From contig NZ_JAJEJT010000003.1 of NCBI RefSeq assembly GCF_021390645.1, forward strand, positions 124,001-188,000: a DNA stretch of 64,000 nucleotides. Reading direction: 5' to 3'. The notes beneath the pieces were generated by a model. That model was given only the letters and a program-made list of their open reading frames with translations, was not told the DNA's origin and searched no databases. Source of the DNA: Paraburkholderia flagellata (GTDB lineage Bacteria; Pseudomonadota; Gammaproteobacteria; Burkholderiales; Burkholderiaceae). A program made the translations under genes and the position numbers. Shown in pieces: positions 1 to 64,000 of this stretch. Positions within the stretch are counted from its first letter, which is position 1. Each line of letters opens with the position of its first letter.

Positions 1-956
1 CGCCCGGGCAGCTCGACTGGCCCGGCTCGCTGGCGGCGGCAGGGGGACTCGCCGCGCTCACGTTCGGCCTGACGCAGGCGTCGGCGCGTGGCTTCCAGCA
101 TCCGCTCGTATTGGGCGCGATTGGCGTCGGCGTGATCGTGCTCGCCGCATTCGTGATGATCGAAGCACACAGCGCCAGCCCGATGATGCCGCTCGATGTG
201 TTCCGCTCGCGCGATTTCACCGGCGCGAATCTCGTCACATTGCTGCTTTACTTCGGGCTCGGCGGCGCATTCTTCTTCTTGCCTTTCACGCTGGTCCGCG
301 CGCATGGCTACACCGCGACCGAAGCGGGTGCGGCGCTACTGCCGGTGCCTGTCATCATCGGTTTGCTATCGCGCTTCACCGGCGGATTGACGAGCCGCTT
401 CGGCTCACGGGCGTTGCTGACCGTTGGGCCGTGCGTTGCCGGAATCGGATTCACGCTATTGGCATTGCCGTTCGTGCGCGGCGGCTATTGGACCGGATTC
501 TTCCCTGCGCTCGCGGTGCTTGGGCTCGGAATGACGATTACCGTCGCGCCGCTCACCACGACCGTGATGGGCTCGGTGTCGAGCGAGCGCACGGGCGTCG
601 CGTCCGGCATCAACAATGCCGTTGCGCGCGTGGCGAGCCTGCTGGCGGTTGCGGTGCTTGGCATCGTGTTCGTGTGGTCGCATCACGCAGCGCTATCGGT
701 GCGCCTCGACGCGTTACACGTCCCGCAGGACGCGCGCGCGACGGCGCAGTTGCTGGAGCCCGACGAGCGAGGCGGAACGAGATCGGGCGACACCCATGGG
801 CAGCACGGGACATTGATGGAGCGCGCGCAAGCGGACGCCATGATCGATGCGCTGCGCGCCATCGCCGCTGTGTCCGCCGCGTGTGCGTTTGCTGGCGCGG
901 GTATTGCGGCGGCAGTCATACAGTCGCGAAAACGCGCTGCAAACGTTTGCACCTAG
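1..956 (+). CDS. MFS drug-efflux transporter, DHA2 family (3' part)
   Basis: C-terminal half of a 14-TM (DHA2/EmrB-QacA type) proton-driven exporter of the inner membrane. The reading frame is open from base 3 and its start lies outside the window. Hydrophobic segments recur across the visible part: LVLGAIGVGVIVLAAFV, a loop ending SPMMPLDVFRSRDF, then paired helices up to the last one, ALRAIAAVSAACAFAGAG. The loop with MMPLDVFRSRDF before a TM is typical of DHA2 proteins, as is VSSERTGVASGINNAVARVAS. The substrate cannot be told from this part. A 14-bp palindrome covers the last codons (938-951). The gene is not obviously linked to the cellulose operon that follows after about 520 bases. Confidence 0.85.
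   Translation, partial: PGQLDWPGSLAAAGGLAALTFGLTQASARGFQHPLVLGAIGVGVIVLAAFVMIEAHSASPMMPLDVFRSRDFTGANLVTLLLYFGLGGAFFFLPFTLVRAHGYTATEAGAALLPVPVIIGLLSRFTGGLTSRFGSRALLTVGPCVAGIGFTLLALPFVRGGYWTGFFPALAVLGLGMTITVAPLTTTVMGSVSSERTGVASGINNAVARVASLLAVAVLGIVFVWSHHAALSVRLDALHVPQDARATAQLLEPDERGGTRSGDTHGQHGTLMERAQADAMIDALRAIAAVSAACAFAGAGIAAAVIQSRKRAANVCT
938..951. promoter_or_regulatory. 14-bp perfect palindrome, LacI/PurR-like operator
   Basis: The sequence is TGCAAACGTTTGCA, a perfect palindrome with the CAAACGTTTG core typical of LacI-family (PurR-type) operators. It sits in the last codons of the MFS gene. A close relative of the same motif lies at 1227-1242. Function is inferred from motif resemblance only. 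Confidence 0.4.
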
Positions 957-1226
957 AAGATTTCGCAGTAATTGCACTTTGGCACGAACATTTCGCAAAT
1001 TCACGCAGATTTATACACGCGCGAAATAAAAGCAAAAGCGGCCGGATTCATTTTTCGGATTCGGGGAAGTGGAAACGAACGACTGCGATACTGCATCGGC
1101 ATCAGGTGCGCCGGGCGAAGAAACGCAGCCGCTTCGCCTTGAAGTGACGTGAGGCTAGCCCGGTTTTCGTTTCTGTTGTCCAGGCTAATGAGTGTGGTCC
1201 GCGTTAAATCTGCGTGCCCCTTTTTC

Positions 1227-1242
1227 GCGCAAACGTTTTCGC
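1227..1242. promoter_or_regulatory. LacI/PurR-like operator upstream of bcs operon
   Basis: GCGCAAACGTTTTCGC closely resembles the E. coli PurR-type consensus (ACGCAAACGTTTTCGT) and the palindrome at 938-951. It lies about 80 bp upstream of the TATAAT at 1319. A LacI-family repressor or activator may control the exopolysaccharide operon from here. No such regulator gene is in the window. Confidence 0.4.
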
Positions 1243-1442
1243 ATTTGATTTGTCGCGCAGGCGTGACAAATTGAGTGATTCAGACAAATTAAAAAATAAA
1301 CACGGCGAGAATAATACGTATAATCCGCCGCGCATCAGTTGATCTGACGTTCTTCCGGAATCACCTGCAAGGAATGCCTGCGCTTGACGCCGGTCATCGC
1401 ACGGGTGGTGACCTGGCCGCTTCTGCAAGTTCTGTTGACCCT

Positions 1443-1465
1443 ATGCGCCTCCTTTCCGGGCGCAT
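1443..1465 (+). promoter_or_regulatory. Hairpin next to the bcsD start
   Basis: Perfect 7-bp arms ATGCGCC (1443-1449) and GGCGCAT (1459-1465) with a 9-nt loop, ending 9 nt before the bcsD ATG at 1475. No clear Shine-Dalgarno sequence is visible before bcsD, so the hairpin may affect initiation. This is inference. Confidence 0.3.
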
Positions 1466-1474
1466 GACTATGTG

Positions 1475-1903
1475 ATGAATTCCATGCCAGCACCGCAATG
1501 GCGTCCGTTCGTGTCGTTCCTCACGCAAGAGTTGACACAGAACCTGACGCCCAGGTTTCTGACCCAGCTCATGCGTGCCGCGGGCGGCCAATTCGCCCGT
1601 CAATATGCGCTTGCCGAGGCGGGCACCGTGGCCGCGATGCGCGAGGCCATGAATCAGGTTTGGGGCGAGCTGGGCTGGGGCCAGGTCGAGATACGCGAGG
1701 CTCAGGACTGGCTGGTGCTCACGCACTACCAGGCGCCGCTCAAGGCCGTATTCGGCGCGGAGAACGTGACTTGGGCCGGGGCTTTCCTCGAGGGCGCCTA
1801 TGAAGCATGGATGCACCAGTTGGGCGCCGATTCGCAGCTGCGAATGACCACGGCAAGTCCTGCGGATGCGTCGGGAACGATGGTTTTCCTGTTCGGTAAG
1901 TAG
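1475..1903 (+). CDS. bcsD: Cellulose synthase subunit D (BcsD)
   Basis: Small periplasmic subunit (142 aa; the Komagataeibacter AxCeSD homologue is about 156 aa) that in known systems assembles glucan chains into ordered, crystalline cellulose. The C-terminal block FLEGAYEAWMHQLGA and the adjacent LTHYQAPL are recognisable BcsD features. No signal peptide is seen, as is normal for this family. The start is taken as ATG 1475; GTG 1472 and ATG 1484 are also in frame and none has a clear ribosome-binding site. It is the first gene of the exopolysaccharide operon and lies about 100 nt ahead of the bcsP-like gene. BcsD points to a class I type of bcs operon. Confidence 0.85.
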   Translation: MNSMPAPQWRPFVSFLTQELTQNLTPRFLTQLMRAAGGQFARQYALAEAGTVAAMREAMNQVWGELGWGQVEIREAQDWLVLTHYQAPLKAVFGAENVTWAGAFLEGAYEAWMHQLGADSQLRMTTASPADASGTMVFLFGK

Positions 1904-1999
1904 AGGTCGGCAGGTTGGCAGGACACTAAAAAACACAAAACGTGCTGCGTGCAAGAAGCACTTTGGTAGACAGCACAACGAATACTACGGGGTCGGGGC

Positions 2000-2503
2000 A
2001 TGAGCAGTGCATCGGACATTGCGAATCTTTTCGAGGTAGTGGACACAAGCCCTTCGCAGTACCAGGAAGTAGAAAGGGCGGAGCAGATGCAAGGTCTGCG
2101 CGGGCGCTGGTCCGTGCTGAACGCGGCGGAGCCGGAGCCCGTTGCGCCCGCGCCAGTGGCGTTGGCGCAGGACGCCGCCGCTGATTCGGCCGATGTTCCC
2201 GATACGACTGATTCATTACCCGACGCGCCCCAGTCGGAGCAGCCGCAATTGCCGCAGTTGCCGCAGTTGCCGCAGTTGCCGCAGTTGCCGCAGTTGCCGC
2301 AGTTGCCGATAGCGTGCTGCATTCCCGCCGCCGCTTCAGAACCTCCCCCTGTCGAGCAGGCCGCCCCCGCGCAGCCTGTCGTTCAATCCATGCCCGAGCC
2401 GGTCGTCGCTGCGCAGCAGTCTGCCGCGTTGAGCAGTGTGTTTGCGCGCCTCATGGAACGCAATGAGCCTCGCGGCGATGTCGCGCAAGGCGGGGCGTCA
2501 TGA
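2000..2503 (+). CDS. bcsP: BcsP-like (BcsR/YhjR-type) proline-rich cellulose biosynthesis protein
   Basis: 167-aa cytoplasmic-looking accessory protein. Residues 5-40 (DIANLFEVVD, QYQEVERAEQ, RWSVLN) resemble the short BcsR/YhjR domain that starts BcsP proteins of beta-proteobacterial bcs operons. The rest is low-complexity Pro/Ala/Gln, including seven consecutive QLP tripeptides (residues 83-103) coded by a 9-bp tandem repeat. There is no signal peptide or TM segment. The stop overlaps the bcsA start (ATGA at 2500-2503), which suggests translational coupling. BcsR/BcsP proteins are thought to control assembly or localisation of the synthase. The family call rests on the N-terminal segment and position, so bcsP is a likely rather than certain name. 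Confidence 0.7.
   Translation: MSSASDIANLFEVVDTSPSQYQEVERAEQMQGLRGRWSVLNAAEPEPVAPAPVALAQDAAADSADVPDTTDSLPDAPQSEQPQLPQLPQLPQLPQLPQLPQLPIACCIPAAASEPPPVEQAAPAQPVVQSMPEPVVAAQQSAALSSVFARLMERNEPRGDVAQGGAS
2246..2308 (+). repeat. In-frame 9-bp tandem repeat (7 units)
   Basis: Seven 9-bp units, one CAATTGCCG followed by six identical CAGTTGCCG, encode (Gln-Leu-Pro)7 inside the bcsP-like gene. Unit gain or loss would change length without shifting the frame. Confidence 0.95.
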
Positions 2504-4746
2504 TCGTCAAACAGAAATCGATGCAGCCGCAACGATCATCCGCCGGCGCTGGGCAAAGTGACGATGCCGGAAACTGGGACGACAAACTCCTGGAAGCGGG
2601 CGCGGCGCTTCTTGCGTCGCGCTGGTCGCGCGTGCTCGTGACGCTGGTGGCAGTGCTGTTGTTCGTGTTCGCCATGACGGTCCACCTGGCCCTGTCGAAG
2701 CAGTGGGCGTTCGCCATTCTTTGCATGGGCGTCGCGATCGCGCTGAGCCGCATTCGCGGCCGCGTCCTCACGGTGTCGCTGGTGGCGCTGTCGGTGTTCA
2801 TGTCGTTGCGCTACCTGTACTGGCGCGTGACGCAGACGCTGTCCTTCACCAACTCGCTGGACAGGACCTTCGGCTATCTGCTGCTGCTGGCCGAAGGCTA
2901 CGCGGTGCTCATGCTGCTGTGCAGCTACTTCCAGACGCTCTGGCCGCTGCACCGCCGGCCTGCGCCGCTGCCGGCCGATACCTCGGCGTGGCCCACGGTG
3001 GACGTGTACATCCCCACCTACAACGAACCGCTCGACGTGGTGCGGCAGTCGGTGCTGGCCGCGACGCTGCTCGACTGGCCGGCCGACAAGTTGCGCGTGT
3101 ACGTACTGGACGACGGCCGTCGTGACGAGTTCCGGGCATTCTGCGAGCAGGCCGGCGTGGATTATCTGACGCGACCCGACAACACGCATGCTAAAGCGGG
3201 CAACCTCAACGCGGCGCTGGCGAAAACGAGCGGCGAATATATCGCCGTGTTCGACTGCGATCACGTCACCACGCGCTCGTTTCTGCAGGTCTGCATGGGC
3301 TGGTTCCTGAAAGATCCGAAGATGGCGATGGTGCAGACGCCGCACGTTTTCTATTCGCCCGATCCGTTCGAGCGGAACCTGGAAACCTACCGAAAGGTGC
3401 CCAACGAGGGCGACCTGTTCTATGGCGTGCTGCAAAACGGCAACGATCTCTGGAACGCCGCGTTTTTCTGCGGGTCCTGCGCGGTGTTGAGACGCTCCGC
3501 GCTCGACGATGTGGGCGGCGTGGCGACCGAAAGCGTCACAGAAGATGCGCTGACCGCGCTCAAGATGAGCATGAAGGGCTACAACACGGGCTACCTCGCC
3601 ATTCCTCAGGCGGCGGGTCTGGCCACCGAGAGCCTGGGCCGGCACATCGGTCAACGGATTCGCTGGGCGCGCGGCATGGCGGAGATCTTCCGCCAGTTCA
3701 ACCCGCTATTGATCTCGGGGCTGACGATTCCACAGCGGCTGTGCTACCTGAGCGCGATGATGCACTTCTTTTTTGGCCTGCCGCGCATCGTGTTCCTGAT
3801 CACTCCCATGGCCTTCCTGTTCTTCGGCGCGCATGTCTTTCATGCGTCGGCGCTGATGGTGCTGGCCTATGTCGTACCGCATCTCGTGATTTCGAGCATC
3901 GGCGCTTCGCGCATTCAAGGACGCTTTCGCCATTCGTTCTGGAGCGAGGTCTACGAAACGGTGCTGGCGTGGTACGTGATTCTGCCCGCGCTGCAGGCCG
4001 TGCTGTTTCCTGGCAGCAGAAGCTTCAACGTGACATCGAAGGGCGGGGTGATCCGGCAGTCCTTCCTGGACTGGGCGATGGCGCGGCCCTATATCGGCTT
4101 GCTGCTCATCAATCTTGCCGGGTTCGCGGTGGGTGTGGCCGGTTTGATCCGCAGCCCCGGCTGGCCCGAGGCGATGAGTATTTTGTTCAACCTGGTCTGG
4201 GTGATCTACAACGTCATGAATCTGAGCGCGGCGGCAGGCGTGGCGTCCGAGTCGAAACAGCTGCGCCTCACGCCGCGCGTGCAGATCGAGTTGCCGGCTG
4301 CGATCCGTCTGGCCGACGGGCGACACGTCGTCTGCCAGACCAGCGACTATTCACAAGGCGGCCTGGGGCTGGTGCTGCCCGAGGACGCGCCACTGCCGCA
4401 GCGCGGCGAGCGCGTCGTGGTCTCCGTCTTTCGCGACGACTACGAGGGCAAGTTCCCAGCCGAGGTGCAGGTGTGCCGCGGCCGCACGGTGGGCGTGAGT
4501 TTCCCGGCCCTGACGATCGATCAGGAACGCGACCTGATGCGCGTGACGTTCTCGCGCGCCGATAGCTGGATCGCCTCCTGGGGCCGCTATCGTCCCGACC
4601 GGCCGTTGCGCAGCCTGTTCGAGGTACTCGGTGTCGGCATGCGCGGCCTGAAGGAGTTGTTCCGCCATCTGTTGCTGGGCGGACGCGAGCGTCTCGCACG
4701 GTCCGCCGAAGCGCAGGCGAGCGAGTTGGGATCGAAGCAATCGTGA
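2500..4746 (+). CDS. bcsA: Cellulose synthase catalytic subunit (UDP-forming) BcsA
   Basis: Inner-membrane processive GT2 enzyme that polymerises UDP-glucose to beta-1,4-glucan and threads it through its own TM channel. 748 aa. TM helices lie at about 44-145. GT2 motifs follow in order: DD at about 203-204, the metal-binding FDCDH (D252, D254), the catalytic TED (347-349) and QRIRW (385-389). More TM helices precede a C-terminal PilZ domain with RxxxR (R589, R593) and DxSxxG (D616, S618, G621). These are the cyclic-di-GMP contacts, so activation by c-di-GMP is expected. The ATG overlaps the preceding stop and bcsB1 starts inside its own stop codon (GTGA). Confidence 0.97.
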   Translation: MIVKQKSMQPQRSSAGAGQSDDAGNWDDKLLEAGAALLASRWSRVLVTLVAVLLFVFAMTVHLALSKQWAFAILCMGVAIALSRIRGRVLTVSLVALSVFMSLRYLYWRVTQTLSFTNSLDRTFGYLLLLAEGYAVLMLLCSYFQTLWPLHRRPAPLPADTSAWPTVDVYIPTYNEPLDVVRQSVLAATLLDWPADKLRVYVLDDGRRDEFRAFCEQAGVDYLTRPDNTHAKAGNLNAALAKTSGEYIAVFDCDHVTTRSFLQVCMGWFLKDPKMAMVQTPHVFYSPDPFERNLETYRKVPNEGDLFYGVLQNGNDLWNAAFFCGSCAVLRRSALDDVGGVATESVTEDALTALKMSMKGYNTGYLAIPQAAGLATESLGRHIGQRIRWARGMAEIFRQFNPLLISGLTIPQRLCYLSAMMHFFFGLPRIVFLITPMAFLFFGAHVFHASALMVLAYVVPHLVISSIGASRIQGRFRHSFWSEVYETVLAWYVILPALQAVLFPGSRSFNVTSKGGVIRQSFLDWAMARPYIGLLLINLAGFAVGVAGLIRSPGWPEAMSILFNLVWVIYNVMNLSAAAGVASESKQLRLTPRVQIELPAAIRLADGRHVVCQTSDYSQGGLGLVLPEDAPLPQRGERVVVSVFRDDYEGKFPAEVQVCRGRTVGVSFPALTIDQERDLMRVTFSRADSWIASWGRYRPDRPLRSLFEVLGVGMRGLKELFRHLLLGGRERLARSAEAQASELGSKQS

Positions 4747-7115
4747 GTCACGCCAATTTCACGCCTTTGCGCGCACTGGCGCGCACGCGCCGGTTGGCGC
4801 CGCTGTGGGGTTCGGTGCTCGCCGCGCTCGCGCTCGGCGCCAACGTTGCGCTGGCCGCAAGCGCGCCTATCGCGCCCGGCGTATCGGCGCCGACGTTCGC
4901 CTCGCAGGCCGTGGCCTTGCCATCGCCTCAGGCCATGCAGCCAGCCGCCGCCGACTCGGCCGACACCTATACCTACCGCATCCCGCTACTGCGGCAAAAC
5001 GCTGGCCAGGGGCTGACCTTGCTCGGCGAGGACGCCTATGGCGGCATGGACTTCGGTTTGCGCCGCGATGAGCGCGTGGTCAGCGCGCGCCTCGTGCTCG
5101 ACTACCGCTATTCGCCCACGTTGCTTCCCACGCTCTCGCATCTCAATGTGCTGCTCAACAGCGTGGTGGGGGCGACGATTGCGTTGCCCGAACCCGCGCC
5201 GCGCACGTCGACGCAAGTGACAGTGGATCTGCCGGTTTCGCTGCTCACCGAGTTCAACCATCTCAACCTGGAGTTGATTGCTCACAGCAAGGCCAGCGAT
5301 CAGGGCAATGATCCGCTGAGTCCCGACCTGTGGCTGAAGGCCAGCCCGCAGAGCGCGCTCGAACTGACCGTGGCGAGCGCAGCGCTCGCTAGCGACCTGT
5401 CGCAACTGCCCGCGCCGTTTTTCGATGCGCGCGACGTGCGCAGGGTGAACCTGCCGGTCGTGCTGCCGCGCACCCCGGGAACGGGCCGCCTCGAATCCGC
5501 GGGGATCGTCGCCTCGTGGCTGGGCGCGCAGGCGGGTTATCGCGGCTCGCACTTTTCCGCAAGCTTCGGCGCGGTGCCCGCGCATGGCCATGCCGTCGTA
5601 CTGGCGCTGCACGACGAGTTGCCGGGCCTGGGCTTTGCCCCGCTCGCGATGGACGGTCCGAGCGGTCCGACGCTGGCGATCGTGCCCAACCCCAACGACC
5701 CCAACGGCAAGGTGCTCCTGGTCATGGGCCGCGACGAGCCGCAACTGCGCACGGCGGCAATGGCGCTGGTGCTGGGCGCGAAGACACTTGCCGGCCCTCA
5801 GGTGCGCATCGACGGCCCGGTTTCCGTGGCGCCGCGCAAGCCTTTCGACGCACCGAACTGGCTGCCTGGCGACCGCGCGGTGGAGCTGGGCGAACTGCTC
5901 CCGGCGGACCGGTTCACGATCCAGGGCTTGCGTCCCGGCGCGATCGATGTGGACCTGCGCCTGCCGCCGGGCTTGTTCGCTTTCAACAACGCCGGTGCGG
6001 TGCTGAATCTGCGTTATCGCTATACAGCGCGCCCGGAGTCCAGGCATTCGGAGCTGCACGTGCTGGCGGGCAACACGCCGCTCGCAGCATTGCCGCTCGC
6101 TGGCGACGCGTCGGACGGCCATGCCGTGATTCGTATTCCTACGTATCTGCTTCCGCCGTTGACGACGCTGCAATTCGACTATCGCTACGAGGCCGTCAAG
6201 ACAAAGGACCATTGGCAGGACGTGCCCGGCGGCCCGCTGCTGAGCGCCATCGATCCGACTTCGACGATCGACATTTCGCAGTTGCCGCGTTACACGGCCA
6301 TGCCGGATCTGGGCGCTTTCGTCAACGCGGGCTTTCCGTTCACGCGCCTCGCCGATCTGTCCGAAACCGCGGTGATCCTGCCGACACAGCCGGTCGCGGA
6401 CGACTATTCCGCGTATCTGACGCTGATGGGCAGCATGGGTCAGGCCACCGGTTATCCGGTGCTGGGCGTGACGGTGGGCAATCCGGCTCAGGTCGAAGCG
6501 CTGCGCCACAAGGACTTGCTCGTGCTGGCTTCGGGCGACAACCAGCCTTTGCTCAAGACGTGGCGTGCCGATCTGCCGCGCGGGTTCTTCGCCCCGGACA
6601 CGGCGCCTGGCAACTGGCTCGCCAGGTGGTCGGACAAGCTGACCGGCGGTCAGGCGCAAGCGAGGCGCGAAGCCGATATCGCTGCGCTCTATCGTAGCGA
6701 CGACCATGACGGCATGGTGGCCGGGTTCGAGTCGCCGCTGGCGCATGGCCGCAGCGTGGTGCTCGTATCGGGCAATACGCCGGGCGGCCTCAGTGCGGTC
6801 GCGGACGCGCTGCAAACGCGCCGCTACCGCGTCGACGACACGATCGGCGGCAGCCTCGTGGTCGTGAATGACGGCATCCTCACCACGCTGAACAAGGACC
6901 AGAGCTATTTCATCGGGTCCTTACCGCCTCGGCTCGCCATCGAGTGGTTCTTCGCGAGTCACATCGTGCTGCTGCTCGTGGCGACGCTCGTCAGCGTCGT
7001 GCTCATCGGTTTGCTCGGCGGCGTACTCCTGCATCGGCGCGCCCTGAACCGCCTGAACCTGGACATCCCCCAGACATCGCAACGTGAAGAAGGACGACGA
7101 GGTTTTCATGTTTAA
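4743..7115 (+). CDS. bcsB: Cellulose synthase subunit B, cysteine-free paralogue (BcsB1)
   Basis: Periplasmic, membrane-anchored partner of BcsA that guides the nascent glucan; 790 aa. The GTG start overlaps the bcsA stop. It has an N-terminal signal (about 1-40, ending VALAAS), alternating carbohydrate-binding and flavodoxin-like domains (PNPNDPNGKVLLVMGRD, APNWLP, AGFPFTRLADLSET) and a C-terminal TM helix (IVLLLVATLVSVVLIGLLGG). It aligns end to end with the next gene. However, the protein has no cysteine at all, and positions equivalent to C176 and C491 of BcsB2 are changed (DQGNDP and KDHWQD). Either this is a specialised second BcsB, or one copy is structural and the other is redundant. 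Confidence 0.93.
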   Translation: MSHANFTPLRALARTRRLAPLWGSVLAALALGANVALAASAPIAPGVSAPTFASQAVALPSPQAMQPAAADSADTYTYRIPLLRQNAGQGLTLLGEDAYGGMDFGLRRDERVVSARLVLDYRYSPTLLPTLSHLNVLLNSVVGATIALPEPAPRTSTQVTVDLPVSLLTEFNHLNLELIAHSKASDQGNDPLSPDLWLKASPQSALELTVASAALASDLSQLPAPFFDARDVRRVNLPVVLPRTPGTGRLESAGIVASWLGAQAGYRGSHFSASFGAVPAHGHAVVLALHDELPGLGFAPLAMDGPSGPTLAIVPNPNDPNGKVLLVMGRDEPQLRTAAMALVLGAKTLAGPQVRIDGPVSVAPRKPFDAPNWLPGDRAVELGELLPADRFTIQGLRPGAIDVDLRLPPGLFAFNNAGAVLNLRYRYTARPESRHSELHVLAGNTPLAALPLAGDASDGHAVIRIPTYLLPPLTTLQFDYRYEAVKTKDHWQDVPGGPLLSAIDPTSTIDISQLPRYTAMPDLGAFVNAGFPFTRLADLSETAVILPTQPVADDYSAYLTLMGSMGQATGYPVLGVTVGNPAQVEALRHKDLLVLASGDNQPLLKTWRADLPRGFFAPDTAPGNWLARWSDKLTGGQAQARREADIAALYRSDDHDGMVAGFESPLAHGRSVVLVSGNTPGGLSAVADALQTRRYRVDDTIGGSLVVVNDGILTTLNKDQSYFIGSLPPRLAIEWFFASHIVLLLVATLVSVVLIGLLGGVLLHRRALNRLNLDIPQTSQREEGRRGFHV

Positions 7116-9486
7116 AAGACGGCCTGCTATCTCCCGGGCACGCCTCGCGCGTTGCATGACCGTACAGCCAGCGTTGCGGGCGTTGCCGGCGCTGCTGCTC
7201 GGCTGCATCTTCGCCTCGGCGGCGCACGCCCAGGACGCGGCAAGCGGCAATGCCGCCAACAACGCACAGGCGCAGCCCGCTGCGGCCACAGCAGCTGCGG
7301 CGTCGAGCGTGACCTGGTCGTTGCGGCAACTGGGTGCGCAATATGCGCTCAACCTGCGCGGTGTCGACGGCAGCAATACGCTGCCGGTTGGCGTGCGCGA
7401 CGATCAGGTCGTGAGCGGTGCGCGCCTGAATCTGCGTTACGCGTATTCTCCGGCGCTGCTGCCCGATGTCTCGCACATCAACGTGCTGGTCAACGACCAG
7501 GTGGCGGCCTCGATCGCGGTGCCGAAGGACACGGCGGGTGCGAGCCTGCAGCGCACGATCGCGCTGCCGGCGTACCTGTTCACGGCGAACAGCAAGTTGC
7601 GTCTGCAACTGATCGGCCACTACACCACGCAGTGTGAAGACCCGCTGCATTCCAGCCTGTGGGCCAACATCAGCAACGAAAGCACGCTGACCATCGACAC
7701 GCAGCCGTTGCCGCAGGCCAACGATCTGGCGCACCTGCCAAAGCCGTTCTTCGACGGCCAGGACATCCGCCGGCTGAACCTGCCGGTCGTGTTCGCAGGC
7801 AATCCCGATGCGGCCGCGCTGGAGGCGGCCGGCGCCGTCTCGTCGTGGTTCGGCGCATTGGCGAGCTATCGAGGCGCGGACTTCCCGGTGTCGCTCTCCA
7901 CTGTGCCCGCACAGGGCAACGCTGTCGTCATCGTGGAAGGCGCGCAGCAGGCGGCGCTCGCCGGCGCAATGCTGCAAGGACCGACGCTCGCCATCGTCAG
8001 CAACCCGAACGATCCCAACGGCAAGCTGCTGCTCGTCATGGGCCGCGATGGCAAGGAACTCAAGCAGGCGGCGGATGCGCTGGTAACAGGCAGCCAGACG
8101 CTTTCGGGCCCGAGCGCGCTCATCACGCATTTCGCCGATCTCGCGCCGCGCAAACCCTATGACGCGCCGCGCTGGCTGCGCACCGACCGTCCCGTGTCGT
8201 TCGGTGAACTGATCGACACCAAGCAGTTGAGCGTGTCGGGCTACAGCCCCGACCTCATCCGCATCGCTACGCGTGTGCCGCCCGACCTGTTCGGCTGGCA
8301 TGCGCCCAACGTGCCGATCGACCTGCATTACCGCTATACGCCGCAGCCGTATATGGTCAATTCGTCGCTGTTGTTCAGCGTCAGCGACCAGTTCATGAAG
8401 TCCATTCCGCTGTTGCCGCTCGAGCGCCTCGAAGGCGGCGACAAGCTGCGCGCCGAAGTGCTGCCCGACAGCAGCCTGCCGCGTCAGGCGAAACTGGAAG
8501 TGCCGCTGCAAACGCTCCTGCAGCCGAACACGCAGCTGCAGTTCCGCTACATGTACGACTACATCAAGCAGGGCGAGTGCCGCGACATCATCATCGACAA
8601 CGTGCGCGGCGCGATCGGGCCCGATTCGACGATCGATCTGTCGACGTATCCGCACTACATCGCGATGCCGAACCTGGCCGCGTTCGCGCAGGCGGGTTTC
8701 CCGTTCACGCGCATGGCCGACCTGTCCGAGACGGACGTCGTGCTCGGCGCCAATGCGGGGCCGCAGGAATACAGCACGTATCTGGCCGTCATGGGCCGCA
8801 TGGGCGAGTCGACCGGCTACCCGGCGCGCGGCGTGACCGTGCTGCGCGGCCAGCGTATCGACGCGATGCCAGCGGCGAAGGACCTGCTCGTGATCGCCTC
8901 GGGTGCCGATCAAGCCTGGCTCAAGGACTGGGCGCGATACATGCCCGCAGCGTATGACCATGGGGCGCAGTTCTCGCTCTCGGATCTGCCGGGCCGCGTG
9001 CGCGGGTGGATCCACGCCAATCCGCGTCTGGACACGGCACCCGGGCGTCTTTCGCTTGCCTGGACGGGGTCGGGCGTGAGCGCGGTGCTGGCGGGGTTCG
9101 AGTCGCCGAAGGAGGCGGGCCGCAGCGTGGTGATGCTGGTCAGCAATCAGCCCGAAGGCCTGAAGGATGCGGTCTCGGCGCTGCTGGGCGTGCCGGGCTA
9201 CGACAAGCAGCCCATCCAGGGCAGCCTCGTGTCCATTCGCGGCCAGGAGGTCGATTCGCTCATGGGCGAGCACACCTATTACGTCGGGCATCTGGGTCTC
9301 TGGCGCGGCCTCGACTGGTGGCTCGCATCACTCGGCTTGTCGCTCGAGGCGGTGCTCAAGGCGCTGGGTGCAGTCGCGCTCGTGGCGGGCGCAGCAGGCC
9401 TCTATGTCTTCTTGCGGCGCCGTCAGGCCCGGCGTGACGCCGAAGCCAGCACGCGGTTGCAGGTCGAGCAGCACGTGGAATCTTGA
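7108..9486 (+). CDS. bcsB: Cellulose synthase subunit B, canonical paralogue (BcsB2)
   Basis: Second complete BcsB, 792 aa from ATG 7108. A GTG at 7084 is in frame, but GAGG lies just ahead of 7108, which overlaps the bcsB1 stop. Signal peptide about 1-34 (ending SAAHAQ). Family blocks include TTQCEDPLHSSLW, PNDPNGKLLLVMGRD, GAIGPDSTIDLS and AGFPFTRMADLSET, with a C-terminal TM helix (VLKALGAVALVAGAAGLYVF) and basic tail. The mature protein has exactly two cysteines, C176 and C491, at conserved BcsB positions, which suggests a disulfide. It sits where bcsZ (endoglucanase) is usually found between bcsB and bcsC, and no bcsZ is visible in the window. Confidence 0.95.
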   Translation: MFKRRPAISRARLARCMTVQPALRALPALLLGCIFASAAHAQDAASGNAANNAQAQPAAATAAAASSVTWSLRQLGAQYALNLRGVDGSNTLPVGVRDDQVVSGARLNLRYAYSPALLPDVSHINVLVNDQVAASIAVPKDTAGASLQRTIALPAYLFTANSKLRLQLIGHYTTQCEDPLHSSLWANISNESTLTIDTQPLPQANDLAHLPKPFFDGQDIRRLNLPVVFAGNPDAAALEAAGAVSSWFGALASYRGADFPVSLSTVPAQGNAVVIVEGAQQAALAGAMLQGPTLAIVSNPNDPNGKLLLVMGRDGKELKQAADALVTGSQTLSGPSALITHFADLAPRKPYDAPRWLRTDRPVSFGELIDTKQLSVSGYSPDLIRIATRVPPDLFGWHAPNVPIDLHYRYTPQPYMVNSSLLFSVSDQFMKSIPLLPLERLEGGDKLRAEVLPDSSLPRQAKLEVPLQTLLQPNTQLQFRYMYDYIKQGECRDIIIDNVRGAIGPDSTIDLSTYPHYIAMPNLAAFAQAGFPFTRMADLSETDVVLGANAGPQEYSTYLAVMGRMGESTGYPARGVTVLRGQRIDAMPAAKDLLVIASGADQAWLKDWARYMPAAYDHGAQFSLSDLPGRVRGWIHANPRLDTAPGRLSLAWTGSGVSAVLAGFESPKEAGRSVVMLVSNQPEGLKDAVSALLGVPGYDKQPIQGSLVSIRGQEVDSLMGEHTYYVGHLGLWRGLDWWLASLGLSLEAVLKALGAVALVAGAAGLYVFLRRRQARRDAEASTRLQVEQHVES

Positions 9487-9499
9487 TCAGGGATCGTTC

Positions 9500-12400
9500 A
9501 TGTTAGTCAGCCGCAGCCAGGCCTGCATTCTGGGTCTTTTGCTCACCTCGGTCGGCCACACGGTGTGGGCACAGGACACTTCCAGAATGCTGCTGGAGCA
9601 GGGCCGCTATTGGCAGTCGCACGACAAGCCCGATCTGGCCGCGCAGTCGTGGTCGAAACTGCTGATGGTTGATCCTAAGCAGCCCGAAGGGCTTTACGGC
9701 ATGGGTTCGATTGCTGTCGGCAAGCGGCAGTTTTCTGTAGCCAGCGATTACCTCGTCAAGCTGCGCGCGGCCGCGCCCGACAGCCGCCTCGTGCCCTTGC
9801 TCGAACAGGACTTGCGCCTCGCGGTCGAGCCGGCCAGGTCCACGCTCGCCAAGGCGCGCCTGATGGCGCAGGACGCCGTCAACCAGAACGACCCGAAAGC
9901 GCTGTCGGCTGCCATCGCGCTCTACGACAAGGCATTGGGCGGCAAGGTGCCGCAAGGCAGCGTGGCGCGCGAGTACTACACCTATCTCGGTTATACGGAG
10001 GGCGGCATCGATGCGGCCGTTCAGGGCCTCACGCGCCTGAATGCCGATATGCCCAACGATCCGTACGTCCCGTTGTCGCTGGCCCTGCATCAGGTGCGCG
10101 ACGAACGCGATCGCGCAGCAGGCGTCGCCTTGCTGGAAAAGCTGGCGGCGCGTCCCGATATCGGCGGCGCAGCGACTGACGTCTGGCGCTCCGTGCTGAC
10201 CTGGGTGACGCCCACGCCGAAAAACCGCGCGTGGTACGAGGACTATCTGAAACTGCATCCCGACGACGACGAAATCCGTCATCAGATGGTCTCGTCGCAC
10301 CCGGCTGGCTCGCCCGGCGCCACTGCCGCGCCGGTCATGGACCCGCGCCTGACGCGCGGTTTCGCCGCGTTCAAGGCAGGCGACATCACCACGGCCGAGC
10401 AATCTTTTACCGCCGTCCTGCGCGACAAGCCCGACGATACCGACGCACTGGGCGGCCTCGGCCTCGTGCGCATGCAGCAGGGCGATCTGGCGCAGGCGCA
10501 GTCGCTGCTATCGCGTGCAGCGGCGCACCACGGTGCGGCTGCGAACTGGAGCAAGGCGCTCAATTCCGCGCGCTACTGGCAACTGGTCAATCAGGCCGAA
10601 GGCGCACAGAGCGCGGGCGACTATGCCACCGCGCGGCGCGATCTCGACCAGGCGCTGCGGCTCGATCCCGTCGAGCCGGGTGGGCGCAACGCGTCGGCGC
10701 GCCTCTATGCGGCGCAAGGCGATCTAAGCCGTGCCGAAAAGGTCTACAGGGACGTGCTGGCAAGCAGTCCGAACAATGCGGAGGCGGTCAGCGGGCTCAT
10801 CGATATCCTCGCGCAGACGGGCCGCGCGGACGAGGCGCAGAAGTGGGTCGACGGCATGCCGCCCGAACAGCAGGCCGGCATCGGCGGACTGGGGCGCTTG
10901 CGAGCCGCCGTCGCCTCGGGGCGTGCGGACGCCGCGGAACAGCGCGGCGATGTGGACGCGGCGCGCCGCATCCTCGAGGACGCGCAGCGCGCCGATCCCG
11001 ACAATCCGTGGCTGCGTCTGGAACTGGCGCGCTTCGAGTTGCAGCAGGGCCATGCCGACACCGCGCGGGAACTCGTCGACGGTCTGCTTGCCTCGAACCC
11101 CGACAATTCCGACGCGCTATACGCCAGCGCGCTGCTGGCGATGCAGATGAGCGACTGGACGCGCGCGCAGGACACGATGGCGCGCATCCCCGCCGCCGCA
11201 CGCACGCCGAACATGGTTGCCACGGCGCAGCAGATCGATTTCCAGGCAGTGGCGGCGCAAGCTTCGCAACTGGCGCGCGACGGCAATCTGGACGACGCGC
11301 GCAACATGCTGGCGCGACTCGAACCGGCGGCGGGCAAGGATCCGGTGAGGGTGAGCGCGCTGGCCTCGGCCTATGTCGATGCGGGGAATCTGCCGCACGC
11401 GACGGGCCTGATGCACGGGCTGATGCCCAACGGCATGAAGGGCAGCGGCCCGGATGTGCAACTGGCCTATGTGACCCTGCTGCTCAAGACCGGCCAGAAC
11501 GTCCAGGCCCAGCTTGCGATCCGCGAAATGCAGGGCGAAACCCTGACCGCGGACCAGCGTCGTCAACTGGACGACCTGAGCTACCTCTACGCTGTGCGCC
11601 TCGCCGACCAGCAGCGCCAGCAAGGCGACCTGGCGCAGGCCTACGACACGCTGGCACCGATCCTCGCGAAGCGGCCCAACGACAGCCTGGCGACCGCCGC
11701 GCTCGCGCGCATGTACGCCGCCGACGGACAGTACGAGCACGCACTCGCGCTCTATCAGAAAGCGCTCGCTAATGATCCCGACAATCCGGGCCTGCAATTG
11801 GGCGCTGCGATGGCGGCGGTGCAGGCCGGCAAGAACGACGTCGCGGATACGGCGTTGAAACAAGCTGTCGCGAAGGCGCCCAGTGATCCCGACGTGCTGG
11901 CTGGCGCCGCGCGCATTTACGTCATGCAGGGCAAGACTCGCGAGGCGCAGGCGTTGCTGGAAACGGCCATCGCCGCCAAGGAAAAGCGCCTGGGCGTGCA
12001 GGCGCAGGACGGCCACGTGCCGGGCAACCCCTTCGTGCACGACGACGATACGCATCGTCGCGCGGCGCGGCAGACGCGCCAGGCGAGCGCGAATCCATTT
12101 GCCGCGCAGGGTACGGCCACCGTCGCGACCGACGGTGTCTACGCCAGGGAGGCGAGCACGGCGGACGTTCTCGGGTCCGCTTCGGTGATCTCCGCATCGA
12201 CCATGACAGCGTCAGCCTCGACGGGATCCACAACGGCTGCCGCGCGCTCGCCGTCCCGGGCGGGCACCTTGCCGACCGTGGCGGGCACGCCGATCGGCGC
12301 GCAGGCGCCGCAGGACGCGGTGGCTGCGAGCGCGCCTCAGGACGGCTCCATCTCGCTCGACGACATGCGCAGCGAACTCGACGACATCCGTTCGCAGCGC

Positions 12401-13564
12401 TCGCCGGAAATCCGCGGCGGCCTGTTCGTCACGTCGAACAACAGTACTGGCGGCACATCGCAGTTGACGGGCGTGCAACTGCCCACGGAAGTCCTGCTTC
12501 CGGCCGGCAACGGCAAGCTGTCGCTGCGCGTGACGCCTGTCGATCTCAATAGCGGCACGCTCGGCACCTCTGCCTACAGCAGCAGCCAGTTTGGCGGCGG
12601 CCCGGCGGCGGCGCAGGCACAGGCAAACGGCAGTGTTGCCGCTCCAGCTTCGCAGACCGCGCGTGGTGTCGGCCTGGGCGTGGGCTATGAGACCCGCAAT
12701 TGGACGGCTGACGTTGGCACGACGCCTTTGGGCTTCCAGTACACGAATGTCGTTGGCGGCGCGACATTCAAGAGCGCCATCGATGCGGCGCAGGGCGGCT
12801 GGTTCAACGCGGGCGTCTCGCGGCGTGCCGTGACCGACAGCATCACGTCGTTCGCAGGCACGAGCGATGCACGCTCGGGGTTGAGCTGGGGTGGCGTCAC
12901 GGCCACTGGCCTGCATGGCGCGATCGGCCTCGACAATCAGGACTACGGCGTCTACGGCTACGGTTCCGTGAAGTATCTGGACGGGCATAACGTCCAGTCC
13001 AACGAGGGCGCCGAAGTGGGCGCGGGCGTGTACTGGTACTTGCATCGCACGGCCGACAGCATGCTGACCGCGGGCCTGAACTTGAGCGGCGAGTTCTATC
13101 ACCACAACGAGAACAACTTCACCTACGGTAACGGTGGCTATTTCAGCCCACAGCGCTTCTATGCATTCACGGTGCCGCTCACGTGGGCGCAGCGCTCGGA
13201 GCGCTGGACCTACAAGCTGCAGGGCGCGGCCGGTTTGCAGTACTACCACCAATCCGCCGCGCCGTATTTCCCGACCGACAGCGCGCTGCAATCGGCTGCC
13301 GTGACGGCGGCATCATCGCTCGGATTGTCCGACGGGGCGATCCATCCCGCGCAGTCGTCGACCGGCATTGGCTACAACCTGCTCGCTACCGCCGAATACC
13401 GCTTTAGCAACCATCTGAGCGCCGGGGCCTCCGCGGGCGCCAACAACTCGTCCAGTTACCGGCAGTGGGTCGCGGGCCTCTATGTGCGCTTTAGCTTCGC
13501 TCCGCAGACGAAGGCGCTGGACATGCCGGTCGTGCCTTACCAGTCGCACTACAGCGATCAATAG
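9500..13564 (+). CDS. bcsC: Cellulose export outer-membrane protein BcsC
   Basis: 1354-aa exporter that takes the glucan across the periplasm and outer membrane. The ATG at 9500 starts a clear signal peptide (MLVSRSQACILGLLLTSV...VWAQ); the frame is open further upstream, but that part overlaps bcsB2 and is not needed. Residues about 30-930 are a long array of TPR-like helices (patterns such as DPKQPEGLYGMG, PDDTDALGGLGLVRMQQGDLAQA, PDNPGLQLGAAMA). A Ser/Thr/Ala-rich linker follows at about 855-945. From about 954 to the end is the BCSC_C beta-barrel, ending RQWVAGLYVRFSFAPQ. The size fits the family (about 1150-1350). It starts 13 nt after bcsB2. Confidence 0.95.
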   Translation: MLVSRSQACILGLLLTSVGHTVWAQDTSRMLLEQGRYWQSHDKPDLAAQSWSKLLMVDPKQPEGLYGMGSIAVGKRQFSVASDYLVKLRAAAPDSRLVPLLEQDLRLAVEPARSTLAKARLMAQDAVNQNDPKALSAAIALYDKALGGKVPQGSVAREYYTYLGYTEGGIDAAVQGLTRLNADMPNDPYVPLSLALHQVRDERDRAAGVALLEKLAARPDIGGAATDVWRSVLTWVTPTPKNRAWYEDYLKLHPDDDEIRHQMVSSHPAGSPGATAAPVMDPRLTRGFAAFKAGDITTAEQSFTAVLRDKPDDTDALGGLGLVRMQQGDLAQAQSLLSRAAAHHGAAANWSKALNSARYWQLVNQAEGAQSAGDYATARRDLDQALRLDPVEPGGRNASARLYAAQGDLSRAEKVYRDVLASSPNNAEAVSGLIDILAQTGRADEAQKWVDGMPPEQQAGIGGLGRLRAAVASGRADAAEQRGDVDAARRILEDAQRADPDNPWLRLELARFELQQGHADTARELVDGLLASNPDNSDALYASALLAMQMSDWTRAQDTMARIPAAARTPNMVATAQQIDFQAVAAQASQLARDGNLDDARNMLARLEPAAGKDPVRVSALASAYVDAGNLPHATGLMHGLMPNGMKGSGPDVQLAYVTLLLKTGQNVQAQLAIREMQGETLTADQRRQLDDLSYLYAVRLADQQRQQGDLAQAYDTLAPILAKRPNDSLATAALARMYAADGQYEHALALYQKALANDPDNPGLQLGAAMAAVQAGKNDVADTALKQAVAKAPSDPDVLAGAARIYVMQGKTREAQALLETAIAAKEKRLGVQAQDGHVPGNPFVHDDDTHRRAARQTRQASANPFAAQGTATVATDGVYAREASTADVLGSASVISASTMTASASTGSTTAAARSPSRAGTLPTVAGTPIGAQAPQDAVAASAPQDGSISLDDMRSELDDIRSQRSPEIRGGLFVTSNNSTGGTSQLTGVQLPTEVLLPAGNGKLSLRVTPVDLNSGTLGTSAYSSSQFGGGPAAAQAQANGSVAAPASQTARGVGLGVGYETRNWTADVGTTPLGFQYTNVVGGATFKSAIDAAQGGWFNAGVSRRAVTDSITSFAGTSDARSGLSWGGVTATGLHGAIGLDNQDYGVYGYGSVKYLDGHNVQSNEGAEVGAGVYWYLHRTADSMLTAGLNLSGEFYHHNENNFTYGNGGYFSPQRFYAFTVPLTWAQRSERWTYKLQGAAGLQYYHQSAAPYFPTDSALQSAAVTAASSLGLSDGAIHPAQSSTGIGYNLLATAEYRFSNHLSAGASAGANNSSSYRQWVAGLYVRFSFAPQTKALDMPVVPYQSHYSDQ

Positions 13565-13639
13565 CGTGATTGTCTGGATAACGAACGTTTTTCCCTAATT
13601 CATATTCGCAATCCGGTCGCGCCGGATCAGGAGTTTCGT

Positions 13640-14305
13640 ATGGCAGCTACAGCCTCCGTTTTGTTGGGTCTTTCCGTGCTGGTCATCGGGGAAAGCCATC
13701 TGAGCTTGAACAATCATTTGCGCGAGCCGCTCGTGCAAAGCCTGCAGGCGCAGGGCGCCGCGCACGTGCACGTGGTGGGCGCGTGCGGTGCGAGCCCGGC
13801 GCGCTGGCTCAAGAGCACGCCCGTCGATTGCGGTGCCGATCAGGTGGACAAACGTCCGGCCACGGTGCTGGGCAAAGAGGCGCACACGACGCCCATCGCC
13901 GATCTGATCCACGCCGACAAACCCGATCTGGTGGTGGTCGTCGAAGGCGACACCATGGGTTCGTACGACAAGCCGGCCTTTCCCAAGGCGTGGGCGTGGC
14001 AGGAAGTCACGAGCTTGACCCGGGCCATCGCCGATACGCATACGGCGTGCGTCTGGGTCGGGCCGGGCTGGGGCGGCCACAGCGGGCAATACGCCAAGGG
14101 CGACGACCGGGTGAGGGAATTGTCCGCGTTCCTCGCGAACAACGTCGCGCCTTGCACGTATATCGATTCCACCACCTTCGCCAAACCCGGACAGTGGCAG
14201 ACGCTCGACGGCGAGCACTACACGCAGGTGGGCTACGCCGCGTGGAGCAAGGCTATCGTCAACGCGATGGCGAATTCGCCCTCGGTTCCGGGTCTGAAAA
14301 AATGA
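13640..14305 (+). CDS. wssF: SGNH-like protein of the cellulose acetylation module (WssF-like)
   Basis: 221-aa protein with SGNH/GDSL-type blocks: VIGESH near the N-terminus (candidate nucleophile S19) and DGEHYTQVGY near the end (D190, H193). The N-terminal hydrophobic stretch (about 4-16) may anchor or export it. In the Pseudomonas fluorescens wss operon, WssF sits at the same place, directly after the BcsC homologue and before the AlgF/I/J-like acetylation genes, and has been proposed to help pass acyl groups. It has AGGAG before ATG 13640, and its stop overlaps the next start (ATGA at 14302). The symbol is assigned by position and family, not by alignment. Confidence 0.7.
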   Translation: MAATASVLLGLSVLVIGESHLSLNNHLREPLVQSLQAQGAAHVHVVGACGASPARWLKSTPVDCGADQVDKRPATVLGKEAHTTPIADLIHADKPDLVVVVEGDTMGSYDKPAFPKAWAWQEVTSLTRAIADTHTACVWVGPGWGGHSGQYAKGDDRVRELSAFLANNVAPCTYIDSTTFAKPGQWQTLDGEHYTQVGYAAWSKAIVNAMANSPSVPGLKK

Positions 14306-15000
14306 CGAAAAACTGCTTCTCCCGTCTGTTTCTGTCCGGCCTCGCGTTGTCCGCTTGCGGTTTGTCGGTGCAGCCGGCCGCAGCCGCCGATATCCTGTTG
14401 TATCCGACCGGGCCCGCGCAGGATTCGTCATTCGTGCGATTCGTCGATGGTGGTTCGCATCCGGTCGACGTGACCGCGGCCGGGTCGAAAGCGCGCCTGT
14501 CGCTCGACGCCGCGAACCCGGCCAGCCAGTTCTTTCCGATCGCGGCTGGCAAACCGGTGGCCGGCACGTTGACGACCGGTAGCACGCGCCACGATGTGTC
14601 GGCGACGGTGCAGCCCGGCGAGTTCGTCAGCATCGTCGCGCTCGATGGGGCGGACAAAACGACAGGCACGCACGCCGTGACGATCCGCGAAAAACCGGAC
14701 GATTTCAACGCGCTCAAAGCCTCGGTGGGCTTTTACAACCTCGATGCGCGGTGCGCCACGCCCGCGTTGAAAGTGCCGGGCCGCGACATCGTGCTGCTCG
14801 ACGGCGTGGCCGCGGGGCAGAGCAAGCGCCGCCAGGTCAACCCGGTCGCGCTATCGGTGCAACTGGCGTGCGGCGGCCAGCCTGTGGGCCAGCCGCTGAG
14901 CCTGGGCACGCTCGTGGCGGGACAGCGCTATACGGTGTTCCTCGTGCCGGGCGGAGCACAGTCGCGCATTTTCTTTGCGAACGACGCGGTGAGCCGCTGA
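14302..15000 (+). CDS. wssG: AlgF-like periplasmic acetylation protein (WssG-like)
   Basis: 232 aa with signal peptide (cleavage near AAAADILLYP). The start of the mature chain, DILLYPTGPAQDSSFVRFVDG, and the domain ending FFANDAVSR match the AlgF family. AlgF forms part of the alginate O-acetylation complex with AlgI and AlgJ. The WssG homologue does the corresponding job for cellulose acetylation in fluorescent pseudomonads. Translationally coupled to the gene before it (ATGA overlap) and only 4 nt ahead of the AlgI-like gene. Confidence 0.8.
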   Translation: MTKNCFSRLFLSGLALSACGLSVQPAAAADILLYPTGPAQDSSFVRFVDGGSHPVDVTAAGSKARLSLDAANPASQFFPIAAGKPVAGTLTTGSTRHDVSATVQPGEFVSIVALDGADKTTGTHAVTIREKPDDFNALKASVGFYNLDARCATPALKVPGRDIVLLDGVAAGQSKRRQVNPVALSVQLACGGQPVGQPLSLGTLVAGQRYTVFLVPGGAQSRIFFANDAVSR

Positions 15001-15004
15001 TCGC

Positions 15005-16414
15005 ATGGTCTTCGCGTCCCTCGAATTCCTGACGCTGTTTCTGCCGGCCTTCCTCGCGATCTACGTCGCGTCGCCTGCGCGCTGGCGCAACGGGGTGCTG
15101 CTCTTTTGCAGCTGGTTCTTCTACGCCTGGTGGAGCCCGGTCTTTCTGCTGCTGTTCATTGCGCTGACGTTCTGCGGCTGGCTCGGCGGCGTGGTGATCG
15201 ACAGGGCGCCGAGCCCGCGGGCGCGCGGTGGATGGCTGGCGGTCTTCATCGCCGTGAACGTCGCGATCCTGTGCTGGTACAAGTACGCCAACATCGTCGT
15301 CGATAGCCTCGACAATGTGCTGGCGGCAGGCCATGCCGGGCCGATTCCCTGGCAACACGTCGTGCTGCCCATCGGGCTGTCCTTCATCGTGCTGCAGTCC
15401 GTCTCGTACCTGATCGACGTGCAGCGCGGCACGGTGCCGGCCGACCGCAGCGTGATCCGCTACGGGGCTTATCAGGGAATGTTCGTACACCTGATCGCCG
15501 GGCCGATCATTCGCTATGCCTGGGTCAAGCGCGAGCTGGTGTCGCGCACGGTCGACTGGGACGCTTTTGCGGCCGGTGCGCGGCGGCTCATGGTAGGGAT
15601 GAGCATGAAGGTGCTGGTGGCCGACACGCTTTCGCCCATCGTCGACGCGGTCTTCGCCATGCATGCGCCGACGCTGGCGGACGCATGGCTCGGCTGCGGC
15701 TTCTACACGCTGCAGCTGTTCTTCGATTTCGCGGGCTATAGCGCGATGGCCATCGGGTTGGGGCAGATGCTGGGCTTTCGCTTTCCCGAGAACTTCAACC
15801 ATCCGTACCTCGCGAGCAGCATTCAGGACTTCTGGCGTCGCTGGCATCTGTCGCTATCGAGCTGGATTCGCGACTACCTGTACATCCCGCTAGGCGGCAA
15901 CCGCGACGGCGAATGGCAAACCTGCCGAAACCTGTTGCTGACGATGGCGATCGCGGGTCTATGGCACGGCGGCGATAGCTGGAACTTCCTGCTGTGGGGT
16001 ATCGCTCACGGTGTCGCGCTGACGGTGGCGCGCCTGTGGCGCCGCCTCGGCATGGCCGCCGTGCCGCTCTGGCTATCGCACGTGCTGACGATCGTCTTCG
16101 TCATGCTTGCCTGGACGCTGTTCCGGGCGGTGGGCTTTCAGGCGGCGCTCGCCATGTACCGTGGCCAGTTCGGCTTGAACGGAATGGGCTTGAGCGACGC
16201 GACGCTCGTGCTGCTGCGGCCTGTGCATGCGCTGGCCGCCGCGCTCGGCATCGTTTGTGTGCTGCTGCCGGTCTGGCAATCGCGCTGGGACCGCGTGGCC
16301 GATACGGCGCAGGGAAGGCTGTGGCAAGCCGTATGGCCGCTCGCGGGCTTTCTGCTGTCGTTCGGGTTGATCGTCGCGCGTGGCGCGGTGCCTTTCCTTT
16401 ATTTCCAGTTCTGA
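15005..16414 (+). CDS. wssH: MBOAT O-acyltransferase, AlgI-like (WssH-like)
   Basis: 469-aa polytopic inner-membrane acyltransferase that moves an acetyl group from a cytoplasmic donor to the periplasmic side for polysaccharide O-acetylation. Typical AlgI/DltB features are FASLEFLTLFLP at the start, DFAGYSAMAIGLGQMLGF, the RRWHLSLSSWIRDYLYIPLGGN block, and the invariant histidine in LWHGGDSWNFLLWG (H321). Many TM helices are evident throughout. It lies between AlgF-like and AlgJ-like genes, so it is the membrane acyltransferase of the cellulose-modification module. Confidence 0.9.
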   Translation: MVFASLEFLTLFLPAFLAIYVASPARWRNGVLLFCSWFFYAWWSPVFLLLFIALTFCGWLGGVVIDRAPSPRARGGWLAVFIAVNVAILCWYKYANIVVDSLDNVLAAGHAGPIPWQHVVLPIGLSFIVLQSVSYLIDVQRGTVPADRSVIRYGAYQGMFVHLIAGPIIRYAWVKRELVSRTVDWDAFAAGARRLMVGMSMKVLVADTLSPIVDAVFAMHAPTLADAWLGCGFYTLQLFFDFAGYSAMAIGLGQMLGFRFPENFNHPYLASSIQDFWRRWHLSLSSWIRDYLYIPLGGNRDGEWQTCRNLLLTMAIAGLWHGGDSWNFLLWGIAHGVALTVARLWRRLGMAAVPLWLSHVLTIVFVMLAWTLFRAVGFQAALAMYRGQFGLNGMGLSDATLVLLRPVHALAAALGIVCVLLPVWQSRWDRVADTAQGRLWQAVWPLAGFLLSFGLIVARGAVPFLYFQF

Positions 16415-16418
16415 CGCC

Positions 16419-17585
16419 ATGGACGATCCCAAGCCGCTACCGCAATTGCCCGCTACGCGCGCCGGCAAGGTCGTTGCCGTCATCCTGATGGGCTTTCTGT
16501 TCGCGGGCCTCATTTTCAATATCCAGTTCGCCTCGACGACGGCGTCGCTGTTGCCGCACGCGCTCACGCGTTCAGGCATGCTGGACGGCGCCGTATCGAA
16601 AGAACTCGCCAGCCGCATGGCCGATACGCCGATCGCCGCCGACGCCGCACGCATGCAGCGCGCGCTGGGCTGGCTTGCGCTGGGCGATCTGGGCCCACGC
16701 GTGCGGCAGGGCTGTCCCGGCTGGCTGTTCCTGCGAGACGAACTGAACGTTTACGCCGACAGCGAGCGCCATCTCGCGACGCGCGCCGCCACGGTTGCCG
16801 CCGTACAGCGTGAGCTGGCGCGTCACGGCATTGCGTTGCTCGTCGCCGTGGTGCCCGACAAGTCGCGCATCGAGCCGCAACATCTGTGCGGGCTCTATCG
16901 GCCTGCATCGCTGAGTGCGCGTCTGGGCGACTGGACATCGCGTCTGGCCGCCGATGGCGTGCCGGTGGTCGACCTGGGTTCAGCGCTGCACGGCGTGCCG
17001 GGCGACGCGTTCTTCCGGACCGACACACACTGGACCCAGGACGGCGCGGGCGCTGCGGCGCTGGCGGTCGCGCAGCGCATCCGGGCGATGGGCGAGGCGC
17101 CGGTTTCGAGCGTTTCGAGCCAGCCCGGCTACCGCGTCGCCGACAAGCCGGCAGCACGCCGGCCCGGCGATCTCGTGCGACTGGCCGGCCTCGATGCGTT
17201 GCCGGTGTCCTGGCAGCCGAGAGCGGAGATCGTGCCCGGCCGGGACTACGTTCATGTGGCCCAGGCGGCTTCGTCGGCTGACGATCTGTTCGGCGATGCC
17301 GATCTGCCGACTATCGCGGTGATCGGCACATCGTATTCGACGACGTCCGACTTCGTGCCTCAACTCGCGTTGGCGCTGGGGAAGGGCGTGGGGAATTTCG
17401 CGCGCGAAGGTGCCAGGTTTGGTGGCTCGGCGCGCGCGTACTTCGCGAGCGCGGCGTATGCCCAAACGCCGCCCAAACTTATCGTTTGGGAATTGGACGA
17501 ACGGGATTTGCAGGCGCCGCTCGAAGCGGAAGATGACGTCGTCGTGCCGGGATCCGGTGCGGTTGGCACGGTGGCTTCGCGTTGA
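16419..17585 (+). CDS. wssI: AlgJ/AlgX-like O-acetyltransferase (WssI-like)
   Basis: 388-aa type II membrane protein with one N-terminal TM (VVAVILMGFLFAGLIFNI, about 19-36) and a periplasmic SGNH-like acetyltransferase domain of the ALGX/DHHW type. DTHW at residues 202-205 supplies the catalytic Asp-His, and GTS (S305) in VIGTSYST is the likely nucleophile. It probably takes acetyl from the MBOAT partner and attaches it to the glucan. The start is ATG 16419, 4 nt after the MBOAT stop; an upstream in-frame extension overlaps that gene. Last gene of the operon, followed by a long hairpin at 17593-17627. Confidence 0.85.
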   Translation: MDDPKPLPQLPATRAGKVVAVILMGFLFAGLIFNIQFASTTASLLPHALTRSGMLDGAVSKELASRMADTPIAADAARMQRALGWLALGDLGPRVRQGCPGWLFLRDELNVYADSERHLATRAATVAAVQRELARHGIALLVAVVPDKSRIEPQHLCGLYRPASLSARLGDWTSRLAADGVPVVDLGSALHGVPGDAFFRTDTHWTQDGAGAAALAVAQRIRAMGEAPVSSVSSQPGYRVADKPAARRPGDLVRLAGLDALPVSWQPRAEIVPGRDYVHVAQAASSADDLFGDADLPTIAVIGTSYSTTSDFVPQLALALGKGVGNFAREGARFGGSARAYFASAAYAQTPPKLIVWELDERDLQAPLEAEDDVVVPGSGAVGTVASR

Positions 17586-17592
17586 GGCTGTC

Positions 17593-17627
17593 GCGCGGAT
17601 CGACGACCATCGGTCATCGATCCGCGC
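17593..17627 (+). terminator. Long hairpin at the end of the cellulose operon
   Basis: Perfect 11-bp arms GCGCGGATCGA (17593-17603) and TCGATCCGCGC (17617-17627). The loop can pair further (GACC/GGTC around ATC). It starts 8 nt after the wssI stop. No T-run follows, so it may be a 3'-end stabiliser or an intrinsic terminator of the type lacking a U-tract. Confidence 0.6.
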
Positions 17628-17646
17628 ATAGAACGTACAGCGCGAT

Positions 17647-18042
17647 TCAGCGGGGCACGGACGCCTCAGCTTTCAGCACCTCGGCTGCAAAAGAATGTGC
17701 ATGCGCTACGGCCTCCTGGGCGTCGGGAAATACGCCGAGCTGCTCCCAGCGCTCTTCGACCGCGTACGTACCTTTTATCGCGAGCGCTCGCTGAACGCGC
17801 AATTGCGCTGCGTATCTGCCGTCCTCCATTGGTCGAGCGGTCGCTATGATCTTGTGCGGCGGACCGGATCTTTCTGGCTGAACCAACTCGACAGGACCGC
17901 CGGGTGCGCCGATATCCTTCAACTCGTTCCTGGTCTGGCAGTCCGGGCAGTAAAAGCACCAGCCCGCGTCCTCATGACTGGATCTGACCTGCCCGCGAGC
18001 CAGCACGGCACGACATTCAACGTTTTCGCAGATGAACGGCAT
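17647..18042 (-). CDS. Hypothetical protein with N-terminal zinc-ribbon-like cysteines
   Basis: 131 aa, not recognised. Cysteines C5 and C10 (CENVEC) and the later CFYCPDC cluster look like a zinc ribbon. The C-terminal half (TARPMEDGRYAAQLRVQRAL ... PDAQEAVAHAHSFA) reads like a small alpha/beta domain. It is soluble with no signal peptide and converges on the cellulose operon. A second hypothetical gene lies upstream on the same strand. Confidence 0.6.
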   Translation of the reverse strand: MPFICENVECRAVLARGQVRSSHEDAGWCFYCPDCQTRNELKDIGAPGGPVELVQPERSGPPHKIIATARPMEDGRYAAQLRVQRALAIKGTYAVEERWEQLGVFPDAQEAVAHAHSFAAEVLKAEASVPR

Positions 18043-18176
18043 CGCAGTCTCCGGAGTTGTTTGGAGAAAAGCCTAGCACGTCCGTCGTTGGCAAACCATT
18101 GGCAATGTTGCCGTGCCTGATGTTAAGGAAAACCCTCTAGCAGGCGCGGTTGAAGCGGCTCGGATACTTCCAGACC

Positions 18177-18728
18177 TTAGGCGGCACTCGCGATGTCCCA
18201 CGTCGCCCGATGGGCATTCTCGGTCTCTGAGAAGCCGACCTCGGCCCCAAATGGCAGCGCGCAGTCCTGGGTGTAGAAGAAAAACCACGCCCCTTCGCGA
18301 TCGAAGTACGCCCGGAAACAGGGCGCATCGTCGCGCGCTCCCGGTGCGTCGGAACATCGAAACCAGTAGGTAATCCCATTCAGAACACCGTGGGCGAAGT
18401 GGCGCGAAGGGACGACATCGCCGGCGGTGGATTCGAAGGCAAGGGCGCGGCTTACTCTTCCGCCAGGCAGGAGAACAGTCACGTGGCCGGCCACGCGATT
18501 CCCGCGGGTGCGATCCGTGTTATTCGGAACCGGATCGATTGCGTCGCCACCCGCGCCAGGACACCTAATCAGGGAGCGAACGTGCGCGAGGTGGAAAGAC
18601 TGCACCGCCCTTGATCCGGGGCTAAAGGGCTTGATGTTGTCCACGCTGCGGCTCCTGTGCGATGGGTTCTGGGGCAACTGCAAGGATAGGATTTCCGCGG
18701 CTGCAAGGTCTGCGACCTGGCGGCGCAC
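18177..18728 (-). CDS. Hypothetical protein
   Basis: Up to 183 aa, not recognised. The C-terminal half is protein-like (GITYWFRCSD, FRAYFDREGAWFFFYTQDC, ending ATWDIASAA), with many aromatics. The first 60 residues are less convincing and the true start may be an alternative codon further in, since no other ATG is available. No ribosome-binding site was identified for the ATG at 18728. Confidence 0.4.
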   Translation of the reverse strand: MRRQVADLAAAEILSLQLPQNPSHRSRSVDNIKPFSPGSRAVQSFHLAHVRSLIRCPGAGGDAIDPVPNNTDRTRGNRVAGHVTVLLPGGRVSRALAFESTAGDVVPSRHFAHGVLNGITYWFRCSDAPGARDDAPCFRAYFDREGAWFFFYTQDCALPFGAEVGFSETENAHRATWDIASAA

Positions 18729-18857
18729 TTTGAGGGTTCACTCTAGATTTATTGGCAGGCTGGCCTCTTGGCAATCGCATGAGGTTGATACGTCTACTAA
18801 CATTTCGAGCGTAGCTAACGCGCGTCCATAGGGCCGCTCATGACATCGACTCACCGG

Positions 18858-18903
18858 TTTACTTTGCATGCGAACTATCTATATAATTCGCATGCAAAGT
18901 AAA
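18858..18903 (+). promoter_or_regulatory. Perfect 17-bp inverted repeat operator overlapping a promoter
   Basis: Arms TTTACTTTGCATGCGAA (18858-18874) and TTCGCATGCAAAGTAAA (18887-18903) are exact reverse complements separated by 12 nt. A TATAAT -10 (18882-18887) lies between and partly in the right arm; TTTACT (18858-18863), 18 nt upstream, can be the -35. Binding of a dimeric regulator here would block the promoter of the enoyl-CoA hydratase gene 16 nt downstream. The nearby MarR gene (19726-20160) is the obvious candidate regulator. Confidence 0.8.
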
Positions 18904-18918
18904 TTCAAGGAGAGCACC

Positions 18919-19695
18919 ATGACTGCGGAAATTCACGTCGATCAAGCCGACGGTATTCTGACGATTACGCTTGCCCGGCCGGACAAGAAGAATGCATTGA
19001 CGAATGTGATGTACGGCACGCTGGCAGACATCATTGAGAGCGCAGAGCACGACAGCAATATCCGCGTATTACTGATACAGGGCGACGGAGACATGTTTAC
19101 TGCGGGCAACGACGTGGGCGAGTTCGCCGCAATAGCATCGGGAAAGGGGACGGGTGAACGACACGTACATCGCTTTTTGCATGCCTTGGCGAAGTCGAGC
19201 GTGCCTATCATCGCGGCTGTCCAGGGCAAGGCAGTCGGTATTGGCACCACGATGCTACTGCACTGCGACTACGTTCTGCTCGCAGCAGACGCAGAACTGA
19301 TCACCCCATTCGTCAATCTCGCCCTCGTCCCGGAGGCAGCATCCAGCTGGCTGCTTCCAGTGCGCATTGGCCATGTCAGGGCCTTCGAGATGTTTGCGCT
19401 GGGCGAGCCGCTCGACGCGCAATCCGCGGTCGCCTTGGGCATCGCGAACAAGGTCTGCGCAAATGGTCAGCTTCGGGATGACGCGCGCAGGATGGCAGAA
19501 AGAATCGCCGCAAAGCCGGCCGGCTCGCTGAGCGCCATGAAAAAGCTCATGCGCGATGCCGAGACGCTGGTTGCGCAAATGGACAGTGAGAGTGCGAAGT
19601 TCCAGGAGCGGCTGATGAGCGCCGAGGCAAGGGAGGCATTCGCGGCCTTTGCCGAGAAACGAAAGCCAGACTTCTCCAAAGTTTCCCAGCACTAA
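18919..19695 (+). CDS. Enoyl-CoA hydratase/isomerase family protein
   Basis: 258-aa crotonase-fold enzyme that would hydrate or isomerise an enoyl-CoA in the cytoplasm. Crotonase blocks are present: RPDKKNALT, GDMFTAGNDVGEFAAIA (oxyanion region), AAVQGKAVGIGTTMLLHCDYV and LVPEAASSWLLPVRIG. The last is closer to PaaG/isomerase-like members than to classical hydratases, so the exact reaction is open. The start at ATG 18919 has AAGGAG upstream; the frame is open into the operator but that part is untranslated. Transcribed alone behind the strong palindromic operator and convergent with the MarR gene. Confidence 0.88.
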   Translation: MTAEIHVDQADGILTITLARPDKKNALTNVMYGTLADIIESAEHDSNIRVLLIQGDGDMFTAGNDVGEFAAIASGKGTGERHVHRFLHALAKSSVPIIAAVQGKAVGIGTTMLLHCDYVLLAADAELITPFVNLALVPEAASSWLLPVRIGHVRAFEMFALGEPLDAQSAVALGIANKVCANGQLRDDARRMAERIAAKPAGSLSAMKKLMRDAETLVAQMDSESAKFQERLMSAEAREAFAAFAEKRKPDFSKVSQH

Positions 19696-19725
19696 TCAAT
19701 GCGTTGCTGCCGGCTGTGGTTCAGG

Positions 19726-20160
19726 CTACGCGTCGCCGTCTTCGGCGAGCGGAAACTTGGTCTGCAGGCTGGTCAGCCAGCGCGCCACGACGTCGATTTC
19801 CGCTTCCGTAAATCCTTCGGTCAATCTGGCGTTCAAGTCCTTCATGCGAAGCTTTGACTTCTGGCGTGCGGAGCGCCCCGCCTGAGTCAGCCACAGGCGC
19901 GACGCCCGCCCATCGTTCTCGTCGGCACGACGTTCGATCAACCCTGCTTTTTCGGTCCGGTCAGCGAGACCGCTCATTCCCGGTGCGCCCAGATCCAGCG
20001 CAGCGGCGGCCTCGCTCATCAGCGCGCCGTCGCGTTCACCCAAAAAGAACAGCAGCCCCGCTTGCGCGGCTGTCACGCCGCCACCGGCCGCGCGTGTTTG
20101 CGACCACCGTTGCAGTCGTCGCTGTCCGACATTCAATAGATAGACGAGGCGGTGCTTCAT
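19726..20160 (-). CDS. MarR family transcriptional regulator
   Basis: 144-aa dimeric winged-helix regulator. It has the MarR layout: N-terminal dimerisation helix (MKHRLVYLLNVGQRRLQRW), helix-turn-helix around TAAQAGLLFFLGERDGALMSEAAAALDL, wing with GLIERRADENDGRASRLWLTQAG, and C-terminal helix (ARLTEGFTEAEIDVVARWLTSL). It lies tail to tail with the enoyl-CoA hydratase, whose promoter carries the 17-bp inverted repeat, which suggests MarR control by an acyl-CoA or aromatic ligand. A short palindrome TTCGCGCGCGAA (20190-20201) lies upstream of its own start. Confidence 0.85.
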   Translation of the reverse strand: MKHRLVYLLNVGQRRLQRWSQTRAAGGGVTAAQAGLLFFLGERDGALMSEAAAALDLGAPGMSGLADRTEKAGLIERRADENDGRASRLWLTQAGRSARQKSKLRMKDLNARLTEGFTEAEIDVVARWLTSLQTKFPLAEDGDA

Positions 20161-20233
20161 GACCAGGCAGATAGGGTTGAGCGATTTAGTTCGCGCGCGA
20201 ATGATATCACGCGCGATGCTCTGGGCCTGCCGT

Positions 20234-21496
20234 CTATGCGACCTTGCGAGTCAGATCCACTTGCCCCGAGGCGCCGGCGCTCAGTTCGGCGCGATCCGAT
20301 TCGGGCACTTCGCCCGCTCGCCGATGGATGTCGTGCGTGACGAAGCCTTGCTCGCGGCTCGGTATCGCGAACCAGTCCGGATGCGCAAACGACGCGCGAA
20401 TGTCTTCGATACCGCTCGACCAGTGCTCTTTCATGGTGTCGGCACTGAATTCGTAGTCCTTGTAATGTCCTTCGTATGGCTTGTTCTTGTAGATCAGATG
20501 GACCACGTTGATCGACGAACCGTCGGCCACATTCTCGGCGAGCCGGAAGAGGGGATCGCTGCGGCGTGCCTCGGCGGGGACGTGCTCGAGGAGTTCCTTG
20601 ATAAAGCGAGCGTGCTTTTGCCGATCGGCAAGCATGTTGGTGATGGCGCGCGTGCGGCTCGAATATTGAATGTCCTTGGCCCGCTCGGCCACGTCCATGA
20701 AATCGCCGGGTACGTTGCCGCTCGCGCTCCATAGGTCGACCTGGAATACGAGCGTGTCCTTATGGTCCGCGTCACGCAGCACCTCCGTGAGCGGGGTGTT
20801 CGACACGAGGCCGCCGTCCCAGTAAAACTCGCCGTCGATTTCCACGGCCGGAAAGCCGGGCGGCAGCGCGCCAGATGCCATGAAGTGCTCCGGCTCCAGC
20901 CGCATTTTCGCGTTGTCGAAATACACGAGATTGCCGCTGCGCACGTTCACCGCGCCCACCGACACACGGATCGGGCCATCGTTGATACGGTCGAAATCGG
21001 CGAAACGTTGCAGCGTCGCTTTCAGGGCCGTGGTGTCGTAGTAGCTCACCGCACTCGGCGTCGCCTTGTGCCAGCCCGCGATGGGCAACGGACGGCGCGG
21101 AGCGAAAAAGCCAGGCTGGCCTTCGGCGAGCGCGCGGCCTGCGGCCCACATGCTTGCCCAACGGCGCGACAGGTCCTGATGGCTGAACATCGGCATCGCG
21201 AGGGCGCTGAGGTTACCGAGCCAGTCGAGCGGATGGCAGATCGACTCCCAGAAGCCGCGCAACGCTTCCACGCGCTGCGCAGGCTCATTGCCCGCGATAA
21301 TGGCCGTATTGAGCGCGCCGATCGACACGCCCGCGATGCGATGTGGCTCGACGCCAGCCTGCGCGAGCCCTTCGAACACGCCGGCCTGATAGGACCCGAG
21401 CGCGCCGCCGCCCTGCAAAACAAGGGCGATTTCGTCGTAGCGCGGCAGCTCAAACGGCTTGCGCTCCGTGCGGACGGTTAGTTTGCTGCTGCGCAT
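20234..21496 (-). CDS. Patatin-like phospholipase with DUF3734 C-terminal domain
   Basis: 420-aa acyl hydrolase. The patatin domain has the oxyanion loop GGGALGSYQAG (29-39), the nucleophile elbow GVSIG (S58) and the catalytic Asp in WDGG (D227), forming the Ser-Asp dyad. The C-terminal part (about 290-420: QKHARFIKELLEHV, NVVHLIYKNKPYEGHYKDYEFS) is the DUF3734 extension. Start ATG 21496 has GGGAGAA upstream; the longer open frame is not supported. Third gene of the adc-bdhA-patatin operon, 26 nt after bdhA. Patatins beside 3-hydroxybutyrate dehydrogenase suggest a role in lipid or polyhydroxybutyrate turnover; this is context only. Confidence 0.9.
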   Translation of the reverse strand: MRSSKLTVRTERKPFELPRYDEIALVLQGGGALGSYQAGVFEGLAQAGVEPHRIAGVSIGALNTAIIAGNEPAQRVEALRGFWESICHPLDWLGNLSALAMPMFSHQDLSRRWASMWAAGRALAEGQPGFFAPRRPLPIAGWHKATPSAVSYYDTTALKATLQRFADFDRINDGPIRVSVGAVNVRSGNLVYFDNAKMRLEPEHFMASGALPPGFPAVEIDGEFYWDGGLVSNTPLTEVLRDADHKDTLVFQVDLWSASGNVPGDFMDVAERAKDIQYSSRTRAITNMLADRQKHARFIKELLEHVPAEARRSDPLFRLAENVADGSSINVVHLIYKNKPYEGHYKDYEFSADTMKEHWSSGIEDIRASFAHPDWFAIPSREQGFVTHDIHRRAGEVPESDRAELSAGASGQVDLTRKVA

Positions 21497-21522
21497 ACGT
21501 TCTCCCTTCGTTTGTTTGTTGC

Positions 21523-22305
21523 TTAGTGCATCGACCAGCCGTGCGTGACGAGGACCGACTGGCCCGTCAACGCCGCCGACCCAAAGCCCGCGAGGAACGC
21601 GACCGTGTTGGCCACGTCGTCGAGCGAGGTGAACTCGCCGTCCACGGTGTCCTTGAGCATCACGTTCTTCACGACGTCGGCTTCCGAAATGCCGAGCGCT
21701 TTGGCCTGCTCCGGAATCTGCTTGTCGACGAGCGGCGTGCGCACGAAGCCCGGGCACACGACGTTGGCGCGCACGCCGCGCGGGCCGCCTTCCTTCGCCA
21801 CCACGCGGGCAAGGCCGAGCAGACCGTGTTTCGCCGTCACATACGCAGCCTTGAGCTTCGATGCTTCGTGCGAGTGCACCGAGCCCATGTAGACGATCGA
21901 GCCGCCCTTGCCGCTGGCGTACATATGCTTGAGCGCGGCCTTGGTGGTGAGAAACGCGCCGTCGAGATGGATCGCGAGCATCTTCTTCCAGTCGGCGAAC
22001 GGGAACTCGTCCACGGGGCTGATGATCTGGATGCCCGCGTTCGACACGAGCACATCGATCCCGCCGAAGACATTCGCCGCCTCGTCGATACCCGCATTGA
22101 CGGCTTCCTCATTGGTCACATCCATCGCCACGGCAAGGGCCTTGCCGCCTGCGGCCACGATGCTGTCCGCCACTTTGCCAGCATTGGCGAGATTGAGGTC
22201 GGCGATCACGACTGCCGCACCCTGGCTCGCGAACGTGCGCGCGCAATGTTCGCCAATGCCGCTCGCGGCGCCCGTGATGACTGCAACCTTACCTTTCAAA
22301 GACAT
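21523..22305 (-). CDS. bdhA: 3-hydroxybutyrate dehydrogenase
   Basis: 260-aa classical SDR that oxidises D-3-hydroxybutyrate to acetoacetate with NAD+. Glycine-rich TGAASGIG (11-18), NAG (89-91), and the catalytic S142, Y155 and K159 are all present. The ends ([12 protein letters not shown] and [15 protein letters not shown]) are the hallmark of bacterial 3-hydroxybutyrate dehydrogenases (PHB cycle). Lies 34 nt after the acetoacetate decarboxylase gene on the same strand, so hydroxybutyrate can be taken to acetoacetate and on to acetone. Confidence 0.95.
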
Positions 22306-22339
22306 ACGTATTCCTTACTAAAAGCGATTTATAAAAAGC

Positions 22340-23137
22340 TCAGGCGATCTCGGCTTCGGGCTCGCCCAAGGCGGCGTCACGGATCGATGCGTCGGCGAGA
22401 TAGTCGAAGGCGACTTCACCGATGTCGAGCGTGAGGTCCGCAATGACGTGACGGGCACCCACCACGCGACGCACCGGCAGATCGGCGACGGGCGCGAGCG
22501 CGTGCGGATGCAATTCGATCGCGGCCGGGCCGCTCCATGCGCCGCGCACGGTCACGTCGCGCAGATAGAAGCGCACAAGCTCGCAGATGCGCGCTGTGCC
22601 GTCCACGTGCGGGATGATCTTGAGAAGATAGTTGGGAGTGTCGGCGAGCTTGCGGCGCTCGTCTTCGCTGTTGAGCACGTGATGCTTGTAGCCCATCGTG
22701 CCGGTAGCGATGCGCTGTGTGCCATAGTCGAGCGTGCCGAGCAGCGTGTCGTTGCCATCGACCGAGAGCACGGGGCGTGCGAGTTTCTTCGGGAAGCCCC
22801 AGATTTCACGTCCACCAGCGATCGGGCCTTCGTCGTCGAGATACATTGAATGCGTGTAGTTCGCGAGGCGGCCTTGCGGATCGCGCACTGAGACCACCTG
22901 GCCGCTTTCGGTGTAGTCGCCGAAACCCGACGAGTCGGGCATGCGGATGAATTCGTAGTGGACGAGATTGTTTTCCGGCTTCAACGGCTCCGGCACGATG
23001 GCGCGCAGCGCATCGGGATCGGTTTCGTACGTGATGATGAAATATTCGCGATTGACGAAGCGAAACGGCGGCCGCGGATACGCGGGGTTATGCATGGGCA
23101 TCGCGAAAGCATCGCGGCGAATTCTTGCCAGATCCAT
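22340..23137 (-). CDS. adc: Acetoacetate decarboxylase
   Basis: 265-aa enzyme converting acetoacetate to acetone and CO2 through a Schiff base. The signature [14 protein letters not shown] holds the catalytic lysine pair K117-K118 (K115-K116 of Clostridium acetobutylicum Adc). ATG 23137 has GGAG upstream; an open extension to 23233 has no support. First gene of the operon with bdhA and the patatin gene. The region upstream (23138-23684) must hold the promoter. Confidence 0.93.
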
Positions 23138-23684
23138 ACTGTTCTCCAGGCCAGGTTGCGTGAAAACGTCGCAACAGATGGTAAGGGGAAACCATGACAT
23201 CAACGCATTGATGGCAATAAAACACCGTTGCAATTTCGTTAAATAAAAAGGGAATTGAAAGTTTATTGACGGTAATCAGGTCATTTTTAGATGGTCAGGC
23301 GCATCAATTTTTACAGCTTAATCATGGCACTACGCTCTTTGGCCTGGAAACGTATGAGGAATGCTGCCCAAAACAGGAAATAGATTGATGCGTGGATCGG
23401 GAGAGGAAGGCGGCCACCATGCACAGTGAATGAACGACTCGGCTTCGATCGCTGTTGCGCAGGAAGAAGAGGCGCCGGCGCTCGTCGGTTGATCACAAAC
23501 GAGCGATCGTATTCGCGGCCTGCCTGCTCAAATCCATCGCGCATCAAAGCGCGTTCGCGGCCCCAACTGGGACGCGACACTTTATGAGTGAGCGAGATAG
23601 TGACCGACTAGAATGGATTTGCATGCCTAAGCACAAGACGTGCTTCCTGCTTCGCGAGCCCTGCGAACATACCGGCGAGATGCG
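23138..23684. promoter_or_regulatory. Divergent gap between adc operon and histidine kinase
   Basis: About 550 bases with no convincing gene. The adc side is AT-rich (23200-23300). An inverted repeat GTTGCG/CGCAAC (23155-23160 and 23170-23175) sits 18-38 nt upstream of the adc start and could be an operator. The kinase side has a TAGAAT-like -10 near 23619. An 89-aa minus-strand frame (23311-23580) looks non-coding. Confidence 0.4.
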
Positions 23685-25697
23685 ATGAGCATATTCAGGT
23701 TTCAATCGGCGACGGAATCGGCGTTCCTCAAACGATCGCATGCGCCCAGTGCGGTGCGCGCATGGCTGGTGGACATGCTTTGCTGGCCGGCTCGATTCGA
23801 GGATGCGCAGGCCGAACGGGAATTTACGGAGGATTATGGCCGGCGTTTTGCCGACTTCCGCCGCGCGGCGTTAGTGCTTGGAACCCTGATCTGGGTGTGT
23901 TTTGGCTTTTGGGAAATCAGTCTTGCGCAGACCAGTCCCGTGTTCCGGCCGTACTTTCCAGAGGTATTCGCGTTCCGTTGCGCGGGTGCGCTAGGCGCGA
24001 CCGTTGGCATCGTGCTAGCCTTCAAACTCGAATTTCATCGCGACAAGGTCGCACACTGGATCCTGCTGTCGGGGCTGGCGTTCATGTGTTTCTGCCTGTT
24101 GATGCAAACGGTCCTCGCGCCACGCCCGTTCAATTTCACCCATTTCTTCGTCGGCTTCTATCTAATTCTTTTCTATCTGTTCGGCTTTCTTCGCCTGCGG
24201 GCCAAGGCGACACTGATGCTCACCGTGTGCGTGATCGCCGTGATCGTGATGGCGCAACTGGTCACTCAGGCGGTCGAGCCAGACAACTTCGCGGCGGGCA
24301 TGTTCTACCTTTTGAACGTCGCCGTCTTAGGGCACAGCGTCAACGTGAACGCCGAGCGGCATGTGCGCGACCGCTATGTCGCCGTCCAGGCACTTGCCCA
24401 TAGCAACGATGCGCTGCAAAGCGCCAATGCCGAACTCGCGCAAAAACACCATGATCTCGAGCGCGCACGACGCGACCAGCAGACCAAGTCGGAAGCCCTG
24501 ATCGCGTTGCGCGAGCAGCAGCGCGAAGCCGCCGAACAAGCGAGCCGGGCGAAATCGCGCTTTCTGGCGGCAGCCGCGCATGATCTGCGCCAACCCATGC
24601 ATGCGCTCAACCTCTTTCTTGCCGCGGCTGACGAAGCGCTGGATGCGCGCGACATCGAAGCATCGAGCAAGCTGATCGGCGAGGCCCGCAAAGCGTCGGT
24701 ATTGACGGCGCGTCTCTTCAACGCGGTGCTCGACCTGTCGAAGCTCGAATCGGGCCACGTCAACCCGATCTATACGAGCGTCGACTTGAGCCGCGTGACC
24801 GAGGAGACGGTCGCACAACTCGCGTCGTTCGCGGCGAGTCGCGGCGTTGTGCTGCGCTATGCCAAGGCGCTGCAAAGACCCGCATGGGTGCGCACCGACG
24901 CCGACTGGATTCCCCGCGTGTTGAGCAACCTCATCGCGAACGGCATCAAATATTCGGATCCATCGAAAGCAGGGCGTTCCACGGTGCTCGTTGGATTGGT
25001 ACGTATGCCTAACTACGTCAGACTCGACGTGCTCGACAACGGCATTGGCATCGCGCCGGAGCATTGGGACACGATCTTCCAGCCGTTCGTGCAGCTCGGA
25101 AACCCGGAGCGGGACCGCGAGAAAGGGCTTGGACTCGGTTTGTCGATCGTGAATGCGGTGGTGTCCTTGCTCGAGGGACACCGTCTCGAACTGAAGTCGA
25201 TCGAAGGACACGGATCGCGCTTCTCGGTGCGCATGCCGGTGGCGGATCAATTTGCGCTGCCCGACGCCACGTTGCCGCCCGCTGATGCGGCATCGTCGCC
25301 GTCACCGTCGTCGCTGCGCGGTCTCTACGTGTTGCTGGTGGAAGACGACAGCCTGGTCCGCGCGTCGATGGAGGCGCTGTTCGCGCGGTGGGGTGTGTTG
25401 TCGGATTCGGTTCGCTCTGCGGCCGAACTCGACGACCTGCTGCAGTCGATCGAGCGTGTGCCGGACCTCGTCATCAGCGACTACCGGCTCCCGGAGATGT
25501 CGACGGCACACGACGTCATCCGTCTGCTTGGCGAGCATTTTGCGCGGCCCGTGCCGTGCCTCGTGGTGACGGGCGAAGCCGTGGCAAGCACGCAGGGTGT
25601 GTTGCCGGAGCGCTGCGTGCTCAGCAAGCCGTTGTCTCCCGACCTGCTGATCGCGCGCATGCTCGAATTGACGGAGGCATCGCCCCGGGCGAGTTAG
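23685..25697 (+). CDS. Hybrid sensor histidine kinase with C-terminal receiver
   Basis: 670-aa inner-membrane kinase. Six hydrophobic helices fill about 45-220, followed by a coiled coil with heptads (about 225-290: ANAELAQKHHDLERARRDQQ). HisKA has H299 in HDLRQPMHALNLF. HATPase_c shows N, G1 (DNGIGIAPEHWD) and G2 (KGLGLGLSIV) boxes. A receiver domain has phosphoacceptor D599 (VISDYRLPE). No periplasmic sensor domain is evident, so the signal may be sensed in the membrane. Its stop codon overlaps the stop of the LuxR response regulator on the other strand, so the two genes probably form one signalling pair. Confidence 0.9.
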   Translation: MSIFRFQSATESAFLKRSHAPSAVRAWLVDMLCWPARFEDAQAEREFTEDYGRRFADFRRAALVLGTLIWVCFGFWEISLAQTSPVFRPYFPEVFAFRCAGALGATVGIVLAFKLEFHRDKVAHWILLSGLAFMCFCLLMQTVLAPRPFNFTHFFVGFYLILFYLFGFLRLRAKATLMLTVCVIAVIVMAQLVTQAVEPDNFAAGMFYLLNVAVLGHSVNVNAERHVRDRYVAVQALAHSNDALQSANAELAQKHHDLERARRDQQTKSEALIALREQQREAAEQASRAKSRFLAAAAHDLRQPMHALNLFLAAADEALDARDIEASSKLIGEARKASVLTARLFNAVLDLSKLESGHVNPIYTSVDLSRVTEETVAQLASFAASRGVVLRYAKALQRPAWVRTDADWIPRVLSNLIANGIKYSDPSKAGRSTVLVGLVRMPNYVRLDVLDNGIGIAPEHWDTIFQPFVQLGNPERDREKGLGLGLSIVNAVVSLLEGHRLELKSIEGHGSRFSVRMPVADQFALPDATLPPADAASSPSPSSLRGLYVLLVEDDSLVRASMEALFARWGVLSDSVRSAAELDDLLQSIERVPDLVISDYRLPEMSTAHDVIRLLGEHFARPVPCLVVTGEAVASTQGVLPERCVLSKPLSPDLLIARMLELTEASPRAS

Positions 25698-26389
25698 GCC
25701 GTGGGGGCGTGCGCGACGGTGGGAATCTCTATGCCGCGGCGCGCCATTTCGACGATCAGGAACGTGCGCCGCGAGACGTTGAAGCGGCTCAGCAAATCGC
25801 TGATGTATTCCTTCGCGGTGTTCTCCGAGATATTCATCTTGCGCGCGATGGCCTTGTTCGACATGCCCTGAAGCAGAAAACCCAAGGTTTGCGCGAGGCG
25901 CGGCGGCAGATTCAGCGAGTCGATCGGGACGCCCTTGCTCAAGCCCGGGGACTGCGGAGTATGGCCGCCTTTGCCGAGCACGCTGTTGGGCAGATAAACC
26001 CGTCCATTCAGGATCGTCTGCAGGGCTTCCCGGAACACCGCACCGCCTTCCTCGCTGGCCTTCGAAATGAAGCCGCCAGCGCCATTCTTGATGCAATCCA
26101 GCACGGTTTCGCGGTCGTCCTGCGCGGACAGCATCACCACATGCGCAGCACGCTCGTTTTCCTGCAGCCAGCGCAGCAGGTCGAGCCCGGTGTGATTGTT
26201 CCCGATCTGGTAGTCGAGAAAAACGAGGTCGTAAGCCTTGTTCTGCAGCCGCTCGACAGCGGCGTCGTACGAACCGGCCTCGTCGATATCGAGCGTCGGT
26301 TCCGAGGTCAGAATCAGGCTCTTCATCGCGATACGCGTCAAGCCCTCGTCTTCTACGAGCAGTACGTGGCGGAAATACAGGTTGTCCAT
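25694..26389 (-). CDS. NarL/LuxR family response regulator
   Basis: 231 aa. N-terminal receiver domain (VLLVEDEG; phosphoacceptor D59 in LVFLDYQIG; FISKAS with the conserved Lys) and C-terminal LuxR-type HTH (LPPRLAQTLGFLLQGMSNKAIARKMNISENTAKEYISDLLSRF). The start is ATG 26389 with GGAGAGG. Four bases overlap tail to tail with the hybrid kinase, the likely phosphodonor. Targets are unknown. Confidence 0.92.
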   Translation of the reverse strand: MDNLYFRHVLLVEDEGLTRIAMKSLILTSEPTLDIDEAGSYDAAVERLQNKAYDLVFLDYQIGNNHTGLDLLRWLQENERAAHVVMLSAQDDRETVLDCIKNGAGGFISKASEEGGAVFREALQTILNGRVYLPNSVLGKGGHTPQSPGLSKGVPIDSLNLPPRLAQTLGFLLQGMSNKAIARKMNISENTAKEYISDLLSRFNVSRRTFLIVEMARRGIEIPTVAHAPTA

Positions 26390-26570
26390 CGGGGCCTCTC
26401 CAGTCGGGACCACTGTACCCGCAATTCATCAGGTTGCGATCCCCCCATTGCGGGGGACGCTTCCGGGGCCACCTTCTGGAGGCGTTTTTCCCCCGTCATG
26501 GCCGGTTTTGCCAGAACTCCGGTACGAGCAGGATGGAGTCATTGCAGTTCGGACGATGAAGGACACCATC

Positions 26571-27002
26571 ATGCATACGCCGCATCCCGACTTCAAAAGC
26601 TTGCTCAATATTTTCCGCTTCGCGCCGGATGACGAAACCCGCGCGCGCCCGTGCAAGCCGGAGCCGGAATCGGCAACGCCACCGGACGCAACGATCCTGC
26701 AGGAGCTGCTTCGGGCAAGGGCGCTGATGGTGCGCATCGAGTCGAGCGGCGTGAAATTCCCGGACCAGATCGACGACGTTCTCGTTCAGGCCTTGAGCGC
26801 TTATGACCAGAAGCGCTGGACTGAGCAGATCGACCGGAGTTTCTGCATCACGCTGAGTCTGCTGGAGTCCATCGCGCGCCACCGGCGTGGTGGCTCAACG
26901 GCGCGCAGCGTATGCACAGATGCGACCCTTGTTAATAACGACAAGCCTCGCCAGACCGTCATCATCAGCGAGCGCGGGAATGTACTCGATGGGAATTGGT
27001 GA
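26571..27002 (+). CDS. Hypothetical protein
   Basis: 143 aa, not recognised. ATG 26571 has AAGGA 8 nt upstream; ATG 26556 is an alternative. Soluble and mostly helical in character (ILQELLRARALMVRIESSGVKFPDQIDDVLVQALSAYDQKRW). It is divergent from the response regulator gene and 52 nt ahead of another small hypothetical gene, so both could belong to the regulon of the two-component pair. Confidence 0.6.
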   Translation: MHTPHPDFKSLLNIFRFAPDDETRARPCKPEPESATPPDATILQELLRARALMVRIESSGVKFPDQIDDVLVQALSAYDQKRWTEQIDRSFCITLSLLESIARHRRGGSTARSVCTDATLVNNDKPRQTVIISERGNVLDGNW

Positions 27003-27054
27003 ACGATCAACGCATGGGCCGAATAAATAGTCTGGCTGACGAGGAGATCGCGCG

Positions 27055-27438
27055 ATGCAAGACAATTCCATCGGGTACGGCGCACTGGATGAACGGCGCC
27101 TGCAATCCCTGCTTGCACAGGAAGGCGAAAGCCAGGTGGGAGGCCGGGGGGCAGGGCGCGAGAAAGCGATTCAGACAAAGACAGAGACAGAGACAGAACG
27201 GCGGCCTCACAGTCCCTACACTGTCCACAATCTCGACACCGCAATTACTCACCTCGAAAGCGCTATTGGCGCAGATAAAGCGATGGAGATTTTCGGTGCG
27301 AGCTATTGGCACGCTCGCGTGCTCGAACTCCGATCGACACCGGGCATTGTGTACGTCCAGGAGCGTCGGCTGCAGTGTTTGCTGGATCGGTTTGCGGCCA
27401 GCTCCGGGGGGCAGGAAATTGACTTGAATAATGTTTGA
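27055..27438 (+). CDS. Hypothetical protein
   Basis: 127 aa, not recognised, with a GAGGAG ribosome-binding site before ATG 27055. A charged low-complexity segment at about 40-50 is coded by a 6-bp repeat (AGACAG/GACAGA type). The C-terminal half (YTVHNLDTAITHLESAIGADKAMEIFGASYWHARVLEL) looks like a small helical domain. Probably co-transcribed with the preceding hypothetical gene, and ends ahead of the terminator at 27549. Confidence 0.6.
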   Translation: MQDNSIGYGALDERRLQSLLAQEGESQVGGRGAGREKAIQTKTETETERRPHSPYTVHNLDTAITHLESAIGADKAMEIFGASYWHARVLELRSTPGIVYVQERRLQCLLDRFAASSGGQEIDLNNV

Positions 27439-27548
27439 ATCAGAAGAGCGGGGGATATCAAATCATTACGGGAAGCGTGAGAGACCACCAAAAAATTAGC
27501 GAAAGAAAAGTCAGGGATCCGGAACAAAAACAGGGATAGTTGGCGTTC

Positions 27549-27587
27549 GCCGTGCGGCACGCGTAGCGCGTCGCACGGCATTTATTT
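27549..27587. terminator. Intrinsic terminator between convergent genes
   Basis: 8-bp stem GCCGTGCG/CGCACGGC (27549-27556 and 27572-27579) continues, after a 2-nt bulge, as ACGCG/CGCGT around a TAG loop, and is followed by ATTTATTT. It lies between the plus-strand hypothetical gene and the minus-strand LysR gene. Confidence 0.8.
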
Positions 27588-27610
27588 GCGTCGAGCATGC
27601 CGCGTGAATC

Positions 27611-28522
27611 TCACCGGCGCCGCAGAGACGCGTCGCGTTCGAACAACTCGACGAGCCAGTCGATGAACACTCGGACTTTCGCGCTCAGATAGCGGTTGGG
27701 CGGATAGATCACGTGCACGGGGTAGGTCGGCTGCGGCCAGTCTTCGAGCAGCGCCACGAGCTTTCCGGTGGCGATGGCGTCGCGCACCGAATAAGCGGGT
27801 GCCTGGATAATGCCGAGGCTCGCGAGGCCGGCTGCCAGATAGGTATTCGTATCGTTGACGATGAGCCGGTGTTTGAGCGGCAGGCCTTCTTTTCGATCGT
27901 CGTACAAAAACGGAAACGACGCGGGATAGCCGGCGCCCGAAGGGATCATGCCGATTGTCGGAAAGTCACTCAACTGGTCTGGCGAAGTGGGCGCGCCATG
28001 CGCGTCGAGCAACGCCGGTGTCGCGCAAGTGGTGAAGCCGAACGCGCCGATCTGCCGTGCGACAAGAAACGGTTCGTCGGCGTTGCCGGCGCGGATCGCG
28101 CAGTGAAAGCCCTCGGCAATCAGGTCGGCGCGCTCGTTGCCGACTTCCAGCTCGATCTCGATGTCCGGATAGGTGCGGTAGAAGTCATCGAGCGCCGGCA
28201 TGAGCACCAGCGTGCCGATCGCGGTCGCGGCATCGACGCGGATCTTGCCGGACGGTTTGGTCCGGGCATGAGTCGTCGACGATTCGATGTCCGCGAGGTC
28301 GGCGAGCAGACGCACGACGCGGTCGTAGTAGAGCGCGCCTTCCGGCGTGACCGTCACCGAGCGCGTGGTGCGATGCAGCAGCCGCACCTTCAGCTCTTCC
28401 TCGAGTTTCTGGATGAGCCGTGTCAACGACGCGTTCGGCATGTCGAGCGTCTCGGCCGCTTTCGTGAACGTACCGGCCTCGACCACGCGCACGAACGCGT
28501 TCATCGCTGCGATGCGGTCCAT
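27611..28522 (-). CDS. LysR family transcriptional regulator
   Basis: 303 aa. N-terminal HTH (MDRIAAMNAFVRVVEAGTFTKAAETLDMPNASLTRLIQKLE) and a substrate-binding domain from about 90. ATG 28522 gives the standard LysR N-terminus; ATG 28555 and 28567 are upstream alternatives. Last gene of the catabolic block (28583-37002) and similar over its length to the LysR gene at the other end (37272-38279). Both belong to the CrgA-like group (RTTRSV, P[ED]GA-YY). It may be read through from the operon, or control it. Confidence 0.9.
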   Translation of the reverse strand: MDRIAAMNAFVRVVEAGTFTKAAETLDMPNASLTRLIQKLEEELKVRLLHRTTRSVTVTPEGALYYDRVVRLLADLADIESSTTHARTKPSGKIRVDAATAIGTLVLMPALDDFYRTYPDIEIELEVGNERADLIAEGFHCAIRAGNADEPFLVARQIGAFGFTTCATPALLDAHGAPTSPDQLSDFPTIGMIPSGAGYPASFPFLYDDRKEGLPLKHRLIVNDTNTYLAAGLASLGIIQAPAYSVRDAIATGKLVALLEDWPQPTYPVHVIYPPNRYLSAKVRVFIDWLVELFERDASLRRR

Positions 28523-28582
28523 GACAGGCGTCTCCGTGCGAAGGGACGACGTCATTAGACCGCACAATCGCGACCCCTGCTT

Positions 28583-29371
28583 TCAGACGCCCTTGAAGTC
28601 CATCGCTGGGCGTGGGCGGCCCGCGTTCAGCGCATCGACGGCGGAGCGCAGTCCGCGTTGCACGTCGTCGGTTTCGAACAGCGGCATCGCGATGTCGAAC
28701 ATCGCTTCGTCCGCGGCCGCAACGCCGCCAACGGCCCATGCGCGCAGCAGCGCCTTGTGTGCGGCATAGGCACGCGTGGGGCCGCGGGCGACCTTGCGCG
28801 CGAATTGGGCCGCTTCTTCCAGCAGAGCCGTGTCGGCCACCACGCGGTTCACGATGCCGAAGCGCTCCATCGTGGCGGCGGGCACCTTCTCGGACGTCAA
28901 CGCCCACTCGGAAGCGCGCGAGCGCCCCGCGCGTTCCGCGACCCGGTAAATGCCGCCGAGCACCGTGACGATGCCGAGCGTTTGTTCGGGATGGCCGAAG
29001 GTCGCCGATTCGCCCGCGAAGATCACGTCCGCGCGCAGCGCGAGTTCAAAGCCGCCGCCGAAGCACAGACCCTGCACCGCGGCGACGACCGGCAGCGGCA
29101 GGCGCTCGAAGCGATTGAACACAGACATGTAGTGCCCAAAACGCGCTCGCAGTTCGCGCACGCTCGCATCGGGCCAATTCATGATGTCGCCGCCGAACGA
29201 GAAGTTTTCGCCAGCGCTGCGCACGAGCACCGCGCGTGCGTCGCTGCTCTCGATTGCCGTGACGGCCGCAGCGAGTTCGTCGATCATCCGGTCGTCGATG
29301 CGATTCTGCGGAGGGCGGTCGAGGACGATCGTCGCGAGTGCGTCGTCGAAGCTGACAGTCAGGTGTGCCAT
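28583..29371 (-). CDS. Enoyl-CoA hydratase/isomerase family protein
   Basis: 262-aa crotonase-fold protein. Oxyanion-hole blocks SAGENFSFGGDI and VAAVQGLCFGGGFELALRADV, then FGHPEQTLGIVTVLGGIYR, where hydratases usually carry the catalytic Glu pair. Start ATG 29371 with AAGGA upstream. Last enzyme of the ten-gene catabolic operon, 30 nt after an alpha/beta hydrolase. The presence of a MaoC hydratase in the same operon suggests two separate CoA-ester steps. Confidence 0.85.
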   Translation of the reverse strand: MAHLTVSFDDALATIVLDRPPQNRIDDRMIDELAAAVTAIESSDARAVLVRSAGENFSFGGDIMNWPDASVRELRARFGHYMSVFNRFERLPLPVVAAVQGLCFGGGFELALRADVIFAGESATFGHPEQTLGIVTVLGGIYRVAERAGRSRASEWALTSEKVPAATMERFGIVNRVVADTALLEEAAQFARKVARGPTRAYAAHKALLRAWAVGGVAAADEAMFDIAMPLFETDDVQRGLRSAVDALNAGRPRPAMDFKGV

Positions 29372-29401
29372 GGGGTGATCCTTGAAACGTGAGTGCGGAG
29401 G

Positions 29402-30295
29402 TTAGCCGAGGTGCTGCTTGAACCACTCGAGCGCGGCGTTGCTGGAAATCTGAAACTGCGACAGATACGGATCGAAGTGTCCGCCTTCGATCGTCACGAG
29501 CCGCTTGGGCTGAAGCGCACGTTCGTAGGCAGCCAGTTCGAGGTCCGTCAACGTGATCGCGTCGTGCGTGGCGACCACCATCAGCAAGGGCGTCGGCGAG
29601 ACACGCGCGATCCACTGGCCCGGCTCGTACATGCGCGCGGCGCGCGTCGAGCGTACGGTCACGTTGTTTTCCCATACGCCTTCCGGCAGCGACTGCAGAT
29701 AGAAGTCGATCGCGTCCCTGGCGCGATACGACGCGGCGACCGCAGGATCGGCACTCACGATCGCCTGCCGCCGCGGCGCCTCGCCGCGCAGTTGCGCGCG
29801 GTCGTCGTCGGCGAACGCTTCTTCGATCGCCGCGACGTTCTCCGGCGCAATGCGTCGCAGCCCCTGTTCGTAGCCGCTGATCGTCGGCACCTGGGCGACG
29901 ACGCAGCGCAGGCGCCGCTCGGTTGCGCCCAGCACGATCGCGTGGCCACCCGCATAGCTCGTGCCCCAGAGGCCGATGCGCGCGGGATCGACGACGTCGA
30001 GGCTTTCGAGGTAGCTGATGGCGCGCCGCCAGTCCGCGATCTGACGCCACGGATCGATGTCGTGGCGGGGCGTGCCCTCGCTCGCGCCGAAGCCGCGATG
30101 ATCGTGCAGCAGCACGACGAAGCCCGCTTCGGCGAAGGCGCGCGCGAACGGCTCGAGCCCGTGCTGCTTCACGCCGGCGTAGCCGTGCGCCATCGTGATG
30201 GCGGGTCGCCGTCCTTCGCCGGGCGGCGTAAAGAGCCAGCCGCGCAGCTTGACGCCGCCGTCCACTTCGAATTCAACATCGCTACGTTTGACCAT
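29402..30295 (-). CDS. Alpha/beta hydrolase
   Basis: 297 aa. Nucleophile elbow GTSYAG (S113) and C-terminal histidine in EGGHFDPY; the oxyanion region is AHGYAG. The fold and the LHDHRGFGASEG segment resemble dienelactone hydrolase/dipeptidyl-peptidase-like hydrolases acting on small esters or C-C bonds. Start ATG 30295 with GGAG. It is one of two different hydrolases in the operon. Substrate unknown. Confidence 0.85.
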   Translation of the reverse strand: MVKRSDVEFEVDGGVKLRGWLFTPPGEGRRPAITMAHGYAGVKQHGLEPFARAFAEAGFVVLLHDHRGFGASEGTPRHDIDPWRQIADWRRAISYLESLDVVDPARIGLWGTSYAGGHAIVLGATERRLRCVVAQVPTISGYEQGLRRIAPENVAAIEEAFADDDRAQLRGEAPRRQAIVSADPAVAASYRARDAIDFYLQSLPEGVWENNVTVRSTRAARMYEPGQWIARVSPTPLLMVVATHDAITLTDLELAAYERALQPKRLVTIEGGHFDPYLSQFQISSNAALEWFKQHLG

Positions 30296-30339
30296 TTCAC
30301 TCTCCTGGAATTGGGATGATTGCGCGCGCATGCTACCGT

Positions 30340-31521
30340 TCACGCGCCGGGATAAAAGAGGCTCGCGTCGACGTTGCCTTGCAGGCGACGGCCGAGTTCT
30401 GCCGAGAATTTCAGCGCGCCGCCGAGCGGCCGATGATGGATCGCCACGTGGACGATCTTGCCCGCCGCGTTCTTTGTCAGCACCGTGACGCCACGCATGC
30501 GCTCGCCGCCGAATGCCTGAACTTCCCATTCGAGGTAGTCGCGCGGTCCGTTGTGTGCCTCATGCGTGAACGAGAGCGCCTCGTAGATCTTGCTGGCGGT
30601 GGTCATCACGGTCTTGACCTGTTCGATGCCGACGGCCGGCTTCGCGAGCACACTCGCTTCGAGCACGACGTCCAGTGCGAACGAATCCGCAAAAGCGTTC
30701 GCGGACTTCTGCTCGAACGCCCGGGTCCATCCTTGCGGCGCGACGGGCGTGGCCTGCACGTGCGCGCCGTTGGGCGCGTGCTCGATATTGGCGAGAAACG
30801 ACTCGACGACGTGTGCAACCGCAGCCGGCTCCTCGACGTGCGGCCAGTGGCCCGCGCGCTCGATCGACGCGATGGAAGGCGCCTTGAAGCGCGGCATCAC
30901 GCCCGAGGAGATCATAGCGAAGTTGACGAAGCCGTCGCCGTCGCCGCGGATGATGAGGACCGGGCCGCGATATCGGGAGGGTTCTGCGCCAGACGGATGG
31001 CCCGCGTTCCAGAGGTCGGCAAAGACACCGACGGCCGGGGCGGCGACGCGATCGCCGAGTTGGCCGAGCCGTTCGAGCCGCGCGTCATCGAGGCTGACCG
31101 AGACATTGCGGCGTAACTCGCGCTGCGCCGCCGGATTGCCGCCGACCGCATGGAACGCGCTCATGGCTTCGCTGGGCAATCCCGCGCCGCCCAGCGGCAC
31201 CGGCGTCAACAGCACGAGGCCGCGGACCTGCTGGTCGAGCCGTTGCGCGACCAGCTCGGCAATCTGCGCGCCCATGCTGTGGCCAACGAGGACGACCGGC
31301 AGCGACAGCGCGTTCACCTGCGTCGTGACGTCCGCCGCGAAACGGTCGAGGCTGAACGGACCGGGTTCATCGGCGCGCGCGCCCATGCCGGGCAGATCGA
31401 TGCACAGTGCGCCGGCCGCGCGGTGGCCGAGGTGCCGTGTGACGTCGTCCCATATCTGGGCGCCGTCGAGAAACCCGTGGATGAACACGAGCGCGGGCTG
31501 GGTCGAATGAGTCGGATGCAT
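30340..31521 (-). CDS. Alpha/beta hydrolase fused to an NTF2/SnoaL-like domain
   Basis: 393 aa. Residues 1-250 form an alpha/beta hydrolase: HGFLDG oxyanion loop, GHSMG nucleophile (S82) and catalytic His in AGHWPHVEEP. Residues about 265-393 (FADSFALDVVLEASVLAKPAVG, KIYEALSFTHE, GKIVHVAIHHRPLGGALKFS) look like a SnoaL/NTF2-like cone domain of the kind that binds small hydrophobic ligands. The fusion is unusual and suggests that substrate binding or isomerisation is coupled to hydrolysis. Start ATG 31521. Sits 29 nt after the flavin reductase-like gene and 44 nt before the second hydrolase. Confidence 0.8.
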   Translation of the reverse strand: MHPTHSTQPALVFIHGFLDGAQIWDDVTRHLGHRAAGALCIDLPGMGARADEPGPFSLDRFAADVTTQVNALSLPVVLVGHSMGAQIAELVAQRLDQQVRGLVLLTPVPLGGAGLPSEAMSAFHAVGGNPAAQRELRRNVSVSLDDARLERLGQLGDRVAAPAVGVFADLWNAGHPSGAEPSRYRGPVLIIRGDGDGFVNFAMISSGVMPRFKAPSIASIERAGHWPHVEEPAAVAHVVESFLANIEHAPNGAHVQATPVAPQGWTRAFEQKSANAFADSFALDVVLEASVLAKPAVGIEQVKTVMTTASKIYEALSFTHEAHNGPRDYLEWEVQAFGGERMRGVTVLTKNAAGKIVHVAIHHRPLGGALKFSAELGRRLQGNVDASLFYPGA

Positions 31522-31550
31522 GCTTGTTTCTCTCTCTGGCGGTTCGAAGA

Positions 31551-32258
31551 TCAGCGTGTCGCGCCGGATGCGGACCAGTTCGCGCCGTCGATGGGCGAGT
31601 AGCTGTCGTCAAAGTCGTCGAGACGCCCAATGCGCTTGTTTTGCAGGCGCGCGAGCACCTGCGGGTCGAGCGGCGTCGTGAACGCGCTCTGCACCACCGT
31701 GTATTCAGCAGCGAGGCGGCCGACTGCCTGCAGGGCGGCCGTGTCGATACGGCCACGCTCGAGGTAGAGGTCGTCGCGGATCTGGAAACGGAGCACTTCG
31801 CCGAATATCACGTGGTCGTAATCGCTGATCTCGATGATCCGGTCGAGCTTGCATTCGAGCGCGATTGGCGCGGCCTTCACGCGAGGCGGGCGGACCGTCA
31901 GCGAATCGGCCTTCTCGAGTCCGAGTGCGTCGAATTCGTCGACATCGGAAGGAAATTCATATGCACTGCGATGCATCGCATCGGCGAGTGCGAGGTTGGC
32001 GATATTGACGACAAACTCGCCGGTGTCCCGGATGTTGACGAAGGTGTCCTTCAACGTCACCCCGTCTGAGCGGGGTTGCATCGAGATGGAGATCATCGGC
32101 GGCTTGCGGCCCACTGCGGTGAAGAACGAAATCGGCGCGAGGTTGGCGACGCCGTCCGTGGAAAGCGTGCTGACCCAGGCGATGGCGCGAGGCAGGATCG
32201 AGCCGATCAGCAGCTTGTAGTTCTCAGCGGCATTCTGGGTGGAGGGGTCGATGATCAT
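31551..32258 (-). CDS. Flavin reductase-like FMN-binding protein
   Basis: 235 aa of the flavin_reduct/split-barrel family. The N-terminal block (LPRAIAWVSTLSTDGVANLAPISFFTAVGRKPP) is characteristic, with FVNIRDTGEFVVNIAN following. Members bind FMN and may reduce it for a partner monooxygenase or act alone. No monooxygenase is seen in this operon, so a direct role, for instance as a hydrolase-like or reductase enzyme, is possible. It is longer than simple flavin reductases (about 160-190 aa). Confidence 0.85.
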   Translation of the reverse strand: MIIDPSTQNAAENYKLLIGSILPRAIAWVSTLSTDGVANLAPISFFTAVGRKPPMISISMQPRSDGVTLKDTFVNIRDTGEFVVNIANLALADAMHRSAYEFPSDVDEFDALGLEKADSLTVRPPRVKAAPIALECKLDRIIEISDYDHVIFGEVLRFQIRDDLYLERGRIDTAALQAVGRLAAEYTVVQSAFTTPLDPQVLARLQNKRIGRLDDFDDSYSPIDGANWSASGATR

Positions 32259-32294
32259 GACGAGTGTCCTTGAAAAGGTGTCAGGCGTTCAGCG

Positions 32295-32747
32295 TTATGC
32301 GGGGCGACGTGCGACGATCAGCCTGGCGGTCATGTTCTGCACGACCTGGCCTTGCTGATTGAGTGTTCTGGAGCGCAGCACCAGGGTGCCAAGATCGGTG
32401 CGCGAGCGTGAAGGGATCAGTTCCATCACTTCGCTTTCGACGTGCAGCACGTCGCCAGGGCGCGTCGGCGTCTTCCACTCGATCTCGCAGCCGGCGCCGA
32501 GCACACCGTTGGCCAGCTTCGGGCCATCGTCGACGAGCAGACGCATCGTCATCGCCGCCGTATGCCAGCCGCTCGCTGCGAGAGCGCCAAACATCGTTTT
32601 GCGGGCCGCTTCATCGTCGAGATGGAACGGCTGCGGATCGAACTCCGCGGCGAACCGCTTGATGTCGGCGGCGCCGACTTCATGCGTGCCTGTGGTGAAG
32701 GTGTCGCCGACCGTGAGGTCGTCGAAGTAGAGCGTCTCCTGACTCAT
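32295..32747 (-). CDS. MaoC family (R)-specific enoyl-CoA hydratase-like protein
   Basis: 150-aa hot-dog fold protein. The hydratase-2 motif is present as FDPQPFHLDDEAA, with catalytic D37 and H42. It would hydrate an enoyl-CoA or a similar thioester. The start is ATG 32747. Short upstream open frames have no support. Gene order places it between the D-2-hydroxyacid dehydrogenase and the flavin reductase-like gene. Confidence 0.88.
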   Translation of the reverse strand: MSQETLYFDDLTVGDTFTTGTHEVGAADIKRFAAEFDPQPFHLDDEAARKTMFGALAASGWHTAAMTMRLLVDDGPKLANGVLGAGCEIEWKTPTRPGDVLHVESEVMELIPSRSRTDLGTLVLRSRTLNQQGQVVQNMTARLIVARRPA

Positions 32748-32917
32748 GAACGTGTCCTTTTCAGGGAGCGGGTGCCAAGCTAGCCGGTAGAGCTTGCTTG
32801 CTGCCCCGCGGAACCTGAAGTTAATGTAGGCGACGTCCAGGAAGGGAGAAAGAGGGGTGCGCTGAAAGCGGCATTCCAATCCGGTCAATAATCGGCGCGG
32901 GTCGCCGCGGGGCTCGG

Positions 32918-33865
32918 TCAGGCCCCGTCAAGCCATTCAACGATATTGCGTACGGTATCGCCGTAGAAGGTCTGGTACATCTCGCGCGTCACGTAGCCGA
33001 TATGCGGCGTGACGAGCACGTTGTCTGTGCTGCGCAACGGGTCGTTCGGCGCGAGCGGTTCCGTGTCGTACACGTCGAGGGCGGCGCCTGCGATCTTGCT
33101 GCTCTGCACCGCCGCGAGGAGCGCTGCGATGTCGACGATCGGCCCGCGCGACGTATTGACGATGCGGCTCGTGGGCTTCATTTTCGCGAGTTCCGCCGCG
33201 CCGACCAGACCGCGCGTGCGCTCGCTCAGGCGAACGTGGATCGAGAGAAAATCCGAGGTCGAGAAGAGTGTGTCCTTGTCGACCAGTTGGACGCCTTTCG
33301 ACTCCGCGCGCTCGGCCGTCAGGTTCTGGCTCCACGCAATCACGTTCATCCTGAACGCGCGGCCGATCACGCCGACCGCCGAACCGACACGGCCCAGCCC
33401 CAGCAGGCCAAGGGTCTTGCCCGATAGTTCCGTGCCGAGCATGGTTTGCCAGCCGCCCTCGCGCACCGACCGGTTCTCGACGGTCAGATTGCGGGCCATG
33501 GCCAGAATCATCGCCCACGTGAATTCGATGGTGTGGGTGGACCAGTATCCGGTGTCGGCGACCTTGACGCCGTGATCCGCCGCCGCGTCCATGTCGATCG
33601 AGGCGTTGCCCGGGCCCGTCGAGGCGATCAGCTTGAGATTGGGCAGATGCTCGATAATCTCGCGCGTGAGCGGTGTGCGCTCGCGCATCACGCATAGCAC
33701 GTCGAACGGTTTGAAGCGTTCGATGACCTGCTCGGTTTGTGCGACGTGGTCGTTGAAAACGGTGATATCCGCGCGACCTTTCAACGGCGACCAGTCCGCC
33801 ATCTCGAGCGCGACGTTCTGATAATCGTCGAGGATGGCGATACGGACAGCGGATGGACTGGACAT
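32918..33865 (-). CDS. D-2-hydroxyacid dehydrogenase family protein
   Basis: 315-aa NAD(P)-dependent dehydrogenase. Rossmann motif GLLGLGRVGSAVG, catalytic Arg in NTSRGPIVD, Glu in DVYDTEPL and His in TPHIGYVT are all present. It would interconvert a 2-oxoacid and a D-2-hydroxyacid. Start ATG 33865 with AGGAGGT. Located between the OYE-like and MaoC genes in the operon, after a 170-nt gap before the MaoC gene, which is the longest gap in the block. Confidence 0.9.
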   Translation of the reverse strand: MSSPSAVRIAILDDYQNVALEMADWSPLKGRADITVFNDHVAQTEQVIERFKPFDVLCVMRERTPLTREIIEHLPNLKLIASTGPGNASIDMDAAADHGVKVADTGYWSTHTIEFTWAMILAMARNLTVENRSVREGGWQTMLGTELSGKTLGLLGLGRVGSAVGVIGRAFRMNVIAWSQNLTAERAESKGVQLVDKDTLFSTSDFLSIHVRLSERTRGLVGAAELAKMKPTSRIVNTSRGPIVDIAALLAAVQSSKIAGAALDVYDTEPLAPNDPLRSTDNVLVTPHIGYVTREMYQTFYGDTVRNIVEWLDGA

Positions 33866-33913
33866 GAGTGTGACCTCCTGCAGCGATGATTTGGCCGGCG
33901 TAGGGTTGACGCG

Positions 33914-35041
33914 CTATGCCTCCTGGGCCTCGAAAACCGGATAGTCGGTGTATCCCTCGGCCGTCGATCCGTAAACGCTAGGCCAGTCGACCTGCGCAAG
34001 CGGTGCGCCAGTGGCGAGACGTGCCGGCAGATCCGGATTGGCAATGAACGGGCGGCCGAAGGCGACCATATCAACCAGTCCGGCTTCGATCAGCCGATTG
34101 GCGCGCGCCGAGTCGATATTCACGTTGCCAATGATAGGCCCGCGGTAGAGGTCGCGGAAATGCCGGAACATGCCGTCGCCGGCCATGTCGGCGAGCGGGG
34201 TGGCCGACAGGTCGGCCATGGCGCCCATCAAAAGCAGATGGGAAAGAGCGAAATCGTTGAGCCGGCCGATGACATATTCGGAGGTGGCCAGGGTTTCGTC
34301 AGTGGAAACGAACGCGCCCGTTTCGGATGTGGCGGGCCCCGTCTTGATTCCGGTTCGGTGCGCCCCGACCGCTTCGACCACCGTTTCCAGAACCTCGAAC
34401 AGGAAGCGCGCGCGGTTCTCGGTCGACCCGCCGTATTCATCGTTACGCAGATTGGTGCGAACGCTGAGAAACTGGTTGAACAGGTAGTGGAAACCGCCCT
34501 GGATCTGCACGCCGTCGAAACCGGCCGCGATCGCGTTGCGCGCTGCCCGGCCGAAATCGGCGACCGTGCGGCGGATTTCGTCTCGATTCATGGCGCGCGG
34601 CACGACGGTGTTCTTGTGGCCGCTTGCGGTCACGCTCTGCTGCTCTGGGTTGACCGCTGAAGCGGAGAGGGGCGCGTTGCCAGCCTGGAAATCCGGGTGC
34701 CCGAGCGAGCCGGTGTGCCACAGTTGCGCGACGATCCGGCCGCCCGCGCGATGCACGGCGTCCGTCACCACGCTCCAGCCGCGCATCTGGGCGTCGCTCC
34801 ACAGGCCCGGCACGTCGGCCCAGCCAACCGCCTCGGGGCTCACGAAAACGCCTTCGCTGATGATGAGTCCCGCCGAGGCGCGCTGCGCGTAGTACTCCGC
34901 ATGCAGTCGGGTCGGAGCGAGATCGGGGTTCGCCGCGCGCATGCGCGTGAGCGGCGCCATGACGATGCGGTTGGGCAATTCAAGCTCACCCATGAGTATC
35001 GGCCAGAGCAGCGCCTGGTTGCTGTCGCTTTGCATGGTCAT
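33914..35041 (-). CDS. Old Yellow Enzyme-like NADH:flavin oxidoreductase, atypical active site
   Basis: 375-aa TIM-barrel FMN protein. Early blocks fit OYE/NemA enzymes (ELPNRIVMAPLTRMRA, ISEGVFVSPEAVGWADVPGLWSDAQ, AQLWHTGSLGHPDF), as does FGRPFIANPDLPARL for the phosphate site. But the substrate-anchoring pair, His and His/Asn in IHGA-N/H-GYL, is replaced: QIQGGFHYLFNQFL has Q181 and F184, with Y186 kept. The usual RLSP after RxG(I/V) is IKTGP. It may reduce different substrates or have another activity. Start ATG 35041, with ATG 35035 also possible. Confidence 0.85.
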   Translation of the reverse strand: MTMQSDSNQALLWPILMGELELPNRIVMAPLTRMRAANPDLAPTRLHAEYYAQRASAGLIISEGVFVSPEAVGWADVPGLWSDAQMRGWSVVTDAVHRAGGRIVAQLWHTGSLGHPDFQAGNAPLSASAVNPEQQSVTASGHKNTVVPRAMNRDEIRRTVADFGRAARNAIAAGFDGVQIQGGFHYLFNQFLSVRTNLRNDEYGGSTENRARFLFEVLETVVEAVGAHRTGIKTGPATSETGAFVSTDETLATSEYVIGRLNDFALSHLLLMGAMADLSATPLADMAGDGMFRHFRDLYRGPIIGNVNIDSARANRLIEAGLVDMVAFGRPFIANPDLPARLATGAPLAQVDWPSVYGSTAEGYTDYPVFEAQEA

Positions 35042-35064
35042 TCCGGAGAGGTTGAAGCGCTCGA

Positions 35065-35787
35065 TTACTCGGAGCGGAACTCGATCGCGCGAAAGTCGAT
35101 CGACACGAGCAATGGCTCGCCGATCTTCTGCCTCGCCTCGTCGTAGGCAAAGACGCGTCTCGACATTGGCACCATCACACCGTTCACGCTCTGGTAGTCC
35201 GAGGCGTAGTTGGCGCCTTTCGCGCCGCCCATCACATCGACGGTATAGTCGTGGCGGCGCAGCAGACCATCCTCGCCGAAGTAAGAGATCTGCTCGCGGG
35301 TATGGCTTGCAATCGAATCGGGAAACGTGGCCCTGAGTCGTCGCCAGATTTCGCCGTTCTCCTCCCATTCAGGCAGTTCTTCCGTATGGAAGCCCGGGTA
35401 CGTATAGAGAAACGGGATCGTCAGATAGGTCCAGAGCGCGTAGCCGGTAAAGTACAGCGCATGCAGACGATCCCATGAGGTGTCCTGAGCATGACCTCGA
35501 TAAAAGTCTCGCGGTGTGCGCCGCTCTTCGGCGGCGTGACCCTCGAGCGACTCGATGCGCACGGCATCCGGCGTGAACGTGCCCTGCCAGCCGGACTGTG
35601 GTGAGACGATCGAGACGTGCTGGCGTGTCAGGCTGGCCACCAGTGCGATATCGCGGAACATATCGGGCCGGCCTTTGAGGTGCCATATGGCGCCGCCGAT
35701 ATCGAGGGTAGCCGAAGCAGTGCGCAGCTTGTTCCAGTTGTCGAGTCCACCGTGCGCCTCTACGGCGCGGTCGAGCAAAGTACTCAT
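35065..35787 (-). CDS. Hypothetical protein in catabolic operon
   Basis: 240 aa, function not known. Starts AVEAHGGLDNW and runs through paired beta-strand-like segments (TASATLDIGGAIWHLKG, HVSIVSPQSGWQGTF) to REQISYFGEDGLLRRHDYTVDVMGG and a C-terminal FDFRAIEF-like strand, suggesting a beta-rich ligand-binding fold. No signal peptide. ATG 35787 has AAGGA; an upstream ATG at 35826 overlaps the preceding stop (ATGA) and would add 13 residues. Conserved position between SnoaL-like and OYE-like genes suggests a role in handling the substrate. Confidence 0.75.
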   Translation of the reverse strand: MSTLLDRAVEAHGGLDNWNKLRTASATLDIGGAIWHLKGRPDMFRDIALVASLTRQHVSIVSPQSGWQGTFTPDAVRIESLEGHAAEERRTPRDFYRGHAQDTSWDRLHALYFTGYALWTYLTIPFLYTYPGFHTEELPEWEENGEIWRRLRATFPDSIASHTREQISYFGEDGLLRRHDYTVDVMGGAKGANYASDYQSVNGVMVPMSRRVFAYDEARQKIGEPLLVSIDFRAIEFRSE

Positions 35788-35822
35788 TGCTTTATCCTTG
35801 TTTGCAACGGTCGCCGCGAGCG

Positions 35823-36227
35823 TCATTGCTCGTCCGGGAATGTGCTGCCGAACATCGGGTAGCCGCCGGCGGATTCGCTGCGCTTCGGCTCGTCCTGCAG
35901 AACGTCCCAATGCTCGACGAGCTTGCCATCCTCGATGCGCAGGATATCTACGGCGATCAAAGCGGCGGGCGTGGCCGAACTGGTGTAGCGACTGTGCACC
36001 CAGACGAAGTCGTCTTTGGCGATCACCATGTCGTACTCGAAACGAATATCGCTTAACGAGCGCACCAGCCCAAAAAGCCCGTCGCGCCCGGCCGGTACGT
36101 GCCGGCTGTGCTGCACGTAGGTATCGGACCAGAACTGCGCGGCCTTCTCGTAGTCTTTCCTGTTGAACAACGTCTCCAGCGCTTCGAGAACGAGCGCCGT
36201 GTTCTTCTCTTCAGATGCGGTGGTCAT
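35823..36227 (-). CDS. SnoaL/NTF2-like protein
   Basis: 134-aa nuclear-transport-factor-2-like fold, often a polyketide cyclase or a small-molecule isomerase/hydrolase. Typical segments: LETLFNRKDYEKAAQFWSDTYVQHSRHVPAGRDGLFGLV and VDILRIEDGKLVEHWDVLQ. ATG 36227 with GGAG. It follows the SDR gene by 13 nt. Together with the NTF2 domain fused to the hydrolase at 30340-31521, the operon has two such folds. Confidence 0.85.
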   Translation of the reverse strand: MTTASEEKNTALVLEALETLFNRKDYEKAAQFWSDTYVQHSRHVPAGRDGLFGLVRSLSDIRFEYDMVIAKDDFVWVHSRYTSSATPAALIAVDILRIEDGKLVEHWDVLQDEPKRSESAGGYPMFGSTFPDEQ

Positions 36228-36240
36228 GGTCAGGCTCCTC

Positions 36241-37002
36241 TCATTCAGCAGGAATCGGGTTGTCGACGACGAACTGGTTGAACTGTTCGACGAAGGCGTG
36301 CTCGTTGGGGCCCGCGTTACCGCGCATCGGTTTCGCTGCATCGACCACGACCTCGGTGGTCGCGGATTCAAGCAGTTTCAGCGTTTCGGTGATGAATGCG
36401 TCGAGCGGCATGGCGCGCGGGTCGCCGCTCTTGTGAACGAGGTCCGTATCGACCCAGGGCGGCGCGATCTCGAGCACCTTCACGCTCGTATCACGCAGTG
36501 CGAAGCGTTGCGAAAGCGTGTACGAATGAATCGCCGCCTTGGTCGCGGAGTACAGTGCCGTGGCTGCGAGTGGTACGTACGCGAGCACGGAACTGTTGTT
36601 GATGATGTACGACTCGGACTGTTGCTTCAGATGCTCGACGAAGGCGGCGCTGACGCGAACCGGCCCGAGCAGGTTGGTGTCGACGAGACGCACGGCCTGC
36701 TCGTCGTCGAGTGCGCCGCTGGCGTCGTCGAAAGGCATGATGCCGGCGTTGTTGATCACGACATTCAGCGACGGATAGCGCGCGATCAAATGTGCGGCGA
36801 CTTCGCGAATCTGTGTGGCGTCGCCGATATTGAGTTCGACGGTATCGATGCCTGGATTGAGTCGGGCGATCTCGTCGAGCAGAGACTTGCGCCGCCCCGC
36901 GACGATGACCTTGTTGCCACGGCGATGGAGGGCTTCCGCCAGTGCGCGGCCGATGCCCGAGGTGCCGCCGGTGATGAATACGGTATTTCCACTGAGATTC
37001 AT
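36241..37002 (-). CDS. SDR family oxidoreductase (DltE-like)
   Basis: 253-aa short-chain dehydrogenase. TGGTSGIG cofactor motif (11-18), NNAGI, and the YSATK (Tyr-Lys) catalytic pair; the Ser is in NNSSVLAYVP. The sequence resembles DltE-type SDRs of unknown substrate. Start ATG 37002 with AGGAG. First structural gene of the ten-gene operon; the promoter should lie in 37003-37233. Confidence 0.88.
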   Translation of the reverse strand: MNLSGNTVFITGGTSGIGRALAEALHRRGNKVIVAGRRKSLLDEIARLNPGIDTVELNIGDATQIREVAAHLIARYPSLNVVINNAGIMPFDDASGALDDEQAVRLVDTNLLGPVRVSAAFVEHLKQQSESYIINNSSVLAYVPLAATALYSATKAAIHSYTLSQRFALRDTSVKVLEIAPPWVDTDLVHKSGDPRAMPLDAFITETLKLLESATTEVVVDAAKPMRGNAGPNEHAFVEQFNQFVVDNPIPAE

Positions 37003-37226
37003 GACTGCGCTCCTGAACGTTATGAGTCGAAAAATTAGGATGGCGAATTAAATATCTGCGAGCCCCGCGAAAGTGGACGCCGCGATGCTTATGCGTGTCG
37101 TACCGGCGCCGCGCTTGCGTTGCGTCGGGACACCGGTGCGGTGATCACTCGCCAAACGAACAATGGTCAGATTGTGGTTGCTACCGTCGGCCCGATAAAT
37201 CTCGTGTTCGGCTCAACAGTGTTATC

Positions 37227-37250
37227 GAAAAAGAGAACAAAGCGCGTTCT
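37227..37250 (-). terminator. Weak intrinsic terminator after LysR gene
   Basis: On the minus strand AGAAC/GTTCT (37246-37250 and 37234-37238) with a 7-nt loop is followed by CTTTTTC. It lies about 20 nt after the LysR stop at 37272 and would separate LysR from the catabolic operon. The stem is only 5 bp. Confidence 0.4.
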
Positions 37251-37271
37251 TTACATCTGATTATTTCCGGC

Positions 37272-38279
37272 TCAGCCGAGTGGCAGCGCTTCGTCCCCCG
37301 TAAGGTCGTCGCCATTGACGTCCTGGGTATCGACGCTCGTCGGGCGGCACCGCGCTTCGGCTTCCGGGGTGCTGGACATCGACGGGTTCGTGCTGAACAG
37401 CTCGGCGATCCAGTCGATGAACGCGCGCACGGTGGCGGAGAGATGCCGGCTGTGCGGATAAACAGCGGAAATGGGCAGCGTCGGAGGTTTCCACGCTGAA
37501 AGGATCTCGACCAGTGCGCCCGATTCGAGGTAGGGCAGCGCGATGAAGCGGGCGCCCTGGGCGATCCCCAGCCCGCACAGCGCGCCGCCCAGATAGGCCT
37601 CGGCGTCGTTGACGGCGATAGAGCCAGACATCTTCACCTCGGTCACCTCGCCGCCGTCGGCTTCGAACGCGAGGGGCATGATGCGGCCGGTGCGGGGCCA
37701 GTAGTAGTTCACCACACGGTGATTGGCCAGTTCGGCCAGTGTCTGCGGGATGCCCGCCTTGTCGAGATACGCCGGGCTGGCAACCGTGACGGCCTGATAG
37801 ACACCGACGCGCCGCGCCACGAGCGACGAATCCTGCAAGGTGCCGATGCGAACCACGCAGTCAATGCCTTCCTGGACGAGATCGAGCGGCTTGTCGCCGA
37901 GGCCGAGCATCAGGTCGATCTCGGGATACCGCTCGTGAAAATCGCCCAGCGCGGGCATGACGATGAGGCGCCCGAGCGCGCCGGGCATGTCCACACGCAG
38001 CTTGCCGCGCGGGGAGCGCTGCTTGCCGAGGAAAGCGCCTTCGATGTCGTCGATCTCCGCGAGCACGCGCACGCACCGCTCGTAGTACGCCGCACCGTCC
38101 GGCGTGAGGTTGACGCTGCGGGTTGTGCGTTGCAGCAAGCGTGTTTTCAGGTGCGCTTCGAGGCTCTGGACGACCACGGTCACGCGTGCGCGCGGAATGT
38201 CCAGCGTCTCGGCCGCGCGCGTGAAGCTGTTCGTCTCCACCACACGGGCGAACACTTTCATGGCTAGCACGATATCCAT
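37272..38279 (-). CDS. LysR family transcriptional regulator
   Basis: 335 aa. HTH at the N-terminus (MKVFARVVETNSFTRAAETLDIPRARVTVVVQSLE) and a CrgA-like binding domain. The C-terminal tail beyond about 300 is a 30-residue low-complexity extension, so the protein is longer than most LysR (about 300). ATG 38279 is the start; upstream extension is not needed. It is divergent from the GST gene and upstream, on the same strand, of the ten-gene catabolic operon, which is its likely target along with the GST gene. Confidence 0.9.
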   Translation of the reverse strand: MDIVLAMKVFARVVETNSFTRAAETLDIPRARVTVVVQSLEAHLKTRLLQRTTRSVNLTPDGAAYYERCVRVLAEIDDIEGAFLGKQRSPRGKLRVDMPGALGRLIVMPALGDFHERYPEIDLMLGLGDKPLDLVQEGIDCVVRIGTLQDSSLVARRVGVYQAVTVASPAYLDKAGIPQTLAELANHRVVNYYWPRTGRIMPLAFEADGGEVTEVKMSGSIAVNDAEAYLGGALCGLGIAQGARFIALPYLESGALVEILSAWKPPTLPISAVYPHSRHLSATVRAFIDWIAELFSTNPSMSSTPEAEARCRPTSVDTQDVNGDDLTGDEALPLG

Positions 38280-38391
38280 GTCCCCACCTCGTCGGATCAG
38301 GGCGAGGCCAGCACGCCCAGCGCGAAGTCTAAACTGCCGCTGCTGACGGTGCCACAGGGCCGCCGCGGCGCTCCACGGCAACGGCGCCTCT

Positions 38392-38422
38392 CGCGCAAAG
38401 TCGCTAAACTCGGCTTTGCGCG
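38392..38422. promoter_or_regulatory. 9-bp inverted repeat in the LysR/GST divergent gap
   Basis: Perfect arms CGCGCAAAG (38392-38400) and CTTTGCGCG (38414-38422) with a 13-nt spacer. It lies 30 nt upstream of the GST start in the gap between divergent LysR and GST genes. It could be a LysR operator or a 5' hairpin. Confidence 0.5.
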
Positions 38423-38452
38423 CTGTCCAACGAGCACCGCTGGAGATTACCG

Positions 38453-39109
38453 ATGAAGCTGGTGGGCCCATGGGTGTCCGGCTACACGCGCCGGGTGGGG
38501 ATCACGCTGAAACTACTGCAGATCCCATTCGAGCATCTGCCTTATCACGCGTATCGGGAAACGGAACGCGTGAAAGCGTTCAGTCCGATGGCGCGGGTGC
38601 CTGCGCTGCAGCTCGACGACGGTCAGGTGCTCATCGACAGCAACGCGATCGTCGACTATCTGGACAGTATCGTGCCGGCCGACCAGCGACTGACGCCCGC
38701 GAGCGGCCCGGCGCGCGTGCGCGCGATGCAACTTGTCGGCTACGCCTCGGCCTGCTACGACAAGTTGGCACGCTATTGCGACGAGCTGATGCTGCGTCCC
38801 GAGGCTCACCGGCTGGCGCATCTGCAAGCGGGCTATCGGGAACAGATGGAGAGTGGCTTCCACGTGCTCGAAGCCGCGCACGCCGACCCGTGGTTCCTTG
38901 GGGCCCGCATCTCACAGGCAGACATCATGGCAGTCGTGGCTTTTCAGAGTGCCTCTGTGGTGATCCCTCGTGCCTTCGACAGCGAATCGTTCCCGCGATT
39001 GGCCGCGCTCGCGCAGCAAGCGATGCAATTCACCGCGTTTTCCTCGACGCTCCCGGACCTGGGGGATCTGCAAGCTTCGGGTCTCATTGGTGAGGATGAC
39101 GGCATTTAG
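38453..39109 (+). CDS. Glutathione S-transferase family protein
   Basis: 218 aa. N-terminal thioredoxin-like domain with SGYTRRVGITLKLL, the cis-Pro in RVPAL and the DSNAIVDYLD gamma-glutamyl contact; C-terminal helical domain with SQADIMAVVAFQ. Conjugation or isomerisation with glutathione is expected. It is transcribed away from the LysR gene at 37272-38279 and may take part in the same pathway as the catabolic operon. Confidence 0.88.
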   Translation: MKLVGPWVSGYTRRVGITLKLLQIPFEHLPYHAYRETERVKAFSPMARVPALQLDDGQVLIDSNAIVDYLDSIVPADQRLTPASGPARVRAMQLVGYASACYDKLARYCDELMLRPEAHRLAHLQAGYREQMESGFHVLEAAHADPWFLGARISQADIMAVVAFQSASVVIPRAFDSESFPRLAALAQQAMQFTAFSSTLPDLGDLQASGLIGEDDGI

Positions 39110-39268
39110 GGGGGCGTCTGCCGTACCCCGACTGGCCTCTAACCGGATCGCGGCACGGTCACGCTTGGGCATCGACTAGATCATCGGCGCGTTTGCCTGT
39201 GGACAGGGCCACAATCGCTGAACCACTGGGCCGTGAGAGGCGCCTCGGCGCCGGGCTGCAACCGGTAT

Positions 39269-39508
39269 CGCCGTATGGCCGCCGGCCAGTTGTGCTGCGT
39301 GCTGATGCAAGCCTTCCACTTCGCTCAGGAGTGGCCGCATGCGTTCATAAAATGAACTGCCCATGGCGCTCAGTTCCACGCGATAGCCGCTCCGATCGAG
39401 CAAAACGAGTTCTGTTTGGCTTTCCGGTGGTGCCGCCGCTGCAAATACGGCAGGATGGGATCGATGAAATGGGCTCGCGGTAGCCTGGAAACTCGCAGCT
39501 TGCTTGAC
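39269..39508 (-). pseudogene. LysR regulator remnant
   Basis: About 80 residues that read like the N-terminal HTH and linker of a LysR regulator: QAASFQATASPFHRSHPAVFAAAAPPESQTELVLLDRSGYRVELSA is split here into its parts FHRSHPAV, ESQ-ELVLLDRSGYRVEL and SSFYERMRPLLSEVEGL. There is no proper start and no effector domain follows; the frame degenerates at both ends. It is the gene debris next to the AT-rich effector cassette, consistent with a past insertion or deletion here. Confidence 0.6.
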
Positions 39509-39708
39509 TGGAATCAGATGGCAATGTTTTCCTTTTCTAATCCATGCGAAATGTGTTGGATTACTAATCAATTTAGGACTGGTCCGATTGAGGAGCTTCC
39601 GCCTGTGCGCCGAGGATGAGATTTCACCGGTTGCAATGTCGCACCGGTTGTCTTCGTGGAGGTATGGAAAATGCCGGAACAGCAAATGCATAACGAGTGG
39701 GGTGCGGA

Positions 39709-39867
39709 ATGCGACGAGCGTTGCTGAAGTTGGGTGAAAAAGCGGGCGGTGTCAAACTCGCAGGCATCGATAGCTTCGCACACCACGGCACGCCAATCCC
39801 GTTCATCGGCGCGAAGATACGGTGCCCTGCGTGCAACTTCCATCGAACAGGGGGCAAGTATGCTTGA
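39709..39867 (+). pseudogene. Truncated PAAR-type protein, N-terminal remnant
   Basis: 52 codons. The sequence MRRALLKLGEKAGG ... HHGTPIPFIGAKIRCPAC matches the N-terminus of one class of Burkholderia PAAR proteins, which normally continue for another 40 or more residues. After CPAC the homology stops, and the frame ends 8 nt inside the next gene. It may be a remnant left when the effector cassette was exchanged, or a very short coupled leader. Confidence 0.5.
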
Positions 39868-40354
39868 TCGACTTGTTGCAGACGGAGACCGCACCACTAC
39901 GGGTGGCGAAGTGATTGGTCGCAGTAACCAGTACAACGAAGCTGGGAAGATGTACGCGCGAAAGGAGAATCACGCCACTTGTGGCAATTGCAAAGGTGGA
40001 TGGCCGATCTGCGGAACCGCGGGCGACTGGATGGATGACGGGTATCCGATGGTGAAGGATCTCGATTGGGTCATGTGTCCATGTGGCAAGAATCGCGTCC
40101 TTGCGGCGGGTTCGTCCAACGCATTCTATTCAGAAAGTAAGGGCGAAGCCGCGACCGTGCCGCCACCAAAAGCCCTTGCTTACGACCAGCAATACAGGCT
40201 CATGGGTGGCGACGGACAGCCGGTCGCAAATGTCCGATATCGCATCGTTACCAATGACGGACAAGTGCTTTCTGGTGCGACGAACTCAGCAGGTCAAACG
40301 GAGCGAATTATCACGCAAGGGTCATCCGGGCTACAACTTCAACTGGAGACGTAA
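39860..40354 (+). CDS. PAAR domain protein (T6SS spike tip)
   Basis: 164 aa. Residues 1-90 form a cysteine-rich PAAR-type domain (DGDRTTTGGEVIGRS, CGNCKGGWPICGTAGDWMDDG, MCPCGKN). Residues about 105-164 are a small beta domain (YRLMGGDGQPVANVRYRIVTNDGQ ... TNSAGQTERI) commonly found at the C-terminus of Burkholderia PAAR proteins as an effector-binding extension. PAAR proteins cap the VgrG spike and carry toxins out through the type VI secretion system. ATG 39860 has AGGGGG upstream. It precedes a metallopeptidase by 5 nt. No VgrG or other T6SS gene is in the window. Confidence 0.8.
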   Translation: MLDRLVADGDRTTTGGEVIGRSNQYNEAGKMYARKENHATCGNCKGGWPICGTAGDWMDDGYPMVKDLDWVMCPCGKNRVLAAGSSNAFYSESKGEAATVPPPKALAYDQQYRLMGGDGQPVANVRYRIVTNDGQVLSGATNSAGQTERIITQGSSGLQLQLET

Positions 40355-40359
40355 TTAGC

Positions 40360-41016
40360 ATGGCAGACACCACGGAGTGGCAAACAGTTCACGATACTGC
40401 GTGCACCAATACCAACCCTAACTCTTGTGTTGACGTTGTAATTAACACGACTCCGATTTGCTCAAACATGAGTAACAAGGAATTTCGCGAATCGATCGTC
40501 AAATCGCGAGAGGAGGCGGTCGGCCTAATACAAGCACGTATATCAGCCTTGACCCGATGGGATGCGAGCGAACGAGCACGCACGAAGAAGTGGTTAGGAC
40601 GTTCGGACGATACGACTCGCAGCATACTGCAAGTCGGGCTGCCGCGCCTTCTTCAAGTCATGAAAGAGTTAAAACCGGAAAACGTCATTCGCTGGGATCA
40701 ACAGAAGCAACGAAACATAACCTGTACGATATTTCCCGACAACGGCGCTACCGACGCGGCAGTCTGCAAACCCGATACGGCGAAGCGCATCATTGCGATA
40801 TACCCGCATTTTTGCACTTCTCCGCGCTCCCAACTATGGCACGGGTGCCAGGTGCTAACGCTCATTCACGAATGCACCCACTTTACAGACGTGTTCAATT
40901 CTAATGATGAAATGTACGGCGTAACCGTTGGACTCCCGTTTTGGGCGCAGGACAATCCCGATAAGGCAATAAAGAATGCGGATAGCTTGGCGTGCTATGT
41001 TGGCTTTAATGACTAG
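40360..41016 (+). CDS. M35-like (aspzincin) metallopeptidase, probable T6SS effector
   Basis: 218 aa without a signal peptide. Zinc-binding HECTH (H170, E171, H174) is followed by ADSLACYV with D208, the Asp third ligand of aspzincins (deuterolysin/lysine-specific endopeptidase, M35). N-terminal part (residues 1-140) has six cysteines. The position directly after a PAAR gene (5 nt) and before a secreted small protein fits an effector-immunity arrangement in which the metallopeptidase is delivered by PAAR. Target unknown. Codon and base use are AT-richer than neighbours, suggesting transfer. Confidence 0.75.
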   Translation: MADTTEWQTVHDTACTNTNPNSCVDVVINTTPICSNMSNKEFRESIVKSREEAVGLIQARISALTRWDASERARTKKWLGRSDDTTRSILQVGLPRLLQVMKELKPENVIRWDQQKQRNITCTIFPDNGATDAAVCKPDTAKRIIAIYPHFCTSPRSQLWHGCQVLTLIHECTHFTDVFNSNDEMYGVTVGLPFWAQDNPDKAIKNADSLACYVGFND

Positions 41017-41026
41017 GGGAAATTCT

Positions 41027-41512
41027 ATGTTGCGAATGAAATTTATTTCAAGTTTGGCTTATATCCTTTTTGCATTGTTTACTATCGCGAATGCTCGCAG
41101 TGCAAGCGCATGTACGATTTCAGAGGATATGACGAGTAGCTTACCGCTCAACTCGACGGAGATTCAGAATTCAGATCGACTCAAAATTGCGGACATGATA
41201 TTCGCCGCGAAGCAGTGGTCTGACGTTGAAATTCGAGGTATTGTCTACGCGGGGGGGTATGTTAAAGAACGAAACCCAAAGGTTATAGCATCCGAGAGAG
41301 CGGCAGCGCTTAAAAGCTATCTGGTTCAGCTTGGCGTGAAGGAATCCAACATTTGGGTTGATACGAGAATCATCAAAGCACCCGATGTCGATGATAAGGG
41401 GAATGTCACGCTCGATCAGATTTCAGTCAGTCTCGTTCCCATATGTGACGGCGGGTGCGAGCGCCTTTGCGACGATCCGAGAGTGACGCCAAATAGCAAA
41501 GCTATCAAGTAA
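41027..41512 (+). CDS. Periplasmic OmpA-like-fold protein, candidate immunity
   Basis: 161 aa with a signal peptide (about 1-28, ending ARSASA). The mature domain resembles an OmpA-like peptidoglycan-binding fold: EIRGIVYAGGYVKERNP, ASERAAALKSYLVQLGV and NIWVDTRI. It starts 10 nt after the metallopeptidase stop with AGGGGA, so it is co-translated. By position it would be the immunity protein; export fits a toxin that acts in the periplasm. It ends with a cysteine-rich tail (CDGGCERLCDDP). Alternatively it is an envelope-stress lipoprotein-like accessory. Confidence 0.6.
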   Translation: MLRMKFISSLAYILFALFTIANARSASACTISEDMTSSLPLNSTEIQNSDRLKIADMIFAAKQWSDVEIRGIVYAGGYVKERNPKVIASERAAALKSYLVQLGVKESNIWVDTRIIKAPDVDDKGNVTLDQISVSLVPICDGGCERLCDDPRVTPNSKAIK

Positions 41513-41534
41513 GCGGGATACCTCGCATCGCACA

Positions 41535-41556
41535 CCCCGCTTCGGTGGGGCTTTTC
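41535..41556 (+). terminator. Intrinsic terminator after effector cassette
   Basis: Stem CCCCGC/GTGGGG (41535-41540 and 41545-41550) around TTCG, with one G-T wobble, followed by CTTTTC. It closes the PAAR-peptidase-immunity unit. Confidence 0.75.
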
Positions 41557-41710
41557 ATTCGAGCGTCAACCGTACCTGCTGTCGGCGAGGGTAACCGTGA
41601 ATAAATATAAAAATTAAAATCCAATATATCGCTCCGATCTCATTGTGGCTCGTCGAGCGCAGGCGATTTGCGAGCACGGGCTTGTTCATCGAGCCGGCAA
41701 GGATCGGGAA

Positions 41711-41773
41711 CAGAAAAGAAGACGGACCACTCATATTTATGGCGCGGCTGCACGCATGAGTGGGCCGTCTTCT
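41711..41773 (-). terminator. Strong minus-strand terminator of the GST-PNPOx operon
   Basis: Arms of 18 nt, AGAAGACGGACCACTCAT (41717-41734) and ATGAGTGGGCCGTCTTCT (41756-41773), pair at 17 of 18 positions with a 21-nt loop. It begins 8 nt after the PNPOx-fusion stop on the minus strand and is followed there by TTTTC. AT-rich DNA lies between it and the effector cassette. Confidence 0.85.
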
Positions 41774-41780
41774 ATGGCAG

Positions 41781-43823
41781 CTAAAGATCCAGCGTCACAC
41801 CATCCGCCGCCGGATGCCCGACGCAAACCAGCGCGTAGCCCGGCTCGACGTCGAATTCCGGCGCTTCGTCGTATTCCACGCTACCCTCGAGCACGCGCGC
41901 GGCGCAGGTCCCGCACATGCCGGAGCGGCAGTTGGACGCCGCGTTCGCGCCGCAGCGCTCGGCGGTATCGAGCAGCGAGCCCTGCTGCGGCGCCCAGTTC
42001 ACCGTTTTCCCTGTGCGGGCAAATGTCACCGGTCTGCCTGCTGACGCTTCACTCGTTACGGCGGCCTGGTCAGACGACGCACGCTTCAAACTCGACGGAC
42101 CGAACGCCTCGAACCGAATGCGCTCGTCGGCGATATTCAGCGCGCGCAGCCCGTCGTAGAGATCGCGCATGAACGCTTCAGGGCCACACAGATAGAAGTC
42201 GTAATCGTCGAACGGCAAGAAGCGGCGCAACGCATCGATGTTCACGCGGCCCGCGAGCCGGTCGCCAGCGGGCGAATCGTGCTGCGCGGCGCTATCGTAC
42301 AGATGCACCGACACGTTCGGATGCGCGCGTTCGATCTCGCGCAGTACAGCGGCGAACGGTCTTTCATGTTCACCGCGCGTTCCATGAAACACGTGGATAT
42401 GGCGCTGCGGTTCGAGTGCGAGCGCCGCGTCGAGCATGGCCAGCATCGGCGTGATGCCGATGCCTGCCGCCGCGAGCACGATCGCGCGCGGGCTGCGTGC
42501 GTCGAGCTTGAACGACCCGCGTGGCGCCAGCGTGTCGATCTGCGAGCCGATGCGTGCGCGTTCATGCAGCCAGCGCGACACCGCGCCGTCGCGCTTCACG
42601 CTGATCCGATAGCGCGCAGGATGCGCGGCATCGTGCGCCGCAGAAAGCGTATATGTGCGCATGAGTGGCTTGTCGGAATCAGGCGTGGCGACACGCAGCG
42701 GCAGGTACTGCCCGGCTTCGAACGGCGCGAGTGGCTGATCGTCCACGGGTTCGAAAGAGAATGAGCGGATCGTTGGAGATTCGTCGCGCATATCGGCCAC
42801 GCGCAACGTGCGCCATGTGGAGGCGTCGGCTTTTTTCGGTGCAGCCGCGGGCGAGTTTTCACTTAAAACCTGCTCGAACTGCGGCGCATACTCGACCGCC
42901 GTCCAGCGCAGCGGCAGCGCGCCTCGCACGCGCCGCGCCTCGTGCAGATGAAACCGCACGAGCCGCTGCGCCATCGGGAATTGCGCGATCTCCGGGCCGT
43001 CCCAGATCACTTCGGCGCGCACGGCGAGATAGAGCAGATCACCGCGCGCAAAATCGACGAACAGCAGTCCCGCGCGCGGATCGCGCAGCAGGTTGCCGAT
43101 TGTGTTGAAAAAATTGTTGCCGGTGAAGTCGGGCGCAGTCAGCGTGCGCTCGTTGTCTATCCGCACGAAGCCGGGCACGCCGCCGCGATGCGAGACATCC
43201 ACGCCGCGTCCCGCTGCGACTGCGTCACCGAGATTGGCGCTTGCGATAAAAAATGCGTCGGCGCGGGCAATCAGGGCGCGGTCTTCCTCCGATAACGAAT
43301 CAGCACGTTCGACCGAGGCGTTCGCCGGGACATTGCTGGCGAACGTCGGCTCACGTCCGTTGATGTACTTCGGGCAATTGCCGAAGCTTTGCTTGACCGC
43401 GAGCGTAACCACGTCGCCCTCGACCGCTTCGATCACGCCATTCACGCGGTTGCGCCGCCGCGTGTGCGGCTGGATGCCGAGCCCGCCAATACGGGCGCCC
43501 GGCACCCAGCTTCCTGCGAGCGGATCGCCCGGCAACGCGCCGCCGTCGATGCGCAGCGTGCGGCTGTCCGGCGTCGATACGAAGCCTGCCGTGTTCGCGC
43601 GCAGCGTCGCCCACGGCTGACCGCTTGCATCGACGCCGCCGAACACCATGAACGGCAGCATCGCGAAGAACGCGCGATGCTGGTCCGGCATGTAGTCGCG
43701 AATACCGCGCGAGCCGTTTGTGAGCGCGACGTCGGCGACGCCCGCACGTGATTGCGCCTCACGTTCGCCATCGTGAAATGGGCCGATCGCGTGGTAGGGA
43801 TTCGGTTCGGGGAGAGCGTTCAT
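41781..43823 (-). CDS. PNPOx-like / ferredoxin reductase / [2Fe-2S] ferredoxin fusion protein
   Basis: 680 aa with three parts. Residues about 45-215 form a split-barrel PNPOx-like FMN domain (DQHRAFFAMLPFMVFGGVD, GGLGIQPHTRRRNRVNG). Residues about 340-570 are an FAD/NAD(P)H reductase of the ferredoxin-reductase type (QYLPLRV, MRTYTLS, AAAGIGITPMLAML, FYLCGPEAFM). The C-terminus (about 600-680) is a plant-type ferredoxin with CGANAASNCRSGMCGTC and a final Cys in YALVCVG. It looks like a self-contained electron-transfer enzyme. It follows a GST gene by 33 nt. Function is unproved. Confidence 0.85.
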   Translation of the reverse strand: MNALPEPNPYHAIGPFHDGEREAQSRAGVADVALTNGSRGIRDYMPDQHRAFFAMLPFMVFGGVDASGQPWATLRANTAGFVSTPDSRTLRIDGGALPGDPLAGSWVPGARIGGLGIQPHTRRRNRVNGVIEAVEGDVVTLAVKQSFGNCPKYINGREPTFASNVPANASVERADSLSEEDRALIARADAFFIASANLGDAVAAGRGVDVSHRGGVPGFVRIDNERTLTAPDFTGNNFFNTIGNLLRDPRAGLLFVDFARGDLLYLAVRAEVIWDGPEIAQFPMAQRLVRFHLHEARRVRGALPLRWTAVEYAPQFEQVLSENSPAAAPKKADASTWRTLRVADMRDESPTIRSFSFEPVDDQPLAPFEAGQYLPLRVATPDSDKPLMRTYTLSAAHDAAHPARYRISVKRDGAVSRWLHERARIGSQIDTLAPRGSFKLDARSPRAIVLAAAGIGITPMLAMLDAALALEPQRHIHVFHGTRGEHERPFAAVLREIERAHPNVSVHLYDSAAQHDSPAGDRLAGRVNIDALRRFLPFDDYDFYLCGPEAFMRDLYDGLRALNIADERIRFEAFGPSSLKRASSDQAAVTSEASAGRPVTFARTGKTVNWAPQQGSLLDTAERCGANAASNCRSGMCGTCAARVLEGSVEYDEAPEFDVEPGYALVCVGHPAADGVTLDL

Positions 43824-43856
43824 GGCGGCCTCAAGGTGGCGACGCGCTCGTGCCGT

Positions 43857-44498
43857 TCAGGCGGCGAGCAGCCCGGCTTTCGTCGATGGCATCGGCACGA
43901 AGCCCGGCAACGCGGCGACGCGCTCGAGCCACGCGCGCAGATGCGGGTACGGATCGAGCGACACGCCGCCTTCCGGTGCATGCGCGATGTAGGTATGCGC
44001 GGCGATATCGGCGATCGTCACGTGATTGCCTGCGGCGAATGGCTTGTGCGCGAGTTCGGCATCGAGCAGCGGCAGCAGCGTCCTCGCGATTTCCTGCGCG
44101 CGCGCCAGATCGAGATCGCGCTTGAATACGTGCACGAGGCGTGCGGCACACGGCCCGAACGCAATCGGGCCGGCGGCGAGCGACAGCCAGCGTTGCACGG
44201 CTGCCGCGCCCAGCGCGTCGTCCGGCAACCACGGCGGATCGCCGTAACGCTTCGCCAGATAGACGAGAATCGCGTTCGAATCGAACAGCACCGTATCGCC
44301 ATCGACGATGGTCGGCACCTGCCCGAACGGATTGAGCTTCAGATACGCGTTCTGGCGGTGTTCGCCTGCGGCGAGGTCCACCGGCACGATCTCGAACGGC
44401 AGGTCAAGCATGGACAGGAACAGCCGCACGCGGTGCCCGTGACCGGAAAGCAGCGTGGTGTACAGGCGGATCGGCGTGGCGGGACGGACAGCGGGCAT
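43857..44498 (-). CDS. Glutathione S-transferase family protein
   Basis: 213 aa from ATG 44498, which has GGAGA at a good distance; ATG 44504 lies too close to it. N-terminal domain with GHGHRVRLFLSML, cis-Pro in GQVPTIVDG and DSNAILVYLAKRY; the C-terminal helical domain ends ERVAALPGF. Co-transcribed with the PNPOx/ferredoxin reductase fusion and divergent from a LysR gene, a layout that suggests inducible detoxification or electrophile response. Confidence 0.9.
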   Translation of the reverse strand: MPAVRPATPIRLYTTLLSGHGHRVRLFLSMLDLPFEIVPVDLAAGEHRQNAYLKLNPFGQVPTIVDGDTVLFDSNAILVYLAKRYGDPPWLPDDALGAAAVQRWLSLAAGPIAFGPCAARLVHVFKRDLDLARAQEIARTLLPLLDAELAHKPFAAGNHVTIADIAAHTYIAHAPEGGVSLDPYPHLRAWLERVAALPGFVPMPSTKAGLLAA

Positions 44499-44509
44499 CG
44501 GCATTCTCC

Positions 44510-44596
44510 ATTACAAAAGTGCCGCGGGAAGAAGCGGCAAGGAGCGCTCAGAGTAAGCAATGGCTGCACGCGCGAGAAGACTGCTAAGCTTGTAAT
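44510..44596. promoter_or_regulatory. Divergent GST/LysR promoter region
   Basis: ATTACAA (44510-44516) and TTGTAAT (44590-44596) are reverse complements on the two sides of the gap, one near each gene start. They may be two half sites or separate sites for the LysR protein encoded at 44626. No further support. Confidence 0.3.
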
Positions 44597-44625
44597 CATT
44601 TTCTACCTAAAGTGGACAATCGCCG

Positions 44626-45570
44626 ATGACCGACGTGCGCGACGTGAATCTGAACCGGCTAGCGGTGTTCGTTGCCGTGGTCGAAGCGGGATCGCTGACA
44701 GCGGCGGCCGAGCGGCTCGGCATTGCCAAGACCATGGTCAGCGCGCATATGCAGCGGCTCGAACGCGAGATCGGCGCGAGCCTGATCGCGCGCACCACGC
44801 GGCGTCTGTCCGTAACCGACGCGGGGCGCGCGTTTTACGACGCCAGCTGCCGCATTCTGCAGATGACGGAAGAGGCGCTATCGGCGGCGTCAGGCGAGGC
44901 TTCGCCCGCGCGCGGTGCGCTGCGGGTGAGCGCGCCTGTCGATTACGGCGCACAGGTCGTCGCGCCCGCGCTCGTCGATCTGCGCGGCGCCTATCCGGAG
45001 CTGGAAATCGAACTGGTCTGTGCCGATCACTACGTCGATCTGATCGGCGAGGGCATCGATCTGGCCGTGCGGTTGGGCAATCTGCCGGACTCGAACTACC
45101 GCTCGGTGAAACTCGGCAGCTATGTGCGGTGGCTGGTCGCGAGCCCCGCGTTCGTCGCGCGGCACGGCATGCCGAAGTCGCTGAAGGCACTGGCGTCCTT
45201 GCCGCATATCGCAATGACGGTGCTGCGGCATCCGTCGACGCTCGAGTTGACGCGCGACGCCGGGCGGCTCGCTGCGGGCCGCGTCGCCCACGACAAAGCC
45301 GTGCGCCGCGTGCGCTGCGTGAACGCGTTGAGCGTGAACACGGCCACCTCTGCACGCGCCGCGGTCCTCGCGGGAGGCGGCTTTGCAGGGCTGACCGATT
45401 TCTCGACCCGGGCCGATGTGGCGTCTGGCGCCCTCGTGCGGTTGCTGCCCGAGTGGTCCGGCGTGCCTTCGAACGTGCAGGCCGTGTTTGCGCCGACGAG
45501 CTATCCGTCGGGCAAGGTGCGCGCGGTCATCGAAGCGCTGAAGGCGCGGGTCGCGACAGGCGCAGCGTGA
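44626..45570 (+). CDS. LysR family transcriptional regulator
   Basis: 314 aa. HTH near the start (LNRLAVFVAVVEAGSLTAAAERLGIAKTMVSAHMQRLE), RTTRRLSVTDAG and a CrgA-like effector domain (LEIELVCADHYVDLIGEGIDLAVRLG). Divergent from the GST/PNPOx operon, and most likely its regulator. Convergent with the glycosyltransferase gene. Confidence 0.92.
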   Translation: MTDVRDVNLNRLAVFVAVVEAGSLTAAAERLGIAKTMVSAHMQRLEREIGASLIARTTRRLSVTDAGRAFYDASCRILQMTEEALSAASGEASPARGALRVSAPVDYGAQVVAPALVDLRGAYPELEIELVCADHYVDLIGEGIDLAVRLGNLPDSNYRSVKLGSYVRWLVASPAFVARHGMPKSLKALASLPHIAMTVLRHPSTLELTRDAGRLAAGRVAHDKAVRRVRCVNALSVNTATSARAAVLAGGGFAGLTDFSTRADVASGALVRLLPEWSGVPSNVQAVFAPTSYPSGKVRAVIEALKARVATGAA

Positions 45571-45699
45571 GCGCGCGTTTCCGTCTTTGCGTCGGCGCGA
45601 TTTCGTAGTTCGCGTGACTGGAGCAAGCGTTGTGCTGCCAGTGCTGTGACGCTCGACGAAGCCCGGCGGCCCGGCGCTCCTTGCTTCAATGACGCGCTT

Positions 45700-46755
45700 T
45701 CAGAGATCGAAGGATCGGGGCAGGGCCCCTGCGTTTGCTGTCGTCCCGGTTCCCCCGAAAGGCGAGTCGAAAGGCGCGATTTCGATTTCCGGATTGACGA
45801 GGTCGTTGTCACGCTCGTGCTGCTCGGTCCAGATCTGGCTATCGGGAAACCAGAATGCGCTTTCGCGCGGCGGCACGACGAGCCTCACCCGCAGCGACGG
45901 ATTGAAGATCTTGGACCACGCCGAGAGATAGGAGGGCGTCTTGATCAAATGCCCGCAATTGGCGAGCAGCAGGCTCGCGACCAGCGCTTCGCGGCCGATG
46001 GCGAGTCCGGGATGTCCGCTGAAGTGCACGGGCTTCTCACCGCTCGCGAGCAGCGTGGCAGGCGCGACGTTGACGGGCACACCGAAGCCCCACTTCAGGA
46101 AGAAGTCGAGAAAAGCCTGCTCATCGCTCGAGACGAAGATGTTGGTGAGATGGCGATCGTCCGCAAGTGTTTTCTCGACCATTTGGCAAAACGCACGCCA
46201 GTCGACCGGATGGGCCTCGAACTTTTTATCCGTGCCGCGAAAATGAACGCCCAGCGTCGAAGCACCGATATCGAGCCGCTCGCTGATGCGCTCGACTTCC
46301 TCGCGGATCGATTCGCTTGGCCGGAAGTTCGACAGGAACAGCGTACTCGCGCGCGCAAGCCCGAGACCGGCTTCGTAGCGGCGAAAGCCAAGATCGCCGA
46401 GATCGCGCACGATCGACGTTCGCAAACCAGAGCGGGTAGCCTCTGGCACGGCCGACGGCGCGAGGTTTTCAAAGCATTCGGATAGCCAGTCGATTTTGCC
46501 TTGCGGGTCGCCATAACTCCCGCCACGCGCCGAAATGACGGGCCTCAGACGCTTCTCATCGCAGTGCAGAAGGATGCACAAGACGATCTGCATGACGGAA
46601 AAGAAGCCCGAACTTGCGCGGATCTCTATGACGAAGTGGCCACGGTTGAAGTGTTGTCTGGCATGCAGGGAAAGACGGGCTGGTGTATTGAGCGCGTTCT
46701 TCAAGTCTTCGCTGCGCCGCACCTGTCTCGCGAAATCAATAAGGTTTCTGAACAT
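45700..46755 (-). CDS. Fucosyltransferase-like (NodZ/GT23-type) glycosyltransferase
   Basis: 351 aa. The motif GVHFRGTDKKF (H171, R173, D176) is the nucleotide-sugar binding HxRxTD block of NodZ/FUT8-like O- or alpha-1,6-fucosyltransferases. FVSSDEQAFLDFF is the second typical block, and LASLLLANCGHLIKTPSYLSAWSKIFNP the third. The acceptor is unknown; a role in surface polysaccharide is possible. ATG 46755 has AAGGGA; a GTG start at 46902 would add 49 low-complexity residues. Gene is alone, with long gaps on its 5' side. Confidence 0.65.
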   Translation of the reverse strand: MFRNLIDFARQVRRSEDLKNALNTPARLSLHARQHFNRGHFVIEIRASSGFFSVMQIVLCILLHCDEKRLRPVISARGGSYGDPQGKIDWLSECFENLAPSAVPEATRSGLRTSIVRDLGDLGFRRYEAGLGLARASTLFLSNFRPSESIREEVERISERLDIGASTLGVHFRGTDKKFEAHPVDWRAFCQMVEKTLADDRHLTNIFVSSDEQAFLDFFLKWGFGVPVNVAPATLLASGEKPVHFSGHPGLAIGREALVASLLLANCGHLIKTPSYLSAWSKIFNPSLRVRLVVPPRESAFWFPDSQIWTEQHERDNDLVNPEIEIAPFDSPFGGTGTTANAGALPRSFDL

Positions 46756-46925
46756 GCCATGTCCCTTCGATCCAGGTGACGGAGATGACTGTGCGAGCGG
46801 GGTGCTCGCGGTCGATTCCGTCGACGGATCCGCTTTTAACTGCGTTAGCAACGATTCGGGGGGAGACGTATGTTTGCCGACGATAGCTTGATCGTCGTAC
46901 ACGCTTGGGCTGGCTGGTTATTTGG

Positions 46926-46955
46926 CATCCTAAGCGGTTGAGGCATTCTAGGATG
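46926..46955. promoter_or_regulatory. Inverted repeat in the gap upstream of the GT gene
   Basis: Perfect 7-bp arms CATCCTA (46926-46932) and TAGGATG (46949-46955) with a 16-nt spacer. It lies between two minus-strand genes (GT upstream region and the end of the LolA-like gene), so it could be an operator for the GT gene or a weak terminator. Confidence 0.3.
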
Positions 46956-47022
46956 TCATGTTTACGCGTCGATTAAACTGAGGATTAAGTGATATCGCCA
47001 GTGCCATTCATTGCTTGCGCGT

Positions 47023-47619
47023 TCAGGCAAACGGCCTGAGCTGCGAATCGGGCACGTCGATGCGCAGGTTCTCCATCAGCACCGTTTCGATCGGCTCGCG
47101 CGACTCGCCTTCGCTCACGACCTTGATGGGCAGCCCATGGCTCAAGTCGAACCACAACTCATAACGGAACACGCTGGCCGCAAGTTGTCCAGGCCGGCAC
47201 GTCACGATCACATGCGCCGTCTCGCGCGCGCCGATCGTCTCAGCACCGGCGACCTGCGTGTCGCCATGCTGTTGAAGCTCACGGACATTGACGAGCAGTG
47301 CGCCGACATCGGACTCGTCGACGCGATGGCCCTGCGGGCTCTGGATCATGTGATTGTCGGGGCTCAGCGTGAGCCTCGGAAACCTGTCGATACCGAATGG
47401 CCAAAGCTTGACCTTCCCCGATTCAGGGCTGAAGGTGAGTGTCGCGCCAGCATGCGGCCGAATGAAGTCCATCCGAACGAAACCCGGCTTGCGATAGCCA
47501 TAAAGTACCTCGACCGTTTCCGCTCCCGCCGAGGTCGATTTCAGCGTGACCTGATAGTTTGCGAGCGCATCGAAGCGGGCCTGCGCGACGGCCACGAAAT
47601 CGCGGTCTGGGAGCGTCAT
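47023..47619 (-). CDS. LolA-fold-like hypothetical protein
   Basis: 198 aa. Composition and pattern fit a LolA/LppX half-barrel: ALANYQVTLKSTSAG, EVLYGYRKPGFVRMDFIRP, GATLTFSPESGKVKLWP, YELWFDLSHGLPIKVVSE. Proteins of this type bind lipids or lipoproteins in the periplasm, but no signal peptide is visible here, so the location is uncertain. ATG 47619 has AGGAGG. Divergent from an SRPBCC-family gene and possibly functionally linked to it. Confidence 0.6.
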   Translation of the reverse strand: MTLPDRDFVAVAQARFDALANYQVTLKSTSAGAETVEVLYGYRKPGFVRMDFIRPHAGATLTFSPESGKVKLWPFGIDRFPRLTLSPDNHMIQSPQGHRVDESDVGALLVNVRELQQHGDTQVAGAETIGARETAHVIVTCRPGQLAASVFRYELWFDLSHGLPIKVVSEGESREPIETVLMENLRIDVPDSQLRPFA

Positions 47620-47723
47620 CGCCGCCTCCTATACTCGAACGTGCAAGATGGGTCATTCTGGAGCACGGCTTCGCGCCACGCAATGCACACCTGGCCGTAA
47701 CGCAAACAAGGAGGAAGCGAACG

Positions 47724-48227
47724 ATGGCGGAGTTCCGTCTGACTACCTCGTGGTGCATCGAGGCGCCGCTGCAGCCGGTGTGGGACGCGATCCACGATTC
47801 GATGAACTGGCCGAGGTGGTGGAAGAATGTCGAAGCGGTGCGCGAGTTGCAGGCGGGCGAGACAGACGGTCTAGGCGCCGTGCATCGTTACACGTGGAAG
47901 GGTGTGCTGCCTTATCGCGTGATCATCGACGTTCGCGTGACGCGCGTCACACCGCTCGTGGCGCTGGAAGGCGAGGCCAGCGGCACGCTGGAAGGCGTGG
48001 GGCGCTGGCATTTCGCAGCCGACGGCAGCCGCACGACGGTGCGATACGACTGGCACGTCAGGACGGCCAGTGCGTGGATGAGCGCGGTTGCGTTCGCGCC
48101 GCTCGCGCGGCTGGTATTCCGCTGGAATCACGATTCGATCATGCGCGAAGGGGGCCTCGCGCTCGCGCGTCTGCTCGAGGCACGTCTTGTCGATTGCAGC
48201 GCCGAACGCAGCACCGAGCCGCGATAA
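47724..48227 (+). CDS. SRPBCC family protein (polyketide cyclase-like)
   Basis: 167 aa, START/Bet v1-like fold that binds small hydrophobic ligands. N-terminal TSWCIEAPLQPVWDAIHDSMNWPRWWKNVE, central VRVTRVTPLVALEGEASGTLEG and C-terminal long helix (MREGGLALARLLEARL). AAGGAGG before ATG 47724; the upstream open frame is non-coding. Precedes the bacterioferritin-like and ABC genes in the same direction. No enzymatic role can be assigned. Confidence 0.8.
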   Translation: MAEFRLTTSWCIEAPLQPVWDAIHDSMNWPRWWKNVEAVRELQAGETDGLGAVHRYTWKGVLPYRVIIDVRVTRVTPLVALEGEASGTLEGVGRWHFAADGSRTTVRYDWHVRTASAWMSAVAFAPLARLVFRWNHDSIMREGGLALARLLEARLVDCSAERSTEPR

Positions 48228-48296
48228 GTGCAACAATCGAACCCGTTGGCGCGTTTGCACACGTTTTCCGCACGATTTCTGCGAGAAGGAGGAGTG

Positions 48297-48347
48297 ATGA
48301 ACCATTCCCACCGCTTACTTGCCTTGCATGGGAGGCAACATGACTGA
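48297..48347 (+). CDS. 16-codon leader ORF, His-rich
   Basis: MNHSHRLLALHGRQHD has an excellent ribosome-binding site (AAGGAGGAG) and ends 4 nt inside the next coding region (TGA 48345-48347; ATG 48340). Four of its 16 residues are His. Such a layout suggests translational coupling or a leader peptide upstream of the ferritin-like gene. Confidence 0.4.
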   Translation: MNHSHRLLALHGRQHD

Positions 48348-48816
48348 GATCGAAAAGGAGCCGGTCGTCGCAGTGCTGAACAGGATTCTCGAATCCGAGC
48401 TGGCGGGCGTGGTGCGGTACACGCACTATTCGTTCCTGGTGTTCGGCTTCGGGCGCATTCCGATCGTCTCCTGGCTGCGGCAGCAGGCGGACGAATCGCT
48501 CTTGCATGCGCAGCAGGCCGGCGAATGGATCACGACGCTCGGCGCGTATCCATCGCTCGAAATCGGTCCGTTGCTCGACTCTCACACGTTCGATATCGGG
48601 TCGATCCTGCGCGAATCGCTCGAAGCGGAACAGATCGCGCTCGGTCTTTACCGCGAACTGCTCTCGCTCGTGGCAGACCGCTCGGTTGCGCTCGAAGAAT
48701 ACGCGCGCCAGATGATCCAGGTCGAGGAGCTGCATGCGGGCGAGGTCGACAAGATGCTGCGCCGCCCGGGCTCGACCACGACCTCGCCGCAGCACGGCAT
48801 GGGGCTCGCCGAATAG
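48340..48816 (+). CDS. Bacterioferritin-like ferritin family protein
   Basis: 158-aa four-helix bundle. Candidate di-iron ligands are in the expected order: E20 (ESELAGVVRY), E53 and H56 (ADESLLHAQQ), E97 (EAEQIALGLY) and E129/E130 with H132 (VEELHAGEV). Helices have the ferritin-like spacing. Bacterioferritins store iron or protect against oxidants; no haem Met can be assigned with confidence. Start ATG 48340 with GGAGG. Its stop lies 20 nt before the ABC ATPase gene, so it may be part of the same transcript. Confidence 0.85.
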   Translation: MTEIEKEPVVAVLNRILESELAGVVRYTHYSFLVFGFGRIPIVSWLRQQADESLLHAQQAGEWITTLGAYPSLEIGPLLDSHTFDIGSILRESLEAEQIALGLYRELLSLVADRSVALEEYARQMIQVEELHAGEVDKMLRRPGSTTTSPQHGMGLAE

Positions 48817-48835
48817 GCGCGCTATCTGGCTCGAT

Positions 48836-49522
48836 ATGCTGACGCTCGCCAATGTGTCGAAGCACTACGACGGCACCACGCCGCGCAACGTGCTGCGCGG
48901 CGTGAATCTCGAACTGGGCTCAGGCGAGTGTGTCGCGATCATGGGCGAATCGGGCGCGGGCAAATCGACGCTGCTCAATCTCGCGGCCGGACTCGACCGG
49001 CCGGATGCGGGGCACATCGTCTTCGACGGAAACGATCTCACCGCGCTCGACGACGACGCTGCCACCCTGCAGCGCCGCCAGAAAATGGGCTTCGTGTTCC
49101 AGGCGTTCCATGTGCTGCCGAACCTCTCGGCGGCGCAAAACGTTGCGCTACCGCTGCTCCTGAACGGCTTGCGCGCGAAAGACGCGCCGGCGCGCGTGTC
49201 GTTGGTACTGCAGGCGGTCGGGCTCGGCGGGCGCGAGCACGCGTTGCCGCGCGAACTGTCGGGTGGCGAATTGCAGCGCGTGGCGATCGCGCGTGCGCTC
49301 GTGCATCAGCCGCGTCTCGTGCTGGCCGACGAGCCCACCGGCAATCTCGATCACGACACGGCGATGCGCATCCTCGCGCTGCTGCGCGATCTGGCGCAAA
49401 AGAACGGCGCGGGCGTGCTGCTCGCGACGCACTCGGCCGCCGTCGCGGCTGCCGCCGACCGCGTGCTGCGGCTCACGCCCGACGGGCTCGAGCCGTACGC
49501 ACCGGGCGCAGGCGGCGCGTAG
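48836..49522 (+). CDS. ABC transporter ATP-binding protein (AttE/LolD-like)
   Basis: 228-aa ATPase of the MacB/LolD clade. Walker A GESGAGKST (37-45), Q-loop QAFHVLPNL, signature LSGGE (141-145), Walker B LVLADE (161-166) and H-loop H199. The permease starts 3 nt after its stop (ATG 49526). With the fused FtsX-type permease and the AttH-like protein it matches the attEFGH layout (attE-attFG-attH), first described in Agrobacterium. A lipid- or envelope-related job is inferred from the clade. Confidence 0.9.
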   Translation: MLTLANVSKHYDGTTPRNVLRGVNLELGSGECVAIMGESGAGKSTLLNLAAGLDRPDAGHIVFDGNDLTALDDDAATLQRRQKMGFVFQAFHVLPNLSAAQNVALPLLLNGLRAKDAPARVSLVLQAVGLGGREHALPRELSGGELQRVAIARALVHQPRLVLADEPTGNLDHDTAMRILALLRDLAQKNGAGVLLATHSAAVAAAADRVLRLTPDGLEPYAPGAGGA

Positions 49523-49525
49523 GCG

Positions 49526-52150
49526 ATGCGCTGGCCCGGCGCCGTGCATGAGTCGCGCGACTCCGATGCAGCGCGCGCGTCGCGTTGCCCGGGTAATCGC
49601 ATGCCCGCTGGCGGAGTCGGCGCGGCGCTCATCGGCGGCGAAATGCGCGCGCATCCGCTGCGCACGCTGATCGGCATTCTCGCAATCGCGGCGGGCGTCG
49701 CGATGGGCTACGCCGTGCAGTTGATCAATCGCGCGGCACTCAGCGAATTGTCGGCCACCGTCAACTCACTGATGGGCAACGCCGATATCGAACTGCGCGG
49801 GCCGCGCGCGGGCTTCGATGAGGGGCTGTATCCGCGTATTGCCCGTTTGCCCGAGGTCGAGGCGGCGAGCCCGGTGGTCGAGGTCGACGCACGCGTGGCG
49901 GGACGCGACGAGTCGTTGAAGCTGCTGGGCGTCGATGTGTTTCGCGCAGGGTACGTCACGCCGAATCTCGTCGGACGCGTGAATCGCACGAGGCACGCTG
50001 ATGGCACAAAGGCTGGCACCCTCGATCTGCTCGACCCCGACACTGTGTTTCTCTCACCGGCCGCGCTGACCTGGCTTGCGCTCAAGCCCGGCGACACGCT
50101 CACGGTACAAGTCGGGCTCGCTCAAGTCGCGCTGCGCGTCGCGGGCGTGTTGCCGGCATCTGGCGATGCGGTGCGCGTCGGCGTGATGGACATCGGCGCC
50201 GCGCAATGGCGCTTGCAGCGGCTCGGCACGCTCGCGCGCATCGACATCAAGCTCAAGCCGGGCGTCGACGCCGAAGCGTTCGCGCAGTCAGTCGTGCCGC
50301 TCTTGCCTGCGGGCGTCGCCGCCGTCACGCCGCGCGACAACGCGCGCCGCACGTCGATGCTCTCGCGTGCCTATCGCGCGAATCTCAACGTGCTCGCGCT
50401 CGTCGCGCTGTTCACGGGGGCGTTCCTCGTCTTCACGATGCAGGCGCTCGCCGTGCTGCGCCGCCGCGCGCAGTTTGCGCTGCTGCGCGCGATCGGCGTG
50501 ACGCAGCGGGGCGTGCTGTGGCTCGTCGTCTCGGAGGGCGCGATCCTCGGGGTGCTCGGCGCCGCCGCGGGTCTCGCCATTGGCTTCGCGCTGGCTGCCG
50601 CCGTGCTCCGTTATGCGGGCGGCGATCTGGGCGGCGGCTATTTCGAAGGCGTTCAGCCGCGCGTGCATTTCGATGCGCTGCCCGCGGCGATATTTTTTGC
50701 GCTGGGGGTGGCCGCGTCGGTGCTCGGCAGTCTCGCGCCGGCGCTCGAAGCGGCGAGGGCGCGGCCCGCGCGGGCGCTGAAGGCGGGCGACGAGGAAGCG
50801 CCGGCTGCACGGTTGCGTACGAAGCGCACCGTCACGGCGGCCCTGCTCGCGATCGGCGCCGGGCTCGTCGCGGCGTTTTTGCCGCCCGTGGCCGGCTTGC
50901 CGGTGTTCGGCTATCTCGCCATTGCACTGATGCTGCTGGGCGGTGTGCTCGCGATGCCGGCCGTCGCACGCGCGGTATTCGCCGTGCTGCCACGCTCGAA
51001 TCACGTCTTGCCGCAACTCGTGCTGGCGCAGCTTGCCAATGCGCCCGGCCGCGCGACGATCGGCCTCGCGGGCATCGTCACGAGCTTCAGCCTGATGACG
51101 GCAATGGCGATCATGGTGTCGAGCTTTCGCGTCGCGGTCGACGACTGGCTGCAATTGCTGCTGCCCGCGCCGCTCTATCTGCGCGCAGCGCCCGGCGGCG
51201 ACAGCGCATTCCTGTCGCCAGGCGATCAGGTGGCCATCGCGGCCATGCCCGGCGTTGCGCGCGCGGAGTTTCTTCGCGCGACGCAAATCTCGCTCGACGC
51301 ACGCCTGCCGCCCGTCAGCCTGCTCGCGCGGCCCATCGATGCGCGCAATCCGGCCGCGCGTCTGCCGCTGACGACGGCGCCGCTTGTGCCGCAGCCCAGC
51401 GACCCGCCGCCGGTGTGGATCAGCGAGGCGGCCGCAGATCTGTATGGAATGCGCCCGGGCCAGCGCATCACGTTGCCGCTGGCGGGACAGCGCCTGCCGT
51501 TTACAGTGGCCGGCATTTGGCGCGACTACGCACGCCAGTTCGGCGCCATCGTGATCGACACGAGCGACTATCGCCGCCTGACTGGCGACACACGCGTAAC
51601 CGATGCCGCTTTGTGGCTCGCCTCGGGCGTGGCGCCGGCGCAGGCGATCGCGCGCTTGCGCGAGAGCGTGCGCGGCGGGCAGCGTCTGGAGTTCGCGCAG
51701 CCTGGCGAGATCCGCGCGGCGAGCCTGCGGATCTTCGATCGCAGTTTCGCCGTGACGTATCTGCTGGAAGCGGTGGCGGTGATCATCGGACTGTTCGGCG
51801 TCGGCGCGAGCTTCGGCTCGCAGGCGCTTGCCCGCACGCGCGAGTTCGGCATGCTGCGGCACATCGGCGTGACGCGTCGCCAGATCGCCGTCATGCTCGC
51901 GATGGAAGGCGCGCTCGTGGCGCTGCTCGGCGTGCTCGCCGGGCTGACGCTGGGCTTCGGCCTCGCGATGGTGCTTGTGCATGTCGTCAACCCGCAGTCG
52001 TTTCACTGGACGATGAGCGTGCACATGCCGTGGGGATTGCTGGCCGCGCTGGCGGCGGCGGTCGTCGTTGCCGCCGCGCTCACGGCGCTCCTGAGTTCGC
52101 GCGCGGCGATGTCGGTGGATGCGGTGCGCGCCGTACGCGACGACTGGTGA
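49526..52150 (+). CDS. ABC transporter permease, FtsX family (AttFG-like fusion)
   Basis: 874 aa. Two MacB/FtsX-type units in one chain: a long periplasmic domain followed by a four-TM region (about 285-500: LVALFTGAFLVFTMQALAVL ... AIFFALGVAASVLGSL) and a second periplasmic domain (about 530-745) followed by a C-terminal four-TM region (about 745-870: LLEAVAVIIGLFGVGASFGSQALA ... LRHIGVTRRQIAVMLAMEG). Such permeases work without a substrate channel and transmit force to periplasmic lipid or lipoprotein partners. Start chosen at ATG 49526; alternatives exist inside. Partner is the AttE-like ATPase just upstream. Confidence 0.9.
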   Translation: MRWPGAVHESRDSDAARASRCPGNRMPAGGVGAALIGGEMRAHPLRTLIGILAIAAGVAMGYAVQLINRAALSELSATVNSLMGNADIELRGPRAGFDEGLYPRIARLPEVEAASPVVEVDARVAGRDESLKLLGVDVFRAGYVTPNLVGRVNRTRHADGTKAGTLDLLDPDTVFLSPAALTWLALKPGDTLTVQVGLAQVALRVAGVLPASGDAVRVGVMDIGAAQWRLQRLGTLARIDIKLKPGVDAEAFAQSVVPLLPAGVAAVTPRDNARRTSMLSRAYRANLNVLALVALFTGAFLVFTMQALAVLRRRAQFALLRAIGVTQRGVLWLVVSEGAILGVLGAAAGLAIGFALAAAVLRYAGGDLGGGYFEGVQPRVHFDALPAAIFFALGVAASVLGSLAPALEAARARPARALKAGDEEAPAARLRTKRTVTAALLAIGAGLVAAFLPPVAGLPVFGYLAIALMLLGGVLAMPAVARAVFAVLPRSNHVLPQLVLAQLANAPGRATIGLAGIVTSFSLMTAMAIMVSSFRVAVDDWLQLLLPAPLYLRAAPGGDSAFLSPGDQVAIAAMPGVARAEFLRATQISLDARLPPVSLLARPIDARNPAARLPLTTAPLVPQPSDPPPVWISEAAADLYGMRPGQRITLPLAGQRLPFTVAGIWRDYARQFGAIVIDTSDYRRLTGDTRVTDAALWLASGVAPAQAIARLRESVRGGQRLEFAQPGEIRAASLRIFDRSFAVTYLLEAVAVIIGLFGVGASFGSQALARTREFGMLRHIGVTRRQIAVMLAMEGALVALLGVLAGLTLGFGLAMVLVHVVNPQSFHWTMSVHMPWGLLAALAAAVVVAAALTALLSSRAAMSVDAVRAVRDDW

Positions 52151-52154
52151 CGCG

Positions 52155-53267
52155 ATGAGACGGCGCACGTTCCTCGTATGGCCGCTAGCCGCGCTGACGC
52201 AGAACGCTGCGTGGGCAGGCATGCCGCAATACCCAGCGGTCACGGGCGGACAGCCGCTCGTGTTCCCGCGCGACTATGGCGCGCATTCGAGCTATCGCAA
52301 CGAATGGTGGTACGTGACGGGCTGGCTCCAAACGGATGCCGGTGAATCGCTGGGCTTCGAAGCGACATTCTTCCGCTCGCGCCCCGCGCTCGACGACGCG
52401 AACCCGAGCCGCTTCGCGCCGAATCAACTGCTGTTCGCCAACGTGGCGCTGAGCGATCCGCGCGCGGCCAGCCTGCAGCACGACCAGCGCGTCGCGCGCC
52501 GCGGTTTCGGCCTGGCCGAAGCGAGTGAGACGGACACGGCAGTCCACATCGACGACTGGTCGCTCGAGCGCAACGCTCAAGGCCGCTACCGCCTGAACGT
52601 GGCCACGCCCGGCTTCGCGTTTGCCTTCACGTTGGCGCCGACACAGCCGGTGCTCATCAACGGTGCAGGCGGGTATAACCGCAAAGGTCCGCTGCCGGAC
52701 GAGGCCAGCTACTACTACAGCCAGCCGTGGCTGCAAGTCGACGGCGTGCTCGTGCGCGGCGGTCATTCGCGCGGCAATGCGGAGCACGTGCGCGGGCAGG
52801 CGTGGCTCGACCACGAGTGGTCGTCGGCGCCGCTTGCTGACGAGGCCGTTGGCTGGGATTGGATCGGCATCAATTTCGATGACGGCGGCGCGCTGATGGC
52901 CTTGCAGATCCGCGACAAGGCGGGCCGCAAATTCTGGGCGGGCGGCACGCTGCGCGCCGCCGATGGCAGCACGCATGCGCTATCGCCCGAAAGCATCAGC
53001 TTCACGCCGCTGCGCCGATGGCGCTCGCCCCATACCGGCGCGGAGTATCCGGTAGCGATGCGCGTCGATGCGCAGGACCTGCATCTGACGCTGGCACCGC
53101 TCATGGACGATCAGGAGTTCGACAGCCGCGCGACCACTGGCGCGGTGTATTGGGAGGGCGCGGTGACGGCCTTCGAGGCGGGAGCAAGCACGGGAGCGCC
53201 TGCTGCAAAACCGGTCGGACGCGGCTATCTCGAACTCACGGGCTACGTACGGCGGCTCGAGTTTTAG
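52155..53267 (+). CDS. AttH/CrtC-like lipocalin family protein
   Basis: 370 aa with a signal peptide (MRRRTFLVWPLAALTQNAAWAG). Characteristic CrtC/AttH residues are present: HSSYRNEWWYVTGWLQT at the start, FFRSRP, AWLDHEWSSAPL and YWEGAVTAFEAG. The fold is a double lipocalin-like beta-barrel. Some relatives are carotenoid 1,2-hydratases; in att loci the function is unknown and may be to bind a hydrophobic ligand. Starts 4 nt after the permease stop, forming an attE-attFG-attH operon. Also transcribed toward the GNAT gene, whose stop lies 5 bases away. Confidence 0.85.
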   Translation: MRRRTFLVWPLAALTQNAAWAGMPQYPAVTGGQPLVFPRDYGAHSSYRNEWWYVTGWLQTDAGESLGFEATFFRSRPALDDANPSRFAPNQLLFANVALSDPRAASLQHDQRVARRGFGLAEASETDTAVHIDDWSLERNAQGRYRLNVATPGFAFAFTLAPTQPVLINGAGGYNRKGPLPDEASYYYSQPWLQVDGVLVRGGHSRGNAEHVRGQAWLDHEWSSAPLADEAVGWDWIGINFDDGGALMALQIRDKAGRKFWAGGTLRAADGSTHALSPESISFTPLRRWRSPHTGAEYPVAMRVDAQDLHLTLAPLMDDQEFDSRATTGAVYWEGAVTAFEAGASTGAPAAKPVGRGYLELTGYVRRLEF

Positions 53268-53272
53268 AAACC

Positions 53273-54118
53273 TCACCCCAGTTCGAACGACGTCACCCCA
53301 AATACGCGATCAATCGCAATCGCGGGCGCGTCTTTCGTGTACATCCGCGCGGTTTCGAAGACGCTCGTCATGCCGTGCCGCTGCGCCAGCGCGACGGCCG
53401 CAGGATTCGTCTCCGGCACGTCGAGCACGATGACTTCGCCTGACATGCGTGCCGCCAGCGCGCGAAAGAGGCCAGTGGCGACATCCGCATCATCGGCGAA
53501 GAGCGGGCCGATCTTGCAGCCCGCCTCGCAGCGGCGCACGACACCGTATCCGGCGACCCGGCCCGCGTCGATCGTTGCGAGCGCAACGGCATCCGGTTGC
53601 GCGATCCAGGCGCGCAGGAAGCGCTCGCGCTGCGCCGGAAAACAGGTGCGATCGTAGGCCATCAACTGATCGAACGGTACGTCGGCTGCCGCCGCCACAT
53701 GCGCGCAACCGATGCCGCTCACACGTCCCTGATAGCGGATGTTTCGGTACGCGAGGCGGAACCCGGACTTCCTGTAGTTCGCCTGCTGGGCAACGACGCC
53801 ATCGAGACCGATGTTGCGGTCTCCCAGGTAACGCATGCCATGCTGCCAGGTTCGCATGCCGAAGCCTCTATTGCGAAATCCGGGTTTCACGATATAGAGC
53901 CCGATGAAGCCAAAGCTGTCGTCATAGGCGACGGCGGAAATGCATGCGACCGGCTCGCCGCGCCAAGCGCCGACGAAGAAACCGTTTGGGTCCGCTTCCC
54001 TGAAGCAGCGCGGGTCATGCAGGCCGGGATTCCATCCCTCTGCAGCGGCCCATTCGACCGACATGGCCACCTCGTCGGCCGACATGGTGCGCACGATGAA
54101 TTCGTCAGCTTGATCCAT
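53273..54118 (-). CDS. GNAT family N-acetyltransferase with C-terminal acetyltransferase-like domain
   Basis: 281 aa. N-terminal GNAT domain (acetyl-CoA motif around VKPGFRNRGFGMRTWQHGM, with the R/Q-x-x-G-x-G/A-type sequence) and a second C-terminal domain (about 155-281, Acetyltransf_18-like: TCFPAQRERFLRAW, VAGYGVVRRCE). ATG 54118 is used; the open frame reaches 54154. Substrate unknown. It is on the same strand and 94 nt downstream of the acyl-CoA ligase gene. Confidence 0.85.
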   Translation of the reverse strand: MDQADEFIVRTMSADEVAMSVEWAAAEGWNPGLHDPRCFREADPNGFFVGAWRGEPVACISAVAYDDSFGFIGLYIVKPGFRNRGFGMRTWQHGMRYLGDRNIGLDGVVAQQANYRKSGFRLAYRNIRYQGRVSGIGCAHVAAAADVPFDQLMAYDRTCFPAQRERFLRAWIAQPDAVALATIDAGRVAGYGVVRRCEAGCKIGPLFADDADVATGLFRALAARMSGEVIVLDVPETNPAAVALAQRHGMTSVFETARMYTKDAPAIAIDRVFGVTSFELG

Positions 54119-54211
54119 TGGACTGGAGCACGCGGTTCTTGTCGCGGAGGTCAAGGGGGCATGACTGCCCCGTTACCCGCGATTATGCCACCGCTGAATA
54201 GCTGCGCCGCG

Positions 54212-55885
54212 CTATGCGCTCAGCCTGTCTCGCAACTGTCGCCGCAGCACTTTTCCAACCGGCGTTTTCGGCAGATCGTTCACGAAGACCACTTGCTTCG
54301 GCACTTTGTAAGCGGTGAGGCTAGTCCGCGCAAACTCGATCACTTCCGACTCGGTGAGCCGCGGTTCCTTTTTCACCACAAAGGCGACAGGCGTCTCGCC
54401 GGATTGTGAATCCGCGATACCCACAACTGCGACCTCCAGAATGCCGGGATGGCGGAAGAGCACGCCCTCCACCTCGTTTGGGTAGACGTTGAAACCTGAG
54501 ACCAGAATCATGTCCCGCTTGCGATCGACAATCCTGATGACACCGCGCTCGTCCATGATCCCGATATCGCCGGTCGAGAAGAATCCATCGGTGCCGATCG
54601 CATGGGCCGTTTCCTCAGGCCGGTTGAAGTAGCCTTGCATGACGACGGGCCCTGCGACGCAGATTTCGCCAGGCATGCCGGCGCGCACGGCCGCGCCGCT
54701 CTCGTCGCGGATTTCAATGCGCATGGACGGCAGCGGCACGCCGATCGTGCCTTCGAAGGCAGTCTGCGTGACGGGATTGGCCGTCACCGCGCCGGCGGCT
54801 TCCGAAAGCCCGTAGGCTTCCACCACCGGGCTGCCAGTGAGTTTCTGCCAGCGCTCGGCAACGGCTGGCTGGGTCGCGGTACCTCCCGCGAACGTGCTGC
54901 GCAACGACGAGAAGTCGAGCGCGCCGAAAGACTCGTTGTTCATCAGCGCCGTGAATAGCGTGTTGAGGCCGCCAAAGATGGTTGGGCGATGCGTTGCAAA
55001 GTCCTTCACGAGGGCGGGAATGTCACGTGGGTTCATCACCAGAATGCAGCGGGTTCCCAGATGAAACGAGACGAGGCATTGGCACACGAGTGCAGCGACG
55101 TGGTACAGGGGCAATGCGACGAGCGTGATTTCCCCGCTTTCCCGAAACACCGGCTTGACCCACGCGGCGAATATCAGCACGTCCGCGAGCACGTTGCCAT
55201 GCGTGAGCACGGCCCCTTTCGGCTCGCCGGTCGTGCCGCCGGTGTATTGCAGATATGCCCTTGTCTCGCGGTTCAGCGCCGTGGGGGTGAAGTCCGCCGC
55301 CGGGCGGGCGGTCATGGCGGTCTTGAAGGAGATCGCACCGGCAATTGTCCAGTCGGGGACGAGCTTTCTCTTTTTCCGGACGACGTAGTCGACAAGGATG
55401 GATTTCGGGAAGTTTTGCATCTCCGCCACACGCGCGACGATCACGTGCTCAATGGCGACACGAACGAGCGCGTGCTGGAGCGTGGCCGCGCAAACCTCCA
55501 TGACCACGATCGCGCGTGCACCGGAATCCTTGATCAAATTCGCCAGTTCCGGCGCGGTGTAGAGCGGGTTGACGTTGACCACGGTGAGCCCGGCCCGGAG
55601 CGCGGCAAACATCGCGATAGGGTGTTGCAGGGAGTTCGGCAACATTAGCGCGATGCGGTCCCCGGGTTTCAGCCCAAGGTCTTTCTGGAAGTAGGCGGCG
55701 AGGCGTGCCGAGTACTCATCCAACTGACGATAGGTGAGATCCACGCCGAACTGATGAAAGGCGACCCGGTTGCCAAAGCGTGCGACGGCCTGTTCCAGGA
55801 GGGCTGCCATCGAGGGGTAGTCATCGAGGTCGATGTCAGCGGCGACGCCAGCGGGGTATTCCGAAAGCCAGGGCAAGTTCGACAT
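54212..55885 (-). CDS. fadD: Long-chain fatty acid-CoA ligase (FadD-type)
   Basis: 557-aa AMP-forming ligase that activates fatty acids as acyl-CoAs. ATP-binding P-loop YTGGTTGEPKGAVLTHGN, AYGLSEAAGAVTANP, STGDIG, DRKRDMILVSGFNVYPNEVE and the C-terminal Lys in KTPVGKVLRRQL are all present. Length and the Leu/Pro-rich ELV linker match FadD. Start ATG 55885 with GGAGG. No CoA-dehydrogenase or thiolase is nearby. Function as FadD is by family; the chain length preference is not known. Confidence 0.92.
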   Translation of the reverse strand: MSNLPWLSEYPAGVAADIDLDDYPSMAALLEQAVARFGNRVAFHQFGVDLTYRQLDEYSARLAAYFQKDLGLKPGDRIALMLPNSLQHPIAMFAALRAGLTVVNVNPLYTAPELANLIKDSGARAIVVMEVCAATLQHALVRVAIEHVIVARVAEMQNFPKSILVDYVVRKKRKLVPDWTIAGAISFKTAMTARPAADFTPTALNRETRAYLQYTGGTTGEPKGAVLTHGNVLADVLIFAAWVKPVFRESGEITLVALPLYHVAALVCQCLVSFHLGTRCILVMNPRDIPALVKDFATHRPTIFGGLNTLFTALMNNESFGALDFSSLRSTFAGGTATQPAVAERWQKLTGSPVVEAYGLSEAAGAVTANPVTQTAFEGTIGVPLPSMRIEIRDESGAAVRAGMPGEICVAGPVVMQGYFNRPEETAHAIGTDGFFSTGDIGIMDERGVIRIVDRKRDMILVSGFNVYPNEVEGVLFRHPGILEVAVVGIADSQSGETPVAFVVKKEPRLTESEVIEFARTSLTAYKVPKQVVFVNDLPKTPVGKVLRRQLRDRLSA

Positions 55886-56027
55886 TTCGTCCTCCGCTGA
55901 GGGACTGCTGCGGCGTTCGCTGCTTCTAATTTTGGACTCCTAGCGTATTCCCGCTACGATTCACCGAGTGTGCTGTAGCGCACGTACACGCACGATCAGA
56001 TGCGCGTTCCTGCACGAAGGGCGATGG

Positions 56028-56573
56028 CTATTCGACGGGAGCCGGCTGAATAGTTATTTCTGGTTGAAGTTCGCGGGGCATTTGCGACGCGGGCTCGACG
56101 TCTTCTCCCGGCGTCGGCTCGACGTTCTGAACGGCGGGTGGCGGGACGCTTTTGATCACAACGGGCGCCTCGGAGACTGGCGCGGGCGCCTTGGGCTGCG
56201 CGGTATGGGCGCTGGTCATGCCCGTGCCGACGTTCGAGCTCGTGTTGTTCGCACTCTTGAGGAGGCCGTGCGAATCGAACAGGAATACGGCCGCAGACGA
56301 GTGCGTGTCGGAACCGGCGACCAGCGCGCCGATGAACGGGATATAGCTTTCCGGATGCGGACGCGATGTCACGTAGGTGTAGACAAGCAGCGTCGAGCCG
56401 TCGTCCAGCGCGGTCTCGACCGACGCCGGACCGAGCGCGGTTATCACGTCTTGCAGTGTTGTCACGCCGTGCGTGAAGTTCGCCATCTGTTCTGGCCTCA
56501 CCTCGACACCGGATGTCACGCAACCGGCAAGTAGTGCGCCGCACAGTAGCCCCGTGACCAGTTCGCGCTTCAT
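56028..56573 (-). CDS. Outer-membrane lipoprotein, SmpA/OmlA-like
   Basis: 181 aa with a lipobox LLAGC (C18). The mature N-terminus (GVTTLQDVITALGPASVETALDDGSTLLVYTYV) is the BamE/OmlA-type fold seen in many small lipoproteins; the rest is Pro/Val/Glu-rich and probably disordered. Not the essential BamE, which is shorter. Function unknown. Stands alone between the ligase and rcoM genes. Confidence 0.8.
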   Translation of the reverse strand: MKRELVTGLLCGALLAGCVTSGVEVRPEQMANFTHGVTTLQDVITALGPASVETALDDGSTLLVYTYVTSRPHPESYIPFIGALVAGSDTHSSAAVFLFDSHGLLKSANNTSSNVGTGMTSAHTAQPKAPAPVSEAPVVIKSVPPPAVQNVEPTPGEDVEPASQMPRELQPEITIQPAPVE

Positions 56574-56643
56574 ATCGCCCCCTGATCTTCATTCTAGGAC
56601 GAACGAGCCCGGTCGGCTGACGTGAGACGATCAGCGCCTGCCT

Positions 56644-57447
56644 TCAAACCACGCCAAGCCACTCCTTGAGTTGTGCGGCGCGTGAGCGGCTCACCGGCAC
56701 GACGCTGCGCTCGCCGTCGTCCATCACGAGGTTCACGCTGTCGTCGGCTTTGACGAGTTCGACGGCGTACGGCAGGTTGACGATGTGGCTGCGATGCACG
56801 CGCACAAATGTGTTGCTGTCGAGTCGCAGTTCGAGGTCGGCGAGTGACAGGTTGGAGAGGTAGCGATCGTCCTTCGTGACGATCGTCGTGTAGTGGCCGT
56901 CGCCCTGAAAACGCACGATGTCCTTCAGGTCGATCAGGATCACGCGGTTCTTGCGGTACACCGGAATCTTGTAGAGCCGCCGGGGCGGCGTAGGCGCGCC
57001 GGCAAGCGACTCGGAGGACGGCTCGGTCGTGAGGTCGGTGAGGTCGTAAAAGATCATGCAGGTGCCGCACGTGCCGTTCATGTCCGACATGCGTGACACC
57101 TTGAGCATGAGAATGCGGTCGGGAATGTTGATCATCATCGCGACCGGCGGCGGCGACTTCACGGGGCAGCCGCCGGCGTCGCGCGACTGCAGCAGAAAGC
57201 GCAGCTTGTCGCGGCTTTTTGCCGGGTGCAGCTGCACGACGTCGATGCCGAACAGCTTGTCCTGGGCAACGCCCAGCGACTGCTCGCCGGCGGGTCCGAG
57301 AATCTGCAGCGCGACGTCGTTGAACGCGCTGACGCGCCCCTGCGCGTCGAGCCACACTACGCCCGGATTGAACTGCTCCAGTCGATGCTGAAAAGTCTCG
57401 GCGCGGCGTGCGTCGGTGGTCGGCATGGCGTGCTCGAACGGTTTCAT
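56644..57447 (-). CDS. rcoM: RcoM-type CO-sensing transcriptional regulator (PAS-LytTR)
   Basis: 267 aa. The PAS domain (about 20-140) carries the RcoM haem residues at the same numbers as the Burkholderia xenovorans proteins: H74 (QLHPA), C94 (GGCPV) and M104 (VAMMI). The C-terminal LytTR DNA-binding domain (about 165-267: FQGDGHYTTIVTKDDRYLSNLSLADLELRLDSNTFVRVHRSHIVNL) matches. CO binding to the haem switches the protein to activate cox genes. ATG 57447 (GGGGAG) reproduces the known numbering, which supports this start. Divergent from coxM. Confidence 0.93.
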   Translation of the reverse strand: MKPFEHAMPTTDARRAETFQHRLEQFNPGVVWLDAQGRVSAFNDVALQILGPAGEQSLGVAQDKLFGIDVVQLHPAKSRDKLRFLLQSRDAGGCPVKSPPPVAMMINIPDRILMLKVSRMSDMNGTCGTCMIFYDLTDLTTEPSSESLAGAPTPPRRLYKIPVYRKNRVILIDLKDIVRFQGDGHYTTIVTKDDRYLSNLSLADLELRLDSNTFVRVHRSHIVNLPYAVELVKADDSVNLVMDDGERSVVPVSRSRAAQLKEWLGVV

Positions 57448-57706
57448 CCAGGGTTCTCCCCGATGCGGCCCAGGCTTTGTGCGCGGCGTCTGCGGCGGCG
57501 GGACGCTGCCTCCGTTTTATGTCCTTTCCCCCTTTCGCGCAAGTTTTCCGGCGCCCGGCGCAGCCAGGACGCCATTCGCGAAAACGCATTGAATTGCTGC
57601 GTTGCATTGTGAAATCCTGAACTTCAGGACGATGCCAACCGCAGCTAGCTGCATGGGACCAGAGTAAGGAGCTAAAGCGCCAACTCTGGATCGACAGGAG
57701 ACTACT
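57448..57706. promoter_or_regulatory. Divergent rcoM/coxM control region
   Basis: Gap of about 260 bases between rcoM and the cox operon. Candidate direct repeats TTGAATTG (57589-57596) and TTGCATTG (57602-57609) lie 13 bp apart, in the range of LytTR-type repeat sites. A separate short inverted repeat, CCTGAA/TTCAGG (57617-57622 and 57622-57627 sharing one base), lies close by. No standard promoter is clear. RcoM is the natural candidate to bind here. Confidence 0.5.
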
Positions 57707-58585
57707 GTGATTCCCCGCCCATTCGAATATCACGCGCCACAAACCTTGTCCGAGGCGTTCGCGCTGCTCGGCACGCACGGCGATGCCGCGAAGCTCCTTG
57801 CGGGCGGGCATAGCCTGCTGCCGATGATGAAGCTGCGCTTCGCGCAGCCCGATCATCTGATCGACCTCGGCCGGCTGGCCGAACTCAAGGGCATCCGCGA
57901 GGAAAACGGCACGCTCTGGATCGGCGCGATGACGACCGAGAACGAGCTGATCTGGTCCACGCTGCTGCAAACGCGCTGCCCGCTCATCGTCGAGGGCGCG
58001 CGACAGATTGCCGACCCGCAGGTTCGCTATCGCGGCACGCTCGGCGGCGATCTTTCGCACGGCGATCCTGGCAATGACCATCCCGCGTTGATGATCGCGC
58101 TCGATGCGTCGTTCGTGCTGCAAGGCGCGGCGGGCGAGCGCGTGGTGAGCGCGGACGGCTTCTTCATTGGCACCTACGCGACGCTGCTCGAGCCGGGCGA
58201 GATCATGACTGGCATCCGCATTCCCGTGCCGCCGCCCGGCACCGGCTATTGCTATGCGAAGCTCAAGCGCAAGACCGGCGACTTCGCGACCGCGGCGGCG
58301 GCCGTCACGTTGCGCCTTGGCGGCGGCAATGTCGAGCACGCGCGCATTGCTCTGACGAATGTCGGCGACACGGTGATTCGCGCGGTGGGCGCCGAGCAGG
58401 CGCTCATCGGCAAGCCGTTCGACGCACGCGCGCTGGACGAAGCGGCACGGCTCGCGATGGCGGCGTGCGATCCGGTGGCGGATCTGCGCGGCGACGCCGA
58501 CTACAAGCGCGCGATGGCGGGCGAGATGACCCGCAGGGCGCTCAATACCGCATACGAACGGGCCACAAACCCGGCACGCCCCTGA
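57707..58585 (+). CDS. coxM: Carbon monoxide dehydrogenase medium (FAD) subunit CoxM
   Basis: 292 aa. Molybdenum hydroxylase FAD subunit: FAD motifs AGGHS (32-36) and TLGGD (111-115), as in xanthine oxidase-type medium subunits. It passes electrons from the FeS clusters to FAD and the respiratory chain. It starts with GTG, with AGGAG in front. The M-S-L order is the form I arrangement. The next gene (coxS) begins 17 nt after its stop. Confidence 0.95.
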
Positions 58586-58602
58586 CCGACGGAGAGCGCG
58601 AA

Positions 58603-59133
58603 ATGGCCAGCAAAACCATCGTGTCGTTCAGCCTCAACGGCAGCGAGGTCGACGTCGTCGTCGAACCGCGCGAACTGCTGATTCACACGCTGCGCGAAAA
58701 GTGCCAGCACACGGGGCCGCATATCGGTTGCGAGACGTCGCATTGCGGCGCCTGCACGGTCGATTTCAACGGCATGTCCGTGAAGTCATGCACGCTGCTG
58801 ACGGTGCAGGCGCAGGGCGCGCAGGTCCGCACGGTCGAAGGGCTCGCCGAAGGCGGCACGTTGCATGCGCTCCAGGAAGGCTTCATGCAGGAGCACGGGC
58901 TGCAATGCGGCTTCTGCACGCCGGGCATGCTGATGCGCGCGTACCGCTTGCTTCAGGAGAATCCCGATCCCACGGAAGCGGAAATCCGCTACTGGATGGC
59001 GGGGAACCTGTGCCGCTGCACGGGCTATCAGAACATCGTGAAGGCCGTGCAGTACGCGGCGCGCAAGCTGCGCGGCGAAGCGGTCGAAACCTCGCATCCG
59101 CTCATCGAAGCGGGCGCGGTACAAGCGCACTGA
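58603..59133 (+). CDS. coxS: Carbon monoxide dehydrogenase small (2Fe-2S) subunit CoxS
   Basis: 176 aa with two [2Fe-2S] clusters. N-terminal plant-type cluster: C43, C48, C51, C63 (CETSHCGAC and KSC). C-terminal cluster: C102, C105, C137, C139 (CGFC and CRC). These carry electrons from the Mo-Cu centre of CoxL to FAD in CoxM. Start ATG 58603 with GGAGAG. coxL begins 17 nt later. Confidence 0.97.
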
Positions 59134-59150
59134 GCGCCGGGAGACACCAC

Positions 59151-61565
59151 ATGGGCAATCTCGACGCCAATCTCGACCGTCTTGCCGCGCTCGAAGGCAT
59201 GGGCTGCTCGCGCAAGCGCCGCGAGGACCCGCGCTTCATCCAGGGCAAGGGCAGTTACGTGGACGACATCAAGATGCCGGGCATGTTGTTCGGCGTGATG
59301 GTGCGCAGTCCCTACGCTCATGCGCGCGTGAAGCGCATCGACAAGTCGCGGGCGCTCGCGCATCCGGGTGTGCACGCCGTGCTCACGGCGGATGACCTCA
59401 AGCCACTTAAGCTCCACTGGATGCCGACGCTCGCGGGCGACGTGCAGGCGGTGCTCGCCGACGAAAAGGTCTGCTTCCAGAATCAGGAAGTCGCGTTCGT
59501 CGTGGCCGACGACCGCTACGTCGCCGCCGATGCGGCGGAACTCGTCGAGGTGGAATACGAGGAACTGCCCGCGCTAGTCGATCCCATGAAGGCGCTGGAG
59601 CCCGACGCGCCCGTGATTCGCGAGGACATCCGCGACAAGGACACCGGTGCGCACGGGGCGCGCAGGCATCCTAATCATATTTTCACGTGGACGATGGGCG
59701 ACCGCGACAAGACGGACCGCATGTTCGAGAACGCGGAGGTCACGGTCAAGCAGGACATCGTGTATCCGCGCGTGCATCCGTGTCCGCTCGAAACCTGCGG
59801 CTGCGTCGCGTCGTTCGACAAGGTGCGCGGCGATCTCACGGTCTACATCACTTCGCAGGCGCCCCATGTGGTGCGCACCGTGGTCGGGCTGCTGTCGTCG
59901 ATTCCGGAATCGAATATCCGCATCATTTCGCCCGACATCGGCGGCGGCTTCGGGAACAAGGTCGGCGTGTATCCGGGGTACGTGACGTCTATCGTGGCGT
60001 CGATCGTGCTCGGGCGTCCGGTCAAGTGGATCGAGTCGCGCAGCGAGAACCTCTCCAGCACCGCATTTGCGCGCGACTATCACATGACCGGAGAACTGGC
60101 TGCCGACAAGGACGGCCGCATCAAGGCGCTGCGCGTGAACGTCGTTGCCGACCACGGCGCGTTCGACGCTTGCGCCGATCCGACCAAGTGGCCCGCCGGC
60201 ATGTTCCATGTCTGCACGGGCTCGTATGCGATTCCCAATGCGTTCGTCAGCGTCGATGGCGTGTACACGAACAAGTTTCCGGGCGGCGTCGCCTACCGCT
60301 GCTCGTTCCGCGTGACCGAGGCCGTCTACCTGATCGAGCGCATGGTGGATGTGCTTGCGCAAAAACTCGGCATCGACAAGGCCGAGATACGCTTGCGCAA
60401 TTTCATCGCGAAGGAGCAGTTTCCGTACACCACGCCGCTTGGCCTCGACTATGATTCGGGCGACTACGAAACGGGGCTGAAAAAGGTGCTGGCCGCCGTC
60501 GACTACGACGCGCTGCGCAAGGAGCAGGCGCAACGCCGCGCCGACCCGGATGCGGAGTGGCTCATGGGCATCGGCCTCGTGAACTTCACGGAGATCGTCG
60601 GGGCCGGGCCGTCGAAAATGTGCGACATCCTCGGCGTGGGCATGTTCGATTCATGCGAGATCCGCGTGCATCCGGACGGCTCGGCCATCGCGCGCATGGG
60701 CACGATCACGCAGGGCCAGGGGCACCAGACCACCTACGCGCAGATCATTGCGTCCGAGGCGGGCATTCCGGCCTCGAAAATCACGGTGGAAGAGGGCGAT
60801 ACGGCCACTGCGCCATACGGGCTCGGCACCTATGGCTCGCGTTCGACGCCCGTTGCGGGCGCTGCGGTGGCGCGCGCCTCGCGCAAGATTCGCGAGAAGG
60901 CGCGCCGGATCGCGGCCCATCTGCTCGAAGCGAGCGCGGACGACGTCGAGTTCGATCTGGACCGCTTCGTGCTGAAGGGCTCGCCCGACCAGTTCAAGAC
61001 CGTGAAGGAGGTGGCGTGGGCCGCCTATAACAATGTTCCCGAGGGGCTAGAGATGGGCCTCGAGGCCGTCGACTATTACGATCCGCCGAATTTCACGTTT
61101 CCGTTCGGCGCCTACGTGTGCGTGCTCGACATCAACCGCTATACCGGCGAGATCCGCGTGCGCCGCTTTTACGCGCTCGACGATTGCGGCACGCGGATCA
61201 ATCCGATGATCATCGAGGGGCAGATTCATGGCGGCCTGACCGAAGGCTTCGCGGTGGCGCTTGGTCAGGAAATGCCGTATGACGAGGCGGGCAACTTGCT
61301 CGGCGCGACGCTGCTCGACTACTTCGTGCCGACGGCCGTGGAAACGCCGCATTGGGAAACGGACTTCACGGTGACGCCTTCCCCGCATCACCCGATCGGT
61401 GCGAAGGGCGTGGCCGAATCGCCGCACGTGGGCTCGATTCCGTGCTTCACGTCGGCCGTGGTCGATGCCTTCGCGCATCTCGGCGTGACCCACATGAACA
61501 TGCCGCACAACGCGTACCGCGTGTGGCAGCAATGCCGCGAGCTTGGCTTGACGCGGCCCGCCTGA
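59151..61565 (+). CDS. coxL: Carbon monoxide dehydrogenase large (Mo-Cu) subunit CoxL, form I
   Basis: 804 aa. The active-site loop AYRCSFR (381-387, with C384 as the copper ligand) is the form I AYxCSFR signature that marks true CO dehydrogenase. Other molybdopterin-cytosine dinucleotide blocks include GGGFGNKVGVYPGY, TQGQGHQTTYAQI and GAKGVAESPHVG at the C-terminus. It oxidises CO and water to CO2, with electrons going to CoxS. Start ATG 59151. Length matches the family (about 800). Confidence 0.97.
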   Translation: MGNLDANLDRLAALEGMGCSRKRREDPRFIQGKGSYVDDIKMPGMLFGVMVRSPYAHARVKRIDKSRALAHPGVHAVLTADDLKPLKLHWMPTLAGDVQAVLADEKVCFQNQEVAFVVADDRYVAADAAELVEVEYEELPALVDPMKALEPDAPVIREDIRDKDTGAHGARRHPNHIFTWTMGDRDKTDRMFENAEVTVKQDIVYPRVHPCPLETCGCVASFDKVRGDLTVYITSQAPHVVRTVVGLLSSIPESNIRIISPDIGGGFGNKVGVYPGYVTSIVASIVLGRPVKWIESRSENLSSTAFARDYHMTGELAADKDGRIKALRVNVVADHGAFDACADPTKWPAGMFHVCTGSYAIPNAFVSVDGVYTNKFPGGVAYRCSFRVTEAVYLIERMVDVLAQKLGIDKAEIRLRNFIAKEQFPYTTPLGLDYDSGDYETGLKKVLAAVDYDALRKEQAQRRADPDAEWLMGIGLVNFTEIVGAGPSKMCDILGVGMFDSCEIRVHPDGSAIARMGTITQGQGHQTTYAQIIASEAGIPASKITVEEGDTATAPYGLGTYGSRSTPVAGAAVARASRKIREKARRIAAHLLEASADDVEFDLDRFVLKGSPDQFKTVKEVAWAAYNNVPEGLEMGLEAVDYYDPPNFTFPFGAYVCVLDINRYTGEIRVRRFYALDDCGTRINPMIIEGQIHGGLTEGFAVALGQEMPYDEAGNLLGATLLDYFVPTAVETPHWETDFTVTPSPHHPIGAKGVAESPHVGSIPCFTSAVVDAFAHLGVTHMNMPHNAYRVWQQCRELGLTRPA

Positions 61566-61595
61566 GTCGAAGCGCACGAGAATGAGGAGTCCGGA

Positions 61596-62261
61596 ATGAA
61601 AGTCGTACTCGACAAGGCATTTCCGCTCGACGCGGGCGCGGACCGCGCCTGGGCGCTGATGCAGGACATCGAGGCGGTGGCCGGTTGCATGCCGGGCGCG
61701 AAGATCACCGAGCGCGTCGACGATACGCACTACAAAGGAACCATCACGGTGCGGCTCGGGCCGGCGACGATGTCGTTCAAGGGCGACATCGAAGTGCTCG
61801 CGCTCGACGCCGAGGCGCGCAGCCTGCATCTGCTCGGCAAAGGAACGGACTCGACCGGCAGCTCGGCGGCGACGATGGATCTCACGGCCAGTGTGCAGCC
61901 CACGGGCGAGACCTGCACGCTGACCGGCAAGAGCGAGGTGACGATGAGCGGCAAGGCCGCCGCGCTGGGCGGGCGGCTCATGGGGCCGGTGTCCGAGCAG
62001 TTGCTCAAGCAGTTTGTCGCGAACTTCTCAGCCAGGCTGAGTGCCATGGCGCCGCCGCAAGGCGTGTCCGATGCGCCTGGCGCCAACGTCAACGCGGACG
62101 GCACGGCCACCACAGCCGACGAGGCGGCACCGGCGCCGATCGCCAGGACGGCGGGGACGCCGCCTGCGCAAGCCGCCGAACTGAACGGCATTGCGTTTAT
62201 GTGGGCCATCGTGCGCGACTGGCTGCGCTCTCACTTCACGCGCAAGGCGCAGGGCCGCTGA
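61596..62261 (+). CDS. coxG: CoxG, SRPBCC domain membrane-associated protein
   Basis: 221 aa. START-like domain (about 1-145: LDAGADRAWALMQDIEAVAGCMPGAKI) and an Ala/Pro-rich linker, then a C-terminal amphipathic/hydrophobic anchor (FMWAIVRDWLRSHFTRK). CoxG tethers CODH to the inner membrane, and recent work on the family links it to quinone reduction. Lies 30 nt after coxL and 8 nt before coxD. Confidence 0.9.
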   Translation: MKVVLDKAFPLDAGADRAWALMQDIEAVAGCMPGAKITERVDDTHYKGTITVRLGPATMSFKGDIEVLALDAEARSLHLLGKGTDSTGSSAATMDLTASVQPTGETCTLTGKSEVTMSGKAAALGGRLMGPVSEQLLKQFVANFSARLSAMAPPQGVSDAPGANVNADGTATTADEAAPAPIARTAGTPPAQAAELNGIAFMWAIVRDWLRSHFTRKAQGR

Positions 62262-62269
62262 GGGCCGCC

Positions 62270-63166
62270 ATGACGTCGACCGACCGCATGCCGGACGTCC
62301 TCGCGTTGCAGGCGAAGCTCGCGGGCCATCGGTTCATCGTGGAGCGCAGCTTCGCGGCGGCGCTGCTGCTCACGATGGAAATGCGCCGCCCGTTGCTGCT
62401 GGAAGGCGAGGCGGGCGTGGGCAAGACCGAGGTCGCGAAGGCGCTGGCGCGCCTGCTCGACGCGCCGCTGATCCGCCTGCAATGCTACGAGGGGCTCGAC
62501 GCGCACGCAGCGCTTTACGAGTGGAACTACGTCCACCAGTTGCTGGCGATCAAGCTCTTCGAGCAGGACGCGCGGCCACTGCGCGACAAGGAGCAGGACA
62601 TTTTCTCCGAGCGCTATCTGCTCAAGCGCCCACTGCTCGAAGCCATTACGACCACGCCCGCGCCCGTGCTGCTGATCGACGAAATCGACCGCACCGACGA
62701 GGCGTTCGAGGCCTACTTGCTCGAACTGCTTTCGGATTTCCAGCTGTCGATTCCCGAGCTTGGCGTGATTCGCGCGACCGAACGGCCCTACGTCATCCTG
62801 ACTTCGAACGGCACGCGTGAGATCTCCGACGCACTGCGTCGCCGCTGCCTCTACCAGTACGTCGACTATCCGTCGTTCCAGCGCGAACTCATGATCGTGC
62901 GGACCCAGGTTCCCGAGGTGCCGGAGGCGCTGGCGGGGCAGATCGTCGAATTCGTGCATGCGGTGCGCGAAATGGCGCTGCGCCGCAAGCCCGGCCTCGC
63001 GGAAACGCTCGATTGGGTGGCCGCGCTGCTGCGCCTCAACGTGAGCGCGCTCGACGAAAACGGTGTAGACCGCGTGATGGATTCGCTCGCCGCGCTCGTG
63101 AAAACGCGCGAGGATCAGGCCAGTCTCACGCGGCCGGTGGTCGAAAAACTGGTGGCGTCATGCTGA
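62270..63166 (+). CDS. coxD: CoxD, MoxR-type AAA+ ATPase
   Basis: 298 aa. Walker A GEAGVGKTE, Walker B LIDEIDRTDEAFEA, and sensor/arg-finger region (SNGTREISDALRRRCLY). CoxD helps build the [CuSMoO2] centre of CoxL by driving ATP-dependent sulfur and copper insertion. The ATG is at 62270. Its last codons overlap the coxE start (ATGCTGA, 63160-63166). Confidence 0.93.
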   Translation: MTSTDRMPDVLALQAKLAGHRFIVERSFAAALLLTMEMRRPLLLEGEAGVGKTEVAKALARLLDAPLIRLQCYEGLDAHAALYEWNYVHQLLAIKLFEQDARPLRDKEQDIFSERYLLKRPLLEAITTTPAPVLLIDEIDRTDEAFEAYLLELLSDFQLSIPELGVIRATERPYVILTSNGTREISDALRRRCLYQYVDYPSFQRELMIVRTQVPEVPEALAGQIVEFVHAVREMALRRKPGLAETLDWVAALLRLNVSALDENGVDRVMDSLAALVKTREDQASLTRPVVEKLVASC

Positions 63167-64000
63167 CCGGCATCGACAGCCTGTCGCCAGGCGCCGCGCC
63201 GCGCGATCTCGCCGATCGCCTCGTCGCGCGCTATGCGGGCTTTGCGGGCTGGCTGCGTGCGAACGCATTTTGCGTGACGAACGCGGACGTTGCCGCCACG
63301 CTCGAAGTGGTGCAACGCATGGGCCAGACAGATCGCGACGTGCTGCGCTGGAGCCTGCGTGCGCTGCTGTGCTCGCGCGCGCAGGAGTGGCGCCGCTTCG
63401 ACGAACTGTTCGACGCGTATTTCCTCGCGCCGAACCGGCGCAAGCTCGTCGAAACCCGTGCTGGCGGCGCTGGGCCGCTTGCGTGCGACGACCCGGCCAG
63501 CGGGCCGCCCGATGCGAGCGAGGGCACGCCGATTTCGCTCGCGGGGCGCGGCGACGGCGCGGCGCAAGAGGGTGCCGCCGCGAACGAAGGCGCCACGCGC
63601 ACCGAGTCGCTTGCCCACGCGGATTTGCGTCATCTGAACGATCGCAGCGAACTCTTCGCCATCGACGCCGCGATCCGCCGCTTCGCGCTGCGCCTGCGCG
63701 GCATCCAGACGCGCCGCGAGCAACGCGCGAGTCTCGGGCGCACGATCGATCTGCGCTGGACCCTGCGCCGCAGCGTCTCGCGTGGCGGGCTGCCGGTGGA
63801 GCTAGGGTGGCGGCGCAAGCGCAGGCAGCGCCCGCGCATCGTCATGCTGCTCGACGTGAGCCGCTCGATGAGCCTCTACAGCTTCTTTTTCCTGCGGCTC
63901 GCGCGCGTGCTGAGCGGGCGTTTGCCCGACGTCCACAGCTTCGTTTTCCACACACGGCTCGTCTGCGTCGATGAAGCGCTGCGCGACCCCGATCCGCGCC
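63160..64000 (+). CDS. coxE: CoxE, vWA domain protein (3' end outside window)
   Basis: At least 280 aa, partial at the window end. N-terminal region MLTGIDSLSPG ... AGWLRANAFCV, then a central Ala/Gly-rich linker and a vWA domain whose MIDAS is DVSRSMS (about residues 230-236). With CoxD it forms the MoxR/vWA pair that matures the CODH copper site. The start overlaps the coxD stop by 7 nt. Confidence 0.92.
   Translation, partial: MLTGIDSLSPGAAPRDLADRLVARYAGFAGWLRANAFCVTNADVAATLEVVQRMGQTDRDVLRWSLRALLCSRAQEWRRFDELFDAYFLAPNRRKLVETRAGGAGPLACDDPASGPPDASEGTPISLAGRGDGAAQEGAAANEGATRTESLAHADLRHLNDRSELFAIDAAIRRFALRLRGIQTRREQRASLGRTIDLRWTLRRSVSRGGLPVELGWRRKRRQRPRIVMLLDVSRSMSLYSFFFLRLARVLSGRLPDVHSFVFHTRLVCVDEALRDPDPR

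Follow-up and report, generated by a model that had tools for sequence, protein, structure and literature searches.

Acetylated cellulose is synthesized in Pseudomonas through the wss operon (wssA-I/J), which contains one wssC. WssF-, WssH- and WssI-like genes are common to that operon and to the locus described here, but the latter has two bcsB genes and a bcsD, and has no bcsZ in the operon.

According to the available text of two reports, the type II Bcs macrocomplex of E. coli contains a BcsB hexamer (PMC11470070; PMC11379886). Unlike E. coli, which has one bcsB, the present locus has two, together with an acetylation cassette and bcsD, and neither BcsE nor BcsG of E. coli gave a match in the first 30 kb of the window, i.e., of the whole stretch of 64,000 nucleotides that was analysed. 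The type I BcsAB complex has been reported as 1:1, so a crown of BcsB subunits is not assured here.

The closest described case comes from Bordetella avium 197N, whose operon for acetylated cellulose has been reported to contain a tandem wssC; in the available text it is called unique and unseen in bcsB loci, and a divergent transport mechanism is suggested for it (PMC7112194). That is to say, the tandem wssC of Bordetella avium is already known. Both loci consist of two adjacent BcsB/WssC genes accompanied by acetylation genes, and a protein labelled Bordetella avium by its source (P0045) falls in the first-copy group of our tree, as a candidate counterpart of the tandem wssC. In contrast to that report, the same duplication is described here in Paraburkholderia, Robbsia-type and other genomes, together with an asymmetry between anchor and periplasmic domains and a later loss of a cysteine pair, which the available text of PMC7112194 does not mention. 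In the open-licence literature, PMC7112194 was the only relevant source on two BcsB subunits ("two bcsB" in the available text of PMC9012009 refers to two mutants in bcsB, not to two subunits), and the breadth, single old origin and division of features of the tandem were not found there.

Gene content and layout of the tandem operon

The nearest named relatives belong to Paraburkholderia, and the cluster contains the following genes:

1475..1903, + strand: BcsD-like gene at the start of the cluster (PF03500, E 1.4e-20)
2000..2503, + strand: BcsR/BcsP-like gene (PF10945, E 8.5e-9; BcsP_of_Ic, E 5.5e-8, below the curated cut-off)
2500..4746, + strand: BcsA, catalytic cellulose synthase with PilZ domain (TIGR03030, above cut-off)
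4743..7115, + strand: BcsB1, first copy, T1 lineage; cysteine-free, with a conserved C-terminal anchor
7108..9486, + strand: BcsB2, second copy, T2 lineage; with the cysteine pair, more canonical carbohydrate-binding domains (CBDs) and an altered anchor
9500..13564, + strand: BcsC, TPR and outer-membrane barrel (start 9500 picked by eye)
13783..15000 (start approximate), + strand: WssF/AlgF-like gene of the acetylation cassette (PF11182, E 3.6e-6, below cut-off)
15005..16414, + strand: MBOAT O-acyltransferase, WssH/AlgI-like (PF03062, E 1.4e-23)
16380..17585, + strand: AlgX-like SGNH acetyltransferase, WssI-like (PF16822, E 3.5e-76)

Judging from the bcsD, AlgF-like, MBOAT and AlgX-like genes, this is a bcsD-containing operon, probably for acetylated cellulose. 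Operon content was compared by BLASTP on frames of at least 100 aa, the main comparison of stretches being made on the operon strand, and a BcsD match was found in 16 of the 20 long tandem stretches. Inside the bcsR/bcsP-like gene there are Pro-Gln-Leu coding repeats (2242-2308), whose length is perhaps variable.

Both bcsB genes are placed between bcsA and bcsC, with an overlap of 4 bases between bcsA and bcsB1 and of 8 bases between bcsB1 and bcsB2. BcsB1 is open and full length (790 aa, GTG start), and so is BcsB2 (792 aa from the ATG at 7108); the automatically called BcsB2 frame opens at the GTG at 7084 (800 aa), and the ATG at 7108, chosen in the original prediction, is a putative start. 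Each protein matches the Pfam family BcsB (PF03170) over positions 4-606 of 606, with 609.9 bits for BcsB1 and 715.1 bits for BcsB2, and BLASTP aligns the two at 41% identity over 699 columns including 71 gaps (E 4e-139). These results bear out the original prediction of two complete tandem BcsB subunits that are alike over their full length. The CBD-FD-CBD-FD fold of the solved BcsB is present in both copies. In the AF2 models, a C-terminal helix of transmembrane (TM) length is predicted at residues 741-773 of BcsB1 and 746-791 of BcsB2, and the alignment of each model to E. coli BcsB of the BcsA complex (9b8v_G, 7lby_B) extends through the TM. The predicted anchors are as follows:

6927..7061, + strand: BcsB1 interface helix and TM anchor, residues 729-773 (helices in the model)
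9298..9480, + strand: BcsB2 interface helix and TM anchor, residues 731-791 (helices in the model)

In addition to the tandem, the host genome (9.0 Mb) has a separate bcs cluster (G000:C4:246500-266400, L150) with BcsE-, BcsG- and BcsZ-like genes and a third, complete BcsB; since the BcsE- and BcsG-like genes are of the E. coli type, the host may make two differently modified celluloses. A weak BcsB match of 23 bits also lies in a 768-aa open frame (G000:C1:1976935-1977342, L004), which may encode a remote relative of BcsB that serves a different polysaccharide.

The acetylation cassette (WssF-, MBOAT- and AlgX-like genes) was found in 20/20 long tandem stretches as well as in the window. Among the single-BcsB stretches it was found in 4/20, all of f8/g126, and in none of the other 16 (one of which is of only 7.6 kb, and another, L144, is counted there as having no acetylation match), so that acetylation does not require two copies. 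By the gene content of the stretches compared, the tandem is confined to acetylation operons, and acetylation is possible without it. The proposal that one copy serves the handling of acetylated chains is only partly supported, by the constant company of the cassette, and is weakened by the cassette in those four single-BcsB stretches. The latter (L140-L143) have one BcsB and no bcsD match, and form a natural comparison for the tandem.

As for bcsZ, no E. coli BcsZ match was obtained on either strand in the first 30 kb of the window or in L112-L130. The gene is absent from the operon in the window, where the gap between bcsB2 and bcsC is 9486-9500, and in 19 Paraburkholderia/Robbsia-type stretches; it is present in G823 and L019-L022. 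GH8 matches lie on other contigs or far off in 18/20 of these genomes, with none in G158 and G193. It has been reported that cellulase activity is required for secretion in E. coli (PMC11379886, available text).

Spread and age of the duplication, and the cysteine pair

A BcsB match was found in 129 of the 144 genomes of the window's genus, and a BcsB1 orthologue in 17 of the 144 (71-100% identity), without internal stops and with BcsB2 adjoining it in 17/17. In a 398-genome sample of the family, further BcsB1 orthologues (67-74%) occur in three genomes of two other genera, paired in 3/3. The tandem is also present in 4/4 named Achromobacter/Bordetella (Alcaligenaceae) loci and, within a 399-genome sample of the order, in G823, which belongs to a different family. 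Among the 229 genomes of the class sample, 17 besides that of the window (G000) had a BcsB match, many of them weak, and none had a pair of adjacent genes; where a genome gave a double match, the frames concerned were equally long and hence represent one gene. P0105-P0107 were excluded from all counts. In L144 (G685:C12), a single long open frame covers both BcsA and BcsB, as in fused BcsAB.

A tree of 46 rows, a subset of 120, was computed without a mixture model after removal of the anchor and cysteine columns. Its 18 first copies, drawn from the Paraburkholderia/Robbsia type, Bordetella/Achromobacter and one further family, form one group with support 100/99. The 10 second copies together with the single-copy BcsBs of f8/g126 are grouped at 100/97, and the second copies alone at 86/73. 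An 82-row tree with all columns (82 of 112 rows) agrees with it. In the 46-row analysis, forcing the Paraburkholderia-type copies together was 484 log-likelihood units worse (AU p 1.1e-6), the group for this test having been chosen after the 82-row tree had been seen. The first copy of G823 (L081) is a long branch, so its placement is less sure. The 41% identity, the trees and the AU test rule against a recent or local duplication, and the AU test rejects one restricted to the Paraburkholderia type; separate duplications in the Paraburkholderia type and Alcaligenaceae are contradicted by the trees, the AU test applying to the Paraburkholderia type only. By these phylogenies, both copies are products of one old duplication, and it is possible that the operon moved whole between lineages. 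The phylogenetic check that had been proposed at the outset gave first and second copies a group each and an old split; the BcsB1 frames of the 17 genomes of the genus are unbroken and do not form a degenerate clade.

BcsB1 has zero cysteines. BcsB2 has four (C16, C33, C176, C491), of which two belong to the mature chain provided that cleavage of the signal peptide removes at least residues 1-33. The positions concerned are:

5304..5306, + strand: BcsB1 G188, site of the first conserved Cys
6213..6215, + strand: BcsB1 W491, site of the second conserved Cys
7633..7635, + strand: BcsB2 Cys176
8578..8580, + strand: BcsB2 Cys491

Both halves of the original statement on cysteines are correct: BcsB1 is free of them, with G and W at the two sites, and the mature BcsB2 chain has only C176 and C491. 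In an alignment of 198 BcsB rows, of which 196 are distinct and many are close relatives, both cysteines are present in 147, neither in 49 and one in 2, so that their co-occurrence is not due to chance. Because the two are jointly present and jointly lost, a C176-C491 disulfide is inferred from the alignment; there was no evident report of a BcsB disulfide in the literature listing, and the available main text of PMC11470070 contains neither "disulfide" nor "cysteine".

The 49 rows without the pair are BcsB1, its relatives at identities of at least 66% including P0033, and P0034. Besides P0034, two of these rows (P0006 and P0025) carry a single cysteine at some other position of the mature chain, so that "no cysteine" is true of BcsB1 and most of its relatives. 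In the trees, the Paraburkholderia/Robbsia-type first copies are flanked most closely by P0033 and P0034; P0035, which branches one step further out, has both cysteines; the pair was thus lost jointly and most simply once. The three are intermediate between Bordetella-type and cysteine-free first copies. Although its label is Bordetella sp. FB-8, P0033 shares 66% identity with BcsB1, which is a hint of transfer. The pair is still present in the first copies of Bordetella, Achromobacter and G823, and on the trees and alignment it was lost later, within the first-copy lineage.

Opposite wear of the anchor and the periplasmic domains

Per-domain profiles were built from 34 BcsBs that occur as single copies and do not belong to the tandem group (11 g3 and 9 f8/g126 singles were left out; 8 of the 34, from the class sample, are not in a tree, and some have no anchor score). 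The domain borders, all read from the alignment and given in E. coli numbering, are CBD1 60-206, FD1 221-354, CBD2 366-530, FD2 531-715, interface helix 722-741 and TM 742-775. Twenty tandem pairs were scored (the window, L005-L018, L019-L022 and G823), which represent three lineages, one with a single pair, and pairs within a lineage are not independent.

For the anchor (interface helix plus TM) the first copy scored higher in 20/20 pairs, by a mean of 21.8 bits, and for CBD1, FD1 and CBD2 the second copy scored higher in 20/20 pairs each. For FD2 the first copy was higher in 9/20. When the anchor was divided, the first copy was higher in 18/20 pairs for the TM alone and in 4/20 for the interface helix alone, where T2 led in 16/20. 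The anchor scores are 39-47 bits in Paraburkholderia-type T1, 66-73 in Alcaligenaceae T1 and 18-35 in T2, with a single-copy median of 77 and 56-64 in the f8/g126 singles (4 of 9 scored); the BcsBs of f8/g126, partnerless and on the T2 side of the tree, have an anchor more canonical than that of T2. At single residues (E. coli numbering), D401, N434, F437 and H525 of CBD2 are mostly changed in the first copies of the two larger lineages, and the second copies mostly keep D401, F437 and H525, not N434; among the f8 single copies, D401 is lost in 4/5 and F437 in 5/5. Paraburkholderia-type T2, not T1, lost the conserved F100 and N168 of CBD1, the latter near the BcsC-contact loop. BcsA has a TM1-3 profile score of median 112 in tandem operons versus 170 in the singles, on which the profile was trained, suggesting that the BcsA groove drifted too.

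As a drift control, the ratio of TM to periplasmic divergence was compared: its median is 1.03-1.61 in single copies (three groups), and in two tandem lineages the first copies have medians of 0.54 and 0.27 and the second copies medians of 2.32 and 2.43. In both lineages, first copies thus fall below the range of single copies and second copies above it. Over 36 pairs among 9 genomes, pN is 0.062 for B1 and 0.162 for B2 in the TM, 0.112 and 0.055 in the periplasmic part, and the whole-gene median dN/dS is 0.23 for B1 and 0.165 for B2. Both copies are real and under purifying selection.

Slow decay of BcsB1, or a mere dosage effect with no function of its own, might be read from its faster periplasmic evolution and its loss of a near-universal cysteine pair. 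However, no internal stop was found in the 17 of 144 genus genomes that carry it, which also speaks against its belonging to a degenerate clade; its dN/dS is 0.23, the first copies of the three lineages go back to a common origin, and its TM, measured against the periplasmic part, is more constrained than that of single copies, so decay or dosage is regarded as highly improbable. The idea that the missing cysteines are the key to BcsB1, or caused its specialisation, is rejected, because the first copies of Bordetella/Achromobacter and G823 keep the pair and show the same split between anchor and periplasm.

The full BcsB fold and anchor in both copies, and the selection acting on both, would also suit two alternative homomeric machines, BcsA with BcsB1 or BcsA with BcsB2 according to condition, each complete. 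However, the two genes overlap, which makes separate regulation awkward, and opposite wear in three lineages is not expected of two complete alternatives; we consider such an arrangement unlikely.

Proposed division of labour and its meaning

The reading that we favour, with moderate confidence, is a specialised pair in which T1 would have kept the anchor and T2 the periplasmic domains, in a mixed BcsA-BcsB1-(BcsB2)n assembly; the mixed ring suggested at the outset thereby acquires a proposed role for each copy. BcsB1, with its tightly constrained anchor and drifted carbohydrate-binding domains, would be the protomer docked on BcsA: one copy would place its tail anchor in the BcsA groove, in the position of the first of the six E. 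coli protomers, and support synthesis there. BcsB2, with more canonical periplasmic domains including the Cys pair, and a drifted, more generic anchor, would form the adjoining protomer(s) and provide the route for the carbohydrate and the connection to BcsC. Acetylated cellulose would be made either by an E. coli-like crown or by a 1:1:1 complex; both copies have FD1 and FD2, the domains joined between protomers in the E. coli-type crown. The stricter form, an obligate heteromer in which one gene encodes the single BcsA-docking or activating protomer and the other gene the remaining ones, is evenly balanced in our estimate.

Several observations count against parts of this division. Against docking by BcsB1, the interface helix alone favours T2, the TM alone favours T1 in fewer than all pairs, and the Paraburkholderia-type T1 anchor has drifted too, well below the single-copy median. 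A free FD2 in protomer 1, as expected of a crown-end subunit, should leave the FD2 of T1 relaxed, and no such relaxation was found. The losses of F100 and N168 speak against T2 alone keeping the BcsC contact, and the losses of D401 and F437 in f8 singles against a CBD2 loss specific to T1. Furthermore, the AF2 models of both copies align through the TM to 9b8v_G and 7lby_B.

The reverse assignment, with BcsB2 docked on BcsA through a re-shaped anchor and BcsB1 as an added subunit whose anchor binds a different membrane protein, for example the MBOAT acetyltransferase, is considered doubtful. It would fit the constant presence of the cassette in tandem stretches, the higher T2 interface helix and the E. 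coli modification enzyme BcsG, which packs between BcsA and the sixth BcsB. However, the T1 anchor resembles that of single-copy BcsBs, 16/20 of whose stretches have no acetylation genes, and so more likely serves the shared partner, BcsA; moreover, the f8 operons combine the cassette with a single BcsB.

In E. coli, one BcsA is combined with six identical BcsBs, and since a mutation in bcsB hits all six, the needs of each position are hard to test. If the docking position has been split off in the tandem operons, single-gene deletions or swaps could show the special role of the first protomer, and the f8/g126 operons, with a like acetylation cassette and a single BcsB, are a ready comparison. 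If the proposed division of labour is true, it would provide a gene-level test of BcsB crowns outside enterobacteria: positions that are chemically identical in E. coli would be genetically distinct here, and their stoichiometry and order could be altered gene by gene.
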